Positions 1 through 64,000 of a stretch of DNA of 64,000 nucleotides are shown one piece after another (the stretch's first letter is position 1; every line of letters begins with the position of its first letter). The position numbers and the translations under genes are program-made. The notes under the pieces are model-generated. The model was given only the letters and a program-made list of their open reading frames with translations. It made no database searches and was not told the origin of the DNA. Source of the stretch: Haloarcula japonica DSM 6131 (GTDB lineage: Archaea; Halobacteriota; Halobacteria; Halobacteriales; Haloarculaceae); NCBI RefSeq assembly GCF_000336635.1, contig NZ_AOLY01000039.1, positions 1 to 64,000 on the forward strand, read 5' to 3'.

Positions 1-319
1 CCTCTGCGGCCGCACACAGTGCCACAGCCGCACCAAAACTGTAGCCAAACAGGCCGACTGCGTCGTACTTCTCGTCGGCCCACGCCAGCGCGTTCTCGGC
101 GTCGGCCCGCTCGCCACGGCCCTCGTCCCACGCGCCGTAGTCGAAGCGGAGACAACCGATATCGGGGGCCAACGCATCACTGACCGCGTTCAGGCGCGTG
201 TCCGACCGCTTACCGCCGTACTGCGGATGCGGCGGGCACGCGACGACGACAGTGTCCGATGCCGGCCGGTCGAGCGATGCGGTGACATCTCGCCCGCCCG
301 GTATCCCGACGGTAGTCAT
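1..319 (-). CDS. Alpha/beta hydrolase (dienelactone-hydrolase-like), C-terminus missing
   Basis: Reading the minus strand from the ATG at 319 gives an open frame to the window edge, so only the first 106 residues are present. It has the features of a small alpha/beta hydrolase: a beta strand (TVVVACPPHPQYGG) followed by an oxyanion-loop region, then the nucleophile elbow G-Y-S-F-G near residue 95, whose Ser would be the catalytic nucleophile. The short N-terminus without a cap domain resembles the DLH/YfhR-type hydrolases that haloarchaea carry in several copies. Substrate cannot be inferred. It is divergent from the PspA gene, with about 60 bp between the two starts. Confidence 0.72.
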   Translation of the reverse strand, partial: MTTVGIPGGRDVTASLDRPASDTVVVACPPHPQYGGKRSDTRLNAVSDALAPDIGCLRFDYGAWDEGRGERADAENALAWADEKYDAVGLFGYSFGAAVALCAAAE

Positions 320-346
320 ACGTGTTCACTCGCCATCCCTCTGTAA

Positions 347-357
347 GAAATTTAAGG
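347..357 (+). promoter_or_regulatory. Promoter of the PspA gene
   Basis: A purine-rich BRE-like GAAA followed by TTTAA lies 24-33 bases ahead of the ATG at 380, the spacing of a haloarchaeal TATA box for a leaderless or near-leaderless transcript. Confidence 0.5.
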
Positions 358-379
358 TTGGAGGGACCAATGCGCATAC

Positions 380-1222
380 ATGGGAATCCTCTCGCGCGCG
401 TCGTACGTCATCCGCTCGAAACTCAACGCCGTCCTGAACCGAGCGGAGGACCCGACAGAGACCCTCGACTACAGCTACGAGCAGTTGCGTGACGAACTGC
501 AGGACGTCAAGCAGGGCATCGCGGACCTGACGACCCAGAAGAAGCGACTGGAAATTCAGAAGCGCCGCCTCGAAGAGAACGTCGAGAAGCACAACGAACA
601 GGCGCGCCAGGCCGTCGAGCAGGACCGCGAGGACCTCGCTCGCCAGGCGCTGGAAAAGAAAAAGCAGAAGATGAGCCAGATCGAGGACCTGGAAGGCCAG
701 ATACAGGACTTGCAGAACCAGCAGGACCAACTGGTCGAGCAGAAAGACGAACTCCAGAAACAGATCGAGCAGTTCCGGACGAAGAAGGAAACGATGAAGG
801 CTCGCCACGAGGCCGCCAAGGCGTCGGCACGCGTCAACGAGGCGATGACCGGCGCGGGCGACGAGATGCAGGACATCAACCAGGCTATCGAGCGTGCGGA
901 GGAACGCACCGAGGACATGGAGGCCCGCTCGCAAGCGATGGACGAACTCCGCGAGGACGGCGTCCTCGAAAGTCAGATATCGGACGAGAGTTCACTGGAG
1001 CGGGAACTTGAAGAAGTCCGACAGAAAGGTTCGGTCGACGCCGAACTCGACACGCTGAAAGCCGAGATGGGGAAAGCCGAGGACGGGGATAGCGGGTCGA
1101 GCGACGCGGACGTCTCCGAGGCCGAACTTGAACAGGAACTCGCCGACGAGAGTACGCAGGTCGATGTCGACGAGAGCGAAGTCGAGTCGGAGCTGGACGA
1201 ACTGAAAGAGGACGAGCAGTAA
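380..1222 (+). CDS. pspA: PspA/IM30 family membrane-stress protein
   Basis: This 280-residue protein is almost wholly alpha-helical coiled coil rich in Q/E/K/R, starting with the family signature MGILSRASYVIRSKLNAVLN, an amphipathic N-terminal helix that binds stressed membranes. PspA/IM30/Vipp1 proteins form ESCRT-III-like rods and rings on the inner face of the membrane. The last 60 residues are an acidic Asp/Glu/Ser tail, an adaptation common in haloarchaeal homologues. Archaeal PspA genes usually lack the bacterial pspBC partners, and none is seen here; the gene is monocistronic, convergent with the permease downstream. Length and start fit the family. Confidence 0.92.
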   Translation: MGILSRASYVIRSKLNAVLNRAEDPTETLDYSYEQLRDELQDVKQGIADLTTQKKRLEIQKRRLEENVEKHNEQARQAVEQDREDLARQALEKKKQKMSQIEDLEGQIQDLQNQQDQLVEQKDELQKQIEQFRTKKETMKARHEAAKASARVNEAMTGAGDEMQDINQAIERAEERTEDMEARSQAMDELREDGVLESQISDESSLERELEEVRQKGSVDAELDTLKAEMGKAEDGDSGSSDADVSEAELEQELADESTQVDVDESEVESELDELKEDEQ

Positions 1223-1240
1223 CGCCGGCGGCGCGGGACT

Positions 1241-3169
1241 TTACAGCGGCCAGACGACCGACACCGAGAGCGTCGTTACGACACACAGAAGCAGCTGTAG
1301 CGGTCCGCCGACGCGTGCGAAGTCGGTGAAGCGATAGCCGCCGGGGCCATAGACCATCAGGTTCGTCTGGTACCCGATGGGTGTCAGGAAGGCCGTCGCG
1401 ACCGCGAACGTCACGACAACGAGGAACGGGAACCCGGAGACGCCGATCTCGGCGGCGGTGGCGACGGCAATCGGGATCATCAACACGACGGTCGCGGGCG
1501 GGGTGATGATGCTGGCGAGGACAGCCGTCAGAAGGTACACCAGCGCCAGCAGTGCGAGCGGCGAGAGGACGCCGGCGGCGTCGACGAGGAGCGCGCCGAC
1601 GAACGCGGCTCCGCCGGTGGCCTGCATCGCCTGCCCCAGCGGGAGCAGGCCGGCAAGCAGGAACACGACGTTCCAGCTCACCGCGTCGTAGGCTTTCGAC
1701 GCGCTCAGCGTACCGGTGGCGACCGTGGCGACGACGCCGCCCAGCGCGGCGATGTAGATGGGCAGCAGGTCCAGCGCCGCGAGCGCGATGACGGCGAGCA
1801 GGGTCGCGAGCGGGACCGCCGCAGCGGCGTCGAGGGAGGGTGGGCCGCCGTCGAGCGTGTCGAACAGCTCCGGAGGCCCCTCAGTTAGGGTCAGATAGCC
1901 CTCATCCTGAAGATGGCCCACCTCGTCGAGGGGCGTCTGGAGCAAGAGCAGGTCGCCCGCGGACAGTTCGACTGCCGAGAGATTCTCGCGGATGATCTCG
2001 TCGCCGCGGCGGACGGCGAGGACCGTCACATCGAACCGACTGCGGAGTTGCACGTCGGCGAGCGTTCGGCCGCGGAGCCGCGACTCCCTGTCGATGACGG
2101 CCTCCGCGAGGACGCCCGGATGCCCGCTCTCCGCCAGCAGGTCCGCCGTAACGGATTCACGGGCGAGGTCTCGCAGGTTGAGCGTTTGAGCGAGTCGGTT
2201 GACGGCCTGGCGGTTCCCACGGACAGTCAGCACGTCGCCGGGTTCGAGCGGGCGGTCGGTGGCCGTCGCGAAGAACGACTCGCCGTTGCGGTCGATCTGG
2301 AGCACGTCGAGATCGAGCGGGCCACTCACGGCGAGGACCTGTTCGACGGTGGCTTCGGTCGGCAGTGACTCCCCCACATCGACCGCGTCTACGACCGCCT
2401 CGACTGTGTCGTCTGGAACGCTGCCCTCAAGCGCTTCTCGCACTGTCAGGCCGACCAGCGGGGACGCCTCACGAACCCGTAGCTGCGCCAGGTGGCGGTC
2501 CATTTCGAACTCCTCAGTGAAGTCGGCTGCGGGGTGGACTCGTTCGGGAACGAGCGCCCGCCCGACCGTCAGCAGGTAGCCCACGCCGACAGCGAGGACG
2601 ACGATGCCGACGGGCGTCAGCGTGAACATCGAGAACGGCCGGCCGAGCAACTGCGCCGAGAGGTCGCTCGCGAGCAGGTTCGTCGCCGTGCCGACCAGTG
2701 TGAGCGTCCCGCCGAGCATCGCGGCAAAAGAGAGCGGTAGCAGCAGGTTCGACGGCGAAATACCGTATCGTTCCGAGAGCCCGGTGACCAGCGGGATGAA
2801 CACCGCGACCACCGGCGTGTTGTTGACAAAGCCCGCGCTGACGCCCGTCGTGCCGACGATGGCGGTCAACAGACGCCGTTCGTCTCCCCCCGTCAGCACT
2901 GCGAGTCGCCCGGCCAGCCAGTCGACGACGCCAGCCGATTCGACGCCGGCGCTGAGAATGTACATCGCGACGATAGTGACCACCGCCGGGCTGGCGAACC
3001 CGTCGATGGCTGTCCGTGCCGGGACGCCGGTGTACGGTTCCAGCACGACCAGAGCGACGAGGACGGCGACAGCCGTCATGTCCGGCGGGAGCCATTCGGT
3101 GACAAACAGCGTCAGCGCGGCGGCGACGAGCGCGAAGACCACGAGCGCGCCCATCGAGAGCGAGGGCAT
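1241..3169 (-). CDS. SLC13/DASS-type permease with two central RCK_C (TrkA-C) domains
   Basis: A 642-residue membrane protein. Hydrophobic helices occupy about residues 8-200 and 455-642; between them lies a soluble block with two TrkA-C/RCK_C folds at about 225-325 and 340-420, a known arrangement of the SLC13 (divalent anion/sodium symporter) family with cytoplasmic regulatory domains. Family-type motifs are visible: the NNTPV turn near residue 117, TNLLAS near 163, and the C-terminal QTNLMVYGPGGY segment that forms the second substrate/Na+ loop. The family moves sulfate, phosphate or dicarboxylates with Na+; which one cannot be told. RCK_C domains generally bind small ligands and would gate transport. 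Sits alone between PspA (convergent) and the lipid kinase. Confidence 0.88.
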   Translation of the reverse strand: MPSLSMGALVVFALVAAALTLFVTEWLPPDMTAVAVLVALVVLEPYTGVPARTAIDGFASPAVVTIVAMYILSAGVESAGVVDWLAGRLAVLTGGDERRLLTAIVGTTGVSAGFVNNTPVVAVFIPLVTGLSERYGISPSNLLLPLSFAAMLGGTLTLVGTATNLLASDLSAQLLGRPFSMFTLTPVGIVVLAVGVGYLLTVGRALVPERVHPAADFTEEFEMDRHLAQLRVREASPLVGLTVREALEGSVPDDTVEAVVDAVDVGESLPTEATVEQVLAVSGPLDLDVLQIDRNGESFFATATDRPLEPGDVLTVRGNRQAVNRLAQTLNLRDLARESVTADLLAESGHPGVLAEAVIDRESRLRGRTLADVQLRSRFDVTVLAVRRGDEIIRENLSAVELSAGDLLLLQTPLDEVGHLQDEGYLTLTEGPPELFDTLDGGPPSLDAAAAVPLATLLAVIALAALDLLPIYIAALGGVVATVATGTLSASKAYDAVSWNVVFLLAGLLPLGQAMQATGGAAFVGALLVDAAGVLSPLALLALVYLLTAVLASIITPPATVVLMIPIAVATAAEIGVSGFPFLVVVTFAVATAFLTPIGYQTNLMVYGPGGYRFTDFARVGGPLQLLLCVVTTLSVSVVWPL

Positions 3170-3271
3170 ACCACTCCACTCGGCGGTCGGTGATAAAAAC
3201 GTCCGGGACGCCGTCTGGGGGTTTCGCGAGCGGACGCTTCGCTCACCGCCGCCCGCGGGTCGTCCGTCTCG

Positions 3272-4174
3272 TTACGTCGGGTCCGGCTCGTACCCCGGGC
3301 CGACCCGGAGTGTCAGTGCGGTCTCACGCACCGACAGCGACAGCGTCTCGTGCGTACTGAGTTCGCCGTCCCGGCTGAACGTGATTGCCTCGTCGTGACC
3401 GTCGACGGTAATCTCGTCCGCCCGAACGTGGGTCACGCCGTCGGTGTCAAGCGCCAGCAGCCGCTGTCCGATGGCCTCCGCGACGAGGTTGCCCGCGGGC
3501 ATCTGTTCGACGATGGCCACATCGAGCAGCCCGTCTTCCATGTTTGCCTGCCCGCCCTCGGCAACGAACTTGCGGGCGTTGCCCACCAGCAGACAGGTGG
3601 CCTCGCCGGACCAGGTGAACGGCCCGTCTTCGCCGACAGCCGCGATAGTGATGTCGAGCCCGTCGAAACGGAGCGCCTCCTGTGCGCCGGTGAGCAGAAA
3701 CGCCAGCGTGCCGAACCGCTCCTTGAGATCGCCCGGCGTCGAGACGCTGGCGTCGGCGGGGAGGCCGGCGATACAGGAGACCAGAAACGGTTCGTCACCG
3801 GCGACACCCACATCGACCGGTCGCGTCTCTCCGGTGTCGGCGATTTCGACGCCGTGTTCGATATCCCTGACACCGATATTTCCGGCCAGAAGGTTCGCCG
3901 TTCCGGCCGGGATGACGCTCAGCGTCACCGAGTCGAGGTGGCCAGCGTCGTCGAGCCCACGGACGACCTCGTTCACCGTCCCGTCACCGCCACAGACAGC
4001 GATTTCAGATGCCTCGGCCCTGCCAGCTTCGCGGCCGAGTTCGACCGCGTCGCCGGCCGCTTCGGTCTCGTACACCTCGAACCCGCGGGCCTCCATCAGC
4101 CGCGGGACGTAGTCGGCGTGCTCGCCGTCGCCGCTGACGGGGTTGAGGATGCACCGACGCGAGCCAATTTGCAT
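3272..4174 (-). CDS. Diacylglycerol/sphingosine kinase-family lipid kinase (YegS-like)
   Basis: The 300-residue protein carries the DAGK catalytic signature: an N-terminal NPVSG nucleotide loop at residues 11-15 and CGGDGTVNEV at 61-70, followed by IPAGTANLLAG, the usual second glycine-rich block. The C-terminal half is the all-beta lipid-binding domain. Such enzymes phosphorylate the hydroxyl of a membrane lipid with ATP; in archaea the acceptor may be archaeol-type glycerol ether or inositol lipid, which the sequence does not decide. Length is normal for the YegS/DgkB group. Same strand as the membrane protein behind it, with a gap of about 50 bp. Confidence 0.88.
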   Translation of the reverse strand: MQIGSRRCILNPVSGDGEHADYVPRLMEARGFEVYETEAAGDAVELGREAGRAEASEIAVCGGDGTVNEVVRGLDDAGHLDSVTLSVIPAGTANLLAGNIGVRDIEHGVEIADTGETRPVDVGVAGDEPFLVSCIAGLPADASVSTPGDLKERFGTLAFLLTGAQEALRFDGLDITIAAVGEDGPFTWSGEATCLLVGNARKFVAEGGQANMEDGLLDVAIVEQMPAGNLVAEAIGQRLLALDTDGVTHVRADEITVDGHDEAITFSRDGELSTHETLSLSVRETALTLRVGPGYEPDPT

Positions 4175-4223
4175 GGTACTAGCGAGTCCGGACCGGCACT
4201 TATACCGTGGTGGTGTGACGTCG

Positions 4224-5264
4224 TCACTCCCAGTCGACGTCGACGCTCCGGTCCGTCTCGCGGAGGATGAAGGGACCGATAGCGAGCGTTCGTTTGGTTA
4301 TCGTGACGATGCGGAGGATGTACGACAGCAGGACAGTGAACGGAAGCACGGACGCCGTCGTCGTCGCCGCCATGATCCACAGTACGTCGGGGACGCCGGC
4401 CGTGACGCCGACGATGTCCCGCGCGTCGAGGAACAACAGCGACGTGACTGCGACGGTAAGCGCCGGAATCGCGACGTACAGCAGCGTCCGGGAGAGGTCC
4501 GACAGCTCCCACTGGAAGTACAGCGTCTTGAAGTGTTCCCGGGCCGGGCCGAACAGCTCGAGTGTCTCGACGAGTTCCGCGAGCGAGTCGTCGATATCGT
4601 CAGTGAGTTCGTCGGCGTAGGCCTCCCGGATGCGGCGACCGACGTACAGCTTCCAAGAGTAGTTGTAGTTCAGCGCGGCCTTGACGACGTCGAACTCACC
4701 GAAGCTGCGGCCTTCCAGTTGGTCGGTGACGCTGTCGGCGTTCGTTCTCACGTCTTCGAGATACTGCGTGAGCAGCTCGGTCAGGTCGTCATCGAGTGCC
4801 GTCTTGTCGACAGCGGCCTGAACCGTTTCGGCCCGTTCGGCGGTCCCGCGGACCAGCGACCGGAGGAACGCCGAGGGCTCCGCGGGACTGACGGGCGTGT
4901 CGACGGCGTCGGCCACATCGGCCCGGAACTGCATCGACCCGTCCATCCGCTCGCGCTGGTCGCCAACCGCGCCGAGTTCCTGTGACAGGACGAGTTGGCT
5001 CAGCGTCAGGACCAGCGTAACGGCGGTTATGGTGCCCGTAATCAGCGCCTGGAACAGCGTTTCGACGGGGTCGCCGCGGGTCAGCAGCGTCAGGGCCGGG
5101 GTGGGGTGGAGGAGCCCGACTGCGAGGACCCCACAGAACAGGATGCCCGAGAGGATGGCGGTGACGAGCCAGCGGTCGGCATCCAGGAGGAACCAGAGGA
5201 GTCGCGTGTCACCGGCGGCGCGCTCCCGCATGGTGTCACTCGACTCCTCGCTGTCAGAGGTCAT
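4224..5264 (-). CDS. Haloarchaeal membrane protein, 2+2 transmembrane helices
   Basis: A frame stays open upstream into thrS, but the sensible start is the ATG at 5264, giving 346 residues beginning MTSDSEESSD. Two hydrophobic helices lie at about residues 25-50 and 65-95, a charged helical domain fills about 100-245, and two more helices lie at about 255-275 and 285-315. The layout (paired helices, large cytosolic helical domain, paired helices) is like bestrophin-type or other small channel/transport proteins, but no signature motif was recognised, so function is unknown. It follows thrS on the same strand after about 95 bp. Confidence 0.75.
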   Translation of the reverse strand: MTSDSEESSDTMRERAAGDTRLLWFLLDADRWLVTAILSGILFCGVLAVGLLHPTPALTLLTRGDPVETLFQALITGTITAVTLVLTLSQLVLSQELGAVGDQRERMDGSMQFRADVADAVDTPVSPAEPSAFLRSLVRGTAERAETVQAAVDKTALDDDLTELLTQYLEDVRTNADSVTDQLEGRSFGEFDVVKAALNYNYSWKLYVGRRIREAYADELTDDIDDSLAELVETLELFGPAREHFKTLYFQWELSDLSRTLLYVAIPALTVAVTSLLFLDARDIVGVTAGVPDVLWIMAATTTASVLPFTVLLSYILRIVTITKRTLAIGPFILRETDRSVDVDWE

Positions 5265-5359
5265 ACACGTCGGCTCACCCGCCGAACATAAAAGCGCGAG
5301 CCCAGCACTCGCGCGGTCGTCGGCGCGACACCGGCGAGAATCAGTCGGATGGGCGGCGA

Positions 5360-7288
5360 CTACCGGCCGGCGAGGAACGTCACAGCGGTTCGCTGTTGCT
5401 CGACTTCGGTTTCGAGATGGTCGCGGAACTCGGCGATGTCGATGTCCTTCTCCTCGCGCTCCTTGCGGTCCCTGACCGAGATGGTGCCGGCTTCCTCCTC
5501 GTTGTCGCCGATGACACACATGTAGGGGACGCGGTCGTCGTGGGCCTGCTGAATCTTCTTGCCGACGGTCCAGGAGCGGTCCTCGATAGTGACACGGAAG
5601 TCGTCGAGTTCGTCCTGAATCTCCTCGCAGTAGGCGATGTTGTCGTCGCTGACCGGAAGCAGGCGGATCTGTTCGGGGGCGAGCCACGGCGGGAACTTCC
5701 CGTTGTAGTGCTCGGTGAGTACCATGAAGAACCGCTCGTAGGAGCCGTACAGCGCGCGGTGGATCATCACCGGGCGGTGCTCCTCGTTGTCCTCACCGGT
5801 GTAGGAGAGGTCGAACCGCTCGGGCATGTTGAAGTCCAGCTGAACAGTCGGCCCGTCCCAGTGCCGTCCCAGTGCGTCCTCGAAGGCGAAGTCGATCTTC
5901 GGGCCGTAGAACGCGCCGTCGCCCTCCTCGATCACGTAGTCGATGTCCTGCTCGTCGAGGACGGCTTCGAGCTGGGATTCGGCTTTCTCCCAGATTTCGT
6001 CGCCGCCGACGGACTTCTCCGGCCGGGTGGCGAACTGGACGGTGTAGTCGAGATTGAACGTGTCCAGCGTGTCGAGGATGATATCGACCGTCGCCAGCAC
6101 CTCCTCCTCGATCTGGTCCGGGCGGACGAACAGGTGGCCGTCGTCGATAGTGAAGGCCCAGGTCCGGGAGAGTCCGGAGAGCTCGCCGCGCTGCTCTTTC
6201 CGGTACACCTTCCCGTCCTCGAAGTACCGCACCGGCAGGTCACGGTAGCTCCAGGAGTTCTGCTCGAAGATGGTGGCGTGGCCCGGGCAGTTCATCGGCT
6301 TCAGGCCGTACTCCTCGTCGTTGACATCCAGCAGGAACATGTCGTCGACGTAGTTCTCGTAGTGGCCCGACTTCTTCCAGAGTTCGGTGCGGAAGACGTG
6401 GGGCGTCTCGACCTCGTCGTAGCCCGCGTCGCGGTTGAGGCCGGCGACGTACTCCGAGAGTTCGTTGAGGATCTTCTTGCCGTTGGGCTCGTACAGCGGC
6501 AGGCCCGGCCCGGTCGTCTCGTCGATGGAGAACAGGTCCATCTCCTGGCCGATCTTGCGGTGGTCCCGTTCCTCGGCCTTGCGGCGCTGTTCGAGAAACT
6601 CGTCAAGCGCGTCCTCTGTCGGGAAGGCGGTTCCGTACACGCGGGTCAGCGTCTCGTTGTCCTCCTCGCCGCGCCAGAAGGCCGCGGAGATTTCGAGCAG
6701 TGCGAAGCCGCCGATTTCGCCGGTCGATTCGACGTGGGGGCCCTGACAGAGGTCCTCGAACTCGCCCTGCGTGTAGAAAGAGACTTCCTCGTCGTCCGCG
6801 GCCTCGGTTTCGAGGATGTCCTGTTTGAACTGATTGTCCTCGTACCGTTCGAAGGCGTCGTCGCGGTCGACGAGTTCGCGCTCGATGTCGAGGTCTTCCT
6901 CGATGATCTCCTCGGCTTCGGCTTCGATGGCTTCGAGGTCGTCCTCATCGATGTCGACGCCGGTGATGTCGTAGTAGAACCCGTTGTCGGTCCACGGCCC
7001 GATTGTGAGCTTGGCATCGGGATAGAGGCGCTGTAGGGCCTGCGCGAAGACGTGGGCAGCCGAGTGACGAAGCACGTCGAGATACTCGTCACTGCTCTCG
7101 GTGACGATTTCGAGCTCGACGTCGGCTGTCAACGGCGCGTGTTTATCGACAAGTTCGCCGTCGACGACGCCGGCGACCGTGTCGTCACCCAGCCCTGGCC
7201 CGATTTCGTAGGCGACATCCTCGACCGTGCTGCCGCGTTCGACCTCTAGTGGGGTCCCGTCGGGCAGCGTGACCGTGACCGTACTCAT
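5360..7288 (-). CDS. thrS: Threonyl-tRNA synthetase, bacterial type with TGS and HxxxH editing domains
   Basis: From the ATG at 7288 this encodes 642 residues. Order of domains: TGS domain (1-62), N2 editing domain with H75SAAH79 and a later CQGPH motif that completes the zinc-like editing site, class II catalytic core with MNCPGH and the motif 2 segment around residues 370-390 ([18 protein letters not shown]), and an anticodon-binding domain. It charges tRNA-Thr and clears mischarged Ser. Many archaea instead use a D-Tyr-deacylase-like editing domain; haloarchaea are known to have this bacterial form, usually explained by transfer. The open frame extends upstream to 7468 but the TGS-domain methionine is the natural start. 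Confidence 0.96.
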
Positions 7289-7346
7289 ATCCGAGGATAC
7301 GACGGCGGCCGGGGATAAGTGTATTGAGACGCGGGCGACGCTGGCG

Positions 7347-7913
7347 TTACTCTGGCAACGGCGGGTCCGAATCCTCGTCGATAGTGTCGGCCGCCGGCAG
7401 GTCAGACTGGGCCGGTGGCCGTGCTGCGCTTGCCCGTTCCAGCGATGAGAGCGCCAGTTCTTCCTCACCTTCGAGCATGGTAAGCCGATCCGTGACAGTG
7501 ACTGTCTCTCCGTCGGTCGTGTGTGGCGTCACGCACCTGAGCTTCGATCCATCATACTCGGCTAATAGTTGGATCGGAAACACGAGCGACCGATACTGCT
7601 CTCCCGTTATTTCCGAATTCACCGACCGAACCTGAAACGCGGGGTCGAGTGAACAGCCGTTGCGTTTTGCCCATTCCTGAAAGACGCTGACTCGGTTGAG
7701 TGCGAATAGCCCGAGCTCGGTCCGTGCCTCCGCTGGCGTGGACGGTATCTGCCGACCGATGACCTGAACGGTGATATCTGACAGAACATCAGCGTCCAAC
7801 AGCCCCTGAAGCCGGTCGATGACCGCAGCCTGTTGCTGCGTGTGCCCGTCGGGCAGTAGTGAACGAACGTACAGTTCTGCCCGTGTGCCGTCTGGCTGCG
7901 TGCTCCCCTGCAT
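7347..7913 (-). CDS. Conserved haloarchaeal protein of unknown function
   Basis: The chosen ATG at 7913 gives 188 residues starting [10 protein letters not shown]; an upstream extension in frame reads through the AT-rich promoter region and is unlikely. The N-terminal 110 residues form a compact alpha/beta fold ([11 protein letters not shown], then a region that looks like small strands alternating with helices), followed by a segment resembling a short beta domain ([15 protein letters not shown]) and a Pro/Asp/Ala-rich tail without structure. Proteins of this type are frequent in haloarchaea and are often annotated as HTH-related; no clear recognition helix is visible. An AT-rich box at 7941-7950 is correctly placed for its promoter. 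Confidence 0.7.
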
Positions 7914-8094
7914 CGTATAGAAATTAATGGGCAGCAACTGGCAAAAGTATTCCTGTTGACAAATAATGGTTAGAACAGTTATACGCTGAACGACGGAAAC
8001 TGAATCAAACGGTACACCGTCGGTTGGACAGCCACGGATTGCGTCAGGGTGATAGGGAGTACTATGTGGGCACAGTTCGCATGGGAAGCCGCAT

Positions 8095-8526
8095 ATGTAC
8101 GACTCGGTGCTCGTAGCCACAGACGGCAGTTCGGGAACGACGGAGACGCTCGCACACGCCACCTCAATCGCGCGCGACAACGACGCGACCCTCCACGGGC
8201 TGTACGTCGTGGACAAACGGCTGTACCTCGCGGCCGACAAGGCCAATCAGGACGAAGTACGTCAGTCACTGGAGGAAGAGGGGGACGTCGCGCTCGACGA
8301 CATCGTAGTCAGCGGCGAGGAGTCCGGTGTCGAGGTCGTCACGACCATGGAAGAAGGGATTCCCCACAAGACGATCACCGACTACGCCGAGGAGGAAGGC
8401 ATCGACCTCATCGTAATGGGGACTCACGGCCGAACCGGACGGGACCGGGTCGCCAACCTCGGCAGCGTCACGGAACGTGTCGTCCAGAGCGCGCCCGTTC
8501 CTGTCCTCGTGGTCCACATCGAATAG
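8095..8526 (+). CDS. Universal stress protein (UspA family), ATP-binding type
   Basis: Single-domain USP of 143 residues. It has the N-terminal strand with conserved Asp (ILVATDGS-like: VLVATDGSSGT), and the ATP-binding signature G-x2-G-x9-G-S near the C-terminus (MGTHGRTGRDRVANLGSVTERVV), so nucleotide binding is expected. Such proteins act as cytosolic dimers in stress survival; the target is unknown. Three more USP-domain genes occur in this window (31.3, 61.9 and 62.8 kb). The ATG at 8095 starts directly with the beta-1 strand, making an earlier start unnecessary. Confidence 0.93.
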   Translation: MYDSVLVATDGSSGTTETLAHATSIARDNDATLHGLYVVDKRLYLAADKANQDEVRQSLEEEGDVALDDIVVSGEESGVEVVTTMEEGIPHKTITDYAEEEGIDLIVMGTHGRTGRDRVANLGSVTERVVQSAPVPVLVVHIE

Positions 8527-8637
8527 CTCGGATGTCGCTTGCGGTTGCAGTGAGGACGGACACGACAGCGGCTGTACGACCGGTAGCACCCCCTTCTGAC
8601 CGGTATCTTTTCGAGCCGCCGACACGATGGTAGCAGT

Positions 8638-9150
8638 ATGGACAGCCGAGAGTACGCCTTCGAAGGAGCCACACCTGACATCCACGGATACGCTCACGTC
8701 AGCCGCGAGGCGACGCTGGTGGGTGATGTCACTGTCGGCCCGAACGCGAACGTCTGGCCCGGTGTCGTGTTGCGCGGCGACGTGGCCCCCGTCGAAGTGG
8801 GCCGCGAATCGGCCATCGGTGACGGGGCCATCGTCCACGCCTCGACCGTCGGCGAGAAGGTGATGGTCGGCCACGGGGCCGTTCTCAACGATGCAGCAGT
8901 CAAGGACGGGGCGCTCGTCGGGTTCAATTCGACGGTCAGCGACGCCACCATCGGCGAGGGTTCCATCGTCGCGATGGGAACGGTCGTCCCGCCGGGCTAC
9001 GAGGTGCCTGCGGAGTCATTCGTCCGTGGGAGCCCCGCCACGGTGACGCCACTGTCCGAGACAACAATCGACCCCAACGAGGTGTTCGAGGCGTTCAGCT
9101 CCGGCGATTACGCCAACCTCGCGGCCCGCCACGAGGACCTGTTCGAGTAA
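8638..9150 (+). CDS. Gamma-carbonic-anhydrase-like left-handed beta-helix protein, metal site degenerate
   Basis: The 170-residue sequence is hexapeptide-repeat left-handed beta-helix with the gamma-CA signature RGDV at residues 46-49. The first two zinc ligands are there (His67 in IVH, His79 in VGH), but the position of the third, five residues after His79, is Asn84 instead of His, and the proton-relay Gln equivalent (family I-Q-D-G) is Gly61. By family knowledge a three-His site is needed for zinc catalysis, so this protein may be inactive as a carbonic anhydrase, bind metal differently, or serve as a scaffold or acyltransferase-like protein. About 110 bp after the USP gene, with its own TATA-like TCTTTT box near 8607-8612. 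Confidence 0.85.
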   Translation: MDSREYAFEGATPDIHGYAHVSREATLVGDVTVGPNANVWPGVVLRGDVAPVEVGRESAIGDGAIVHASTVGEKVMVGHGAVLNDAAVKDGALVGFNSTVSDATIGEGSIVAMGTVVPPGYEVPAESFVRGSPATVTPLSETTIDPNEVFEAFSSGDYANLAARHEDLFE

Positions 9151-9185
9151 CGCCCGGTAGCAGTTCTGTAAACGAACGACGGGTC

Positions 9186-9196
9186 ACTTATAGTGG
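9186..9196 (+). promoter_or_regulatory. TATA box of the GCS-like gene
   Basis: CACTTATAGT lies 24-33 bases ahead of the ATG at 9219, the spacing of an archaeal TATA element for a leaderless mRNA. Confidence 0.45.
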
Positions 9197-9218
9197 AAGA
9201 GCCCACACAGTACCGAGC

Positions 9219-11165
9219 ATGGACGATATCGTCGACCTGGTGACCCGGTCGCTCGCCGACGACACTGCCGCTGAGTTCACTGAGCGGGTCGACGAACAGG
9301 CGATGCAGCTCCGGAGAGCCATCGAGGCCGGGGAGTTCGACAACGAGGCGTTCTCCGTCGGTCTGGAGATCGAGCTGTACGCTATCAACGCGGAGCCGGA
9401 CCCACCCGAACCAGACGAGGAAACAGACGACGAGGGAGTCACCGAAGAGGACCTCGACGACGACCTGAGCGGATCGGACGGAGCGGCTTGGAGCGGCTCA
9501 CTCGACGCGCCGGCGGAGCCAGAAGGTGGCGGTAGCGCATCGCTGGAGCCAAACGGCGACGGGTCGTCGCTGGAACCAGACGAGGGCGACCCTCTGGAAC
9601 CCGCCGGCGGTGAGTCACTGGACCAGAACGCTGGCGAAGCCGCTGACGAGCCCGAAGATTCATTCGGTCCCGGAGAGGGGCCGTCACTCGACATCGACCC
9701 GGACAGCCCGCTGGCCGAGGACGAACCGGAGACGCCCGAGGAAGAGACCGAGCCGGCCGTCGAGTCGTCGGTCGAGGACGAGCCGGACGACGAGCCCTAC
9801 ATGGCCCCCGAGGACTGGGAGGGGCGGCTGACCCGCCTCCCGGACGTGGTGTTCGAGGGCGAGGCCAACAAGGAACTGGGCCTGCACAACGCCGAGGTCA
9901 ACACCGAGCCGAACAGTTTCGACCAGACTGGAATGGAGGTCCAGACGACGGCGGTGGAGATGCAGACGAAACAGGCCCGCCAGCAGGCGAGCAAGCACAA
10001 CTGCGAACTCGTCCTCGACGCGATGTGGACCATTCCGCCCGAGGAGGGCAGCGAGCAGTATCTCTCGGCACACGAGACGAACGACGGCGTCGTCCTCGCG
10101 GACAACATGCGGCAGGCCCCCAGATACGTGGCGCTGGACAACGAGGCGCTCGACCACGCCGGTGGCAGCATCGACTTCGACGTACCGGGGTACACCGGGT
10201 CGTTCCCGACGATTCTGTTCGAGTCGCTGGCCACCTCGATCCAGCCGCACCTCCAGATTCCGGACGCCGGGGCGTTCCCCGAGTACTACAACGCCGCGAT
10301 CCGGACGCTCGGGCCGCTGCTTGCGCTGTCGGTGAACTCGCCGTTCCTCCCGGCGGATATGTATGGCGATACCGACGGCGAGTGGCTCTGTGCGAACACC
10401 CACCACGAACTCCGCATCGCGGCTTTCGAGCAGTCGGTCAATACCAGTGAGAACCCGAAGGTCCGGGTCCCACGGGACCTCGACGACACGACAGACATTG
10501 TCGGCCGCGTCGTCGACGACGACCTGTTCGCGCCGTTCCTCCGGGAGTTCTTGCACGACGATGACCGGGCGGCGTTCGAAGACGAGTTCTGGGAGTTCGA
10601 CCACAAGCGCGGGACCTACTGGCGCTGGCTCCGCTGTGTCGCCGGCGGAACCCCGGTCGAGGGAGCCAGCACCGAGCGGTCGCTCCGTATCGAGTACCGC
10701 CCGCTCCCGACCCAGCCTCACGCCAAGGACATGATCGGGCTGCAGGCGCTGACGGTCGGCCTCATTCGCGGGCTGGTCGTCGCCGACCACCCCGCCGCGG
10801 AACTGCCGTGGCAGGAGGCCAGGCAGAGTTTCTACAGCGCCGCACAGGACGGCTCCGACGCGGACCTATCATGGGTGACGGCCGAGGGCGAGCGGACGGC
10901 CGATCACGAGGAGATTTACGACGAGGTTTTCCAGTACGCCCGTCTGGGGCTGGCCGAGCAGGGCGTGCCCGAGGCTCGCATCGACGAGTATCTTGGCCCG
11001 ATTGAAGCCCGCTACGAAGCCGGCATGACCCCGAGCGACTGGAAGATCGACCGGGTTCGACAATCCCTCGATTCGGGCGACGACCTCTCGACAGCCATCG
11101 AGTCGATGCAGCGGGATTACATCGCGGCGAGCCGCGAACACCATTCCTTCGCGGAGTGGCTGTAA
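9219..11165 (+). CDS. Glutamate-cysteine ligase (GCS2)-like protein with acidic insert
   Basis: A 648-residue protein. The N-terminal helix region runs into FSVGLEIELYAIN (residues 46-58), the Glu-binding strand of the GCS2/ATP-grasp-like glutamine-synthetase fold, which is then broken by about 140 residues made nearly only of D, E, S, G, P and A. The fold resumes at about residue 195 with LPDVVFEGEANKELGLHNAEVN and TEPNSF, and continues through LRIEYRPLPTQP, both typical of the GCS2 superfamily of carboxylate-amine ligases. It could make a gamma-glutamyl amide, and haloarchaea do make gamma-glutamylcysteine, but through another named enzyme, so the substrate stays open. Monocistronic. Confidence 0.78.
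   Translation: MDDIVDLVTRSLADDTAAEFTERVDEQAMQLRRAIEAGEFDNEAFSVGLEIELYAINAEPDPPEPDEETDDEGVTEEDLDDDLSGSDGAAWSGSLDAPAEPEGGGSASLEPNGDGSSLEPDEGDPLEPAGGESLDQNAGEAADEPEDSFGPGEGPSLDIDPDSPLAEDEPETPEEETEPAVESSVEDEPDDEPYMAPEDWEGRLTRLPDVVFEGEANKELGLHNAEVNTEPNSFDQTGMEVQTTAVEMQTKQARQQASKHNCELVLDAMWTIPPEEGSEQYLSAHETNDGVVLADNMRQAPRYVALDNEALDHAGGSIDFDVPGYTGSFPTILFESLATSIQPHLQIPDAGAFPEYYNAAIRTLGPLLALSVNSPFLPADMYGDTDGEWLCANTHHELRIAAFEQSVNTSENPKVRVPRDLDDTTDIVGRVVDDDLFAPFLREFLHDDDRAAFEDEFWEFDHKRGTYWRWLRCVAGGTPVEGASTERSLRIEYRPLPTQPHAKDMIGLQALTVGLIRGLVVADHPAAELPWQEARQSFYSAAQDGSDADLSWVTAEGERTADHEEIYDEVFQYARLGLAEQGVPEARIDEYLGPIEARYEAGMTPSDWKIDRVRQSLDSGDDLSTAIESMQRDYIAASREHHSFAEWL
9376..9800 (+). repeat. Low-complexity acidic coding insert
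   Basis: Within the GCS-like gene, roughly codons 55-193 encode an Asp/Glu/Ser/Gly/Pro stretch with loosely repeated units of the type S-L-E-P-x-G-G/D and E-P-A-G-G-E-S-L. It interrupts a conserved strand-helix element of the fold and must loop out of the domain. Confidence 0.7.
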
Positions 11166-11212
11166 GCGGTCGGCTCCTGCTAGCCCGCCGGGAGTCCTCT
11201 GCCGGATGGCGG

Positions 11213-11221
11213 GTATTTATT
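11213..11221 (+). promoter_or_regulatory. TATA box of the peroxiredoxin gene
   Basis: GGTATTTATT is placed 27-34 bases upstream of the ATG at 11247. Confidence 0.45.
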
Positions 11222-11246
11222 CGGATGACGCCGTTATATTCGGGTG

Positions 11247-11720
11247 ATGGTATCCACAGGCGACACAGCGCCGGACATCTCGGCGACAATCGCGAACGGT
11301 GAGGTAGAGGCCTTCGAACTGAGCGACCACCTGGGCGACGGACCGGTCGTGCTCGCGTTCTTCCCGGGCGCGTTTACGCCGCCATGTTCCAACGAGATGG
11401 TGGCCCTGCAGGAGCACCTCGCGGACTTCCACGACGCCGGCGCGACGGTCCTCGGCGTCAGCGCCGACTCGGCGTTCTCGCTGAACTCCTTCCGCGACGA
11501 GCACGGGCTGGAGTTCGATCTGGTCAGCGACATGGGCCGGTCGGCGATTCAGGACTACGACCTCGAAATTGACATCGAAGACCTCGGGCTGCTCGGCGTC
11601 GCAAACCGCGCCGTGTTTGTCGTCGACAACGATGGCGAAGTCGCCTACAGCTGGGTCGCCGACGACCCGACCAACGAGCCGGACTACGAGGAGCTGCTGG
11701 ACGCCGTCAAATCGGCGTAA
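11247..11720 (+). CDS. Peroxiredoxin (AhpC/TSA, single-cysteine)
   Basis: The 157-residue thioredoxin-fold protein has the peroxidatic motif FFPGAFTPPCSNE with Cys47, matching the peroxiredoxin PxxxTxxC rule. No other Cys exists in the chain, so it is a 1-Cys enzyme or depends on an external thiol for recycling. It reduces peroxides in the cytosol. I chose the ATG at 11247 rather than the GTG one codon earlier because it fits the usual N-terminus (VxxGDxAPD). A T-rich stretch after the stop separates it from the convergent epimerase gene. Confidence 0.93.
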   Translation: MVSTGDTAPDISATIANGEVEAFELSDHLGDGPVVLAFFPGAFTPPCSNEMVALQEHLADFHDAGATVLGVSADSAFSLNSFRDEHGLEFDLVSDMGRSAIQDYDLEIDIEDLGLLGVANRAVFVVDNDGEVAYSWVADDPTNEPDYEELLDAVKSA

Positions 11721-11737
11721 GCGGTCACCGGCCGAAT

Positions 11738-11749
11738 CTGGTTTTTATT
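11738..11749 (+). terminator. T-rich terminator after the peroxiredoxin gene
   Basis: GGTTTTTATTC directly follows a GC-rich segment 20 bases after the stop codon, in the gap between two convergent genes; archaeal RNA polymerase stops at such T tracts. Confidence 0.4.
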
Positions 11750-11763
11750 CTACAACCTCGTAG

Positions 11764-12801
11764 TTACGCGTTTGTCGTCCGCCGAACGCCGGTGCCGGCC
11801 GACACTGCAGTGAGGTCGAACACGTCACCGTCGAGCGGTACGCCGGCGTAGGGGTCTGCTTCCAGCAAGAGCGCCCCGTCGAGGTCGACGTAGTCGACCA
11901 GCGGCGCGAGATGGACCGCCGCGGCGATGCTGGCGTTGGACTCGACCATACATCCAAGCATCAACTCAAGACCATGGGCGTCGGCAGCGTTGAGCAGTCG
12001 GGTTGCAGGCCGGAGGCCGCCGCATTTGACGAGCTTGGCGTTGACGATATCACAGGCGTCAGCGACCCGCGGCACGTTCGACGCGGTGACGCAGGACTCG
12101 TCGGCCGCGACGGGGATGTCGGTCGCGTCGGTCACGCGGCGGAGGCCGTCGATATCGTCGGCCGCGACCGGCTGTTCCAGCATCGTCACGCCAGCGTCGG
12201 TAAGCCAGTCCGCATTCTCAATAGCCTCCTGTGCAGTCCAGGCGGCGTTGGCGTCGACGCGTAGCTCGGCGTCAGGGGCCGCGTCTCGGACCGCATCGAA
12301 TCGCGCCCGGTCGTCCTCAGTCCCGAGTTTGACTTTCAGGTGGCCGAAGCCGTTGTCGACCGCCTCCCTCACTTTCTCGGCCATCCGCTCAGCCGAGTCG
12401 ATGCCGACCGTGTAGGTGGTCGGCGGGACAGCGTCAGGGTCGAGTCCCCACTGACGGTATAGCGGCAGGTCCAACTGCCGGGCGGCGAGGTCGTGGACGG
12501 CGATAGAGAGCGCCATCCGTGCGGCGGGCTGGTCAGGTGCTTGCTCGGCGAGGTCCCGCTCGATGCGCTGCTGGGCATGTGGGTCGCCGATGCGACCGAC
12601 GGTCTCACAGAGCGCGGGCAGCGTTTCAGCCACCGACTGCGCGCTCTCGTCGTAGTACGCCGACGGCGTGACAGCCCCGATACCGGTAGTTCCCTCGTGT
12701 GTGAGTTCCACGATAACCGTCTCGCTGGTCTCACTTGTCTCTCGGGAGATGCCGAACGGATTCGACAGCGGCAGGTCGTAGCGGTCGACGGTCCAGTTCA
12801 T
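11764..12801 (-). CDS. Enolase-superfamily dipeptide/N-acyl-amino-acid epimerase (DgcA-like)
   Basis: The 345-residue protein has the muconate-lactonizing-enzyme subgroup layout: N-terminal capping domain (1-115) then a beta-barrel with the KxK base motif (HLKVKLG, about residues 155-160), metal ligands in LRVDANAAW, MLEQPV and VAADES, and the second base in NAKLVKCGG. Bases on both faces of the barrel fit 1,1-proton transfer, i.e. racemisation, as in L-Ala-D/L-Glu epimerases. Its ATG overlaps the DUF1611 gene by four bases. In marine bacteria the same pair, DgcA and DgcN, degrades D-glutamate through N-acetyl-D-glutamate, and I infer that role here. Confidence 0.85.
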   Translation of the reverse strand: MNWTVDRYDLPLSNPFGISRETSETSETVIVELTHEGTTGIGAVTPSAYYDESAQSVAETLPALCETVGRIGDPHAQQRIERDLAEQAPDQPAARMALSIAVHDLAARQLDLPLYRQWGLDPDAVPPTTYTVGIDSAERMAEKVREAVDNGFGHLKVKLGTEDDRARFDAVRDAAPDAELRVDANAAWTAQEAIENADWLTDAGVTMLEQPVAADDIDGLRRVTDATDIPVAADESCVTASNVPRVADACDIVNAKLVKCGGLRPATRLLNAADAHGLELMLGCMVESNASIAAAVHLAPLVDYVDLDGALLLEADPYAGVPLDGDVFDLTAVSAGTGVRRTTNA

Positions 12802-13808
12802 AGAATGGCGTCCAAGATCTCGTCGGGGACGCCGTGGCGGACCGGGTCAGTCGCTGGTGCGTCCAGAGCGTCGCTGTACTCCGCAACAGCATCCGCGGCC
12901 GCACCGTCGTCGAGGTGGCGCGTGTTCAACATGCCCGCAACGACAGAGGCGTCCGAGATGGGCGCGGCCAGACGCTCGTAGATGTCGACGTACTCGGGGA
13001 GGGGCGGGATATCGAAGGACTCGTAGCCGTGGATGGCCTCGCGGCCGGCCTCGTGGCACATGACGAGCGCATCCGGGACCGACCCGTGGAGGATGCTCGT
13101 CGTCACGCCCGAATAGGCCGGATGGGCGAGCGCACCCTGGCCCTCAACGACGAGGAGGTCCGCCGCCTGCGCTTCTTCGACCAGCCGCTCGACTGCGCCG
13201 GCAGCGTAGTCGGCGATGACGCGATCGATGACGATGCCCCAGCCGGTGATGGCGATACCGGTCTGACCCGTCGGAACAACGGCGGCATCGAGGCCGCGCT
13301 CCCGCGCCGCATCGCGGATCTCAAACGACGCGGTCATCTTCCCCGTCGAGCAGTCAGTGCCGACAGTCGTGACGACCGTCGCGTCCACGTCGCCGGCCGT
13401 TCCCGCTGCCACGGTCAGGTCTTCGGGCGGCTTCCGGAGGTCGTGGAGTTCGGCATCGTGTTCCTCGGCGAGGCGGGCGAACTCCTTGTCGTCAGCCAGG
13501 AAGTCATGCAGTCCCGAGTACACGTCGCAGCCGCGTTCAAGCGCCGTGCGAACGTCCTCGCGCCATGACTCGTCGAACTCGCCGCCGATAGGCGAGATGC
13601 CGATGACGAGCGTGTCCACCTCTGGTGCGTCGGCCATCGACGCGACGATTGGGGCGTCCTGCACGTCCGGCAGCGAATCGTGGACGCGCTGGCCGGCCCG
13701 CTCACGGTCGACAAGTGCTTCCACCGTTCGGTCACCGTACCGCAACAGCCCGACGGCCGTCTTGGCCCGGTCGGGGAAAGCGTCGTGTGTTAAAATGGCA
13801 ACGGCCAT
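12798..13808 (-). CDS. DUF1611 protein (DgcN-like), translationally coupled to the epimerase
   Basis: The 336-residue protein has an N-terminal Rossmann-like domain (1-140, with LVIGISPIGG) and a C-terminal P-loop-like NTPase domain with GTDCSTGKMTAS at about residue 160-170, then VVPTGQTGI and LLVVEGQGAL, the standard DUF1611 pattern. Founding members were of unknown function; DgcN from marine bacteria was reported as an N-acetyltransferase that starts D-glutamate catabolism together with the DgcA epimerase. The stop overlaps the epimerase start by four bases (ATGA), so the two are one translational unit, supporting a shared pathway. A single gene pair without regulator or transporter next to it. 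Confidence 0.88.
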   Translation of the reverse strand: MAVAILTHDAFPDRAKTAVGLLRYGDRTVEALVDRERAGQRVHDSLPDVQDAPIVASMADAPEVDTLVIGISPIGGEFDESWREDVRTALERGCDVYSGLHDFLADDKEFARLAEEHDAELHDLRKPPEDLTVAAGTAGDVDATVVTTVGTDCSTGKMTASFEIRDAARERGLDAAVVPTGQTGIAITGWGIVIDRVIADYAAGAVERLVEEAQAADLLVVEGQGALAHPAYSGVTTSILHGSVPDALVMCHEAGREAIHGYESFDIPPLPEYVDIYERLAAPISDASVVAGMLNTRHLDDGAAADAVAEYSDALDAPATDPVRHGVPDEILDAIL

Positions 13809-13883
13809 AGCCGGACAGAATCGCCGCCCCGCGAAAAAGCTACGGAACCGGCACCGGCCGAGCTGGAATGAACGGATCTCGGA

Positions 13884-14777
13884 CTACGGCACGCGCAACC
13901 GGACAGTCCACAGCGACCGAACGGCGTCGTCGAGCGCTGCGTCGGGCTCCCCGGTCGCGTCGACCGGCTTCGTCGCCGTCGCGAGGTCCTCGAACTCGTG
14001 GATAACTGACCCTTCGCCGACGACGTACAGCCGGTCGGGGGACACTTCCTCGATAGCGGCCCGACAGCGGTCGAGGTGGGAGTCGATCTGTTGGTCCCGG
14101 AGCCGCTCGAATCGGCTCTGTGAGAAGCCGCCCTTCGAGTGCTGGCTTTTCAGCTCCGAGTCGAACCCGTGGAAGGCGGTCCGCTCCCGGCCGTCGTACT
14201 CGCCCATGGCGAACAGGTCTGAGCGAACCAGTGCGACGACGTGCTCGCCGGTCGGTTCGAACCACGACCGCTCCAGCTGGACAGTGTCGGCCCACCCGGT
14301 GAACGGGGACGGCGGCGCGGGGACGGACAGACATGCCGACAGGAGGCCGGCGTCATCCGTCACAGCCAGACACGGCGCGGCGCTGGCGACCAGCGACGCA
14401 CGGTCACCGAACGCGTCCCGAACCGGGCTGGGCAGGGAGCGCTCCGCGTCGACGTAGGCGGTAAAGACCCCCTCTGGTTCTGTCTCGACGGATTCCAACC
14501 GGTCGAGAACCTCACTCAGTCGCGCCCGGCTGAGCGTCTCCTCGGCTCGGAACGTCGATTCACCCTCCTCGTTTTGCAGGCGTTCGACTCGGTCCTGAAG
14601 CTCGGCGACGCGGTCCTCCAGCCGATTGACCTCGGCCTCGGCCTGCTGGCGCTCGGTCGCTGCGTCGGCGCGGCGCTCCTTCTCGGCGTCAAGCTGTCGT
14701 TCGAGGTGATGGTTCTCCTCTTCGAGTTCGGCCACCCGCTCTTTCAGCGACGCCCGTCCCAGCAACCGGTCAAGCAT
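13884..14777 (-). CDS. Vms1/VLRF1-type peptidyl-tRNA hydrolase with N-terminal coiled coil
   Basis: From the ATG at 14777 there are 297 residues. Residues 5-75 are a Glu/Arg/Leu-rich coiled coil. The rest is an eRF1-like alpha/beta domain with the segment S-K-G-G-F-S-Q-S-R (about residue 205-213), the GGxSQxR loop that in yeast Vms1 carries the Gln needed to cut peptidyl-tRNA on stalled 60S subunits. Archaeal and bacterial members of this release-factor-like family are thought to free nascent chains during ribosome rescue. The coiled coil may hold a partner. The frame is open further upstream to 15002, but that part overlaps the next gene and is not expected to be translated. Confidence 0.82.
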   Translation of the reverse strand: MLDRLLGRASLKERVAELEEENHHLERQLDAEKERRADAATERQQAEAEVNRLEDRVAELQDRVERLQNEEGESTFRAEETLSRARLSEVLDRLESVETEPEGVFTAYVDAERSLPSPVRDAFGDRASLVASAAPCLAVTDDAGLLSACLSVPAPPSPFTGWADTVQLERSWFEPTGEHVVALVRSDLFAMGEYDGRERTAFHGFDSELKSQHSKGGFSQSRFERLRDQQIDSHLDRCRAAIEEVSPDRLYVVGEGSVIHEFEDLATATKPVDATGEPDAALDDAVRSLWTVRLRVP

Positions 14778-14826
14778 CGACTGAATGGCAGACGGGGACA
14801 GGCTTAAAAGTGACTTCCGACGTCCC

Positions 14827-15192
14827 TCAGACGGCGGTGTCGGGCAGTGTCGGCGTCCCCTCTGAAATAGAGAGCAGTTGTGCGGCGTGGTCCGCCTTCG
14901 CCAGGAATACCTCTTCGAGGCTGGGCGGGTTCTGGACGTTGGCATCTTCGAGCATCGCTTCGGGAACGACGAGTGTGTCCGCCGGGACCTGTTCGTCCCC
15001 ATGGACGGCGAAGTGCTGGGAGCCGAGTTTCATTACCAGCGGATAGTCTGTGCGTTCGACCCCCTCGCCGGAGGCGTACAACTGTTCGTTCACTCGCTCG
15101 TGCTGCTCGCGACACATCGCGGCCGCCGCGTCGTCTCTCGGTTCGACGTAGAGGCGGCCGAGGTAGTATCCGCGCGAAAACTGTTCGAACAT
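14827..15192 (-). CDS. Haloarchaeal DUF5802-like protein
   Basis: A 121-residue soluble protein beginning MFEQFSRGYYLGRLYVEPRDD, an N-terminus I associate from memory with the haloarchaeal DUF5802 family. No catalytic motif is visible; the body is a mixed alpha/beta domain (YPLVMKLGSQHFAVHGD) with an acidic surface. I chose the ATG at 15192 over the upstream one at 15225, because the family signature starts there. It precedes the Vms1-type gene on the same strand by about 50 bp, so a shared transcript is likely, although no functional link is known. Confidence 0.75.
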   Translation of the reverse strand: MFEQFSRGYYLGRLYVEPRDDAAAAMCREQHERVNEQLYASGEGVERTDYPLVMKLGSQHFAVHGDEQVPADTLVVPEAMLEDANVQNPPSLEEVFLAKADHAAQLLSISEGTPTLPDTAV

Positions 15193-15340
15193 CGGTGCAC
15201 CTGGATGTGTGTCATTGACATACATAAGTGTTCGCCGGCAACCTTTTGCCGTCGTGCAAACAGCGCGGACTCAGGGGCCGGTACCCCGATGCCGGCCTCC
15301 GTCCGACAGGGCTTTGCCACGGCCGGCCCCGAATCGACCT

Positions 15341-15985
15341 ATGAGCGAGCAGCGAGGGCCGTTGCCACGTCGATACGCGCGGTACTATCTGGAACAGACG
15401 CCGAGTCTCGTGTGGCTACTGGTCGTCAACGCCGTCGCAATGCTCGTCGGAGTCCGGTTCTACGTCGAAACGATGCCCGAGGTGTCGACGTTTCTCTGGC
15501 CGCTGTACGCTGATTCGCCGGCGGCACTGTTCCTGATGACGCTCTCAGTAGCTACGCTCTTACCGTTCCTTGGCAGGTCGCTTGACGAGGTCCCGCTGAC
15601 GGTGCCGCTGGCGTATCTCCACACGATTGCGCTGGTTTGGCTCGTCAAGATGGGGCTGTGGACCGTCGTGGCGTTAAACATCGGCTTCGACGCCTACTTC
15701 CCGGCCCCGTGGGCGTATTTCGGCATCATCGTCACCCACCTCGGCTTCGTCGCTGAGGGGCTGTTAGTCCCGCACTACGCCCGGACGACGAAAGGCGCGC
15801 TCGTGACTGCGCTGGTGCTGGCACTCGGTAACGACGTGCTCGATTACGGCTTCGGGTATTATCCGCCGTTGCGATACGACCCAGGACTCGTGTTACCGCT
15901 CGCTACCGTCGCACTCTCGGTGCTGTCGGTGGTGCTGGCCTGGTGGCTGCTTCCGGTGGAGCAGCCGACGCAAAAGGCAGCTTAA
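15341..15985 (+). CDS. DUF1405 membrane protein (YpjA-like)
   Basis: A 214-residue protein with six or so hydrophobic helices (about 25-45, 60-85, 90-115, 120-145, 155-175, 185-205). The pattern RRYARYYLEQTPSLVWLLVVNA at the start, followed by F-L-W-P-L-Y-A-D-S-P, is typical of DUF1405 (PF07187-type) membrane proteins found in haloarchaea and Bacillus. Function is unknown. The in-frame extension upstream to 15209 reads through the divergent promoter region, so the ATG at 15341 is preferred. It is divergent from the DUF5802-like gene. Confidence 0.82.
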   Translation: MSEQRGPLPRRYARYYLEQTPSLVWLLVVNAVAMLVGVRFYVETMPEVSTFLWPLYADSPAALFLMTLSVATLLPFLGRSLDEVPLTVPLAYLHTIALVWLVKMGLWTVVALNIGFDAYFPAPWAYFGIIVTHLGFVAEGLLVPHYARTTKGALVTALVLALGNDVLDYGFGYYPPLRYDPGLVLPLATVALSVLSVVLAWWLLPVEQPTQKAA

Positions 15986-16081
15986 ACACTCTTGGACTAT
16001 CTGCAGTTGTTTCAGTAGTCTGTGAACAACACGAACGAAGGCGTTTCTTTTTGATGTGGGAGGGCAGAAGTAGGGATAGGA

Positions 16082-17389
16082 ATGAGCCAACGCCAGGCCA
16101 CGCTCCTCACCGTGCTGGTCATCGTCGGCACTGTGGCTGTCGGCCTCCCGGCTGTGACAGCACAGGAGACCGCGACGGAGACAGTGGCCACGCAGAACGA
16201 CGCTGCCAGCGGGATGGGAGCGCAGCTCACTGCGTTCTTGCAGTCGAACTCCGCTGCCGCGAACGATACGGTCGAGAACGGGATGTGGCGGTCGGCATAC
16301 AACCAGTCAAACGGAACCGAACGAGCCGAACTAGTCACGGACAGAGCCGGCTCGCTCGAACGCCGACTCGAACGCCTACAGGAGCGGAACGCGACGCTCG
16401 AACAGCGATACGAGAGCGGCACCATCAGTGAGCAGGCCTACGTGGCACAGCAGAGCCGACTCACCGCGGAAATCGCGGGCCTACAGACCGCGATTAACGA
16501 CACCGACACGGCCGCCGAACAGACCGGTGTGAACGACACTGCACTGGAGCGACTGAAACAGAACGCAAGCAAACTTTCCGGCCAGCAGGTCGCATCAATT
16601 GCTCGCGGCATCGCCGGACCGCCAGAGACTGCCGGCCCGGATGAGCAGGGACCACCGGACAACGCTGGCGTCACCCGGAATGAGACAGGACCGCCCGACG
16701 ACGCCGGAGTCAACCGGAGCGAGCAGGGGCCACCAGCCAACACGTCTGGGGAGGGTACCAACGAAAGCGAGCGGGGACCACCCCCTAATGCCCCGGGACA
16801 GCAACGTAACGAGAGCGACCAGGGGCCACCGGACGATGGACCTGACGACGGCGAAAACGAAACCGACGAGTCCAACGGAACAACGCAGGGAGAGGGAAAC
16901 GACAGGGGTAACAGCGACGGAGCCGGGGATGAACGCGACAACGGCGACGATACCGCGGAAGGCAGCAGCGATTCGGGGGAAGGTTCTGACAGCGACGGAA
17001 AAGACAATTCAGCCGATTCGTCGGATTCGGACAACAGTTCTGGCAGTGAGAATACCGACGACTCGGGGGACAATTCTGGCAACGATAATGCCGGCAATTC
17101 CGATAGTAATTCTGGCAATGATAGTGCCGGCGATTCCGACAATAAGTCTGGCAGCGACGATGCCGATGACTCTAGCGACGATTCTGACAGTGACGATACT
17201 GACGGCTCCGACGACAGCGCTGGCAGTGATGGTTCCGACGATGCTGACGGTGGCAGCGACAATGCGAATAACGGTGGAGATAGTGGTGGGCAAGGGAACA
17301 GTGGCGGACAGAGCGGTGATGGCGGAAGCGGCCAGGGGAACGGGAACAGCGGCTCACAGAGTGTGTCGTGGATGGACCAGCTAACGTAG
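16082..17389 (+). CDS. Secreted, Asp/Ser/Gly-repeat surface protein with coiled-coil head
   Basis: The 435-residue protein starts with a Sec signal peptide (hydrophobic stretch about 8-27, then VTAQE). Residues 35-180 are helical and charged (SLERRLERLQERNATLEQRYESG), probably coiled coil. From about 180 there are proline-rich units of the kind GPPxxAGVxRxE/Q, then from about residue 255 a long Asp/Ser/Gly/Asn tail containing exact-length 12-residue repeats. The protein carries over fifteen N-x-S/T sequons, so heavy N-glycosylation at the cell surface is likely. No C-terminal anchor is seen. An ArsR-type regulator gene follows after 70 bp on the same strand. Confidence 0.78.
   Translation: MSQRQATLLTVLVIVGTVAVGLPAVTAQETATETVATQNDAASGMGAQLTAFLQSNSAAANDTVENGMWRSAYNQSNGTERAELVTDRAGSLERRLERLQERNATLEQRYESGTISEQAYVAQQSRLTAEIAGLQTAINDTDTAAEQTGVNDTALERLKQNASKLSGQQVASIARGIAGPPETAGPDEQGPPDNAGVTRNETGPPDDAGVNRSEQGPPANTSGEGTNESERGPPPNAPGQQRNESDQGPPDDGPDDGENETDESNGTTQGEGNDRGNSDGAGDERDNGDDTAEGSSDSGEGSDSDGKDNSADSSDSDNSSGSENTDDSGDNSGNDNAGNSDSNSGNDSAGDSDNKSGSDDADDSSDDSDSDDTDGSDDSAGSDGSDDADGGSDNANNGGDSGGQGNSGGQSGDGGSGQGNGNSGSQSVSWMDQLT
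16611..16850 (+). repeat. Degenerate GPP/AGV peptide repeats
   Basis: Inside the surface-protein gene, six loosely repeated units begin with Gly-Pro-Pro and contain an N-x-S/T sequon (PDNAGVTRNET, PDDAGVNRSEQ, ANTSGEGTNESER, PNAPGQQRNESDQ). Unit length drifts from 14 to 18 residues. Confidence 0.7.
17039..17254 (+). repeat. 36-bp tandem repeat in coding sequence (12-residue period)
   Basis: Six units start at 17039, 17075, 17111, 17147, 17183 and 17219, each opening TCTGGCAR or a close variant (unit five TCTGACAG, unit six GCTGGCAG) and encoding SGxDxAxxSDxx-type 12-mers. Units two to four are the most alike at DNA level, units five and six have drifted. The exact 36-bp period shows recent duplication. 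Confidence 0.85.
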
Positions 17390-17460
17390 CCAGGCAATGC
17401 GCCAGTAAACCGCCCGACGAGAGTCATGCTTTTGAACCGTGACCCGCTACCTACGTATCG

Positions 17461-18108
17461 ATGGATTCCGCCGAGTTACTCAATCTCCTTGGAAACGCCA
17501 ACCGCCGGCGGATTCTCAAACTACTCGCACACAAGCCCTGCTACGTCACCGAGATCAGCGAATACATCGGCGTCAGTCCGAAAGCGGTCATCGACCACCT
17601 CCAGAAGCTCGAAGACGCCGGACTCATCGATTCCCGGACGGACGACCAACGCCGAAAGTATTTCTCTATCGCCCGGAACCTCCGTCTGGAGGTCCGTGTC
17701 TCTCCCTACGAGTTCGGTACGAAAAGCGCCTATCCGGCAAATCCCGAGTTCGAGATGCCCTCCTGCCGCCACCTCTCGATAGATGTGGGAGAGGAAGCTG
17801 GCGGGAATTTTCACGACTTGGCACGCGAACTGGAGCATCTCCAGCAGCTAGAGAACGAACTGTCGCTGGCCCAGCGGTGGGTGCAGGCCCGTATGACCGA
17901 CGTGCGGGACCGCATCGACTCCGGCTTCGAGAACGGCGATGGCCGGCTGTACGCAGAACTAGTCAGCGGACTCGCAAACGGTATCGATACGGTACCGGCA
18001 CTGGCCCGAGAAATAGAGGCCCCACCGGAGATCGTCGAGGAAGCGCTTCACCGACTCGAAGACGACGAGGTGGTCGAGCGAACCGACGACGGGTGGGAAA
18101 TCGTCTGA
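17461..18108 (+). CDS. ArsR-type winged-helix transcription regulator
   Basis: The 215-residue protein starts with a winged helix-turn-helix: LNLLGNANRRRILKLLAH, then EISEYIGVSPKAVIDHLQKLEDAGLI as helix-turn-recognition helix, then a wing with RRKYFSI. The centre is a helical region (FHDLARELEHLQQLENELSLAQRWVQ), and the last 60 residues form a second short winged-helix-like unit (LAREIEAPPEIVEEALHRLEDDEVVERTDDGWEIV). Cytosolic DNA-binding regulator; ligand and targets unknown. It lies 70 bp after the surface-protein gene on the same strand, and its start is at an ATG with a CTTTTGAA box about 30 bases upstream. Confidence 0.88.
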   Translation: MDSAELLNLLGNANRRRILKLLAHKPCYVTEISEYIGVSPKAVIDHLQKLEDAGLIDSRTDDQRRKYFSIARNLRLEVRVSPYEFGTKSAYPANPEFEMPSCRHLSIDVGEEAGGNFHDLARELEHLQQLENELSLAQRWVQARMTDVRDRIDSGFENGDGRLYAELVSGLANGIDTVPALAREIEAPPEIVEEALHRLEDDEVVERTDDGWEIV

Positions 18109-18115
18109 GGGCAGT

Positions 18116-18628
18116 TCAGCCCAGATCCTTCGTCAGTCCGCTGCGGAGGTCACGCCCGAAGTAGTGCCCCACGACCGCGAGTACCAAACCGACAGCGCCG
18201 GCGATGGCGAACAGTCTGGTTCCGTTCAGCCCCGCGGCGAGCTGTGGGAGGAGAGACAGAACGGCCGTCGCACCGCCGCTGACACCGCCCGCCAGCCCCA
18301 GTTCGGCGTATCGACGCTCGCTCGCGAGCAGTCCGTAGACGAATCCGCCAAGCAGTATGCCGACCAGTTCGGTGAACGGAACGAGCGGTATCAGCCCGCC
18401 GAGCACCATTCCGCCGCCGACCGCGCCGAAGGCGAACAGCAGCGCCCGCAGTGAAAAGTAGCTGCGGCTGTCTGTCGTGGACGTTTCGGTGCCAGACGAC
18501 GTCGCATCGCGCGATTCCCCGACAGCAACATCCGTCTCGACCGACTCGGTCGTGCCAACATCGATTCCGAGGTCACTGCCCGATTTCGCGTCCGCGTCGC
18601 GGGTCCGTTCCTCGGTTCGTTCGGACAT
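18116..18628 (-). CDS. Small membrane protein with disordered acidic N-terminus
   Basis: A 170-residue protein. Residues 1-55 are hydrophilic and rich in D, E, S and T; residues 58-165 hold about four helices with small residues (LLFAFGAVGGGMVLGGLIPLVPF, LVGILLGGFVYGLLA, LAGGVSGGATAVLSLLP, LFAIAGAVGLVLAVVGHYFG). The Gly-rich pattern resembles the DUF456 group of membrane proteins, but this is not certain. Convergent with the ArsR-type gene, with 7 bp between the stops. Confidence 0.75.
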   Translation of the reverse strand: MSERTEERTRDADAKSGSDLGIDVGTTESVETDVAVGESRDATSSGTETSTTDSRSYFSLRALLFAFGAVGGGMVLGGLIPLVPFTELVGILLGGFVYGLLASERRYAELGLAGGVSGGATAVLSLLPQLAAGLNGTRLFAIAGAVGLVLAVVGHYFGRDLRSGLTKDLG

Positions 18629-18701
18629 AAAGAGTGTGGGACCGCGAACAGTATGGTCCTTGTGGGGTCCACCGACAGTCAGGGAGACGGTGGTGTGTCG
18701 C

Positions 18702-19301
18702 TCAGATACCGAGCCACTCGTCGTTGCGAACCGAGTAGCCGTTCGAGCGGCAGAACTCCGCCGCCCGCCGGCGCACGTCGCGGGACCCGGGAAGCGTCTC
18801 TTTCTCGTGGATGCGCTCGATAATCCAGTCAGCGATCACTTCGATCCCTTCATCGTCGTCATCCGCATCGATGGTCCGTAGCTCCCGGAAGGTCCGCTCG
18901 TAACCGTCTCGCTGTGAGGTGCCGAAAGTCGCGCTCTGGTGCTCGCCGGCGGCCTCCACGACCCGTTTCATCGCCCCCGCTATCGTCGGTCGCTGGACTC
19001 GCGTTCGGACTTCTGCTGGCGAGTCAAAAGACTCGACCTCTGCATCGGGCAAGAGGTCCACAACGGTGTACGTCCCGTCGACAGACTCAATCTCGTGGCC
19101 GCCGACTGTCGCGACTACCTCAGCCGCTGTCGCCGGGAATTCGAGCGTTTCGAGTTCACTCTCGAAGTACGCGAGTTCCGTTGGGTCGACCGGCGGCTCG
19201 GATTCGTCTGCGCGCTCAAGCTCCTCAGCGATAGCGCGCTCCCGCTGGCGACGCTCCTCGTTTCGGGCTTGGGCTTCGCGGCCGTTCTTGTTGTCTGCCA
19301 T
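18702..19301 (-). CDS. Haloarchaeal DUF5789-like protein
   Basis: From the ATG at 19301 the product has 199 residues. A charged N-terminus (MADNKNGREAQARNEERRQRERAIAEELERADES) leads into the segment LEFPATAAEVVATVGGHEIES, which I associate from memory with the haloarchaeal DUF5789 family, then an extended Asp-rich region and a C-terminal helical part with a single Cys. No enzyme motif. The ORF is open upstream to 19604 but that part would overlap the gatD promoter; the chosen ATG starts at the family's usual position. Divergent from gatD. Confidence 0.72.
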   Translation of the reverse strand: MADNKNGREAQARNEERRQRERAIAEELERADESEPPVDPTELAYFESELETLEFPATAAEVVATVGGHEIESVDGTYTVVDLLPDAEVESFDSPAEVRTRVQRPTIAGAMKRVVEAAGEHQSATFGTSQRDGYERTFRELRTIDADDDDEGIEVIADWIIERIHEKETLPGSRDVRRRAAEFCRSNGYSVRNDEWLGI

Positions 19302-19490
19302 ACTTGTTAGATGACTATCTAGTGGGATAACACTGTGGGACAACACCATCCGTGGTTTGCAGTTGCAACGCTGCTCTCTCAGGGTTGCCAGATAGGAGGC
19401 GAGTGTCACAGGGAGGGTAGCGGCGGTTGCGGTGATGCACGGCGACAGTACGGGCCGAGACTCACTGCGGTGCACACCGAAACGAGTGGG

Positions 19491-19496
19491 TTCAAG
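19491..19496 (+). promoter_or_regulatory. TATA-like box of gatD
   Basis: TTCAAG stands 25-30 bases before the gatD ATG at 19521, preceded by a purine-rich CGAAACGAG that could be the BRE. The surrounding 15-base GTGGG-N5-CCCAC block also looks like a tRNA T-arm; see rejected items. Confidence 0.4.
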
Positions 19497-19520
19497 TCCC
19501 ACCGGCGGAAAGTGCCGCGC

Positions 19521-20768
19521 ATGAACGCAGGCGACCGGGTCCGCGTCGAGCGCGCGGCCCAGACCTACGAGGGCGTGTTGCTCCCATCGAGTACGCCCGA
19601 GCACCTCGTCGTCAAACTCGACGGCGGGTACAACGTCGGCATCGACCGAGAGGACGCATCCGTCGACGTACTGGAATCGGACGTGTACGATGTCGAGAGC
19701 GCACAGGACGAACAGAGCCAGTCAGCCATCGAGTTCGACGACGACCTGCCGACGGTGTCGCTCATCTCCACCGGCGGAACCATCGCCTCGACGGTCGACT
19801 ACCGCACCGGCGCGGTGACGGCCCAGTTCGACGCCGAGGACGTGCTGCGGGCGGTCCCGGATCTCGCGGGAATGGCGAACTACCGCGGCCGCGTCGTCGC
19901 CAACATCCTCTCGGAGAACATGACCCCAGCCGTCTGGCAGGACCTCGCACAGGCGGTCCACGAGGAGATCGAAGCCGGCGCGGACGGCATCGTCGTCATG
20001 CACGGCACCGACACGATGCAGTACTCCGCGTCGGCGCTGGCCTTCATGCTCGACACGCCGGTCCCAATCGTCTTCACCGGTAGCCAGCGGTCGGCTGACC
20101 GCCCGTCCTCCGATAACGTGATGAATGCCGTTTCTGCCGTCGAGGCCGCGACGAGCGACTGCGCGGAGGTCTTGGTCTGTATGCATGCCGACGAGTCTGA
20201 CGACCGCTGCGCCCTCCACCGGGGCACCCGCGTCCGGAAGAACCACACCTCACGTCGGGACGCCTTCGAGACGGTCGGTGCGAAGCCGCTGGGCGAAGTC
20301 GACTACGACATCGACGGCGGGAGTACTGTCACGTTCCGCCGCGAATACGTCGAGCGCGACGCCGTCGACCTGGCGCTGCACGACGACATCGAGACGGACG
20401 TGGAACTGCTGAAGTTCTCGCCGGGGATGGACCCGTCGCTGCTCGAAGCGGCCGCCGAGGGCAGCGAGGGCATCGTCATCGAAGGGACCGGGCTGGGCCA
20501 CGTCAACACCGACTGGATCGGGACCATCGAGGACCTGGACATCCCCGTCGTCATGACCAGCCAGTGCCTCGAAGGGCGTGTCTGTGACCGCGTGTACGAC
20601 ACCGGTCGGGACCTGCTCGACGCCGGCGTCATCGAGGGCGAGGATATGCTCCCCGGCACGGCGAAGGTTAAGCTCATGTGGGCGCTGGCAAACAGCGACG
20701 AGGTTGCCGATGCGATGCAGGAGCCCCTTGCCGGTGAGATTCAGCAGCGCTCGACGCCGTGGCTGTAG
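19521..20768 (+). CDS. gatD: Glu-tRNA(Gln) amidotransferase subunit D
   Basis: GatD is the archaeal asparaginase-like subunit that frees ammonia from glutamine for GatE, turning Glu-tRNA(Gln) into Gln-tRNA(Gln). The 415-residue product has the N-terminal SH3-like domain (1-70), then the asparaginase I/II motifs: STGGTIAST near residue 90 with the nucleophilic Thr, and HGTDTMQYSA near 160 with the second Thr-Asp pair. Length matches the family. The gatE gene is not in this window, as is common in haloarchaea. The ATG at 19521 is preferred over the upstream frame because the SH3 domain begins there. Confidence 0.95.
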   Translation: MNAGDRVRVERAAQTYEGVLLPSSTPEHLVVKLDGGYNVGIDREDASVDVLESDVYDVESAQDEQSQSAIEFDDDLPTVSLISTGGTIASTVDYRTGAVTAQFDAEDVLRAVPDLAGMANYRGRVVANILSENMTPAVWQDLAQAVHEEIEAGADGIVVMHGTDTMQYSASALAFMLDTPVPIVFTGSQRSADRPSSDNVMNAVSAVEAATSDCAEVLVCMHADESDDRCALHRGTRVRKNHTSRRDAFETVGAKPLGEVDYDIDGGSTVTFRREYVERDAVDLALHDDIETDVELLKFSPGMDPSLLEAAAEGSEGIVIEGTGLGHVNTDWIGTIEDLDIPVVMTSQCLEGRVCDRVYDTGRDLLDAGVIEGEDMLPGTAKVKLMWALANSDEVADAMQEPLAGEIQQRSTPWL

Positions 20769-20861
20769 CACCGGGACCGGTACGGTGACGTAGTCACGGT
20801 GCAAACAGCGACTCCGACACCGGAGCGCCTCTTTTTTGTCGTCGCGGGCGAGTCTCCCGGT

Positions 20862-21755
20862 ATGTCGCCGACTGTTCGGACGGCTCGTCACGACGACTAC
20901 GACAATATTGTCGAACTGACTAGCGATGTCTGGGCCGACCGTGCGATGGCCGATTACATCCCCGACGTGTTCCGCGACTGGGTCGACGCTGACGGCCCGG
21001 ATCGGAAAACCCTCGTCGTCGACGTTGACGGCCACGCTGTCGGCATCGCGCAGGCCGTCATACTCACCGAAACCGAGGCGTGGTTCCAGGGGATGCGTGT
21101 CGATTCTGACCACCGGGGGAGGGGGTTCGGGTCGCTGCTGACCGATCACCTCATTCAATGGGCGGCCAACGCCGGGGCGTCAGTCGGTCGAAGCATGGTG
21201 TTTTCCTGGAACGAGGCCGGGCTCGGCCAGTCACTGGCTGCTGGCTTCGAAGCGGTCACGTCGTTCCGCTGGGCACACCCCGACCGGACCGACGAGACGC
21301 CCGAGATGACTGTCGGAAACGACCCTGCGACAGCGTGGCGCTACTGGCAGGAGAGCGACGGCCGGGACGCCCTGTCAGGGCTCGCACTCGATAGCGGGGA
21401 GAGCTGGGCGCTCTCGACGCTGACGCGGGAAACGCTGGACCGACTGGCGACTGAGCAGACGGTCCTGACCGTCGGGGATAAGCCACAAGGGATGGCCTGT
21501 CGCGTCCGGACGACAGAAGCTAACGGCGAGCAACTCGCGGAGTACGCGGTCGGAGTATGGAGCGACGTCGACGCTGCGCGGGCGTTGTTCACTGCGATAG
21601 CCGCCGACGCAGCTACGCTCGGCGTTGACGGGACACGGGTTCTTATCCCCGAGACACCGCGCCACGTCGCCGAGGCCGCGTACGCCAGCGGGAACATCGA
21701 TGAGTGCCCGGACTTCGTGTTCGAGATAGATGGCGAAGGGTTCAGCGTGTCATAG
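20862..21755 (+). CDS. GNAT-family N-acetyltransferase
   Basis: A 297-residue protein with one clear GNAT domain in the first half (VRTARHDDYDNIVELTSDVW; acetyl-CoA loop VDSDHRGRGFGSLLTDHL, about residues 80-97) and a second, weaker GNAT-like half (TPEMTVGN to the end) that lacks the R-G-x-G-x-G loop, so it may be a tandem GNAT in which only one half binds acetyl-CoA. Substrate unknown. A CTTTTTTG box at 20831-20838 sits at the right distance for its promoter. It is the last GC-rich gene before the restriction-enzyme island. Confidence 0.85.
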   Translation: MSPTVRTARHDDYDNIVELTSDVWADRAMADYIPDVFRDWVDADGPDRKTLVVDVDGHAVGIAQAVILTETEAWFQGMRVDSDHRGRGFGSLLTDHLIQWAANAGASVGRSMVFSWNEAGLGQSLAAGFEAVTSFRWAHPDRTDETPEMTVGNDPATAWRYWQESDGRDALSGLALDSGESWALSTLTRETLDRLATEQTVLTVGDKPQGMACRVRTTEANGEQLAEYAVGVWSDVDAARALFTAIAADAATLGVDGTRVLIPETPRHVAEAAYASGNIDECPDFVFEIDGEGFSVS

Positions 21756-21901
21756 AAACAGTCACAGCCGATTTACTGTGCCGCAGTTCAGGATAGAAAT
21801 GTTGGGATGGAGACAGCTACAGAAAGCAGTGCAAGATATAGAAATTGTATTCAGCACGGCCTCAACAAACTATCAACGACTGAGGGTCTTAACAGAGCTA
21901 C

Positions 21902-23098
21902 CTACTTCGGTATTTGGTTTTTAATCCACTCCTTCACTTTGCTCTCAGAGGTTACTCCGTTCTCAAGTAGAACCTCTGCAATGTCACCACCACTGAGAAT
22001 CAACACAGGATGACCGTCTTGTTTGATTTCTTTGTACGCCTGTTCGTGGACGTACGAAGTGGTGATCAGGACACCGAACTGACGGTGTCTGATACGAGAA
22101 ATGAGTCGACTCGTATCATGCACTCCGACCGATGAATTTGGACCGTAACACTTCGCTTCGAGTGCGAACTCAACACCCAGACTGTCACTTTCGGACCCGA
22201 TATCTGGGGAGATGTGATACGTTCCGATCGCATCCCGCCCACCATCTCTTGATTGCCTGGTGACCTCGGAGCGAGTAACATTCGGATCCATGAGTTCGAA
22301 GATGGCCGCAGCAACATGCTCAAACTTTCTCGCCTGGCCGGAGTCGTCGTTGCAGTAGGAATACACCGCGTCCAGGATGGTCCGTTTCTCTGTGGATGTG
22401 GGCATCTGCTCTGCTTTCGTTCGGTGGTCCTTCGTCTGTTCAGCTTGGAGTGGCGTGTAGCTTCCACTTTCTCGCCATTCTGCCCAGACATCTGGTGTGT
22501 TCTCGGTTAGAAAATTACCCTCCTCAAGATCGGAAATCCACATTCGAGGGATTTGGCTGACGTCGAGAATAGTGAACTTTGCTTTGTAGTTCTGGAAACG
22601 ACTGCCGTTTCTGATTTTCCACAGCGCCACCAAGTCTTCAGATTGATTCGCGAGTCGGTCTCCCGGCACGGCGAGCCCTCTGAATGTTCTGTCCCACCCG
22701 TCGCCTTTACTGAACACAAAGAAGGGTGGAATCGTTCCCCGCTGGCCATTGTGAAGGTTGTGGAAGGCGTCTCTGAGAATCTTGTTTCCGGTCTTTTCGT
22801 GAAGCGTTGACCCGGGATTCCGGTTGTCTCCATAGTAGGTGAACGTTCCAGTTTGTGCGTCCAAGGTATCTGGCCAATCTGGTTCGTTGAACGTTGTGTA
22901 CAGAACGACGTACGAGTACTTCTGCGTACTATTCGGTGGGGTACGAACCGGGCGGAATCCACCCGCAGTCCCCACGTTGAGCAAGTCCGGGAGTGGAGCA
23001 GCAGAGAGGTTGTTTGCCTCGCCCCCCTCGTACACCGCGTCCACGATTAGATCTGCGTTCGATAGTTCCTCATGACCAAACGACCTCTCACCAGACAT
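21902..23098 (-). CDS. Modification-dependent restriction endonuclease, AspBHI/Mrr type
   Basis: 398 residues. Residues about 35-200 match the AspBHI N-terminal recognition domain as I know it: VVLYTTFNEPDWPDTLD, FTYYGDNRNPG, then GNKILRDAF; this module reads 5-methylcytosine through a flipped base. Residues 235-398 are an Mrr-type PD-(D/E)xK nuclease with catalytic Asp289 in GGRD and Glu314-x-Lys316 in EAKCYG. AspBHI-class enzymes cut DNA near methylated sites. There is no methyltransferase or protein partner beside it, as expected for a type IV-like enzyme that needs none. Start ATG at 23098 follows the family's pattern; an in-frame extension exists to 23149. Base and codon use differ from its neighbours. 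Confidence 0.85.
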   Translation of the reverse strand: MSGERSFGHEELSNADLIVDAVYEGGEANNLSAAPLPDLLNVGTAGGFRPVRTPPNSTQKYSYVVLYTTFNEPDWPDTLDAQTGTFTYYGDNRNPGSTLHEKTGNKILRDAFHNLHNGQRGTIPPFFVFSKGDGWDRTFRGLAVPGDRLANQSEDLVALWKIRNGSRFQNYKAKFTILDVSQIPRMWISDLEEGNFLTENTPDVWAEWRESGSYTPLQAEQTKDHRTKAEQMPTSTEKRTILDAVYSYCNDDSGQARKFEHVAAAIFELMDPNVTRSEVTRQSRDGGRDAIGTYHISPDIGSESDSLGVEFALEAKCYGPNSSVGVHDTSRLISRIRHRQFGVLITTSYVHEQAYKEIKQDGHPVLILSGGDIAEVLLENGVTSESKVKEWIKNQIPK

Positions 23099-23435
23099 AC
23101 GTGTTTTCACTCTGCTTGAGAACAAAAGGCTCCCTGTCGTGAGAGCCACCGGACGGGGAGGCTACTAACTCGCCGGACACAAAACTAGTGTGGATGCATG
23201 TTTAGTCCCAGAAGCCGATAACCGATATGTTACAACTACTGTCTGTATTTATCACTCCGTTCCCGCCCAAAATGGCGAATTAGCAGTGCCCGATACGCGC
23301 CTTGTATCTTGTAGGCGAGTCTTGACAGACTTTGGATAGACAGAGCGAGTGATGGTTTCTATGACATGCTAAGAGTTATCATAACCGATAACGCGGACGC
23401 AACACTCATTCAAATACCAGCCCTATCACCGGTAG
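23099..23435. other. Intergenic region between the restriction enzyme and the histidine kinase
   Basis: A 337-bp gap without a credible gene. It is AT-rich. The minus-strand part is the promoter side of the nuclease gene, and a box TTCAAATA at 23409-23416 lies 20-27 bases before the kinase ATG. Two AACCGATA-type octamers at about 23217 and 23381 are the only repeats seen. Confidence 0.5.
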
Positions 23436-25091
23436 ATGGATCTTGTTGGGAGCCCTCCGGCATTTCTCGCGTATGTCGCGGCGTACGGCCTCGCGGCAAT
23501 CGGGTGCGGTGTCGGGCTCTACAGAGCGACTCGCATGGAGGACCCCGATACCCGCCGCGGGATGGTCGGACTCCTTCTCTGTAGCGGCGGCTGGGCGGCG
23601 CTGGAACTCGGTTTCCTGATCACTCCAGGGACGCTTGGATACGCGTTCTACCTCGGCAGCCTCATCGTCGGTCTCGCGACGGTCGGCGCGTGGCTGTACT
23701 TCTGTTCGGCATACACCGGGCGGGCATTCCACCGGAACCGGCTATACCGCGTGGTCGCCGTGAGCGTGTACCTCGGTATCGTCACGGTGAAGCTGACCAA
23801 TCCGCTTCACGGGCTCTACTTCGCCACGCAGTTCGTTGCTGACCCGTTCCCGCATCTGGCGATCACACACGGCGTATTCCACTGGGTGGTGACAGGACTG
23901 TCCTACGCGCTCGTCACCGTCGGCTTTTTTATGCTGTTCGAACTGTTCCTCGAAGCGGACTACGACACCCGTCCGCTCGGCGTTCTCGTCGGTGTCACGG
24001 CGATCCCGGCGGTGCTTGATATCATCGGGTACGTCAGCGACATCCTGCTCGACATCAACCACGAACCGCTCGGCGTCGCACTGTTCGCGTTCGGTGTCCT
24101 CTACGTCTACGACGAGGCGTTTCTCGCCGTGCAGTTGACCGACGGCGTGGACGAAGCTGTCGTGTATCTCGACGACGGACACCACATCAAGGAGTCCAAC
24201 GGCGAGGCACAGCGGCTCTTCCCGGCGCTGGCCGGAAGCCGCGGACAGCAGCTTGAGACGGTGTTGCCGGCCGTTTCGGAAATCATGCAAACAGACGAAC
24301 AGATTCTCGAACGGAACCGGGACGACGGGACAGAGTACTACCTCGTCAGCGACACCTCGTTTTCGCTGGGACAGGTCGATATCGGTCGGATGCTCGTGTT
24401 CACCGACGTGACTGAAAGCGAGCGGCGTCGCCGTGAACTCGACCGACAGAACGAGCAGTTGGAGGGGTTTGCAACTGCAATCAGACACGAACTGTTGAAC
24501 ACGCTCCAGATAATCACCGGCCGCGTCTCCGCCGCTGGTAATGCCCTAGACCGCGGCGAGGTCGACCTGGCCAGAGACTCCCTCCAGTCGACGTCCGAGA
24601 CGGCCGACCGCATGTCCGAAATCGTCGACGGGCTTGCGACGCTGGCTCGGCATGGGCAGACAATCGACGAAACAATGCCTGTCGAGCTCCAGCCAGTCAT
24701 CGAAGGAGCCTGGGAACGTGCCGACACTGACGGTCTCACTATGGCGGCCGACGTGGATGGACAGGTCATCGCCGACCCGACACGCTTGCGGGACCTCTTT
24801 GAGAGCGGGTTCACGTTCGCGGCGCACAACGGTGCGTCGACGGTCACCGTCGAGCGAGAGGCCGACGAGATCGTCATCACCGACGACGGGACCCCGGCAG
24901 GCGAGACAGCGTCGGAGGCCTTTTTCGAATACGGCGGCGCGATACCGGACGCCGCGGCCGGGATGACTCTCCCGAACTTGCGGATGCTTGCACGGACCCA
25001 CGGCTGGGACGTGGCGCTCGATACTGAGTATCAGGGCGGCGTTCGTGTCGTCATCTCGAACGTGACGGTGGCGGGACCGCTGGAAAACTGA
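23436..25091 (+). CDS. 7TM sensor histidine kinase with PAS domain, degenerate ATPase
   Basis: 551 residues: an N-terminal block of seven hydrophobic helices (about 5-225) of the histidine-kinase 7TM sensor type, a PAS-like domain (about 235-325, DEAVVYLDDGHHIKESN), and a HisKA helix with His351 in A-I-R-H-E-L-L-N, then an HATPase_c domain. The N box is changed: where NLxxNA is expected one reads LRDLFESGFTFAAHNG, so the Mg-binding Asn is not in place, although the D-box-like I-T-D-D-G (residues 481-485) is intact and a C-terminal G-box-like segment follows. ATP binding or kinase activity is therefore uncertain. No response regulator is adjacent; haloarchaeal kinases are often orphans. Confidence 0.87.
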   Translation: MDLVGSPPAFLAYVAAYGLAAIGCGVGLYRATRMEDPDTRRGMVGLLLCSGGWAALELGFLITPGTLGYAFYLGSLIVGLATVGAWLYFCSAYTGRAFHRNRLYRVVAVSVYLGIVTVKLTNPLHGLYFATQFVADPFPHLAITHGVFHWVVTGLSYALVTVGFFMLFELFLEADYDTRPLGVLVGVTAIPAVLDIIGYVSDILLDINHEPLGVALFAFGVLYVYDEAFLAVQLTDGVDEAVVYLDDGHHIKESNGEAQRLFPALAGSRGQQLETVLPAVSEIMQTDEQILERNRDDGTEYYLVSDTSFSLGQVDIGRMLVFTDVTESERRRRELDRQNEQLEGFATAIRHELLNTLQIITGRVSAAGNALDRGEVDLARDSLQSTSETADRMSEIVDGLATLARHGQTIDETMPVELQPVIEGAWERADTDGLTMAADVDGQVIADPTRLRDLFESGFTFAAHNGASTVTVEREADEIVITDDGTPAGETASEAFFEYGGAIPDAAAGMTLPNLRMLARTHGWDVALDTEYQGGVRVVISNVTVAGPLEN

Positions 25092-25109
25092 CCCGGCCAC
25101 CAGTCCGTA

Positions 25110-25388
25110 TTACCCGCCGCTGACCGGCGGAAACAACGCGAGTTCCGTCTCCTCGTCGACTGCCGTCGCCAGCCCATCGCCGGCGGCGAACGGGTCTTCA
25201 CCGTCGACGAGCACCCGGATGTGGTCGGCCAACTTCTCGTTCTCGTCGAGCACCTCCTCGGCGAGCGCCGGTCGCGACGCGAGCAGTGCATCGAGCGCCG
25301 TCTCGACCGTGGCGTCCTCCTCAATATCGACGCTGACCGACTGGCCGTCGGCCGCGTCCCGGAGGTGTGCGAACAGTTTCCACTCCAT
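25110..25388 (-). CDS. samp1: Ubiquitin-like small archaeal modifier protein SAMP1
   Basis: A 92-residue beta-grasp protein of the MoaD/SAMP type that ends in ...FPPVSGG, the C-terminal diglycine needed for adenylation and isopeptide or thiolation chemistry. SAMP1 in Haloferax is joined to lysines of target proteins by the E1-like UbaA and also takes part in molybdopterin synthesis as a MoaD. The start ATG at 25388 gives the usual length; the frame is open a few codons further upstream. It lies about 120 bp after the C-terminal-tail gene and is oppositely oriented to the histidine kinase, with which it is convergent. UbaA is not in the window. Confidence 0.93.
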   Translation of the reverse strand: MEWKLFAHLRDAADGQSVSVDIEEDATVETALDALLASRPALAEEVLDENEKLADHIRVLVDGEDPFAAGDGLATAVDEETELALFPPVSGG

Positions 25389-25508
25389 AGCTGTACTCCG
25401 AGCGTCCAGCAAAAGAGAGTTCCGGACTGCGGTGTCTCCAGTTCGTTCGGGCAGGCGGGAGAGGGATAGTCTGCGACGGTGTGCATCTGGGGCAGCGATA
25501 CCCGCAAT

Positions 25509-27311
25509 TCAGTTTGGTTTCTCCGAATCGTCACCAGCGGTCGGTTCGTCGTCTCCGCCGTCTCCGTCCTCGGTCAGCGCTTCGGAGTCCGCCGAGTCGT
25601 TGTCGTCGGCTTCGTCGGCAGCAGTCTCGCCGTCCGCCTCGCCGATCCGCTCTTCGGGGTCCCACACCTCGACGGTGTCGTCGCTGTCGTCCGCGGGCAG
25701 GTCGTCAAATGCCTCGTCCGCGGTCAGCTCGTCGCTTGCGTCCGCCACGTCGGCGTTTCGGAGTGCTTCCAGCGGGTCGTCGTCTGGGGACTCGTCACCG
25801 GCTTCGGTTGTCCTGTCGCCAGCGCCAACATCAGCGAGGTCGGCATCAGCCGATTCATCCTCAACAGCGGTGTCTGCCGGCTCGTCGACGGCGGCGGTGT
25901 CAGCCGCGTCTGCGCCTGCGTCAGCGCTGGCTGAGTCATCGACATCAGTCTCGGCGGCGTCGGCAGTCGTAACGCCGTCGTCAGCCGTGGCAGCAGTCGC
26001 ATCAGCCGCCGTTTCTTCTGTCTCGTCGGTCTGTTCGCTCCGGTCAGCAGCGTCAGACGCGCCTGGCTGACCGTCCTTGTCATCAGTATCGTCTCCCGGC
26101 TCGTCCGTCACAGCCACCGTGGAGGCCGGTTCGCCTGTCCCCTCCGTGGCTTCCTCCAGCCGCCGCAATGCGTCCGGGGTGGCAATTGCGTAGATTGTGT
26201 CGCCGGCTGTGAGGATGCGCTCGCGGGACGGGATCGTCTCCGGCGCTGTGTCGTCGCGGGTGATCGCGACCACCGAGACCGCCAGACTGCCGACCGGTGC
26301 GCCGTCGAGCGCGCTCCCCGGTTCGACGGTGGCAGTTCCCATTGTCTCGTCGGCCGCCCGGAGCAGCGAAGCGAACTCACGGTCGGAACGGTCCTGCACG
26401 GGGAGCGTGACGAGCTTGTACTGCGTTTGCGGGTCGAGTTTCGGCGTGTCGGAGGCGTCGATAGCGACCGTCACCACGTCGTCGGCGACGCCCCGGAGCT
26501 CGCCGGTGAGGACGCGCTTCGACGGCGCTTGCTCCCAGACCTGAACGAGGTCGCCGGCGCTCGCAGCATGGGCTGGATCAGCCTGAATAGCGACGGCATT
26601 CGTCGAGGGTGGCAGCGTCGGGCCGATACCGGCCGCCCGCGACCCGACCGCAAGGTAGTCGACGGTGCCGTCGTCGGCCAGTTCGACATCGACGTGGCCG
26701 ACGCCGTAGTCAGTCTTGAGCCGACCAACCAGACGGTCGCGGAGTTCGTCTTTCGTCAGCCGCCGAGGGAAGAGAAAGCGGCGATCCGCGAGCGTTTCTT
26801 TTGTCTCCTCGGGCATCGGATCGTAACCGATGATGTCGTCGATGTCTTCGGGGAGGCGAACGGATGTGACGCGGCCGACGGTCTGGACGATTTCGCTCAC
26901 GTCGGCGTCGATGTTCCGGCCGCCGGTCGCGGCAAAGAGGTCGACACCCAGTCGGTCTCCAACACGCATCCCGCCGTAGGCTCCGATGCCGCCGGCGAGG
27001 AACGCGGCGAGGTTCAACAGGACCGCACTGGCCGCTAGCACATCATCGTCGCCGAGGATAACCTCGCTGAGCGCGGTCGTCGCGCCGATAACGAGGACGA
27101 CCGCAGTCAGCCCAAACAGGAGTGCCAGCCCGGTCTGAATTCGTTCACGGACGTACCAGCGGTAGAAGACGGCGATAGCGCCCGCCGGCGTTGCGGCGAG
27201 GATCATAATGACGAGAAGCCAGACAACGCCCTCAACTAGCGCCTGTGACACCATCCCCAGTTGCAGGTTCGAGCCGATCTGTGCAAGCAGTGTCGGACCG
27301 AATGGCATCAT
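25509..27311 (-). CDS. Membrane protein with RCK_C domain and long acidic C-terminal tail
   Basis: 600 residues. Three hydrophobic helices occupy about residues 25-120, then a soluble alpha/beta region, then an RCK_C (TrkA-C) domain at about 305-385 ending in GDTIYAIATPDALRRLEE. From about residue 390 the protein is a 200-residue tail almost entirely of D, A, E, T and S. The ATG overlaps the stop of the neighbouring RCK_C gene by four bases, so they are cotranslated. RCK_C domains bind ions or nucleotides and regulate K+ channels and transporters; a K+ channel gene lies divergently just beyond. The protein contains no pore motif, so it is more likely a regulator or small transporter than a channel. 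Confidence 0.78.
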   Translation of the reverse strand: MMPFGPTLLAQIGSNLQLGMVSQALVEGVVWLLVIMILAATPAGAIAVFYRWYVRERIQTGLALLFGLTAVVLVIGATTALSEVILGDDDVLAASAVLLNLAAFLAGGIGAYGGMRVGDRLGVDLFAATGGRNIDADVSEIVQTVGRVTSVRLPEDIDDIIGYDPMPEETKETLADRRFLFPRRLTKDELRDRLVGRLKTDYGVGHVDVELADDGTVDYLAVGSRAAGIGPTLPPSTNAVAIQADPAHAASAGDLVQVWEQAPSKRVLTGELRGVADDVVTVAIDASDTPKLDPQTQYKLVTLPVQDRSDREFASLLRAADETMGTATVEPGSALDGAPVGSLAVSVVAITRDDTAPETIPSRERILTAGDTIYAIATPDALRRLEEATEGTGEPASTVAVTDEPGDDTDDKDGQPGASDAADRSEQTDETEETAADATAATADDGVTTADAAETDVDDSASADAGADAADTAAVDEPADTAVEDESADADLADVGAGDRTTEAGDESPDDDPLEALRNADVADASDELTADEAFDDLPADDSDDTVEVWDPEERIGEADGETAADEADDNDSADSEALTEDGDGGDDEPTAGDDSEKPN

Positions 27312-28534
27312 GCGACCGCCTCCGCGAAGGCATCGAGGTCGGTACGGCGGCCAATCGCGTACAGTTCGTCGCCGGCTTCGACGGCCGCATCGCCACGCGG
27401 CGCGACCTGCCAGCCGTCCTGCGTCCGGATAGCGACGATAGCAACGTCGTGTGCCTCCCGAACATGGGCGTCCCGGAGCGTTGTCCCGTCAAGCGGACCG
27501 TCGGCCCGGACCGTGAGCCGCCGGAACCGGCTCCCTGCCCGCCGGAGCAGGGAGACGAGTTCGTACTCCCGGTGTGTCCCGCGGGGTTCGACCACGACCT
27601 TTGGCTGGGCCGACCGCAGGAGCGGTTGCACGTCCGTCCGAGTCACAGCGACCGTGAGCCGGCCCTCGCCGCCGTCGGTCGTCGGTGCCTGAACTGGGGT
27701 CGAGGACGCCTCTGCATCGACGATTTCCGGTTCCGCCGGGGTCTCGGCTGGTGTCTCGTCGACCGACGGCGTTGACCGTGCGCTGACGACAGTCCCCCGA
27801 ACCTGTGCGTCCTCAGTCAGCACTGTCACCTCGTCGTTGCGAGCCAGCCCGGTCGGCAACAGCGCGTCCACCGAGACGGCGTGGCGGTTGTCGCCCACAC
27901 GCTTGGACAGGCCCGAAAACGGCGGCGCAGCGATGACCGTTGCCCGCCCCTGTTCGTCGATTGAGACGGCGGCATCGCCGAGGTCGAACGCCGATTTCAG
28001 GCGCTCCTCCATCCGGCGTTCGAGTTCGCCGATGCGGAGGTCCGCCGGGAACCGCCACTCCTCAGTGCGTATTTCGGCCCGGAGCGGCTCCGAAAGCGGC
28101 GGATACCCCTCCATGTCGGCCACGTCGCCGATGATGCGAATACGGACCTCGTCGCGGCCGCCGACGAATTCGACCATGTCCGCGGAGAGTTTCTTCTCGC
28201 GTAGCCCCTGCAAGGAGAGTCGCTTCGGGAAGTTCGCCCCGAGTTGGTCGCCCTTGCTGTGAGCGTACAGCGACACCATCCCGACGAGGATGATTGCAGT
28301 AATGATTCGCTCGGCGTTGGGGGCCTGCGTAATCGACTTATCCGCCAGCGCCATGAGGCCGCCGCTGACGCCGGCAAGCGCGATTGCCAGCACGACAACA
28401 CCGAATCCCGGCACGGTAATGCCAGTAAAGTACTTGAAAGTAAACCCCAGCGCCCACGACACGAGCGCCGGTATCACTCCCACCAACAGCCCCAGATAGA
28501 TCCCCATCAACACCTCGACTGGGAGCGAAGCCAT
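27308..28534 (-). CDS. Membrane protein with RCK_C domain, paralogue of the downstream gene
   Basis: 408 residues, starting at the ATG at 28534 (the frame stays open to 28588). Three helices lie at about residues 6-30, 42-65 and 75-95; a soluble region of unknown fold follows (about 100-245), then an acidic Pro/Glu linker (about 250-285), and a C-terminal RCK_C domain with the closing D-E-L-Y-A-I-G motif (about 395). The architecture is the same as the 600-residue protein but without the acidic tail. The two share the four-base overlap at 27308-27311. Together they are divergent from the K+ channel, 77 bp away. Confidence 0.78.
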   Translation of the reverse strand: MASLPVEVLMGIYLGLLVGVIPALVSWALGFTFKYFTGITVPGFGVVVLAIALAGVSGGLMALADKSITQAPNAERIITAIILVGMVSLYAHSKGDQLGANFPKRLSLQGLREKKLSADMVEFVGGRDEVRIRIIGDVADMEGYPPLSEPLRAEIRTEEWRFPADLRIGELERRMEERLKSAFDLGDAAVSIDEQGRATVIAAPPFSGLSKRVGDNRHAVSVDALLPTGLARNDEVTVLTEDAQVRGTVVSARSTPSVDETPAETPAEPEIVDAEASSTPVQAPTTDGGEGRLTVAVTRTDVQPLLRSAQPKVVVEPRGTHREYELVSLLRRAGSRFRRLTVRADGPLDGTTLRDAHVREAHDVAIVAIRTQDGWQVAPRGDAAVEAGDELYAIGRRTDLDAFAEAVA

Positions 28535-28554
28535 GTCCACATCCTGCGTGGCCG

Positions 28555-28566
28555 GTAGTAAATCGC
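28555..28566 (-). promoter_or_regulatory. TATA box for the RCK_C gene pair
   Basis: On the minus strand GATTTACT lies about 24-31 bases upstream of the ATG at 28534. Confidence 0.4.
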
Positions 28567-28582
28567 TTCCGGCCCGCGGACA

Positions 28583-28592
28583 GTACATTTAC
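28583..28592 (+). promoter_or_regulatory. TATA box for the K+ channel gene
   Basis: ACATTTAC is 22-28 bases upstream of the ATG at 28612, so the divergent promoters of channel and RCK genes sit within 35 bp of each other. Confidence 0.4.
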
Positions 28593-28611
28593 ACCGACCG
28601 CTGTAATCTTG

Positions 28612-29826
28612 ATGGGTATGGACAGGCCGCGGAACTGGTTGGGGGCACGAACGGCGATCATCCTGCCAGTGCTGGTGGCGGTGCTGTCGTTCGTCACTGG
28701 TGTGGTCAACATCAGTGCTGTGTCGATCAGCGGGCCGCTCGGGGACCTCATTCCACGAAGCATCCAGCGGACCGCCGGGTTCACTGGTGCACTCACGGGG
28801 TTCACGCTACTCGTCAGCGCCATCGGACTCCGACGCCGCCTGCGAATTGCGTGGTATGCGACCATCGTCTTACTTCCCGTGGCGGCGGTTCAAGGCCTCG
28901 TACAGAACTCGGAGGTCCCGCTCCCGCTTATCGGCCCTGTACCGAGTTCGGCGGTGTCGATACCGCTCGTCGTCCTCTCGCTGCTCTCGCTCCCGGCGAT
29001 GTTGCTGAACCGGCGGCGGTTCGACCGGCCGGTCGACCTCTCGACGGCGCAACTGGCCGCAGGCGCGGCACTCATCGGCTCGCTCATGTACGGAACGGCG
29101 GGGTCGTACGCGCTCCGCGATGAGTTCACCAATCTCTCGACGGCGACCGATGCGTTCTACTACACGCTGGTCACGGCCAGTACCGTCGGGTACGGCGACG
29201 TAACCCCACAGAGCCAGAAGGCGAAGTTGTTCGGGATGTCGGTGGTCGTCCTCGGAACGGCCAGTTTCGCCATCGCGCTGGGGTCGTTACTGGGCCCAGC
29301 AATCGAGAAGCGGCTTTCGGAGGCACTCGGAAACATGACTGACGCACAACTGGACTTGCTCGAGAACCACGTATTGGTGCTCGGCCACGGCGACCTGACG
29401 GAACCGATTATCGAAGAACTGACCGGCGCAATCGATTTCGTGGTCATCACACCCGACACAGAGACGGCGACGCGGCTCCAGCAACAGGATATCGCCGTCC
29501 TGACCGCGGACCCGAGCGACGAGGAGCCAATGCAACGGGCCGGTATCGAGGACGCCGCGGCGGTCGTCGCGGCGACGAACGACGACGCACAGGACGCGCT
29601 GGCGATACTGACGGCACAGACGCTTAATCCGGAGGTAAACATCGTCGCCGGGGCAACCGACCGCGAGAACATCGAGAAGCTCCGCCGAGCGGGCGCGGAC
29701 ACGGTCATCAGCCCGGCAGTACTTGGCGGCCACCTCATCGTTCAGTCGGCACTGGGTCGGAAGGGGATGGAGAATATTGCCGACCACCTGCTCGACGTGA
29801 ACGACGAGGACGACGCAGAGCTCTAG
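28612..29826 (+). CDS. Potassium channel with C-terminal TrkA-N (RCK_N) domain
   Basis: 404 residues from the ATG at 28612 (a TTG precedes it in frame). Hydrophobic helices at about 15-40, 60-80, 85-105 and 115-135 precede a final pore helix pair; the selectivity filter STVGYGDVTP is at 190-199 between the last two helices, a K+ filter. The C-terminal half is one TrkA-N fold (HVLVLGHGDLTEPIIEELT at about residue 245-265) with the glycine-rich NAD-like loop and a conserved pattern for ion/nucleotide gating. The stop overlaps the stop of the convergent HPP-USP gene by four bases. The combination suits K+ flow gated by cytosolic ligand. Confidence 0.92.
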   Translation: MGMDRPRNWLGARTAIILPVLVAVLSFVTGVVNISAVSISGPLGDLIPRSIQRTAGFTGALTGFTLLVSAIGLRRRLRIAWYATIVLLPVAAVQGLVQNSEVPLPLIGPVPSSAVSIPLVVLSLLSLPAMLLNRRRFDRPVDLSTAQLAAGAALIGSLMYGTAGSYALRDEFTNLSTATDAFYYTLVTASTVGYGDVTPQSQKAKLFGMSVVVLGTASFAIALGSLLGPAIEKRLSEALGNMTDAQLDLLENHVLVLGHGDLTEPIIEELTGAIDFVVITPDTETATRLQQQDIAVLTADPSDEEPMQRAGIEDAAAVVAATNDDAQDALAILTAQTLNPEVNIVAGATDRENIEKLRRAGADTVISPAVLGGHLIVQSALGRKGMENIADHLLDVNDEDDAEL

Positions 29827-31337
29827 GCCCGGCCGCGGTCGACGATAGCGATGTCCGTCTCCACGTCCTCAAGCCGTTCGAACGTCGGCGGGGAGATGAA
29901 CCGCGACGCCTTACTCCGGTCACGGCTTGCTCCGATCATGACGAGGTCGTATTGCGATGCAGTATCGGACAGAAACGTCTGGATGCTTGTCCGCGGAACC
30001 CTCGTCTCGAACGCGCCCTCGTACGGTTCGATGAGGTCCGCAAGCATCTCTTCTGCCCGGCGGCGATCCCCGCGGGAGCCGATACAGGTCGCGACGGCGA
30101 CCCGCCCGCTCCGACCGGCCAGTCGCGTGGCGAAGTCGACCATATTGTGGGCTACGTCGCTGACAGACCGCACGGGGACGATGACCTGTTTCCAGCGGGT
30201 CCGGTCGCTCCGGGACCGATGGACGACGATGTCGCTCTTACTGCGGAACAGCCGCTGTAGATACGGCGTTAACGCCCCGTGCTGGCTCTCGTAGGGTGCG
30301 ACGATGAGGTCACAGTTGGTTTCGGCCGCGGTTTGCAGCGTCGTTTTGGCCGGCGAGCCGTCGTCGCTTGCGACGACGACCTGACAGGAGACGCCCGTTC
30401 GCGTCTCGATTCGGTCGGCGTGGGTCTCTAGCCAGTCCACCTCCGCTTCGAGGTCGGTCTTGCCGGGCGACATCCCCGCAGTGGCCGGGTCACCGCCATC
30501 GCCGACGAGGCGGGTCCGAGCCGATGGCGAGTCCGACCCGCTCTCCGACCGGATGTCCATCTGTATTGTGTCCCGCGTGAGGGCTTGCCGGGCCGTGGCG
30601 GTGTCGCTATCCGAAACCACGTCCAGCAGGACGACTTTGCCGGCCTCGTGGGCGGCCGCAAGCCGTGCGCCCAACATCGCCGTCTGTCCCGCTGAGTCGC
30701 CGCGCATCGGGACCAGAACGTGGTCGTCACCGGACATCGACTCGTACAGATACGTCGCTCGCTGCTCGTAGAACTGCTCGCGCCAGATGACAAAGAGGAC
30801 CGCCACGAGTGTACTGGCAAGGAAGATGCTGGCAACGAACGTCACTCGCTGGTTCGGTTCGACCAGCAGCGCCAGCAAGGCAGTGGAGTACGACGACGGC
30901 TCCTCGATGTCCAGCGGCCAGGTGACAACACCAGTCGCGAAGACGGCGAGGCCGGCACCCAGCGCGTTGACGCCGAACTGGCCGCCCGGTGCTGTGAGGT
31001 AGCTGTTCGAGACAGCGAGTGCCCCCAGCCCACAGACCGCGCCGATAGTGAGTCCCGCGACGAACCGCTTCGGGTCGGAGTACTTGCTCGTCGGGTCGAC
31101 GAACAGCGTGTACGACCCCGCTGCAAGTGGCGGGAACAGTAGGAAGCTCAGTTGCGGGACGGCGTTCGCCAGCGTCGTCACCAGCACGATAGCCAGCGGG
31201 ACGAACACCAGCATAGAGAGGTGGACGAGGTTTTCGGTCACCTCGGCCCACCGTCTGAAGTCCCGTAGTTCACGGCGCTCGACCCGCCGGAGCCGTCTGA
31301 CCGCCGCGCGGAGTCGTTTCCGGAACTGGTCGAGCAT
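29823..31337 (-). CDS. HPP-family membrane protein fused to USP domains
   Basis: 504 residues from the ATG at 31337. The N-terminal part (about 40-200) is four to five helices with the HPP-family sequence F-P-P-L-A-A-G-S-Y near residue 70. It is followed by two USP-like alpha/beta modules: about 215-390, interrupted by an Asp/Ser-rich loop of ~60 residues, and about 385-504 with a C-terminal MIGASRDRS. In the USP modules the ATP-binding GxxG loops are weak. HPP proteins include nitrite and other small anion carriers; a USP fusion would place a stress sensor on a transporter. The ion-channel neighbour and this protein share overlapping stops. Confidence 0.84.
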   Translation of the reverse strand: MLDQFRKRLRAAVRRLRRVERRELRDFRRWAEVTENLVHLSMLVFVPLAIVLVTTLANAVPQLSFLLFPPLAAGSYTLFVDPTSKYSDPKRFVAGLTIGAVCGLGALAVSNSYLTAPGGQFGVNALGAGLAVFATGVVTWPLDIEEPSSYSTALLALLVEPNQRVTFVASIFLASTLVAVLFVIWREQFYEQRATYLYESMSGDDHVLVPMRGDSAGQTAMLGARLAAAHEAGKVVLLDVVSDSDTATARQALTRDTIQMDIRSESGSDSPSARTRLVGDGGDPATAGMSPGKTDLEAEVDWLETHADRIETRTGVSCQVVVASDDGSPAKTTLQTAAETNCDLIVAPYESQHGALTPYLQRLFRSKSDIVVHRSRSDRTRWKQVIVPVRSVSDVAHNMVDFATRLAGRSGRVAVATCIGSRGDRRRAEEMLADLIEPYEGAFETRVPRTSIQTFLSDTASQYDLVMIGASRDRSKASRFISPPTFERLEDVETDIAIVDRGRA

Positions 31338-31453
31338 ACCGTTTCTCACGGGAGAGTGTCTGTTAAGCCCTCCGCCGGGAAGCGGCGCGGCCGGACATTC
31401 ATTCGGGTCCGATACCCCCGACGGGCGCTCGCAGAATCCAGGAGTTCCGACGC

Positions 31454-32179
31454 TTACAGCGACGCAGCCGCCGTCAGACTGATTTCGATGGCGCGCTCGA
31501 CGTTGTTCTTGGCTTTCTCGGGGAGTTCCTCGCCCTCGGTTTCGCCCTTCTGTGTCCCCTCGACGAGGTTCCCGTCGACGGTACAGATAGCGCCCGAGCG
31601 CAGGCCCTTGCGGCGACACAGGGAGAACAGCGCGGCCGCCTCCATCTCGACGGCCAGCAGGCCGGCAGCCTCCCAGTCGTTGATGTACTCGTCAGTCTCG
31701 GCATAGAAGGCATCGTCCGTGGCGATGGGGCCGACGTGAACGTCCTCGTCGTTCGCCTCGGCGGCGTCGACCAGCGACGAGAGCACGTCGTAATCGGGGA
31801 CGGCCGGGACGGACTTGGATTCGTAGCGCTGGGACGTTCCCTCGTCCTTGGCAGCGCCATTGGCGACGACCATGTCGCCGATTTCGATGCCCTCCTGGAG
31901 CGCGCCGGTCGTTCCGACGCGGATGAGCGTCTCGACGCCGACCGCCTCCAGTTCCTCGACGGCGATAGCCGTCGACGGCGAACCGATGCCGGTCGAACAG
32001 ATCGTCAGTTCGCGGCCGTCGTAGGTGGCGTTGACGAGTTTGTACTCGCGGTTCTGTGCGACGACCTCGTGGTCGTCACAGAGGCCTGCGATGCGGTCGA
32101 CACGGCCGGGGTCGCCCGGCACGAGCGCGATGTCTGTCAGGTCACCCGGTTCGACGAGTAGATGCGGTTGTTTCGCCAT
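31454..32179 (-). CDS. Nucleoside phosphorylase (uridine phosphorylase-like)
   Basis: 241 residues of the PNP/UDP family trimeric or hexameric fold. Motifs: LVPGDPGRVDRIA (phosphate loop), STGIGSPSTAIAVEEL and RVGTTGALQEGIEIGD (base and ribose pocket) and AVEMEAAALF (residues about 175-184; the Met-Glu pair that binds ribose). It splits a nucleoside with phosphate into base and ribose 1-phosphate. The order of motifs and length fit uridine phosphorylase rather than MTAP. DeoC, which handles deoxyribose 5-phosphate, is 2.5 kb away on the opposite strand. Confidence 0.92.
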   Translation of the reverse strand: MAKQPHLLVEPGDLTDIALVPGDPGRVDRIAGLCDDHEVVAQNREYKLVNATYDGRELTICSTGIGSPSTAIAVEELEAVGVETLIRVGTTGALQEGIEIGDMVVANGAAKDEGTSQRYESKSVPAVPDYDVLSSLVDAAEANDEDVHVGPIATDDAFYAETDEYINDWEAAGLLAVEMEAAALFSLCRRKGLRSGAICTVDGNLVEGTQKGETEGEELPEKAKNNVERAIEISLTAAASL

Positions 32180-32265
32180 ACAGGCCAGTCGTACGGAGCC
32201 ATTTAGTAGTCAGTGGATTCCCGTCAGTCACAACAGTGAGGTAGGACGGCCGCGAGAGAGGACGT

Positions 32266-32487
32266 ATGGCAGACGATATCTCGCTGTTCGACAGGCGGAT
32301 GCGGGGGGCGGCGGGTATCGCTCTCGCCGCCGGAGTCGTCCTCGGACTGCTGACTGGCTACACCGTCGGCGCGGGAACGCCGGACGGCCCCTCGTGGACC
32401 CTCGTCGTCCCGTTCGCGCTGCTCGCCAGCGTCTTCCTGTATCTCGGAGCCTACAGAAACCTCTCGAAGCGGGCCGGGGACACGTAG
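32266..32487 (+). CDS. Small two-helix membrane protein
   Basis: 73 residues with two hydrophobic stretches, about 15-35 (GIALAAGVVLGLLTGYTVG) and 44-62 (LVVPFALLASVFLYLGAY), and a charged end. No family recognised. It is divergent from the phosphorylase gene and its stop is 1 bp from the stop of the convergent membrane gene. Confidence 0.62.
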   Translation: MADDISLFDRRMRGAAGIALAAGVVLGLLTGYTVGAGTPDGPSWTLVVPFALLASVFLYLGAYRNLSKRAGDT

Positions 32488-32488
32488 C

Positions 32489-32998
32489 CTACAGCCAGGT
32501 GACGAGCACCGGGATGAACAGTGCGAGCGCTGTCCCGAAGATGAACGCCGTGAGTGCCCACTGTCGGATGATCTCGTCAGCGTCGTCCCGGACGCTGCCG
32601 CCGAAGCGAGGCATGGCGATACGAGCGAAGAAGTAGTAGATGAACGCGGAGATGCCTGCAATACCGACGATATGGGGTATCAGCGGGACGCCGTTGAGCG
32701 AGACCGCCGTCGGGAGCACGACCGAGAGGCCAGCGACGACCGCGCCGTACAGCAGCGCCGCGACGAGAGCAGTGCCGTGATGGACAGCGACGGCGAGGGG
32801 GCGGCTCACCGTAGCCGGATCGGCGCGAGTGAGGCCGGCCGCGGCGACGTACGCCGGCAGATACCCCTGGTCCTGTGTCACCATCGGGATGTTCAACAAC
32901 AGACCGATGACCGCACCGGCGACGACACAGGCGAACGCCCACTGCGTGATGGGGTAGTCAAGCACGTATCGTCCCTCGTTCGCAGTGCCAATGAGCAT
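32489..32998 (-). CDS. Four-helix haloarchaeal membrane protein
   Basis: 169 residues with helices at about 18-38, 70-95, 108-125 and 145-165; between them a basic/hydrophilic loop. The sequence Q-W-A-L-T-A-F-I-F-G in the last helix and conserved His residues near 73 (VHHGTALVAALL) suggest a cofactor or metal site, but no family was recognised. Start ATG at 32998 has a good context; the gene is 2 bp from the stop of the previous gene. Confidence 0.7.
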   Translation of the reverse strand: MLIGTANEGRYVLDYPITQWAFACVVAGAVIGLLLNIPMVTQDQGYLPAYVAAAGLTRADPATVSRPLAVAVHHGTALVAALLYGAVVAGLSVVLPTAVSLNGVPLIPHIVGIAGISAFIYYFFARIAMPRFGGSVRDDADEIIRQWALTAFIFGTALALFIPVLVTWL

Positions 32999-33192
32999 TG
33001 TGTCATGTGATCAGAGCGGCGCAGCGACGACTGCTGTAAATACGGGATCTGTGGCCAGAACAGCCTGCTGTCAGGATATTTGTTCGGGATGTCTCACTGA
33101 GTGCAAATAAGCTTGTTTCAGCATCCTCGCGTCTCGATATAACCAGGGACAGCCGCCCTCAACAGTCGATTCACTCAATATAGTACACCACG

Positions 33193-33204
33193 ATAATATA
33201 TATG
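33193..33204 (+). promoter_or_regulatory. TATA box of the DUF7344-like gene
   Basis: ATAATATATAT is an exceptionally AT-rich box 33-44 bases ahead of the ATG at 33237, allowing a 5' leader of about ten bases. Confidence 0.5.
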
Positions 33205-33236
33205 TAGTCGTGTGGAAAAGTGCTACAAGTTATACC

Positions 33237-33650
33237 ATGACACAGCAGCGCTACCAGAACGGAAAGCAGGTGATCAGACGCTGGGACGAGGTTTTCAAGG
33301 CCGTTACGGCCGAATCGAGGCGGCAACTCATTATCTCGTTGGCGGACGCTAACCCCGACGAGACAGTCCCACTCCCCGAAAGTGCCGTAAACCCCAACGT
33401 CCCGCGCGACCCGGCGGTCCTTCGACAGAAACTGTACCACTGTCACCTGCCGATGCTGTCCGACTACGGGTTCATTACGTGGGATACAGAGCCACTGGTC
33501 GCCGGTCGCGGACCACGGTTCGAAGAGGTGGCCGTCGTGTTCGAATCGCTACAGTCCAACGCAACAGATGTTCCGGATCCGCTCGTGTTCGGGTGTCAAC
33601 GGCTCGAACAGGAACGACAGGAGCGATTCGACGATCCGGTAGCAGAATAA
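33237..33650 (+). CDS. Haloarchaeal DUF7344-like wHTH protein
   Basis: 137 residues. The pattern WDEVFKAVTAESRRQLIISLADANPDETVPLPE, then LRQKLYHCHLPMLSDYGFITWD, is the winged-helix fold of the haloarchaeal DUF7344 group as I recall it: a predicted DNA-binding or signalling domain usually standing alone or fused to receptors. The wing would be the strand after the second helix. The ATG at 33237 is used rather than the upstream GTG-like start because the TATA box is so close. A 240-bp gap precedes it. Confidence 0.72.
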   Translation: MTQQRYQNGKQVIRRWDEVFKAVTAESRRQLIISLADANPDETVPLPESAVNPNVPRDPAVLRQKLYHCHLPMLSDYGFITWDTEPLVAGRGPRFEEVAVVFESLQSNATDVPDPLVFGCQRLEQERQERFDDPVAE

Positions 33651-33656
33651 CCGTCT

Positions 33657-34493
33657 TCAGACCGGGCTAAACAGGAACAGGACGATGTTGTTCGTGGCCG
33701 GACCGATGCCGACCGCGGTCACGAGCGCGAGCAGCAGGCTGGCTTCTGCGGGGTCTTCTTCGAGGTAGTCATCCAGCAGAAAGACGACCGCAACCGCCAC
33801 GAGCAATTTGACAAAGACGAACAGCCAGCCTTTGCCGAGATACGAAGCCGTTGGGAGCGTGCCGGCGAACTCCATGATCCGGGCCGGGATCGGCGTTCGC
33901 TCCGTGATGCCGATGACGTCAGCGCCGACTGCCGTCGAGACGCCGTCGAGCATATGCGCGAACACGACCGTCGGGGCCGCATAGCGCATCCGAACCACGA
34001 CCGGCGTCCGCCACAGCGCGACCGCAAGCACTGTCGCCGCGGTGACGACAGTCGCGACAACGACAGCGACGGTCGGCCAGATGAGCCCTAGCAGGCCGGA
34101 CTCCAGTGCCATCACGACGGCGATGACGAGCAACACCGTCAGCAGTCCAGTTCCGATGAGGCCGAGGTTGCGCGAAATCGTTTCGCTGTGGCCGCGTCGA
34201 ACACTGAACAGCGTCAACGTGATCCAGACGACGCCCAGCGTGACCAACGTCGTGAGGTACACCGCCGGTGCGCCGAACAGCGGTGCGACCACTGGCCTGT
34301 ACGCTTCAATCGGCGGCTGATGGAACGCGTGGAGCGCGCCGCCAAGTGCCATCCACGGCGTCAGAGCGACCACGGTCCGCTGGCCAATCGGTGGTTCGAG
34401 GGCGTACAACAGCGCTGTCACCACGAGTGTACCCGCAAGCAGCGCCACAGTGTACTCAAGCGGCGGGAGCGCTAACCCCGAAGGCAGTACCAT
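33657..34493 (-). CDS. DUF63 family integral membrane protein
   Basis: 278 residues with about eight hydrophobic helices. It starts with MVLPSGLALPPLEYTVALLAGTLVV and contains the family sequence R-Y-A-A-P-T-V-V-F-A-H-M-L-D-G near residue 195 and W-L-F-V-F-V-K near 245, both characteristic of archaeal DUF63 (PF01889), whose function is unknown. Its His/Asp in the AHMLDG helix is invariant in the family as I recall and could bind metal or heme. Divergent from deoC. The frame is open further upstream but the ATG at 34493 opens with the family's usual sequence. Confidence 0.85.
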   Translation of the reverse strand: MVLPSGLALPPLEYTVALLAGTLVVTALLYALEPPIGQRTVVALTPWMALGGALHAFHQPPIEAYRPVVAPLFGAPAVYLTTLVTLGVVWITLTLFSVRRGHSETISRNLGLIGTGLLTVLLVIAVVMALESGLLGLIWPTVAVVVATVVTAATVLAVALWRTPVVVRMRYAAPTVVFAHMLDGVSTAVGADVIGITERTPIPARIMEFAGTLPTASYLGKGWLFVFVKLLVAVAVVFLLDDYLEEDPAEASLLLALVTAVGIGPATNNIVLFLFSPV

Positions 34494-43209: not shown

Positions 43210-44027
43210 TTGTTCTCTGCAGGCGGACTGTAGTCCTGAAGCGACCGCTGGGTCGTATTTGCGACCCACTCAGGCTGTTTCACTGTCGTCGACCCAACGT
43301 GTCGTAGCCGCATCTCTTGTGTGACACGAACCTGCCGGTCGCTTCGTTCAGCGTCGAAGGCCAGCCGAAACGCCGAAACAGTGCCGTCGTGATTGACGCG
43401 GAGACGGACGGACACGTTGCGGGGGTCGCTCACGAACAGCGGTGTGTTGAGTCTGTCAGGGTTCCGAAAGCGGGTGCCGACGAGGACGACGCCACTGTCA
43501 CGCCGGTCCGCAACGGAGAGATCGACGGCTTCTCCGACGCCACGTATCGTCCGGCGCTCCGAGAGGTCCGAGACCGGGCCGTCGTCGCGGACTGGCCACG
43601 TGACCCGGTTGCGCCTGTTCGCTCGCTCATCGTATCGGGCCGCGACGATGGAACCGTTGGTCCAGTAGTCGATGCGAGTGGTGAACGCGTTCAGTTCGGT
43701 GCCGTTCTGGCGGAACTGCCCGGCGTACGTCGTCTTGTTCGCCGCGACGTAGCGCATGTGGTTTGACCGCCGGAGTACTGTCCCGTTGCCGTCGGTAACC
43801 CGCTGTCGGGTGACCAGCGTGTAGTTCGTCGTCGCGAGCGTCCGCGTGTGGGCGCTGGCCAGCGTTGACGGAACCACTGCGTCGTCACTCACGCCCGGCG
43901 GATAGCCGACCCCGTCGGTCGGCACCGGTGCCGGCGTGACCGTCTCGGGGTTCTCCGGCTGGACGAACCCAGAACAGCCGGCGAGTACGAATGCGAGCGT
44001 CACGACGGCAGCCACTGCCCGCGTCAT
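43161..44027 (-). CDS. Haloarchaeal lipoprotein (DUF7537-like)
   Basis: 288 residues beginning with a signal peptide ending in the lipobox L-A-G-C (residues 15-18), so it is anchored to the outer face of the membrane by the Cys lipid. The rest is a beta-rich domain with many N-x-S/T sequons (NYT, NGT, NKT, NGT, NGS, NVS) suggesting N-glycosylation. The general look fits the DUF7537 lipoprotein group I recall in haloarchaea, but the family call is tentative. The 3' end overlaps the convergent small gene. Confidence 0.75.
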   Translation of the reverse strand: MTRAVAAVVTLAFVLAGCSGFVQPENPETVTPAPVPTDGVGYPPGVSDDAVVPSTLASAHTRTLATTNYTLVTRQRVTDGNGTVLRRSNHMRYVAANKTTYAGQFRQNGTELNAFTTRIDYWTNGSIVAARYDERANRRNRVTWPVRDDGPVSDLSERRTIRGVGEAVDLSVADRRDSGVVLVGTRFRNPDRLNTPLFVSDPRNVSVRLRVNHDGTVSAFRLAFDAERSDRQVRVTQEMRLRHVGSTTVKQPEWVANTTQRSLQDYSPPAENNQALSSAGRTRREASI

Positions 44028-44064
44028 TAGTTACCATACGATTGCAGGACTCAAACAGTTGTGG

Positions 44065-44403
44065 TTAGTCCTGCCAGTCCGGGTTCGTTCTGGGCGGACT
44101 GAACACGTCGATGCCACGGACCGGCTCCTCGCCGTCGTTGCGCGCTTCGTGTGGTTCCCCACTCGGGACCACGTAGGAGTCTCCGGGGCCGATGACGTAC
44201 TCCTCGCCGTTGACGTAGAACGTAAAGGTCCCTTTCACAACGTAGCCGACCTGCTCGTGGCGGTGGCTGTGCTCCGGGACGGCCGCGCCGGGTTCGATAT
44301 GGAACTGCTGGACACTCATCCGCTCTCCGACGGCCATCTGTGTCAGGTGGACGCCGTCGACTGCTTCGACTGTCTCACAGGCCGCCTGTGGTACTTCTTC
44401 CAT
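44065..44403 (-). CDS. Cupin-domain protein
   Basis: 112 residues with one cupin barrel. Motif 1 is PEHSHRHEQVGYVVKGTFTF, with three histidines and one Glu for a metal; motif 2 is the P-S-G-E-P-H-E-A region. It could be a metal-binding sensor, isomerase or dioxygenase-like protein; the fold alone does not fix this. Start ATG at 44403. It is divergent from the zinc-ribbon gene, 92 bp away. Confidence 0.87.
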   Translation of the reverse strand: MEEVPQAACETVEAVDGVHLTQMAVGERMSVQQFHIEPGAAVPEHSHRHEQVGYVVKGTFTFYVNGEEYVIGPGDSYVVPSGEPHEARNDGEEPVRGIDVFSPPRTNPDWQD

Positions 44404-44495
44404 GCGCGGTGCTGTCGCGCCCACTCAACCTAAGCCTTCGTCCCCCGGCACCGGACGTCGGTGGATTCAGTACCGTCCGGTCCTGACAGAGAGGC

Positions 44496-45020
44496 ATGTA
44501 CGCGGTCGTCGGGTGTAGTGATTGCAGCGCGCTGTGGGTCACCGAGGGGCGACCGGAGACGACCCAGTGCCCGCGGTGTGGCACGCGCCGCAAACACGAG
44601 AAGCGTCGGAAGTTCGTCGAAACGGACGACGAGGCCCACGCTCGCGAGGTTCGGGCGTCGATGCTGGCGAACCGGCAGGGAGAGGGCGACGCCTTCGCGG
44701 AGTTGGACTCCTACGCCGAGATGGAGCGACAGGTCGACGACGCAGGGGTAGATGACGAGACGTACCTCGAAGATTCGGGGGTCGACACCGATGCCGTGTC
44801 GGCGGCCGCCGACCGAGCCGAACAGGGTGCAACGGGCGGGTCGAGCCGAAAGGAAACTGTCCTGCATGCGTTGCGAACCCTCGACGAGCCGACCGAGGAC
44901 GATATCGTAGGCTATGCCGAGGAGCGCGGCGTCCCGGCATCGTACACCAGGAAGGCACTGAAAAAGCTGGTTCGCGCAGGCGAGGCATCGGAGAGCCGGG
45001 GGCAGTACCGGCTGCTATGA
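44496..45020 (+). CDS. Zinc-ribbon and winged-helix protein (DUF5817-like)
   Basis: 174 residues. It begins MYAVVGCSDCSALWVTEGRPETTQCPRCGTRR, a four-Cys zinc ribbon, followed by an acidic linker, and ends with a winged-helix (about 118-174; VLHALRTLDEPTEDDIVGYAEERGVPASYTRKALKKLVRAGEASE). The two-domain form fits haloarchaeal DUF5817 proteins. Zinc-ribbon plus wHTH fits a DNA- or RNA-binding factor. The stop overlaps the start of the next gene by four bases, so the two are translationally coupled. Confidence 0.83.
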   Translation: MYAVVGCSDCSALWVTEGRPETTQCPRCGTRRKHEKRRKFVETDDEAHAREVRASMLANRQGEGDAFAELDSYAEMERQVDDAGVDDETYLEDSGVDTDAVSAAADRAEQGATGGSSRKETVLHALRTLDEPTEDDIVGYAEERGVPASYTRKALKKLVRAGEASESRGQYRLL

Positions 45021-45367
45021 CCGCGACACTGGATTTCGAGCCCGGCCCGGTTGCAGTCGGGACGCTTGTCGGTCTCTCGGGACTGCTGTTCTTGCTCACG
45101 CCGGTCGTCGAACCCGTTGCCGTCGGCTCATTGCGGGTGAGCACTATCGCGCTCTCGGCGGTCGTCCTCACGCTCGGGTTCGCGCTGGGGACGGTCGTGT
45201 TCGCTCGCCGGGGCCGACGACTGTTCGCCATCGCCCACGGTGTCTTTGCCGTCGCATGGGCGTTGCTGGTGCTGGGTCCACTACTCGGGCAGGAAGCGCT
45301 CCTCCTCGCCGGCGTCGTCGTGCTCGTCGCGGGGGCCGGTTTTCTGGTGAGTCAGAGACGGCAGTGA
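45017..45367 (+). CDS. Four-helix membrane protein, coupled to the zinc-ribbon gene
   Basis: 116 residues with about four hydrophobic helices (15-38, 45-63, 70-90, 95-112), almost no soluble part. The ATG overlaps the zinc-ribbon gene's stop by four bases. No family recognised. Confidence 0.68.
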   Translation: MTATLDFEPGPVAVGTLVGLSGLLFLLTPVVEPVAVGSLRVSTIALSAVVLTLGFALGTVVFARRGRRLFAIAHGVFAVAWALLVLGPLLGQEALLLAGVVVLVAGAGFLVSQRRQ

Positions 45368-45391
45368 TACTGCACCGCCCGGAAGCCGACC

Positions 45392-46609
45392 CTACCGCCC
45401 GAGGTCGGCGTGTGCCGAGGAGAGGTGGCGCGAGGACAGCGCCGCAAGCAAAGAGAGTTCACCGGCTAGCGCGCCGGCGGCGATGACCTCGGCAAGCGCG
45501 TCGGCGTTACTCCCGGCGGGGTCGCCGCCGCCGCTGTACCCCAGCACGTCCAGCGCTTCGGACTGCGTTGGCAGGCCTGTCCCGCCGCCGACAGTGCCGA
45601 CCTCCAGCGATGCGATGGTGACCGAGGCATACAGGCCGTCCTCGCGGGCGTCGACCGTCGTGATGGCGTTGCTCCCTTCGACCACCTGTGCGATGTCTTG
45701 CCCGAGCGCGAGGAAGGCGGCAGCGACGACGTTGGCGGCGTGGGCGTTGAACCCCAGCGCGCCGGCTTTGGCGGAGCCGACGAGGTTCTTTCGGGTGTTG
45801 GCCTCGACGATTGCGTCAGATGTCGTATCGAGTCGGTCCTCGACCTGCTCGTGGGGGATGAGCACGTCCGCGGCGACGGTCCGACCGCGGCCTTCGACGG
45901 CGTTGATCGCGGCGGGCTTCTTGTCCGAACAGAGATTGCCCGAGAGCGCCACGAGGTCGGCCGGCGTCTCGGACTCAACGACCTCGCAGGCCGCCTCTGT
46001 CGCGATGGTGGCCATGTTCATCCCCATCGCGTCTTTGGTGTCGTAAGAAAAGCGCAGGAAGACGCTGTCGCCGACGACGTAGGGTGTCACGTCCTGTAGT
46101 TCGCCGTGGCTCGTCGTCGACTCGGCGGCGTCGGCGAGGACATCGACGTGTTCGCGGACCCAGGCCGACACTTCGCCCGCTTCGGCCACGTCCTCGACGC
46201 GGAACACCGGCGCGCGGGTCATCCCAGACTTGAGGACGCGAGCGGTCGCACCGCCGGCATTGCGGATGGTCGAGACGCCGCGGTTGACCGAGGCCAGCAA
46301 CGCGCCCTCGCTAGTCGCTAGCGGGAGGTGGTGGTCGCCCTCGGCAGCCCCGCCGTCGACGGGCAGCGGGCCGACGACGCCCATCGGGACCTGTGCCGCG
46401 CCGATCATATTCTCGATGTTGCTCTCGGCGTCGGCGGCGTCGAAGGTGTAGTCGCCGACTGCAGCAAGGTCCGTGTCGGTCTCCTCGGCCAGCAGGTGTC
46501 TGCGGGCCGCCGCCGCAGTGTCGGGGTCAGCGTGGTCTTCCAGTTCGTAGAGCCGCAACTCACCGTCACGAACGCGCTCTGCGAGCGCGACGACGTCGGA
46601 GTCGGTCAT
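45392..46609 (-). CDS. hmgA: Hydroxymethylglutaryl-CoA reductase (class I)
   Basis: 405 residues from the ATG at 46609. It has the class I catalytic motifs: ENMIGAAQVPMGVVGPL (HMG-CoA binding), DAMGMNM (catalytic Lys/Asp region with NADPH), KPAAINAVEGRGRTV, AHAANVVAAAF with the catalytic His, and GTVGGGTGLPTQ. It makes mevalonate from HMG-CoA with NADPH, the committed step of archaeal lipid synthesis, and is the statin target in Haloferax. Class I, not the bacterial class II. Divergent from an amidohydrolase gene, 81 bp. Confidence 0.97.
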   Translation of the reverse strand: MTDSDVVALAERVRDGELRLYELEDHADPDTAAAARRHLLAEETDTDLAAVGDYTFDAADAESNIENMIGAAQVPMGVVGPLPVDGGAAEGDHHLPLATSEGALLASVNRGVSTIRNAGGATARVLKSGMTRAPVFRVEDVAEAGEVSAWVREHVDVLADAAESTTSHGELQDVTPYVVGDSVFLRFSYDTKDAMGMNMATIATEAACEVVESETPADLVALSGNLCSDKKPAAINAVEGRGRTVAADVLIPHEQVEDRLDTTSDAIVEANTRKNLVGSAKAGALGFNAHAANVVAAAFLALGQDIAQVVEGSNAITTVDAREDGLYASVTIASLEVGTVGGGTGLPTQSEALDVLGYSGGGDPAGSNADALAEVIAAGALAGELSLLAALSSRHLSSAHADLGR

Positions 46610-46690
46610 ACTGACCGGTGTGGCTTCGGGACTCCTAACAGTTGCTCTTGGCGGGCCAAGGGTTTTCCAGTCGCCGCGCCCGGAGTCTGT

Positions 46691-48187
46691 ATGGTCGACC
46701 GCGTATTCACGAACTGTGAAGTACGGCCGCTGTCCGGCGACGACCCGGCGTCGGCGGTTACAGTAACGGACGGAACCGTCACAGCCGTCGGGGACCCGGA
46801 CGAACTCTCGACAGCGAGTGCCGAGACCGTCGACTGTCGCGGTGGCGTTCTGTTGCCCGGCTTCGTCGACGCCCACACGCATCTGGACATCGTCGGCCGG
46901 CGTGCGGTCGAAGCGGACCTCGCTGGGGCAGACGGCCCGAACGACTGCATCGACCGGCTGCTGGCGGCCGATGACGGCGAGGGCTGGATACTCGGCTTCG
47001 GCTACGATGAGAGCGACTGGGACGGGACCTTGTTGCGGGCGGCAACACTGGACCGAGTGAGCACCGAGCGGCCGGTCGCGGCCGCGCGGGAGGACATCCA
47101 CACCGTATCGGTGAACCACGCCGCGCTGGATGTGCTGGACCTCCCCGACGACGGCGTTCAGACTGAGGACGGCGCACCAACCGGCGTGCTCGTCGAGGAA
47201 GCCGCCGAAGCCGTCTTCGACGCCGTCGCGCCCGGCTACGCACAGACCCGGGAGTACCTGCTGGCTGCACAGGAAGTGGCGCTCTCTGAGGGGGTCACCG
47301 CTGTCCACGACATGGTTCGGCAGTCGCACGCCCCACGAGTGTACCGCGACTTAGACACCGAGGACGCCCTCTCTCTCCGGGTCCGGCTCAACTACTGGGC
47401 GGACCACCTCGATGCGATCAGGGAACTCGGTTTAGTGACGAACCACGGGAGCGACCGGGTCCGGACGGGCGCTATCAAGACGTACATCGACGGGTCGCTC
47501 GGGGCCGGAACCGCCCGGCTCCGGGCCCCCTACGCCGACAGCGACAGCGTCGGCGAGTGGCGGACGGATCCGGACGCACTCCGGGAACTCGTATTGGCGG
47601 TCGACGATGCGGGTCTCCAGTTCGCCGCCCACGCCATCGGTGATGCGGCTATCGATGCGCTGCTATCAGCTATCGAATCCGTCGACGCCGCCGACGAGCG
47701 CCACCGTGTCGAACACGCCGAAGTCCTTACCGGCGATCTGGTAGAGCGACTGGCAGCGTCGCCACTGGTCGTTTCGGCCCAGCCGAACTTCCACCGCTGG
47801 GCGGCCCCCGGCGGCCTGTACGACGAACGCCTCGACGAGCGTCGCGAGCTGACGAACCGCTTTCGCGACCTCCTGGACGCCGACGCACGGCTGGCGTTCG
47901 GGAGCGACTGTATGCCGCTCTCTCCGCTATATGGCGTTCAGCAGGCTGTCACCGCGCCGGAGCCGAGCCAGCGCCTGACAGTCGATGAGGCGCTCCGGGC
48001 GTACACCAGCGGTGCTGCGTATGCGGGCTTCGACGAGGACCGGATGGGCACAGTCGCGCCGGGATCGGTCGCGGATTTCACCGTGCTATCGGGCTCGCCG
48101 TGGGAAGTGCCGGACGGGGAGATTTCGGACATACCAACCACGCTGACCGTCAGTGGCGGCGACGTCGTGTTCAACGCCAGCGACTGA
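46691..48187 (+). CDS. Amidohydrolase, YtcJ-like
   Basis: 498 residues from the ATG at 46691. The metal-dependent amidohydrolase fold is shown by LLPGFVDAHTHLDIVG (HxH pair), AREDIHTVSVNHAAL, HDMVRQSH (residue ~215), a Lys in AIKTYIDGSLGAGTARL (metal-bridging Lys), AHAIGDAAID and the final Asp in FGSDCMPLSPLYG. The pattern with a hydrophobic N-terminal beta-sandwich and conserved F-x-R-W-AxPG late region fits the YtcJ/NfdA-type N-substituted formamide hydrolases. The substrate is unknown. Confidence 0.88.
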   Translation: MVDRVFTNCEVRPLSGDDPASAVTVTDGTVTAVGDPDELSTASAETVDCRGGVLLPGFVDAHTHLDIVGRRAVEADLAGADGPNDCIDRLLAADDGEGWILGFGYDESDWDGTLLRAATLDRVSTERPVAAAREDIHTVSVNHAALDVLDLPDDGVQTEDGAPTGVLVEEAAEAVFDAVAPGYAQTREYLLAAQEVALSEGVTAVHDMVRQSHAPRVYRDLDTEDALSLRVRLNYWADHLDAIRELGLVTNHGSDRVRTGAIKTYIDGSLGAGTARLRAPYADSDSVGEWRTDPDALRELVLAVDDAGLQFAAHAIGDAAIDALLSAIESVDAADERHRVEHAEVLTGDLVERLAASPLVVSAQPNFHRWAAPGGLYDERLDERRELTNRFRDLLDADARLAFGSDCMPLSPLYGVQQAVTAPEPSQRLTVDEALRAYTSGAAYAGFDEDRMGTVAPGSVADFTVLSGSPWEVPDGEISDIPTTLTVSGGDVVFNASD

Positions 48188-48303
48188 GTCACACAGAGAG
48201 CGGTATCGAAGCGGGTCGTTTATTGGTATTCGATAACATACAACTTGATTCAGCAATGTGGGATATAGAAGCCGATATGTTGCCAAAATTGAGTGTAAAA
48301 TTA

Positions 48304-48357
48304 TATCCGCCACCAAACCCGGATACAAAAATATAGTGGCCACCGATACCCACTATA
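48304..48357. promoter_or_regulatory. Two inverted repeats in the nadA leader, possible operators
   Basis: TATCCG-N10-CGGATA (48304-48325) and TATAGTGG-N10-CCACTATA (48332-48357). Both have a 10-base spacer that begins CCACC. They sit just before the TATA-like part of the nadABC promoter, as an operator would. Confidence 0.5.
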
Positions 48358-48404
48358 AAATCTTTTCCACCACCAACTAACTTCTTTGAAGATAAAATCT
48401 TTTC
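48355..48404 (+). promoter_or_regulatory. Duplicated TATA-containing element ahead of nadA
   Basis: The 13 bases ATAAAATCTTTTC occur at 48355-48367 and again at 48392-48404, 37 bp apart. Each begins with a TATA-like ATAAAA, giving two tandem possible promoters; the second would start RNA about 25 bases before the nadA start. Confidence 0.5.
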
Positions 48405-48456
48405 ACGAAGTAGTTCCGAAGTGTGAGTACCCACAGGTGGATACATCGTGCCCGAA

Positions 48457-49584
48457 ATGGAAACCGCCGCGTTCGAGACGGACCTCAGCCTCTTCAAGTA
48501 CGACAACCTCGAACAGCTCCCGCCGGAGTACCGGGACCTCGAGGCAGACGAACGGACCGAGCGCATCGAGAGCGCGCTCGCCGAGCTTGGCGACGACGTG
48601 GTCATCCTCGGCCACAACTACCAGCGGGAGGAGATTGTCGAACACGCCGACTTCATCGGCGACTCCTACCAGCTCTCAAAGGAAGCCGCGCAGTCCGACG
48701 CCGACTATGTGATTTTCGGCGGTGTGACGTTCATGGCCGAATCCGCTGACATTATCACGGACGACGACCAGTCCGTGATTCTCCCGTCAATGGAGGCGTC
48801 CTGCCCGATGGCCGGCATGGCCGAAGCGCTGCAGGTCGACGCCGCGTGGGCGGAACTGACCGCAGCCCTCGACGCTGACGAGGAAATCATCCCCATCACG
48901 TACATGAACAGCTACGCCGACCTGAAGGCCTTCTGTGCCGAGCAGGGCGGCCTGGTCTGTACGTCCTCGAACGCCCACAAAGCGTTCGAGTACGCCTTCG
49001 AAAGAGGTGACAAGGTGCTGTTCCTGCCCGACAAGCACCTCGGGGAGAACACGGCCCACCGGCTCGGGATGGCCGACGAGACGGTCGAGTGGGACCCGTG
49101 GGATGTCGACGGGACCGACGCCGCCGACGCCGTCGAGAATGACATCATTCTCTGGGAGGGGTACTGCCAAGTTCACGAACGCTTCCGCGAGCACCACATC
49201 GAGTCCATCCGCGAGGACTACCCCGACGCGAACGTCATCGTTCACCCCGAGTGTCGCCGCGAAGTCGTTGAGGCCGCCGACGTGGCCGGCTCGACGTCGA
49301 CGATCTGCGAGTCCATCGCCGAGGCCGACCCCGGCGACACGTGGGCCATCGGCACCGAGATACACCTCACCCACCACCTCCAGCGGTGGCATCCCGAGGT
49401 GAACGTCGTGCCGCTGTGCGGCGAGGCCTGCATGGACTGCAACGCCATGCGCCAGATCGACCCGAACTACCTCGCGTGGGTGCTAGAGGAACTGGTCGAG
49501 GGCCGCGAGCGCAACGTCATCGAAGTCGCGCCCGAGGAGAAGGAACTGGCACAGGTCGCGATGGACCGAATGCTGGAGATCTAA
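48457..49584 (+). CDS. nadA: Quinolinate synthase A
   Basis: About 375 residues from the ATG at 48457 (a GTG three codons earlier is an alternative start). The [4Fe-4S] ligand cysteines are recognisable: MEASCPMAG, VCTSSNA, HPECRREVVEAAD, and LCGEACMDCNAMRQI. It condenses iminoaspartate, made by NadB, with dihydroxyacetone phosphate to quinolinate. The gene is the first of the nadA-nadB-nadC operon; nadB starts 2 bp after its stop. The leader is AT-rich, unlike other intergenic sequence in the window. Confidence 0.96.
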   Translation: METAAFETDLSLFKYDNLEQLPPEYRDLEADERTERIESALAELGDDVVILGHNYQREEIVEHADFIGDSYQLSKEAAQSDADYVIFGGVTFMAESADIITDDDQSVILPSMEASCPMAGMAEALQVDAAWAELTAALDADEEIIPITYMNSYADLKAFCAEQGGLVCTSSNAHKAFEYAFERGDKVLFLPDKHLGENTAHRLGMADETVEWDPWDVDGTDAADAVENDIILWEGYCQVHERFREHHIESIREDYPDANVIVHPECRREVVEAADVAGSTSTICESIAEADPGDTWAIGTEIHLTHHLQRWHPEVNVVPLCGEACMDCNAMRQIDPNYLAWVLEELVEGRERNVIEVAPEEKELAQVAMDRMLEI

Positions 49585-49586
49585 CC

Positions 49587-51146
49587 ATGACAGACGACCC
49601 GATTACGACGGACGTGCTGGTCGTCGGCTCCGGGATCGCCGGGCTGGCGGCGGCGCTCGCCGCGGCCCGCGAAGGCGACGACGTGACGCTCGCTACGAAG
49701 GCGACGCGCCCGGAAGGCTCCTCATCCTGGTGGGCGCAGGGCGGCATCGCCATCTCCCGGGACACGCCCGAGGAGTTCAAAGAAGACATCATGGCCGCCT
49801 CGGACGGCACCGCCGACCCCGGGGCCGTCGACGTGCTGGTCGAGAACGCCAACGAGGCCGTCGAGGACGTGCTGTTGGAGATGCTCGACATTGACTTTGA
49901 TCAGAACGGCTCGGGCCACGACTTCACCCGCGAGGCCGCCCACAGCGAAGACCGCATCCTCCACGTGGACGCCTCGACAGGCAAGCACATCCACGTCCCG
50001 TTCCTGAACTACATCGACGACCACGACGGCGTGGAGATTCTGGACGACACCGCCGTGCTGGAACTCATCCGTCACGAGGGCCGGGTCCACGGCGCAATGC
50101 TCGAATCCGACGGCGAGGTCGACCCGTACTTCGCCGGCAGCGTCGTGCTGGCGACGGGCGGTATCGGCGACCTCTACCCGCGGACGACGAACCCTGACAA
50201 CACGACCGGGGACGGCATCGGTATGGCCGCACTCGCCGGAGCCGAGGTCGAGGATATGGAGTACATCCAGTTCCACCCTACGGCCTGTACGCTCGATAGC
50301 GAGCCACCCCGTGGCTCGGACGGAGGCGGTGGAACCGCCGGAGCGGGTGATGTCGCGTTCCTCGTCAGCGAGGCCGTCCGCGGCGAGGGCGGCCTGCTCC
50401 GCAACGGCGACGGCGAGCGATTCATGCCCGACTACCACGCCGACGCCGAACTCGCGCCCCGTGACGTGGTGGCTCGCGCCGTCAAAGCCGAGCGGGAGGC
50501 GACGGGAGAAGTGACACTGGACGTGTCGCCGCTGAACTTCGCCGCGGAGTTTCCGGGCCTCGCGGACCGCTGTGCGGAACACGGCATCGACTGGGCTGAC
50601 GGTATCCCGGTCGCGCCGGCTGAACACTTCCTCTGTGGCGGCATCAGCGTCGACGACCGCGGTCGGACGACGCTCGACCGGCTCTACGCCGTCGGCGAGT
50701 GCTCCCGCACCGGCGTCCACGGCGCGAACCGCCTCGCCAGCACGTCCCTGCTGGAGGGGCTGGTCTGGGGCCTGCGCGCCGGCGAAGACGTTGCCGGGGC
50801 CGAGCCGGAGCCCATCGAAGCGCCGGAGTTGCTGGAACGGGACCCGGACCTACCAGAGCGGTTCGCCCGCGACAAGTTCCAGCGGTTGACCCGGGTAATG
50901 GACGAGTACGTCGGCGTCGAGCGCGACCCGGCCGACCTCCAGCGAGCGATGGCTGTCCTGCGCCGGCTCAAGGGCGAGGTCGACGCCTACCTCCGCACGC
51001 GAACCAGCCGCTCGCTGTACGAACTCCGTCACGCGAGCGTCACTGCCTTGCTGGTCGCGCGCCACGCCGCCGAGAACGAGGAGAGCGTCGGCACGCACAA
51101 CCTCGTAGACGTGAGCGAGGAACCACCGGAGTCCACGGCCGACTGA
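49587..51146 (+). CDS. nadB: L-aspartate oxidase
   Basis: 519 residues from the ATG at 49587. FAD-binding GSGIAGLAAALAA at the N-terminus, the SSSWWAQGGIAI signature (substrate and FAD loop), LATGGIGDLYPRTTNPDNTTGDGIGMA, and the C-terminal helical domain ending RRLKGEVDAYLRTRTSRSLYELR. It oxidises L-aspartate to iminoaspartate with oxygen or fumarate. The gene is coupled to nadA (2 bp) and overlaps nadC by one base (TGATG). Confidence 0.96.
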   Translation: MTDDPITTDVLVVGSGIAGLAAALAAAREGDDVTLATKATRPEGSSSWWAQGGIAISRDTPEEFKEDIMAASDGTADPGAVDVLVENANEAVEDVLLEMLDIDFDQNGSGHDFTREAAHSEDRILHVDASTGKHIHVPFLNYIDDHDGVEILDDTAVLELIRHEGRVHGAMLESDGEVDPYFAGSVVLATGGIGDLYPRTTNPDNTTGDGIGMAALAGAEVEDMEYIQFHPTACTLDSEPPRGSDGGGGTAGAGDVAFLVSEAVRGEGGLLRNGDGERFMPDYHADAELAPRDVVARAVKAEREATGEVTLDVSPLNFAAEFPGLADRCAEHGIDWADGIPVAPAEHFLCGGISVDDRGRTTLDRLYAVGECSRTGVHGANRLASTSLLEGLVWGLRAGEDVAGAEPEPIEAPELLERDPDLPERFARDKFQRLTRVMDEYVGVERDPADLQRAMAVLRRLKGEVDAYLRTRTSRSLYELRHASVTALLVARHAAENEESVGTHNLVDVSEEPPESTAD

Positions 51147-51967
51147 TGCTCACCGATAGCGACATCGAGCGGTGGCTCCGCGAGGACGTGGGCCACCACG
51201 ACGTGACCAACGACGTACCCGGAACGACGGAGGGTCGTCTGGTAGCGAAAGAGACCGGCGTGGTGGCGGGCCTCGACGCCGCCACCGCGGTGTTCGAGTA
51301 TCTGGACTGTGCGGTAGAGACACCGATTGAATCCGGGACCGCTATCGACGCCGGCGACGTGGTGCTTCGGGTCGACGGTCCTGCGCAGTCGGTGCTCCGT
51401 GGCGAGCGCGTCGCCGTGAACGTCACCGGCCACGCCTCGGGAGTGGCGACGAAGACCCGGGCCGCCGTCGATGCGGCGGAATCCACCACGACAGATTCCA
51501 CACCCCGCATCGCCGGCACGCGAAAGACGACTCCGGGCCTGCGCGGCATCGAGAAGCGAGCGGTGGCAGCCGGCGGCGGCGACACCCACCGGCTTGACCT
51601 CTCGCATATGGTGATGGTCAAGGACAACCACATCGCCGAAATGGGCCTCGTTGACGCTATTGAGCACTTCCGCGAGCGGGCCTCCTTCGCGACGAAGCTC
51701 GACGTAGAGGTCGAGGCCCCGGAAGACGCCCCACGGACCGCCGAGGCCGGCGCGGACATCGTCCTGCTGGACAACATGTCCCCCGGCGAGACCGAGCGGG
51801 CGGCCGACCTCGTGGCGGCGGCCGACGCAGATGCCCTCACTGAAGCCAGCGGCGGCATCACCGTTGCGGACGTGCCGGCGTACGCCGAAACGGGCGTGGA
51901 CATCATCTCGATGGGGTCGCTGACCCACTCCGCGCCGACGCTGGATTTCTCGTTTCGGACTGGCTGA
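51146..51967 (+). CDS. nadC: Nicotinate-nucleotide pyrophosphorylase (carboxylating)
   Basis: 273 residues of the type II phosphoribosyltransferase fold. Motifs: GTRKTTPGLRGIEKRAV (quinolinate/PRPP), GGGDTHRLDLSHMVMVKDNHIAE, and VEVEAPEDAPRTAEAGADIVLLDNMSP. Converts quinolinate and PRPP to nicotinate mononucleotide and CO2. The ATG overlaps the nadB stop by one base, so nadABC is a single unit. Start ATG at 51146. Confidence 0.96.
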   Translation: MLTDSDIERWLREDVGHHDVTNDVPGTTEGRLVAKETGVVAGLDAATAVFEYLDCAVETPIESGTAIDAGDVVLRVDGPAQSVLRGERVAVNVTGHASGVATKTRAAVDAAESTTTDSTPRIAGTRKTTPGLRGIEKRAVAAGGGDTHRLDLSHMVMVKDNHIAEMGLVDAIEHFRERASFATKLDVEVEAPEDAPRTAEAGADIVLLDNMSPGETERAADLVAAADADALTEASGGITVADVPAYAETGVDIISMGSLTHSAPTLDFSFRTG

Positions 51968-51991
51968 GCGGCCCTCCGCGCCGTCTTGCTG

Positions 51992-52750
51992 TCATTCCCG
52001 CCCGTCGAACTGCCGCGCCAGCATCACCTCATCGACCAGTTCCCCACGGATTTCGTAGTGGTCATCGCGGACGGCCTCGACCGACCAGCCGGCCTCCTGC
52101 AGGAAGTCAATGGCCCGCTCGTTCGTGGCCGGCAGGCTGTTGTACACCTTTCGGCAGCCGCGGCTGGCGGCCCACTCGACCCCGCGGTGAAGCAGGTGAC
52201 TGCCGATGCCATGGCGGCGGTAGGTCTCCATCACCCCCAGCGTGAGTTCGGCCGTCGACGCGAGTTCGTCAACCTCGGACATGGCGACGTGGACCCAGCC
52301 GACGACATCATCGTCGACGGTGGCAACGAAGACGACGCGACAGCGGTTCGGGCACCAGCGGACGAGCGTGTCCTCGTAGGCCAGTTGCTCGGCCATGCCG
52401 GCCGCGACGACGTAGGGCTCCTCGCTGGAGACATCCCGTATCGTGCCGACGACGCCGGAGAGGTCCGACGGTCTGGAGGGCCGTATCTCGTAGCTGACGC
52501 CGGCCTCGTAATATTCGGCCGCCTCACCGTGGTGGAGTGCCACGGTGAGCTTCCCGTCTTCGGTGGTCTCGATGAGGTCGTCCCGCTTGAGGATGGAGAC
52601 GTGGTGCTGGAACCGCTCGGGGTCGACGCTGATGGTTTCGGCCACCTCGGCGGGCGCGACGGGGCCGTACCGTTCAACGAACCGATACACGTCGGAGCGG
52701 TCACCGCCGAGTTCGAGGTCTGTGGGGGACGGCATTTCGCTACGAGCCAT
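51992..52750 (-). CDS. Winged-helix domain fused to GNAT acetyltransferase
   Basis: 252 residues. The first 85 form a winged helix-turn-helix (SDVYRFVERYGPVAPAEVAETISVDPERFQHHVSILKRDDLIETTEDGKLTVAL), followed by a GNAT domain (about 87-250) with YRRHGIGSHLLHRGVEWAASRGCRKVYNSLPATN, where the acetyl-CoA loop is RRHGIG. A DNA-binding domain plus an acetyltransferase in one chain could be a regulator that responds to, or modifies, a metabolite or protein. Start ATG at 52750. Confidence 0.83.
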   Translation of the reverse strand: MARSEMPSPTDLELGGDRSDVYRFVERYGPVAPAEVAETISVDPERFQHHVSILKRDDLIETTEDGKLTVALHHGEAAEYYEAGVSYEIRPSRPSDLSGVVGTIRDVSSEEPYVVAAGMAEQLAYEDTLVRWCPNRCRVVFVATVDDDVVGWVHVAMSEVDELASTAELTLGVMETYRRHGIGSHLLHRGVEWAASRGCRKVYNSLPATNERAIDFLQEAGWSVEAVRDDHYEIRGELVDEVMLARQFDGRE

Positions 52751-52922
52751 TGGTGACTGTATCCACTTGAAAACACCCGGCACAGATGCCGGGATATTCA
52801 GGGTCAGCGGGCCAGTAGCGACGCCACGACCGGCAGCGAGCGTGTTTGTACGTTCGGACCGATACGACTGCGTGGTTTCTGCTCGCGTGACGCTTTTGTG
52901 TGACTACGGCGCATCCCCAGTC

Positions 52923-53588
52923 ATGCCAGACGCGGTCCGTCGCTGTCCCGATGACGGCTTCTTCGAGGGCGATACGTGCCCGGTCTGTGCCGGAAGGGGA
53001 ACTCACGTTCTCGACGGCGCACGGCGGCGACAGCTCTCGAAGTTCGTCTCCGGTGCGCTCAGACACTTTCCCGAGGACGCGAACGTCGAGTTGGACGAGG
53101 CGGGATGGACGGCGTTCGCGTCCCTCCGCAACGCGGTCGAACGAAAGTACGACTGGGCAGACGGCGAGGCGCTGGCCGGCGTCATCGCCACGGACCCGAA
53201 GGGGCGGTTCGAGCGGACAGGAGTCGGCGATGATTCAGGGTCAGTAGCCGGCGGCCGCGTCCGGGCGGCATACGGGCACTCCGTCGACGTGGCCCTCAAC
53301 GGGACCGACGACCCGGTCCCGGCGACGCTGTATCACGGAACCGCGCCGCGGAACGTCGAACCGATACGCGAGGACGGACTGAAACCGATGGGCCGCCAGA
53401 CGGTCCACCTCTCGGACTCCGTCGCGACGGCCCGCGAGGTGGGGTGTCGCCACGCCGACGACCCCGTCGTGTTCGTCGTCGACGCCGGGGCGATGCAGGC
53501 CGACGACCGCCGGATCGTCAAGCGCGGGGCCGAGACGTACACGACTGCCCGCGTGCCGCCGCAGTATCTCTCAGTGCTCGAAAAATAG
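52923..53588 (+). CDS. kptA: RNA 2'-phosphotransferase (KptA/Tpt1) with zinc-binding N-terminus
   Basis: 221 residues. The first 25 residues contain two Cys-x-x-Cys-like pairs (RRCPDDG, DTCPVCAG), a zinc ribbon not found in all homologues. The Tpt1 core follows: RRRQLSKFVSGALRHFPED, GRVRAAYGHSVDVAL, LYHGTAPRNVEPIREDGLKPM and VHLSDSVATAREVG. Tpt1 transfers a 2'-phosphate from RNA to NAD+. Archaeal tRNA splicing leaves no 2'-phosphate, so the natural substrate is not clear. It starts 172 bp from the wHTH-GNAT gene, divergently. Confidence 0.93.
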   Translation: MPDAVRRCPDDGFFEGDTCPVCAGRGTHVLDGARRRQLSKFVSGALRHFPEDANVELDEAGWTAFASLRNAVERKYDWADGEALAGVIATDPKGRFERTGVGDDSGSVAGGRVRAAYGHSVDVALNGTDDPVPATLYHGTAPRNVEPIREDGLKPMGRQTVHLSDSVATAREVGCRHADDPVVFVVDAGAMQADDRRIVKRGAETYTTARVPPQYLSVLEK

Positions 53589-53635
53589 CGCGATCAGGTT
53601 TGACTCGCGGAGGCTGTGCGTGGTCTCGTCGCCCG

Positions 53636-55195
53636 CTACTCGACGAGCGGCGTACCGGTCATCGCGTCCGGCTTGGCGATACCCATGAGCGTGAGCATCG
53701 TCGGCGCGAGGTCGGCCAACGTCCCGCCGTCGCGGGCGGTCCGGCCGGCGGCAGTCTCGTCCGGGGAGAGGTAGATGAACGGGACTGGATTGGTCGTGTG
53801 GGCCGTGTGCGGGTCGTCTTCGGTTCCCATGTCGTCGGCGTTCCCGTGGTCGGCACAGATGAGGACGTGGCCGCCCGCGGTCTGAATCGCCTCGACTAAC
53901 CGTCCGAGTTGCTCGTCGACCGCTTCGACGGCGGTCACCGCTGCGTCAAAGTCGCCGGTGTGACCAACCATATCGGGGTTGGCGAAGTTCAGGACCAGCG
54001 CGTCGGGGTCCTCGGTCTCGATGAACTCGATAGCGGTGTCGGCCAGTTCCGGCGCGCTCATCTCCGGTTGCAGGTCGTAGGTCGCCACGTCGGGGCTGTC
54101 GACGATCTCGCGGCTCTCACCGTCGAACGCGACCTCGCGGCCGCCGTTGAGGAAGTAGGTGACGTGGGGGTATTTCTCCGTCTCGGCCAGCCGAATCTGT
54201 GTCTTCCCAGCTTCGGAGAGCACCTCGCCGAGCACGTCCTTGGGCTGGTTCGGCGGGAACGCGACCGGCAGGTCGAACGTCTCGTCGTACTGCGTCATCG
54301 TCACCAGCCGGATGTCCGGCGGTTCGGTGTCTGCCCCCCAGTCGTCCGGACGGATGTCGCCGAGCATCCGGGAGAGCTGCCGGGCGCGGTCAGACCGGAA
54401 ATTGAAGAAGACCACCGCGTCACCGTCTTCGAGGCCGGCGTGGTCGCCGACGGTCGTCGGCTCGATGAACTCGTCCGTGGTGTCGCGGGCGTATGACTCG
54501 GTGGCCGCCGTGACCGCGTCGTCGGCGTGGTGGTCACCCTCGCGGTGGACGATAGCGTCGTAGGCCCGGCGGGTGCGCTCCCAGTTCTGGTCGCGGTCCA
54601 TCGCGTAGTAGCGCCCGCAGACGGTGGCGACGTGGCCGGTTCCGTGTTCCTCCGCGTGGGCTTGGAGGTCCGCAAGGTAGTCCTCGCCGCCGGTGGGCGA
54701 GGTGTCGCGGCCGTCAGTGAAGGCATGCGAGACGGCGTCGGTCCCGCGCTTGCCGGCGAGTTCGATGAGCGCGTGGAGGTGGTCCTGATAGGAGTGGACG
54801 CCGCCGTCCGAAACCAGCCCCATGAAGTGGACCCGGCCGCCGCGTTCCTCGGCGTACTCGAAGGCCGACAGAATCGTCTCGTTCTCGAAGAAGGGCGGGT
54901 CCTGTGCGGCATCGTCCGGCGGCGACTGGCCCCGCGAGCGAGCGATGCTGTCGCTGACGCGGGCGGAGTCCTGCTTGACGACGCGGCCGGCCCCGATGTT
55001 GAGGTGGCCGACCTCGGAGTTGCCCATCTGGCCCTCCGGGAGGCCGACCCGGCGGCCGTGGGTGGCAAGTGTTGATGCTGCGCCTGCGTCTCGGTAGCGG
55101 TCGAAGTTAGGCGTGTCGGCGGCGGCGACGGCATCACGGACACCGTCGTCCGGGTTCAGGCCCCAGCCGTCCAAGATGATGAGTCCGACGTTCAT
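53636..55195 (-). CDS. gpmI: 2,3-bisphosphoglycerate-independent phosphoglycerate mutase
   Basis: 519 residues, a bacterial-type iPGM. The alkaline-phosphatase-like motifs are clear: LIILDGWGLNPDD (metal Asp), EGQMGNSEVGHLNIGAGR with catalytic Ser, RVHFMGLVSDGGVHSYQDHLHALI, FNFRSDRARQLSRML and CADHGNADDM. It interconverts 3- and 2-phosphoglycerate with two metals in glycolysis/gluconeogenesis. The frame is open 14 codons more upstream to 55237, but the ATG at 55195 starts the conserved N-terminus. A TATTAC-like box is 26-32 bases upstream. Confidence 0.96.
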   Translation of the reverse strand: MNVGLIILDGWGLNPDDGVRDAVAAADTPNFDRYRDAGAASTLATHGRRVGLPEGQMGNSEVGHLNIGAGRVVKQDSARVSDSIARSRGQSPPDDAAQDPPFFENETILSAFEYAEERGGRVHFMGLVSDGGVHSYQDHLHALIELAGKRGTDAVSHAFTDGRDTSPTGGEDYLADLQAHAEEHGTGHVATVCGRYYAMDRDQNWERTRRAYDAIVHREGDHHADDAVTAATESYARDTTDEFIEPTTVGDHAGLEDGDAVVFFNFRSDRARQLSRMLGDIRPDDWGADTEPPDIRLVTMTQYDETFDLPVAFPPNQPKDVLGEVLSEAGKTQIRLAETEKYPHVTYFLNGGREVAFDGESREIVDSPDVATYDLQPEMSAPELADTAIEFIETEDPDALVLNFANPDMVGHTGDFDAAVTAVEAVDEQLGRLVEAIQTAGGHVLICADHGNADDMGTEDDPHTAHTTNPVPFIYLSPDETAAGRTARDGGTLADLAPTMLTLMGIAKPDAMTGTPLVE

Positions 55196-55332
55196 ATCCG
55201 GTGGGTCACGCGACCGGCGTAATACACTGTCGGTCAATCCCGAACGTGACGGTCGATAATGCGGAATCCGGCGGTTCTGGTGCCGGTACTCCAGGTCGCT
55301 AGCCCGCTATCGCTGCCGATAGTGAGAACCCC

Positions 55333-55341
55333 GAAATTAAG
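55333..55341 (+). promoter_or_regulatory. Promoter box of the DUF7522-like gene
   Basis: GAAATTAAG stands 25-33 bases ahead of the ATG at 55366, BRE plus TATA. Confidence 0.5.
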
Positions 55342-55365
55342 AGGGTGGCCCGCCTTCGGTCGGGC

Positions 55366-55758
55366 ATGACTCGGAACATTCTCTCGGACGATCTGGCCGA
55401 CGCAATCGTCACGACAGCCCGGACGGCAACGGGCGACTCACTCCGGTCAGTGACGTATTTCACACGTGCGAACTTCGAGCAGCTCTACCTGCGGGAGGAC
55501 CTCGAACAGGACGCCGACCTCAACGACTTCGTGGGCCACGAGTGGCAGGGGTACAAACAAACCAAGAACGCCTATCAGGAGTCCGAGCTAGGCGACTACC
55601 GCTTCACGGTGCGCGCCTTCTCGAACGGCTACCTCCTGCGGGCGACGACCGAACGCCAGGGCGTGCTCATCACCACGGACGGCCTGACGATGCAATCCTA
55701 CGAGGAGATCGCCGAGGCCATCGAACGTCTCCTCCGCGAGGAATCGGGCAAGGAGTAA
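55366..55758 (+). CDS. Haloarchaeal DUF7522-like protein
   Basis: 130 residues. The mid part YRFTVRAFSNGYLLRATTERQGVLITTDGLTMQSYEEIAEAIERLL is a beta-alpha domain; N-terminus is MTRNILSDDLADAIVTTARTATGD. I associate it from memory with haloarchaeal DUF7522, of unknown function. It is upstream of nurA on the same strand with 55 bp between. Start ATG at 55366 has a promoter box at the right place. Confidence 0.75.
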   Translation: MTRNILSDDLADAIVTTARTATGDSLRSVTYFTRANFEQLYLREDLEQDADLNDFVGHEWQGYKQTKNAYQESELGDYRFTVRAFSNGYLLRATTERQGVLITTDGLTMQSYEEIAEAIERLLREESGKE

Positions 55759-55813
55759 CCGTCGAATCGGCAGGTGACCAAAGGGTTATGCCCGTTCCGG
55801 CGAACCCACGGGC

Positions 55814-57064
55814 ATGACGCTTGACCCGGTCCACGTCGACGGGATCGCCAAGCTCGCCGGGCAGGTACGCGAGACCGTCGAGACGAGCGACCAGGAGGCG
55901 GCCGCCGAGGAGGTGTGGGACAGTTTCCTCGACCCGCTGTGGCAGGACGGAACGAAGATTCTGGAGCCACTGAACGAGCAGCGCCGCCGGAAGGTCCCAA
56001 TCGAGGACGTGGCGCTGGCGGACCCACCGTTTCCGACACAGCACGGCCTGGACTCGGGGACGATCAATCCGACGACGTTCAAGAACGGGCTGGTGCTGGA
56101 CGTGGCGCAGGCGGCGATGGGCAGCGTGCCCTCGGACATCGAACTGCACCGCGGCCGGACGATCATCATGGCCGTCCACTCGAACGACGCGACGCTGGGA
56201 TTCGACGGCGAGTGGCAAGGCGGGGACCGCGGCTACGCCAAGCGGCGCGTCCTCGACGTGCCACAGGTCGACCGCTACGAGCAACGGGTCGTCCACGCGC
56301 TGGCGCTGTACCTCGCGGAGAGTCAGCACGCGCTGACCAACGCCGACATGGTCGAAGACCTGTTCATCCTCGACGGCCCCATCTACCCGACCGGCGTGCT
56401 CCGCTGGGCCGACCGCGACACCGAACTGGCTGACCTGCTCGCGGAGGACGACCGCCCCAAGACGGTCGTGAACAACTACGTCGACCTCGTCGAGCGGTTC
56501 GTCGAGCGGGACGTCCCGATGGTGGGGTTCATCAAGAACTCCTCGACGAAGGCGCTCACGCGGGCACTCCGGCGCAAGACCAACGCCCCGTGGGTGAACG
56601 ACACTGCCTTCTTCCGCCGAATCCTGGAGCGCCGCGACGACGACGGCGAGCGGCAGACCGACTGTCTCACCGCGACGAACTGGTTCCGCTCGCGGGGCGG
56701 CACTGACGGCATCATGGCCGCCGACGGTGACGCGCTGGGCATCGAACGGTCTCTCGACCCCGAAGCGTACGAAGTGACGTTTTTCGTCCTCTACGACCCG
56801 CGTTCGGACCTGGTGTTCCGCGTCGAGGCCCCGTACGCGTTCACCCAAGACCCAGACTGTCGGGCCAAACTCACGCGACAGATACTCCACGACGTGGCCC
56901 GGGAACAGGGGCCGCCACTGGCTATCGGGAAGGCCGACGAACTCGCCAAAATCGACCGGCAGGGCAGCGAGGAACTCACTCGTCGCATCGAGCGGACGTT
57001 CGAGACCGACCGCGAACGGGAGTTCAACGATATTCGGTGGGGAGCCGTGGAAGAATCGTTCTGA
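55814..57064 (+). CDS. nurA: NurA-type 5'-3' nuclease
   Basis: 416 residues. The NurA nuclease core begins with GLDSGTINPTTFKNGLVLDVAQAAMG (about residues 78-103), where Asp79 is in the metal-site position, followed by the second Asp in YERQVVHALALYLAESQHA and FILDGPIYPTGVLRW. In archaea NurA works with HerA ATPase in 5' end resection and DNA repair with Mre11-Rad50. HerA is 3 kb downstream on the same strand and the Mre11-Rad50 genes are absent. Same start context as the DUF7522-like gene before it. Confidence 0.9.
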   Translation: MTLDPVHVDGIAKLAGQVRETVETSDQEAAAEEVWDSFLDPLWQDGTKILEPLNEQRRRKVPIEDVALADPPFPTQHGLDSGTINPTTFKNGLVLDVAQAAMGSVPSDIELHRGRTIIMAVHSNDATLGFDGEWQGGDRGYAKRRVLDVPQVDRYEQRVVHALALYLAESQHALTNADMVEDLFILDGPIYPTGVLRWADRDTELADLLAEDDRPKTVVNNYVDLVERFVERDVPMVGFIKNSSTKALTRALRRKTNAPWVNDTAFFRRILERRDDDGERQTDCLTATNWFRSRGGTDGIMAADGDALGIERSLDPEAYEVTFFVLYDPRSDLVFRVEAPYAFTQDPDCRAKLTRQILHDVAREQGPPLAIGKADELAKIDRQGSEELTRRIERTFETDREREFNDIRWGAVEESF

Positions 57065-57069
57065 AGGGG

Positions 57070-57372
57070 CTAGTCACGACGGGCCAGAACGATAGCGTAG
57101 AGGAGGACGAGGAGACCGACGAGTTCCGTGATAGTGCTCGGAAGGGGAAACACCACTCGCGGGAGGACCTGCACGGCACTAAGGGTAACGAGGTACGAGA
57201 CGAAGGTGAGGAGGCTGATGCCGATAGCCAGTGCGAGCATGGAGCGGGTCCGCCGTCGACGGTAGCCAACGAGCGCCAATGCAGCAATGACCAGTCCGAC
57301 CCCCGTCTGTGCGAGGTGGAAGGCAGTGTTCACGGTAACCCACGTTTCGTCGGAGAAGCCGGCAAACTCCAT
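57070..57372 (-). CDS. Three-helix membrane protein paired with an HTH gene (DUF7521-like)
   Basis: 100 residues. Three hydrophobic helices (about 18-38, 42-65, 72-95), with a basic loop YRRRRTRS. Haloarchaeal HTH genes are often followed by such small membrane genes; I recall the family as DUF7521. Start ATG overlaps the stop of the HTH gene by one base; the pair is convergent with nurA, with 5 bp between the stops. Confidence 0.72.
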   Translation of the reverse strand: MEFAGFSDETWVTVNTAFHLAQTGVGLVIAALALVGYRRRRTRSMLALAIGISLLTFVSYLVTLSAVQVLPRVVFPLPSTITELVGLLVLLYAIVLARRD

Positions 57373-57737
57373 CAGAGCCCCTCCCAGAGGTCTACCAGCG
57401 CATCGGCGAACTCGTGTGTCTTTGACTCGACAGAGAGGCTCACGTCGAAGGCCCCCTCGGTGAGACACACAGTGAGTTCGTCCATCCGTGCCTCGTACAC
57501 GTCTACGTGGTGCCCATCGTCCGCAATTTGCGTTCGGGCGGCGACGAGGCCGCAGTCCTCAAGAGCGTCGAGACGGCGATACACGGTCGAGAGTGACATG
57601 TCGCAGTCGTTGCTGAGTTCAGTTGCTGTCATGGGTCTGTGACTCGTGGCTGCAAGGAGCGCGCGAGCGTATTCGTCATCAAGGAGGGCAAACACCTCAG
57701 TCGGGGACGGTTCCTCGGCCACACGCAGTGGTTTCAC
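57372..57737 (-). CDS. Winged helix-turn-helix regulator
   Basis: 121 residues with the winged helix: SPTEVFALLDDEYARALLAATSHRPMTATELSNDCDMSLSTVYRRLDALEDCGLV, then wing VAARTQIADDGHHVDVYEARM. The family is the ArsR-like wHTH of haloarchaea. It directly precedes a small membrane gene (overlap by one base), a common pair of predicted one-component regulation, in which the membrane protein may sense. Confidence 0.83.
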   Translation of the reverse strand: MKPLRVAEEPSPTEVFALLDDEYARALLAATSHRPMTATELSNDCDMSLSTVYRRLDALEDCGLVAARTQIADDGHHVDVYEARMDELTVCLTEGAFDVSLSVESKTHEFADALVDLWEGL

Positions 57738-57806
57738 TCGGCACCGTCGTATAAGTCACCGATCGTTCGCTGACCCAGAAAACGGCGGTAAGGCAGGCCG
57801 GTTCGA

Positions 57807-58142
57807 CTACGCCGTCTCGGCCTGCTGCACCGTCACGTCGACCGTCTCACCGGCTACGCCGAGCCGCGCGAACTGCGTTCGGACGTGTTCCTTTGCCGCG
57901 TCGATAGCTGCATCGCGCGTCTCGAAGCCGCGTGGCATCGGAGACTCGAATGCGATTCGGATCTCGCGGTCGCCGATTGACTGGACCTGCCCGCCGCTCT
58001 CGACCTCGTAGAAGGCGTCACAGATCCAGACGTAGGGCGTCCCCTCGTCCGGCGCGCCGTTGAATTCGGGCGGCTCCTCGCCCGGTTCGTACAGCGTCCC
58101 GGTCAGCGTCGTCCCGCCTGCCGTCCCCCGAATAAGCAACAT
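57807..58142 (-). CDS. Haloarchaeal conserved protein (DUF7113-like)
   Basis: 111 residues. It starts MLLIRGTAGGTTLTGTLYEPGEEPPEF and ends with a helix (DAAIDAAKEHVRTQFARLGVAG) and a short beta strand; a compact alpha/beta domain with no clear catalytic residues. From memory it resembles haloarchaeal DUF7113. The ATG at 58142 is used; an open frame continues to 58412 but that stretch would cover the promoter of the divergent MBL gene. Confidence 0.72.
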   Translation of the reverse strand: MLLIRGTAGGTTLTGTLYEPGEEPPEFNGAPDEGTPYVWICDAFYEVESGGQVQSIGDREIRIAFESPMPRGFETRDAAIDAAKEHVRTQFARLGVAGETVDVTVQQAETA

Positions 58143-58336
58143 AGTTCCATATAGAGGCCCCAACGGCAAAAGATTCTCCCCCGGGCAAGCGTTCACCCCG
58201 ACGCCGCCGGGCTGAACCGGTCGCTCTCGGGACCGCTCGCATCCCAGCGGGAGTCTTCGACTGTCGACGGCATCCCAGGCGGCATCCGAGCGTGCTCTTT
58301 CCCGTGCCCCGGAATTTGGTGCATGCCGAGGCAAGT

Positions 58337-58344
58337 CGTATATC
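58337..58344 (+). promoter_or_regulatory. TATA box of the MBL-fold gene
   Basis: CGTATATC lies 23-30 bases before the ATG at 58367. Confidence 0.5.
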
Positions 58345-58366
58345 GGTAGGTACCACAGATGGTCAT

Positions 58367-59101
58367 ATGTCTGACTCGACTGGTGCCAGTGTTCGGTTAC
58401 TTCGTAACGCAACTATCCTCGTGGACGTTGGAGACGTGACGTTCCTCGTCGACCCGATGTTTTCGTCACCTGGCGAGAACCCGCCTGTTCCAAATTCGCC
58501 GAACGACCGTCGAAACCCGCTCGTCCCGATGCCGAATGGTGACCTGTCCTACGACGCCGTGGTTGTCACGCACCGCCACCAGGACCACTGGGACGCGGCG
58601 GCCAAGGCGGAACTCGATGCCGACGTGCCGCTGTTCTGTCAGCCCGAGGAGGCGGACGAGTTCACTGACGAGGAGTTCACCGATGTCCGACCCGTCGACG
58701 ACGAGGCGTCATTCGAGGGGATTTCGATTCACCGAACGCCCGGGCGGCACGGCCACGGAGAGTTGGCGGCGGAGATGGGCCCCGTTTCGGGATTCGTGTT
58801 CGAGGGTGAGGAAACGGTGTACGTCGCAGGCGATACGGTCTGGTACGAGCCGGTCGAGGAAACACTCGACCGGTTCGAGCCCGATCTAGTCGTGCTGAAC
58901 GGCGGTGAAGCGCAGTTCGAACAGGGCGACCCTATCACAATGGGCGTCGAGGATATCACAGCTGTCCGGGATGCTACCGCCGCTACGGTCGTCGTCGTTC
59001 ACATGGAGGCAATCAACCACTGCCTGCTCAGCCGGGACGAGCTACGGTCGGCAACGGAGGACGTTCGGGTTCCCGACGACGGGGAATGGGTCAATCGATA
59101 G
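58367..59101 (+). CDS. Metallo-beta-lactamase-fold hydrolase (UlaG-like)
   Basis: 244 residues. The metal motif THRHQDHWDAA (HxHxDH at about residues 66-72), then D-T-V-W and H for the other metal sites (GDTVWYEP), and a C-terminal A-I-N-H. The short sequence without a cap domain resembles the UlaG/L-ascorbate 6-phosphate lactonase type hydrolases. Substrate not known. The start ATG at 58367 is favoured by the TATA box. Confidence 0.88.
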   Translation: MSDSTGASVRLLRNATILVDVGDVTFLVDPMFSSPGENPPVPNSPNDRRNPLVPMPNGDLSYDAVVVTHRHQDHWDAAAKAELDADVPLFCQPEEADEFTDEEFTDVRPVDDEASFEGISIHRTPGRHGHGELAAEMGPVSGFVFEGEETVYVAGDTVWYEPVEETLDRFEPDLVVLNGGEAQFEQGDPITMGVEDITAVRDATAATVVVVHMEAINHCLLSRDELRSATEDVRVPDDGEWVNR

Positions 59102-59164
59102 GCACGGTCAGTTAGCAGGTGCTTTGACGGAGGCGCTGTCAGATGCCACGGCGACACCGTCAGG

Positions 59165-59956
59165 TCAGGGTTCGCAGTCGACCACGACGGGCAGGTGGTC
59201 GGAGCCGTAGTGGTCGTCGTCGCGGTCGGCGATGACCGCCCTATTGTCGATAGACACGTCCTCGCTGACGAACACGTGGTCAATCCCCATCTCGGGGAGC
59301 AAGTCGTGGAAGTCGGTTCGGCTCGTCGTCGGACCGTGGGTGACGGTCGCTGTATCACGAGCGTCAACAAGTGTGCGGCCGTCCGGGAGTTCGTGCCCCG
59401 CGGCCCGTTCGTAGGCTGGCTCGCCGACAACGCAGTTGAAATCACCCAGCAACACTGCAGGTGCGTCCCGAGCGACAGAGTCGAGATGGTCGAGTACCAG
59501 CTCGATACCCGAAATCCGTGCGTCAGCGCCCTGGTGGTCCAGATGCGTGTTCAGACACAGCAGGTCGTCGCCGGTGTCGCGGTCGCGGAGACGCGCCCAG
59601 GTCGCCACGCGCGGGTAGGCGGCGTCCCAGCCGACGCTGCTCGGCTCGGCGGGCTGTTCGGAGAGCCAGAACGTGTTCGTGGCCGTACAGTCGAAGCGCT
59701 CGGTCCGGTAGCCGATGGCGGTGTGCTCCCCGCCGGCGTCGACGGAGTCGCGCGGGTCTCCGACCCACTCGTAGCCGTCCAGCAACACCTCTAGCTCCCG
59801 AAGCTGGTGGGCCATTGCCTCCTGCACCCCGATAATATCGGGGCTGTGATACTGGATGATCTCTGCCACCAGCCGCCGCCTGTGGGGCCACCCGTCTTCC
59901 CCATCGCCGGCGGTGTCGTACCGCACATTGAAAGACATCACCCGCGTCGGCTTCAT
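59165..59956 (-). CDS. Endonuclease/exonuclease/phosphatase-family protein
   Basis: 263 residues, EEP fold: RVMSFNVRYD (Asn), HSPDIIGVQEA (metal Glu), LNTHLDHQGADARISGIELVLDHL (His, catalytic), VLLGDFNCVVG (Asp/Asn), IDHVFVSEDV and GSDHLPVVVD (Asp-His). It could act on DNA, on inositol polyphosphate or on lipids; the family does not decide. Start ATG at 59956. It is convergent with the MBL gene, 63 bp between stops. Confidence 0.9.
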   Translation of the reverse strand: MKPTRVMSFNVRYDTAGDGEDGWPHRRRLVAEIIQYHSPDIIGVQEAMAHQLRELEVLLDGYEWVGDPRDSVDAGGEHTAIGYRTERFDCTATNTFWLSEQPAEPSSVGWDAAYPRVATWARLRDRDTGDDLLCLNTHLDHQGADARISGIELVLDHLDSVARDAPAVLLGDFNCVVGEPAYERAAGHELPDGRTLVDARDTATVTHGPTTSRTDFHDLLPEMGIDHVFVSEDVSIDNRAVIADRDDDHYGSDHLPVVVDCEP

Positions 59957-60013
59957 ATGCGTTCGTTGACAGCCATCCGGGTAAGGTTTCACATTCATGC
60001 TGCTGGGGAAAGG

Positions 60014-60021
60014 TGTTAATC
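60014..60021 (+). promoter_or_regulatory. TATA-like box of herA
   Basis: TGTTAATC lies 23-30 bases before the ATG at 60044. Confidence 0.4.
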
Positions 60022-60043
60022 CCCGGCTACCCTGAACTGGGGT

Positions 60044-61879
60044 ATGTCCGACCTCGGGGATTTCACTGATTTCGACGGCGACGACGAGGCCGCACAGTCG
60101 GCCGAGACGACCGACGACGGCGACCGGGCTGTCGACGCGGCGGAAGGAACCGACTCGACAGCACCATCTGCAGACGACGACTTCGAAGAGATGGACGTGA
60201 CACCGGCCGGAACGGATACCGGCCTCGGCGTCCTTTCGGCTGCGAACGGGCTCCGAATCAGCGAAGAAGCGGAGGAAACGGTCCTGCGAGCGTACGTCAC
60301 CGCGCGGAACCGCTCGCGCCTACGCATCGGCACGTATCTGCTCGTCCCCTACCCAGGAGGTGAGCGCCTGTTCTGCCGCATCAAGGCTCTGGAGTACGCC
60401 CAGGAGTTCCACGCCGACGACGCGACCGAGATCCACGCCCGGCGAGCGATGCGCGAGCGGGGCATCGACGAGCGGGATTTCAAATTCATCGCCGAGTTGG
60501 AGCCGGTCGCGGTGCTGTACAGCGACGGCGGCGAGCTCAAGCGGCGGATGACCGACCGGGTGCCAAAACCCGAGACCGTCGTCCGAGAGGCCACCGACAA
60601 GTCCGAAATCAAGACCGGCCTGAAGATTCCCGAGGACGGCGTCTTTCTGGGCCATCTCGCTGTCGGGGGCGAAAAGGTCCGCACCGCCGCGGAGCCGCCG
60701 ACAATCGACTACCGGCTGAAAGACGACTACGACGCCGGCGACCCGCTCGTGTTCCGGCATACCCTTGTCGCAGGTGGGACCGGGTCCGGGAAGACCCACA
60801 GCTCGAAGAACGTCCTGCGGCAGTATCTCGGCCGGACCTACGAGATGGGCGACGGCCGCACGCCCGAACTCGCCGTCGTCCAGTTCGACCCGCAGGACGA
60901 GTACGCCCAGATGCACGACGATAACCCCGCGATGACCGACGAGTTCGAGCGCCGCTGTGAACGGGAGGGCGTCGCCTACGGTGGCCACGACGACACCATC
61001 GCCTTCGTTCCCAAGGTGGCTGGAGCCGACTACAACGCCAGCCACCACCGCGCCGAGCAGGTGGAGTTCACCATCCCGTTCTCGCTGGTCCACGACAACC
61101 CCTGGCTTATCGCTGGCTCCAGCCTGAACGATAACCAGTACGGTGCGTTGGTCAACACGCTACTCCCGCGCTTTGAGCGGGAGTACGGGGAGAGCGGCAC
61201 GTACAGCGACTTCCGGACCTTCCTCGGGGACCCCGCGCTCAAGGAGGAACTGGACGAGGCGGGCGACGTCCACGAGGCCACGTTCGACGCGGTCAAGCGC
61301 CGCGTCCAGGGCTTCGGGGCCGTCTTCGACCAAGACGCCCGACCGATCACCGACCAAATATCGCAGTTCGTCCGCGACGGCGGACTGACGGTCATCCCGA
61401 CCTACCACATCACCGACTCCCGGACGGCATCCACAATCGTACTGGCCGTCTCCAGCCTGCTCATCGACCAGAAGCTCTCGAACGACCCGGACTACGACCG
61501 CATCAAGGAGACGCCGCTCGTCCTCGGGATGGACGAGGCCCACAACTTCCTCACCGACGCCGACAGCGTCCAGGCCGGTAAGGTCATCGGGAAGTTCACC
61601 GAGGCCGCCAAGCAGGGCCGCAAGGAGCGCCTCGGGCTGTACCTCATCACACAGGACCCACAGGACATCGCCGACCCGGTATTCAAGCAGATCAACACGA
61701 CGATGGTGCTCAATCTCGGCGATGAAGACGCCATCTCGGCGGTGAACATCCCGAGCAACCTGGAGTCGAAGGTCCCCTACATGGAGAAGGGCCAGCGGGT
61801 CGTCTACTCGCCGGATAACTCCGAGCCGGTGGAGCTCATCGGCCTGTCGACGTGTGTGACTCGCCACGGACGGGACTGA
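60044..61879 (+). CDS. herA: HerA-type bipolar helicase/ATPase (DUF87)
   Basis: 611 residues. N-terminal 50 residues are acidic and unstructured, then a HAS-barrel-like region (about 55-200). Walker A is VAGGTGSGKTHSSKNV (about residues 243-258), the Walker-B-like VLGMDEAHNF is about 497-506, and the late motif ITQDPQDIADPV contains the sensor Gln. Such FtsK/HerA ATPases form hexamers that translocate DNA and stimulate NurA. The acidic N-terminus is a haloarchaeal addition. nurA is 3 kb upstream. TATA-like GTTAAT about 27 bases ahead of the ATG. Confidence 0.9.
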   Translation: MSDLGDFTDFDGDDEAAQSAETTDDGDRAVDAAEGTDSTAPSADDDFEEMDVTPAGTDTGLGVLSAANGLRISEEAEETVLRAYVTARNRSRLRIGTYLLVPYPGGERLFCRIKALEYAQEFHADDATEIHARRAMRERGIDERDFKFIAELEPVAVLYSDGGELKRRMTDRVPKPETVVREATDKSEIKTGLKIPEDGVFLGHLAVGGEKVRTAAEPPTIDYRLKDDYDAGDPLVFRHTLVAGGTGSGKTHSSKNVLRQYLGRTYEMGDGRTPELAVVQFDPQDEYAQMHDDNPAMTDEFERRCEREGVAYGGHDDTIAFVPKVAGADYNASHHRAEQVEFTIPFSLVHDNPWLIAGSSLNDNQYGALVNTLLPRFEREYGESGTYSDFRTFLGDPALKEELDEAGDVHEATFDAVKRRVQGFGAVFDQDARPITDQISQFVRDGGLTVIPTYHITDSRTASTIVLAVSSLLIDQKLSNDPDYDRIKETPLVLGMDEAHNFLTDADSVQAGKVIGKFTEAAKQGRKERLGLYLITQDPQDIADPVFKQINTTMVLNLGDEDAISAVNIPSNLESKVPYMEKGQRVVYSPDNSEPVELIGLSTCVTRHGRD

Positions 61880-61948
61880 CAGACCGCAGGCTAACTCGCC
61901 GATTGCAGCGGGCCGAAGATTCAAACCGACCCCAGCGGAAGTGGGCAT

Positions 61949-62380
61949 ATGGCAAAGCGAATCCTTGTTCCGGTCGACAGCTCAGATCAAGCACCGGTCG
62001 CCTGTGCGTTCGCAGCCGAGGAACATCCGGACGCGACGATCGTTCTCTTGCACGTCATCAACCCTGCAGAGGCCGGCTACAGCGCGGAGGCATCGATTCC
62101 CTCGTTCTCCGAGGAGTGGTACGAGACACAGAAGGCGACGGCGGAGGACCTCCTTGACGACCTCGAGGCGGAAGTGACCGAAGCCGGCGTCGAGTCTGTC
62201 GAACGCGTCGTCGAGGTCGGGCGACCGACAAAAGTCATCGTAGAGTACGCGGATGACCACGACATCAACCAGATCGTCATGGGGAGCCACGGGCGCTCAG
62301 GGATGTCCCGTATCCTGCTAGGGAGCGTCGCCGAAATCGTCGTTAGACGAGCGTCTGTCCCCGTAACTGTCGTCAGATAG
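61949..62380 (+). CDS. Universal stress protein
   Basis: 143 residues. The conserved ATP-binding loop is GSHGRSGMSRILLGSVAEIVVRRA, preceded by IVMGSHG; the N-terminal ILVPVDSSDQAPVACAF is the usual start. Unlike the first USP in the window (8.1 kb) it has Val at the end of beta-1. Its stop is 2 bp from the convergent USP-like gene's stop. Confidence 0.93.
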   Translation: MAKRILVPVDSSDQAPVACAFAAEEHPDATIVLLHVINPAEAGYSAEASIPSFSEEWYETQKATAEDLLDDLEAEVTEAGVESVERVVEVGRPTKVIVEYADDHDINQIVMGSHGRSGMSRILLGSVAEIVVRRASVPVTVVR

Positions 62381-62382
62381 CG

Positions 62383-62826
62383 CTACGGGTGCCGGACGAT
62401 ATGGACGTCGTATTCGGGGTCTTCTGATACCGGTGAGCCGACGCTACAGACCGGCGTCGACACCCGCCCGGCGTTCTCGCTGCCGATGAACACGATTGAG
62501 GCCCCCTCTTCGTGAGCGACTTCTCTGATGGTCCGGGTGATGTCTGTCGTCGTCGACGCCATCGAACTCACGTCTTCCGGGACCTCGTAGCGGAACGACG
62601 CTGCCGGAGCGACCGACTCGGCCTGCTCTCGCATTCGGTCGGCGATAGCTTCGATGTCGAACTCCTCGGTGTCGTCGAGCCAACCCCGTTCCTGTGCGTA
62701 CGCCGCATCGTTCGGAATAACGGACAGTGCGGTGACAGCTTCATCGCGGTAGTCCGCGAACTCCATCGCCCGTGATAGCGCGGCTTTCGACAGAGCCGAG
62801 CCGTCGAAGGGCACGAGTAGTACCAT
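62383..62826 (-). CDS. Universal stress protein-like domain, ATP motif lost
   Basis: 147 residues from the ATG at 62826. It begins MVLLVPFDGSALSKAALSRAM, typical of USP beta-1 and alpha-1, and ends with the strand VHIVRHP, but the segment GSENAGRVSTPVCSVGSPVS replaces the G-x2-G-x9-G-S ATP loop, with one of the glycines changed. ATP binding is uncertain. It faces the preceding USP gene with two bases between the stops, so the two may be a duplicated, inverted pair. Confidence 0.83.
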   Translation of the reverse strand: MVLLVPFDGSALSKAALSRAMEFADYRDEAVTALSVIPNDAAYAQERGWLDDTEEFDIEAIADRMREQAESVAPAASFRYEVPEDVSSMASTTTDITRTIREVAHEEGASIVFIGSENAGRVSTPVCSVGSPVSEDPEYDVHIVRHP

Positions 62827-62983
62827 ATCCCACCTGTCGCCCGGTTGTGATTTATTGGTTCCGCAAGCCGGCACGATATGAGACAAATACTGCTGGAATC
62901 GGTACATCGCAGTCCTGCGGTAAGCCGAGCGAATAACCCGGCAAGGTGTCTGTAACTAATTGTGAGGGGTGTGATCAATAGCC

Positions 62984-63697
62984 ATGGATTCGCTAGAGGA
63001 TACACTCAGATACCCCATGGAAGACGACGACTGGACCACAACGGTACTCATCGGCGGCGTCCTCAGCCTCCTCTCGTTCCTCGTCGTCCCCGGCATCCTC
63101 GTGTACGGCTATCTCGTTCAGGCAGTCCGCGACCGGGCGGACGGAGCAACACAGCCACCGGCGTTCGAGGACTGGGGCGGACTGCTCGTCGACGGGCTCA
63201 AGGCCTGGGTTATCGGCATCGTGTACATGCTCGTTCCGCTCGTCGTGTTCGGGGTGACCGTCGGCGGGAGCCTGTTCGCGATGGCGACCGGCACCCGCGC
63301 CGGAGCAGGCGCAGGCCTCGCTGGCCTCTTCGGCGGGCTGGCGATCTCGTTCGTGCTGTCGCTGGTGTTTGGCTACGTGGCGACGGCGGCCATCATCCAC
63401 TTCGCCTGCACCGGCGAGTTCGGGGCCGGGTTCGACTTCGGAACGCTTCGGAAACTGGTTCTGTCTCCGGAATACGCGACACCGTGGCTGGTCTCGATTG
63501 CGCTGTTCATCGCGGCCAACGTCGTGGTGAACTTGCTCAACGTCGTTCCGTTCATCGGCTCGCTCGTCGCCGTGATTCTCAGTCCGTTCGCCACCTTCTA
63601 CGTGCTGGTCGTCGCGACGGACCTCTGGGCCGGCGGCTACAACGCGGCACTTGACGAGCGGGACGAACCGGAGTCGGTCGGGACGGCGACGGCTTAG
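62984..63697 (+). CDS. DUF4013 membrane protein
   Basis: 237 residues with about five to six helices. Starts MDSLEDTLRYPMEDDDWTTTVLIGG, then LLSFLVVPGILVYGYLVQAVRDRADG and FEDWGGLLVDGLKAWVIGIVYMLVPLVVF, which is the DUF4013 pattern (archaeal and bacterial membrane proteins of unknown function). Late helices contain conserved N (ANVVVNLLNVVPFIGSLVAVILSP). Convergent with the KaiC-like gene, overlapping by four bases. Confidence 0.88.
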   Translation: MDSLEDTLRYPMEDDDWTTTVLIGGVLSLLSFLVVPGILVYGYLVQAVRDRADGATQPPAFEDWGGLLVDGLKAWVIGIVYMLVPLVVFGVTVGGSLFAMATGTRAGAGAGLAGLFGGLAISFVLSLVFGYVATAAIIHFACTGEFGAGFDFGTLRKLVLSPEYATPWLVSIALFIAANVVVNLLNVVPFIGSLVAVILSPFATFYVLVVATDLWAGGYNAALDERDEPESVGTATA

Positions 63698-64000
63698 AAG
63701 ATGTTTGCCTGCTGGTAGACCGAGATGCCGTCGTTCGTTATCTCGTAGGGTTTCGTCTCCCGCGAGTGGTTCGCGTTCCGTATCTTCTGGATCTCGACGG
63801 CGAGTCGCGTCTCACCAGTGTCTGACCGGACGTACTGAAGAATGAACACGGCGTCGGTCAGGTATTCGATGATACCGTGTCTGGATGCGAAGGGGTTGCT
63901 CTCGCTGGCCTCGGAGACGAGCATCGTCGTCACGCCGGCCTGTTTCAGCGACCGGGTGAAATCGAATACCTCGGTGCGTCGACGGGACTGGTCGTCATAC
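63694..64000 (-). CDS. KaiC/RAD55-like recombinase-family ATPase, N-terminus outside the window
   Basis: Only about the last 101 residues lie in the window. They hold the end of the RecA-like core (SRRRTEVFDFTRSLKQAGVTTMLVSEAS) and the C-terminal beta strands (EYLTDAVFILQYVRSDTGETRLAVEIQKIRNANHSRETKPYEIT), a pattern of archaeal KaiC/GvpD-RAD55-type signal-transduction ATPases, which often stand next to sensor kinases. The stop overlaps the end of the convergent DUF4013 gene by four bases. The call is tentative because the Walker motifs are outside the window. Confidence 0.72.
   Translation of the reverse strand, partial: YDDQSRRRTEVFDFTRSLKQAGVTTMLVSEASESNPFASRHGIIEYLTDAVFILQYVRSDTGETRLAVEIQKIRNANHSRETKPYEITNDGISVYQQANIF

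Follow-up and report, generated by a model that had tools for sequence, protein, structure and literature searches.

A conserved DUF1611-racemase gene pair of Haloarcula japonica as a putative haloarchaeal form of the DgcN-DgcA route

The stretch of Haloarcula japonica DNA analysed here, 64,000 nucleotides long and referred to as the window, contains a gene for a DUF1611 protein (DUF1611-A) followed on the same strand by a gene for an enolase-superfamily racemase (racemase A); together they are termed pair A (Table 1). The ATG of racemase A overlaps the stop codon of DUF1611-A by four nucleotides (ATGA), as a preliminary description of this DNA had reported. An overlap of this kind, either ATGA or GTGA, recurs at 30 of 31 distinct haloarchaeal loci from the genus Haloarcula and from other families, the sole exception having a gap of 137 nt between both genes. 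Since it is kept across families, with ATG or GTG as the start, the overlap is not a product of chance. When compared with a close relative (L004), most substitutions are at third codon positions, namely, 93 of 105 in DUF1611-A and 89 of 119 in racemase A, a bias that appears as in genes under purifying selection.

Table 1. Position and basis of the features discussed in the text.
Feature	Position	Strand	Basis
DUF1611-A, 336 aa, DgcN-like D-glutamate N-acetyltransferase candidate	12798..13808	-	Pfam, NCBIfam, fold, residues
Racemase A, enolase superfamily, 345 aa, DgcA-like N-acetyl-D-glutamate racemase candidate	11764..12801	-	Pfam, NCBIfam, fold, residues
4-nt ATGA stop/start overlap coupling DUF1611-A and racemase A	12798..12801	-	Sequence
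acVLRF1-family gene, 75 nt upstream of pair A	13884..15002	-	PF18859, 110 bits; synteny
Pair B, divergent DUF1611/epimerase pair with 4-nt overlap	G000:C37 about 346,718-348,868 (L033:5719-7868)	-	Same genome

Neither a linked transporter, regulator or deacylase nor a linked peptide transporter or peptidase was found at the locus. This agrees with the earlier remark that the pair stands without transporter or regulator, both of which accompany a second such pair of the same genome, pair B. The acVLRF1-family gene upstream also adjoins the pair in five other haloarchaeal loci (L021, L025, L026, L037 and L040); it is a syntenic neighbour in some relatives, and a functional tie to pair A is putative. 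Elsewhere in the window, at 9219-11165 (+), lies a 648-aa open reading frame that contains a long acidic insert, matches neither Pfam nor NCBIfam models and is reminiscent of proteins of the glutamate-cysteine ligase type.

The initial assignment of the two proteins to DUF1611 and to the enolase superfamily is borne out by Pfam domains above their gathering cut-offs. First, DUF1611-A matches PF07755 with 260 bits and PF17396 (DUF1611_N) with 113 bits, for cut-offs of 25 and 22.6. Second, racemase A matches MR_MLE_C (PF13378) with 148 bits and MR_MLE_N with 37 bits. The top NCBIfam families are DgcN for DUF1611-A (NF041892, 261 bits, equivalog cut-off 480) and DgcA for racemase A (NF042940, 250 bits, equivalog cut-off 400), that is, the two enzymes classified as EC 2.3.1.312 and 5.1.1.25 (PMC11747546). 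Neither protein reaches its cut-off, whereas Rhodobacterales controls exceed both, with 560-566 bits for DgcN and 501-507 bits for DgcA. The reading of the pair as DgcN and DgcA thus holds at the level of best-scoring families and marker residues, but not at that of curated equivalogs, and because both proteins miss these cut-offs D-glutamate is treated here as a putative substrate.

DUF1611-A is built of an N-terminal Rossmann-like domain and a P-loop domain (GTDCSTGKM). Its predicted fold, of modest confidence (mean pLDDT 68.5), matches 2obn, 7xrj and 2g0t, of which 7xrj is a DUF1611 structure deposited under the name 'N-acetyltransferase DgcN-25328'. By predicted-fold comparison, the P-loop domain resembles ATP/GTP-binding proteins, namely, dethiobiotin synthetase, MinD and SRP GTPases. 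The abstract of the paper on the DgcN-DgcA pathway reportedly speaks of a GNAT fold; for DUF1611-A such a fold is unsupported, the nearest folds to this modest-confidence model beyond DUF1611 itself being SIMIBI-type P-loop proteins.

Residues were compared among 31 haloarchaeal and 79 Rhodobacterales DUF1611 sequences, and among 30 haloarchaeal and 75 Rhodobacterales racemases, together with the characterised proteins of Pseudoalteromonas CF6-2. The preliminary description had named active-site residues as a means of checking its reading; the catalytic lysines and metal ligands of racemase A, and all DgcN marker residues tested, proved to be present. Those common to CF6-2 and Rhodobacterales and kept in DUF1611-A are K16, D123, R125, GTDC..GKM, TGQ.G, EGQG and H229, as well as a C-terminal set formed by H252, G261, N295, D321 and R324. 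No member of this latter set is missing from any of the 31 haloarchaeal sequences, and M158 is shared by 30; each of these six residues is found in 78-79 of the 79 Rhodobacterales sequences and in CF6-2 DgcN.

In racemase A, the two bases foreseen earlier as a KxK motif plus a later lysine are K156-V-K158 and K256. K158 and K256 align with K162 and K268 of Bacillus subtilis YkfB, between which the alpha-carbon is located (PMC5808125). The metal ligands are D183, E209 and D234, so that racemase A carries the two-base lysines and the three metal ligands of the MLE subgroup. These five residues are invariant in the 30 haloarchaeal and 75 Rhodobacterales racemases, as is R20; all of them are also kept in CF6-2 DgcA, and K156 is kept across the three sets. 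In pair B, position 20 is occupied by Leu. In the alignment, R20 is one column away from B. subtilis R24, a residue that we take to bind the Glu side chain, and this near-alignment may point to binding of the same side chain by racemase A, as a lead rather than a test.

Other functions of the superfamily were considered for racemase A. An o-succinylbenzoate synthase (MenC) identity was rejected, with 110 bits for TIGR01928 against a cut-off of 201 and lower values for other MenC models, and a muconate cycloisomerase was ruled out on scores. The NCBIfams for L-Ala-D/L-Glu epimerases are also not reached, with 190 bits for NF011708 (cut-off 343) and 153 bits for NF041118 (cut-off 500). The predicted fold of racemase A nevertheless matches dipeptide epimerases (3ijq, 1jpd and 4gfi), and the L-Ala-D/L-Glu epimerases of Escherichia coli (YcjG, 1jpd), B. 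subtilis (YkfB, 1jpm) and B. theta (3iji/3ijq) share with it the fold (TM about 0.77-0.88), the two-base lysines, the metal ligands and a DxD motif. Racemase A differs from them in its dedicated DUF1611 partner with overlapping genes and in the absence of murein-peptide genes nearby; to our knowledge, haloarchaea have no murein.

It could therefore be argued that racemase A is a dipeptide epimerase of the L-Ala-D/L-Glu type, processing murein-derived or other dipeptides that DUF1611-A would make or modify, for example by ATP-dependent ligation at its P-loop, instead of acetylating free D-glutamate. Its top structure and sequence matches are indeed dipeptide epimerases (3iji/3ijq, 3jva and 1jpd), the likeness of the P-loop domain to dethiobiotin synthetase, MinD and SRP GTPases would suit a ligase, and the counterparts of its D306xD308 motif in the alignment are B. 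subtilis D321/D323, which presumably bind the dipeptide ammonium group. However, this motif was set aside as a means of telling dipeptide from N-acetyl substrates because DgcA, the E. coli L-Ala-D/L-Glu epimerase (AEE) and pair B all carry it, and since characterised DgcA shows both the motif and the same closeness to AEE, neither favours dipeptides. The deposition of 7xrj as an N-acetyltransferase and the lack of a linked peptide transporter or peptidase at pair A also speak against this explanation, which we consider quite unlikely.

The trees place racemase A as sister to a clade of characterised DgcA and E. coli AEE (92/75), inside a 98/94 group that also takes in the B. theta epimerase. 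Clustering with Ala-Glu epimerases, counted beforehand as a sign against the DgcA reading, is non-discriminating and cannot decide the substrate of racemase A, since characterised DgcA itself groups with AEE. DUF1611-A, DgcN and Anabaena 2OBN stand together opposite the DUF1611 proteins of B-type and Thermotoga (98/96). DUF1611-A forms a haloarchaeal clade of its own (100/99) outside DgcN, and a clade of only DUF1611-A and DgcN was neither recovered nor rejected (AU p 0.35). Given that the marker residues are kept, yet scores fall far below equivalog cut-offs and the clade is separate, pair A is a haloarchaeal sister group of DgcN/DgcA.

The nearest characterised system is the operon of Pseudoalteromonas CF6-2, which according to its plasmid record comprises an NhaC transporter gene, dgcR, dgcN and dgcA. 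Pair A shares with it the two families, their order, strand and gene overlap, the catalytic residues and the DgcN marker residues. In contrast, pair A scores below the NCBIfam equivalog cut-offs, belongs to a separate clade and has no dgcR, NhaC gene or any linked transporter, and the N-terminal segment of DUF1611-A is closer to Anabaena 2OBN than to CF6-2 DgcN. The extension of DgcN-DgcA to haloarchaea is not new, as the title of the pathway paper already names halophilic archaea (Yu et al., 2023; reference 27 in PMC12363236), so the D-glutamate route of pair A is essentially known in kind and host group. In our judgement, the reported haloarchaeal DgcN must be this DUF1611-A gene, since nearly all haloarchaea carry that DUF1611, usually as the sole copy. 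As a separate observation, a mobilizable plasmid of Sinorhizobium meliloti, pEmeLPU88b, carries dgcN (L133:4887-5894) with no dgcA annotated beside it, in the vicinity of Glu/Leu/Phe/Val dehydrogenase and aminotransferase genes.

We regard pair A as probably a haloarchaeal form of the DgcN-DgcA route, with D-glutamate salvage as its best reading. The substrate, acyl donor, deacylase and physiological role, as we infer them, would be the following. DUF1611-A would transfer an acetyl group from acetyl-CoA to the alpha-amino group of D-glutamate, giving a substrate whose enolate racemase A could stabilise on Mg2+; K158 and K256 would then swap the alpha-proton between faces, yielding N-acetyl-L-glutamate, from which an unlinked M20-type deacylase would free L-glutamate. 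Such a route would allow an organism without glutamate racemase (MurI) to use D-glutamate from bacterial wall debris, and no glutamate racemase (TIGR00067) was found in the Haloarcula japonica genome. Candidates for the N-acetyl-L-glutamate deacylase are M20 proteins encoded at sites unlinked to pair A, one of which, at G000:C7:103626, belongs to the ArgE/DapE family. The presence of a [LysW]-lysine hydrolase among the arginine genes of this genome makes it probable that arginine synthesis in this organism does not pass through N-acetyl-glutamate.

Some of the evidence goes against D-glutamate catabolism, namely, the scores under equivalog cut-offs, the separate DUF1611-A clade, the absence of any transporter, regulator or deacylase gene next to the pair, and the ATP/GTP type of the P-loop domain. 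To these may be added the distribution of the genes. DUF1611 is present in 267 of 292 near-complete genomes of the class, a wider spread than is usual for an accessory catabolic function. Within a set of 41 genomes, the two genes occur side by side in 35 and are both missing from four, so that the adjacent arrangement is found in 35 of the 37 genomes with either gene. The two remaining genomes are G007, where a racemase gene without DUF1611 lies at the edge of a contig, and G034, a small-genome haloarchaeon whose A-type DUF1611 (L036:4771-5847) is followed by a threonyl-tRNA-synthetase-like gene with no racemase beside it; no A-type racemase was found in the whole G034 genome, and a DUF1611 without an adjoining racemase also counts against the D-glutamate reading.

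In a phylum-wide sample, strong DUF1611 matches outside the class were confined to two genomes of one family, one with an adjoining A-like racemase (L152) and the other with no racemase seen in a stretch that ends at the contig end (L153). Weaker matches elsewhere in the phylum, scoring about 20-30 bits, were put down to cross-matching between P-loops, and a scan of viral contigs found no relative. The distribution is consistent with presence from an early stage of the haloarchaeal lineage.

The near-universal, conserved and transporter-free occurrence of pair A in the class, and the large divergence from characterised proteins (32-40% identity), would also be consistent with a DgcN/DgcA-like pair that acts on another N-acyl amino acid, or that removes internal D-Glu, D-Asp or D-Gln as a housekeeping function instead of serving as a nutrient route. 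Nonetheless, pair A retains R20 and the DgcN markers, and DUF1611 is missing from about 9% of near-complete genomes of the class and is therefore dispensable, which makes this alternative unlikely in our view. If D-glutamate salvage by pair A is correct, it would be close to a core haloarchaeal trait and not a curiosity, and consequently haloarchaea would reuse nitrogen from bacterial walls in brines while having neither such a wall nor a glutamate racemase.

Pair B, likewise formed by overlapping genes of both families, occurs in about half of the near-complete genomes of the genus and provides an internal comparison for substrate choice by DUF1611 enzymes. It belongs to other DUF1611 and epimerase clades than pair A, and its neighbours encode IclR and HTH_10 regulators, an NhaC-family transporter, an alanine-dehydrogenase-like protein, a nucleoside hydrolase and an M24 peptidase. 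These linked transporter, regulator, dehydrogenase and peptidase genes, together with the NhaC gene next door in the characterised dgcRNA operon, might suggest that pair B is the true D-glutamate catabolic unit, leaving pair A with another job. Against this, M158, H252, G261, N295, D321 and R324 all differ in its DUF1611 and R20 is absent from its epimerase, the P-loop has GKR where pair A has GKM, and the scores are lower than those of pair A, with 189 bits for DgcN and 167 bits for DgcA. In addition, both proteins group with Thermotoga-type ones, the epimerase being closest to Thermotoga-type epimerases, and the substrates of the Thermotoga epimerase are L-Ala-D/L-Phe, Tyr and His (PMC5808125). 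We consider it very improbable that pair B takes the place of pair A in D-glutamate catabolism.

Relatives of the B-type, also with overlapping genes, occur on haloarchaeal plasmids, where a D-aminoacylase gene lies beside the pair in L134 and L136 and near it in L124, and ABC transporter genes are near in L124 and L134. This context suggests that the substrates are D-amino acids in peptide-bound or N-acyl form. A third DUF1611 group, in yet another clade, is found on plasmids of Ruegeria conchae (L125:3833-6150) and Vibrio cyclitrophicus (L127:3866-6150). As in pair A, the DUF1611 gene overlaps a racemase gene by 4 nt, but this gene encodes a PLP-dependent racemase of the alanine/ornithine type (PF01168), unrelated to the enolase-type one. 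It is tempting to speculate that DUF1611 proteins are a general amine-protecting class, each with its racemase, comprising a core haloarchaeal D-glutamate system (pair A), an accessory one (pair B), linked to D-aminoacylase or transporters, that would handle other D-amino acids in N-acyl or peptide-bound form, and a swap to a PLP racemase in some marine bacteria, a generalisation that we offer as tentative and rather doubtful.

Finally, a few irregular cases were recorded. A plasmid of Halostella pelagica (L130) carries an extra A-like DUF1611 without an adjacent racemase, which adjoins a nucleoside-hydrolase-like gene, such a gene being found near pair B as well; the same plasmid has a B-type epimerase at a distance of about 4 kb. 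The racemase gene of G002 is split across two frames (C1:2144698-2145722), and an in-frame TAG was reported by the search for that of G037 (C1:1192861-1193874); these two genes are possible pseudogenes or sequencing errors.
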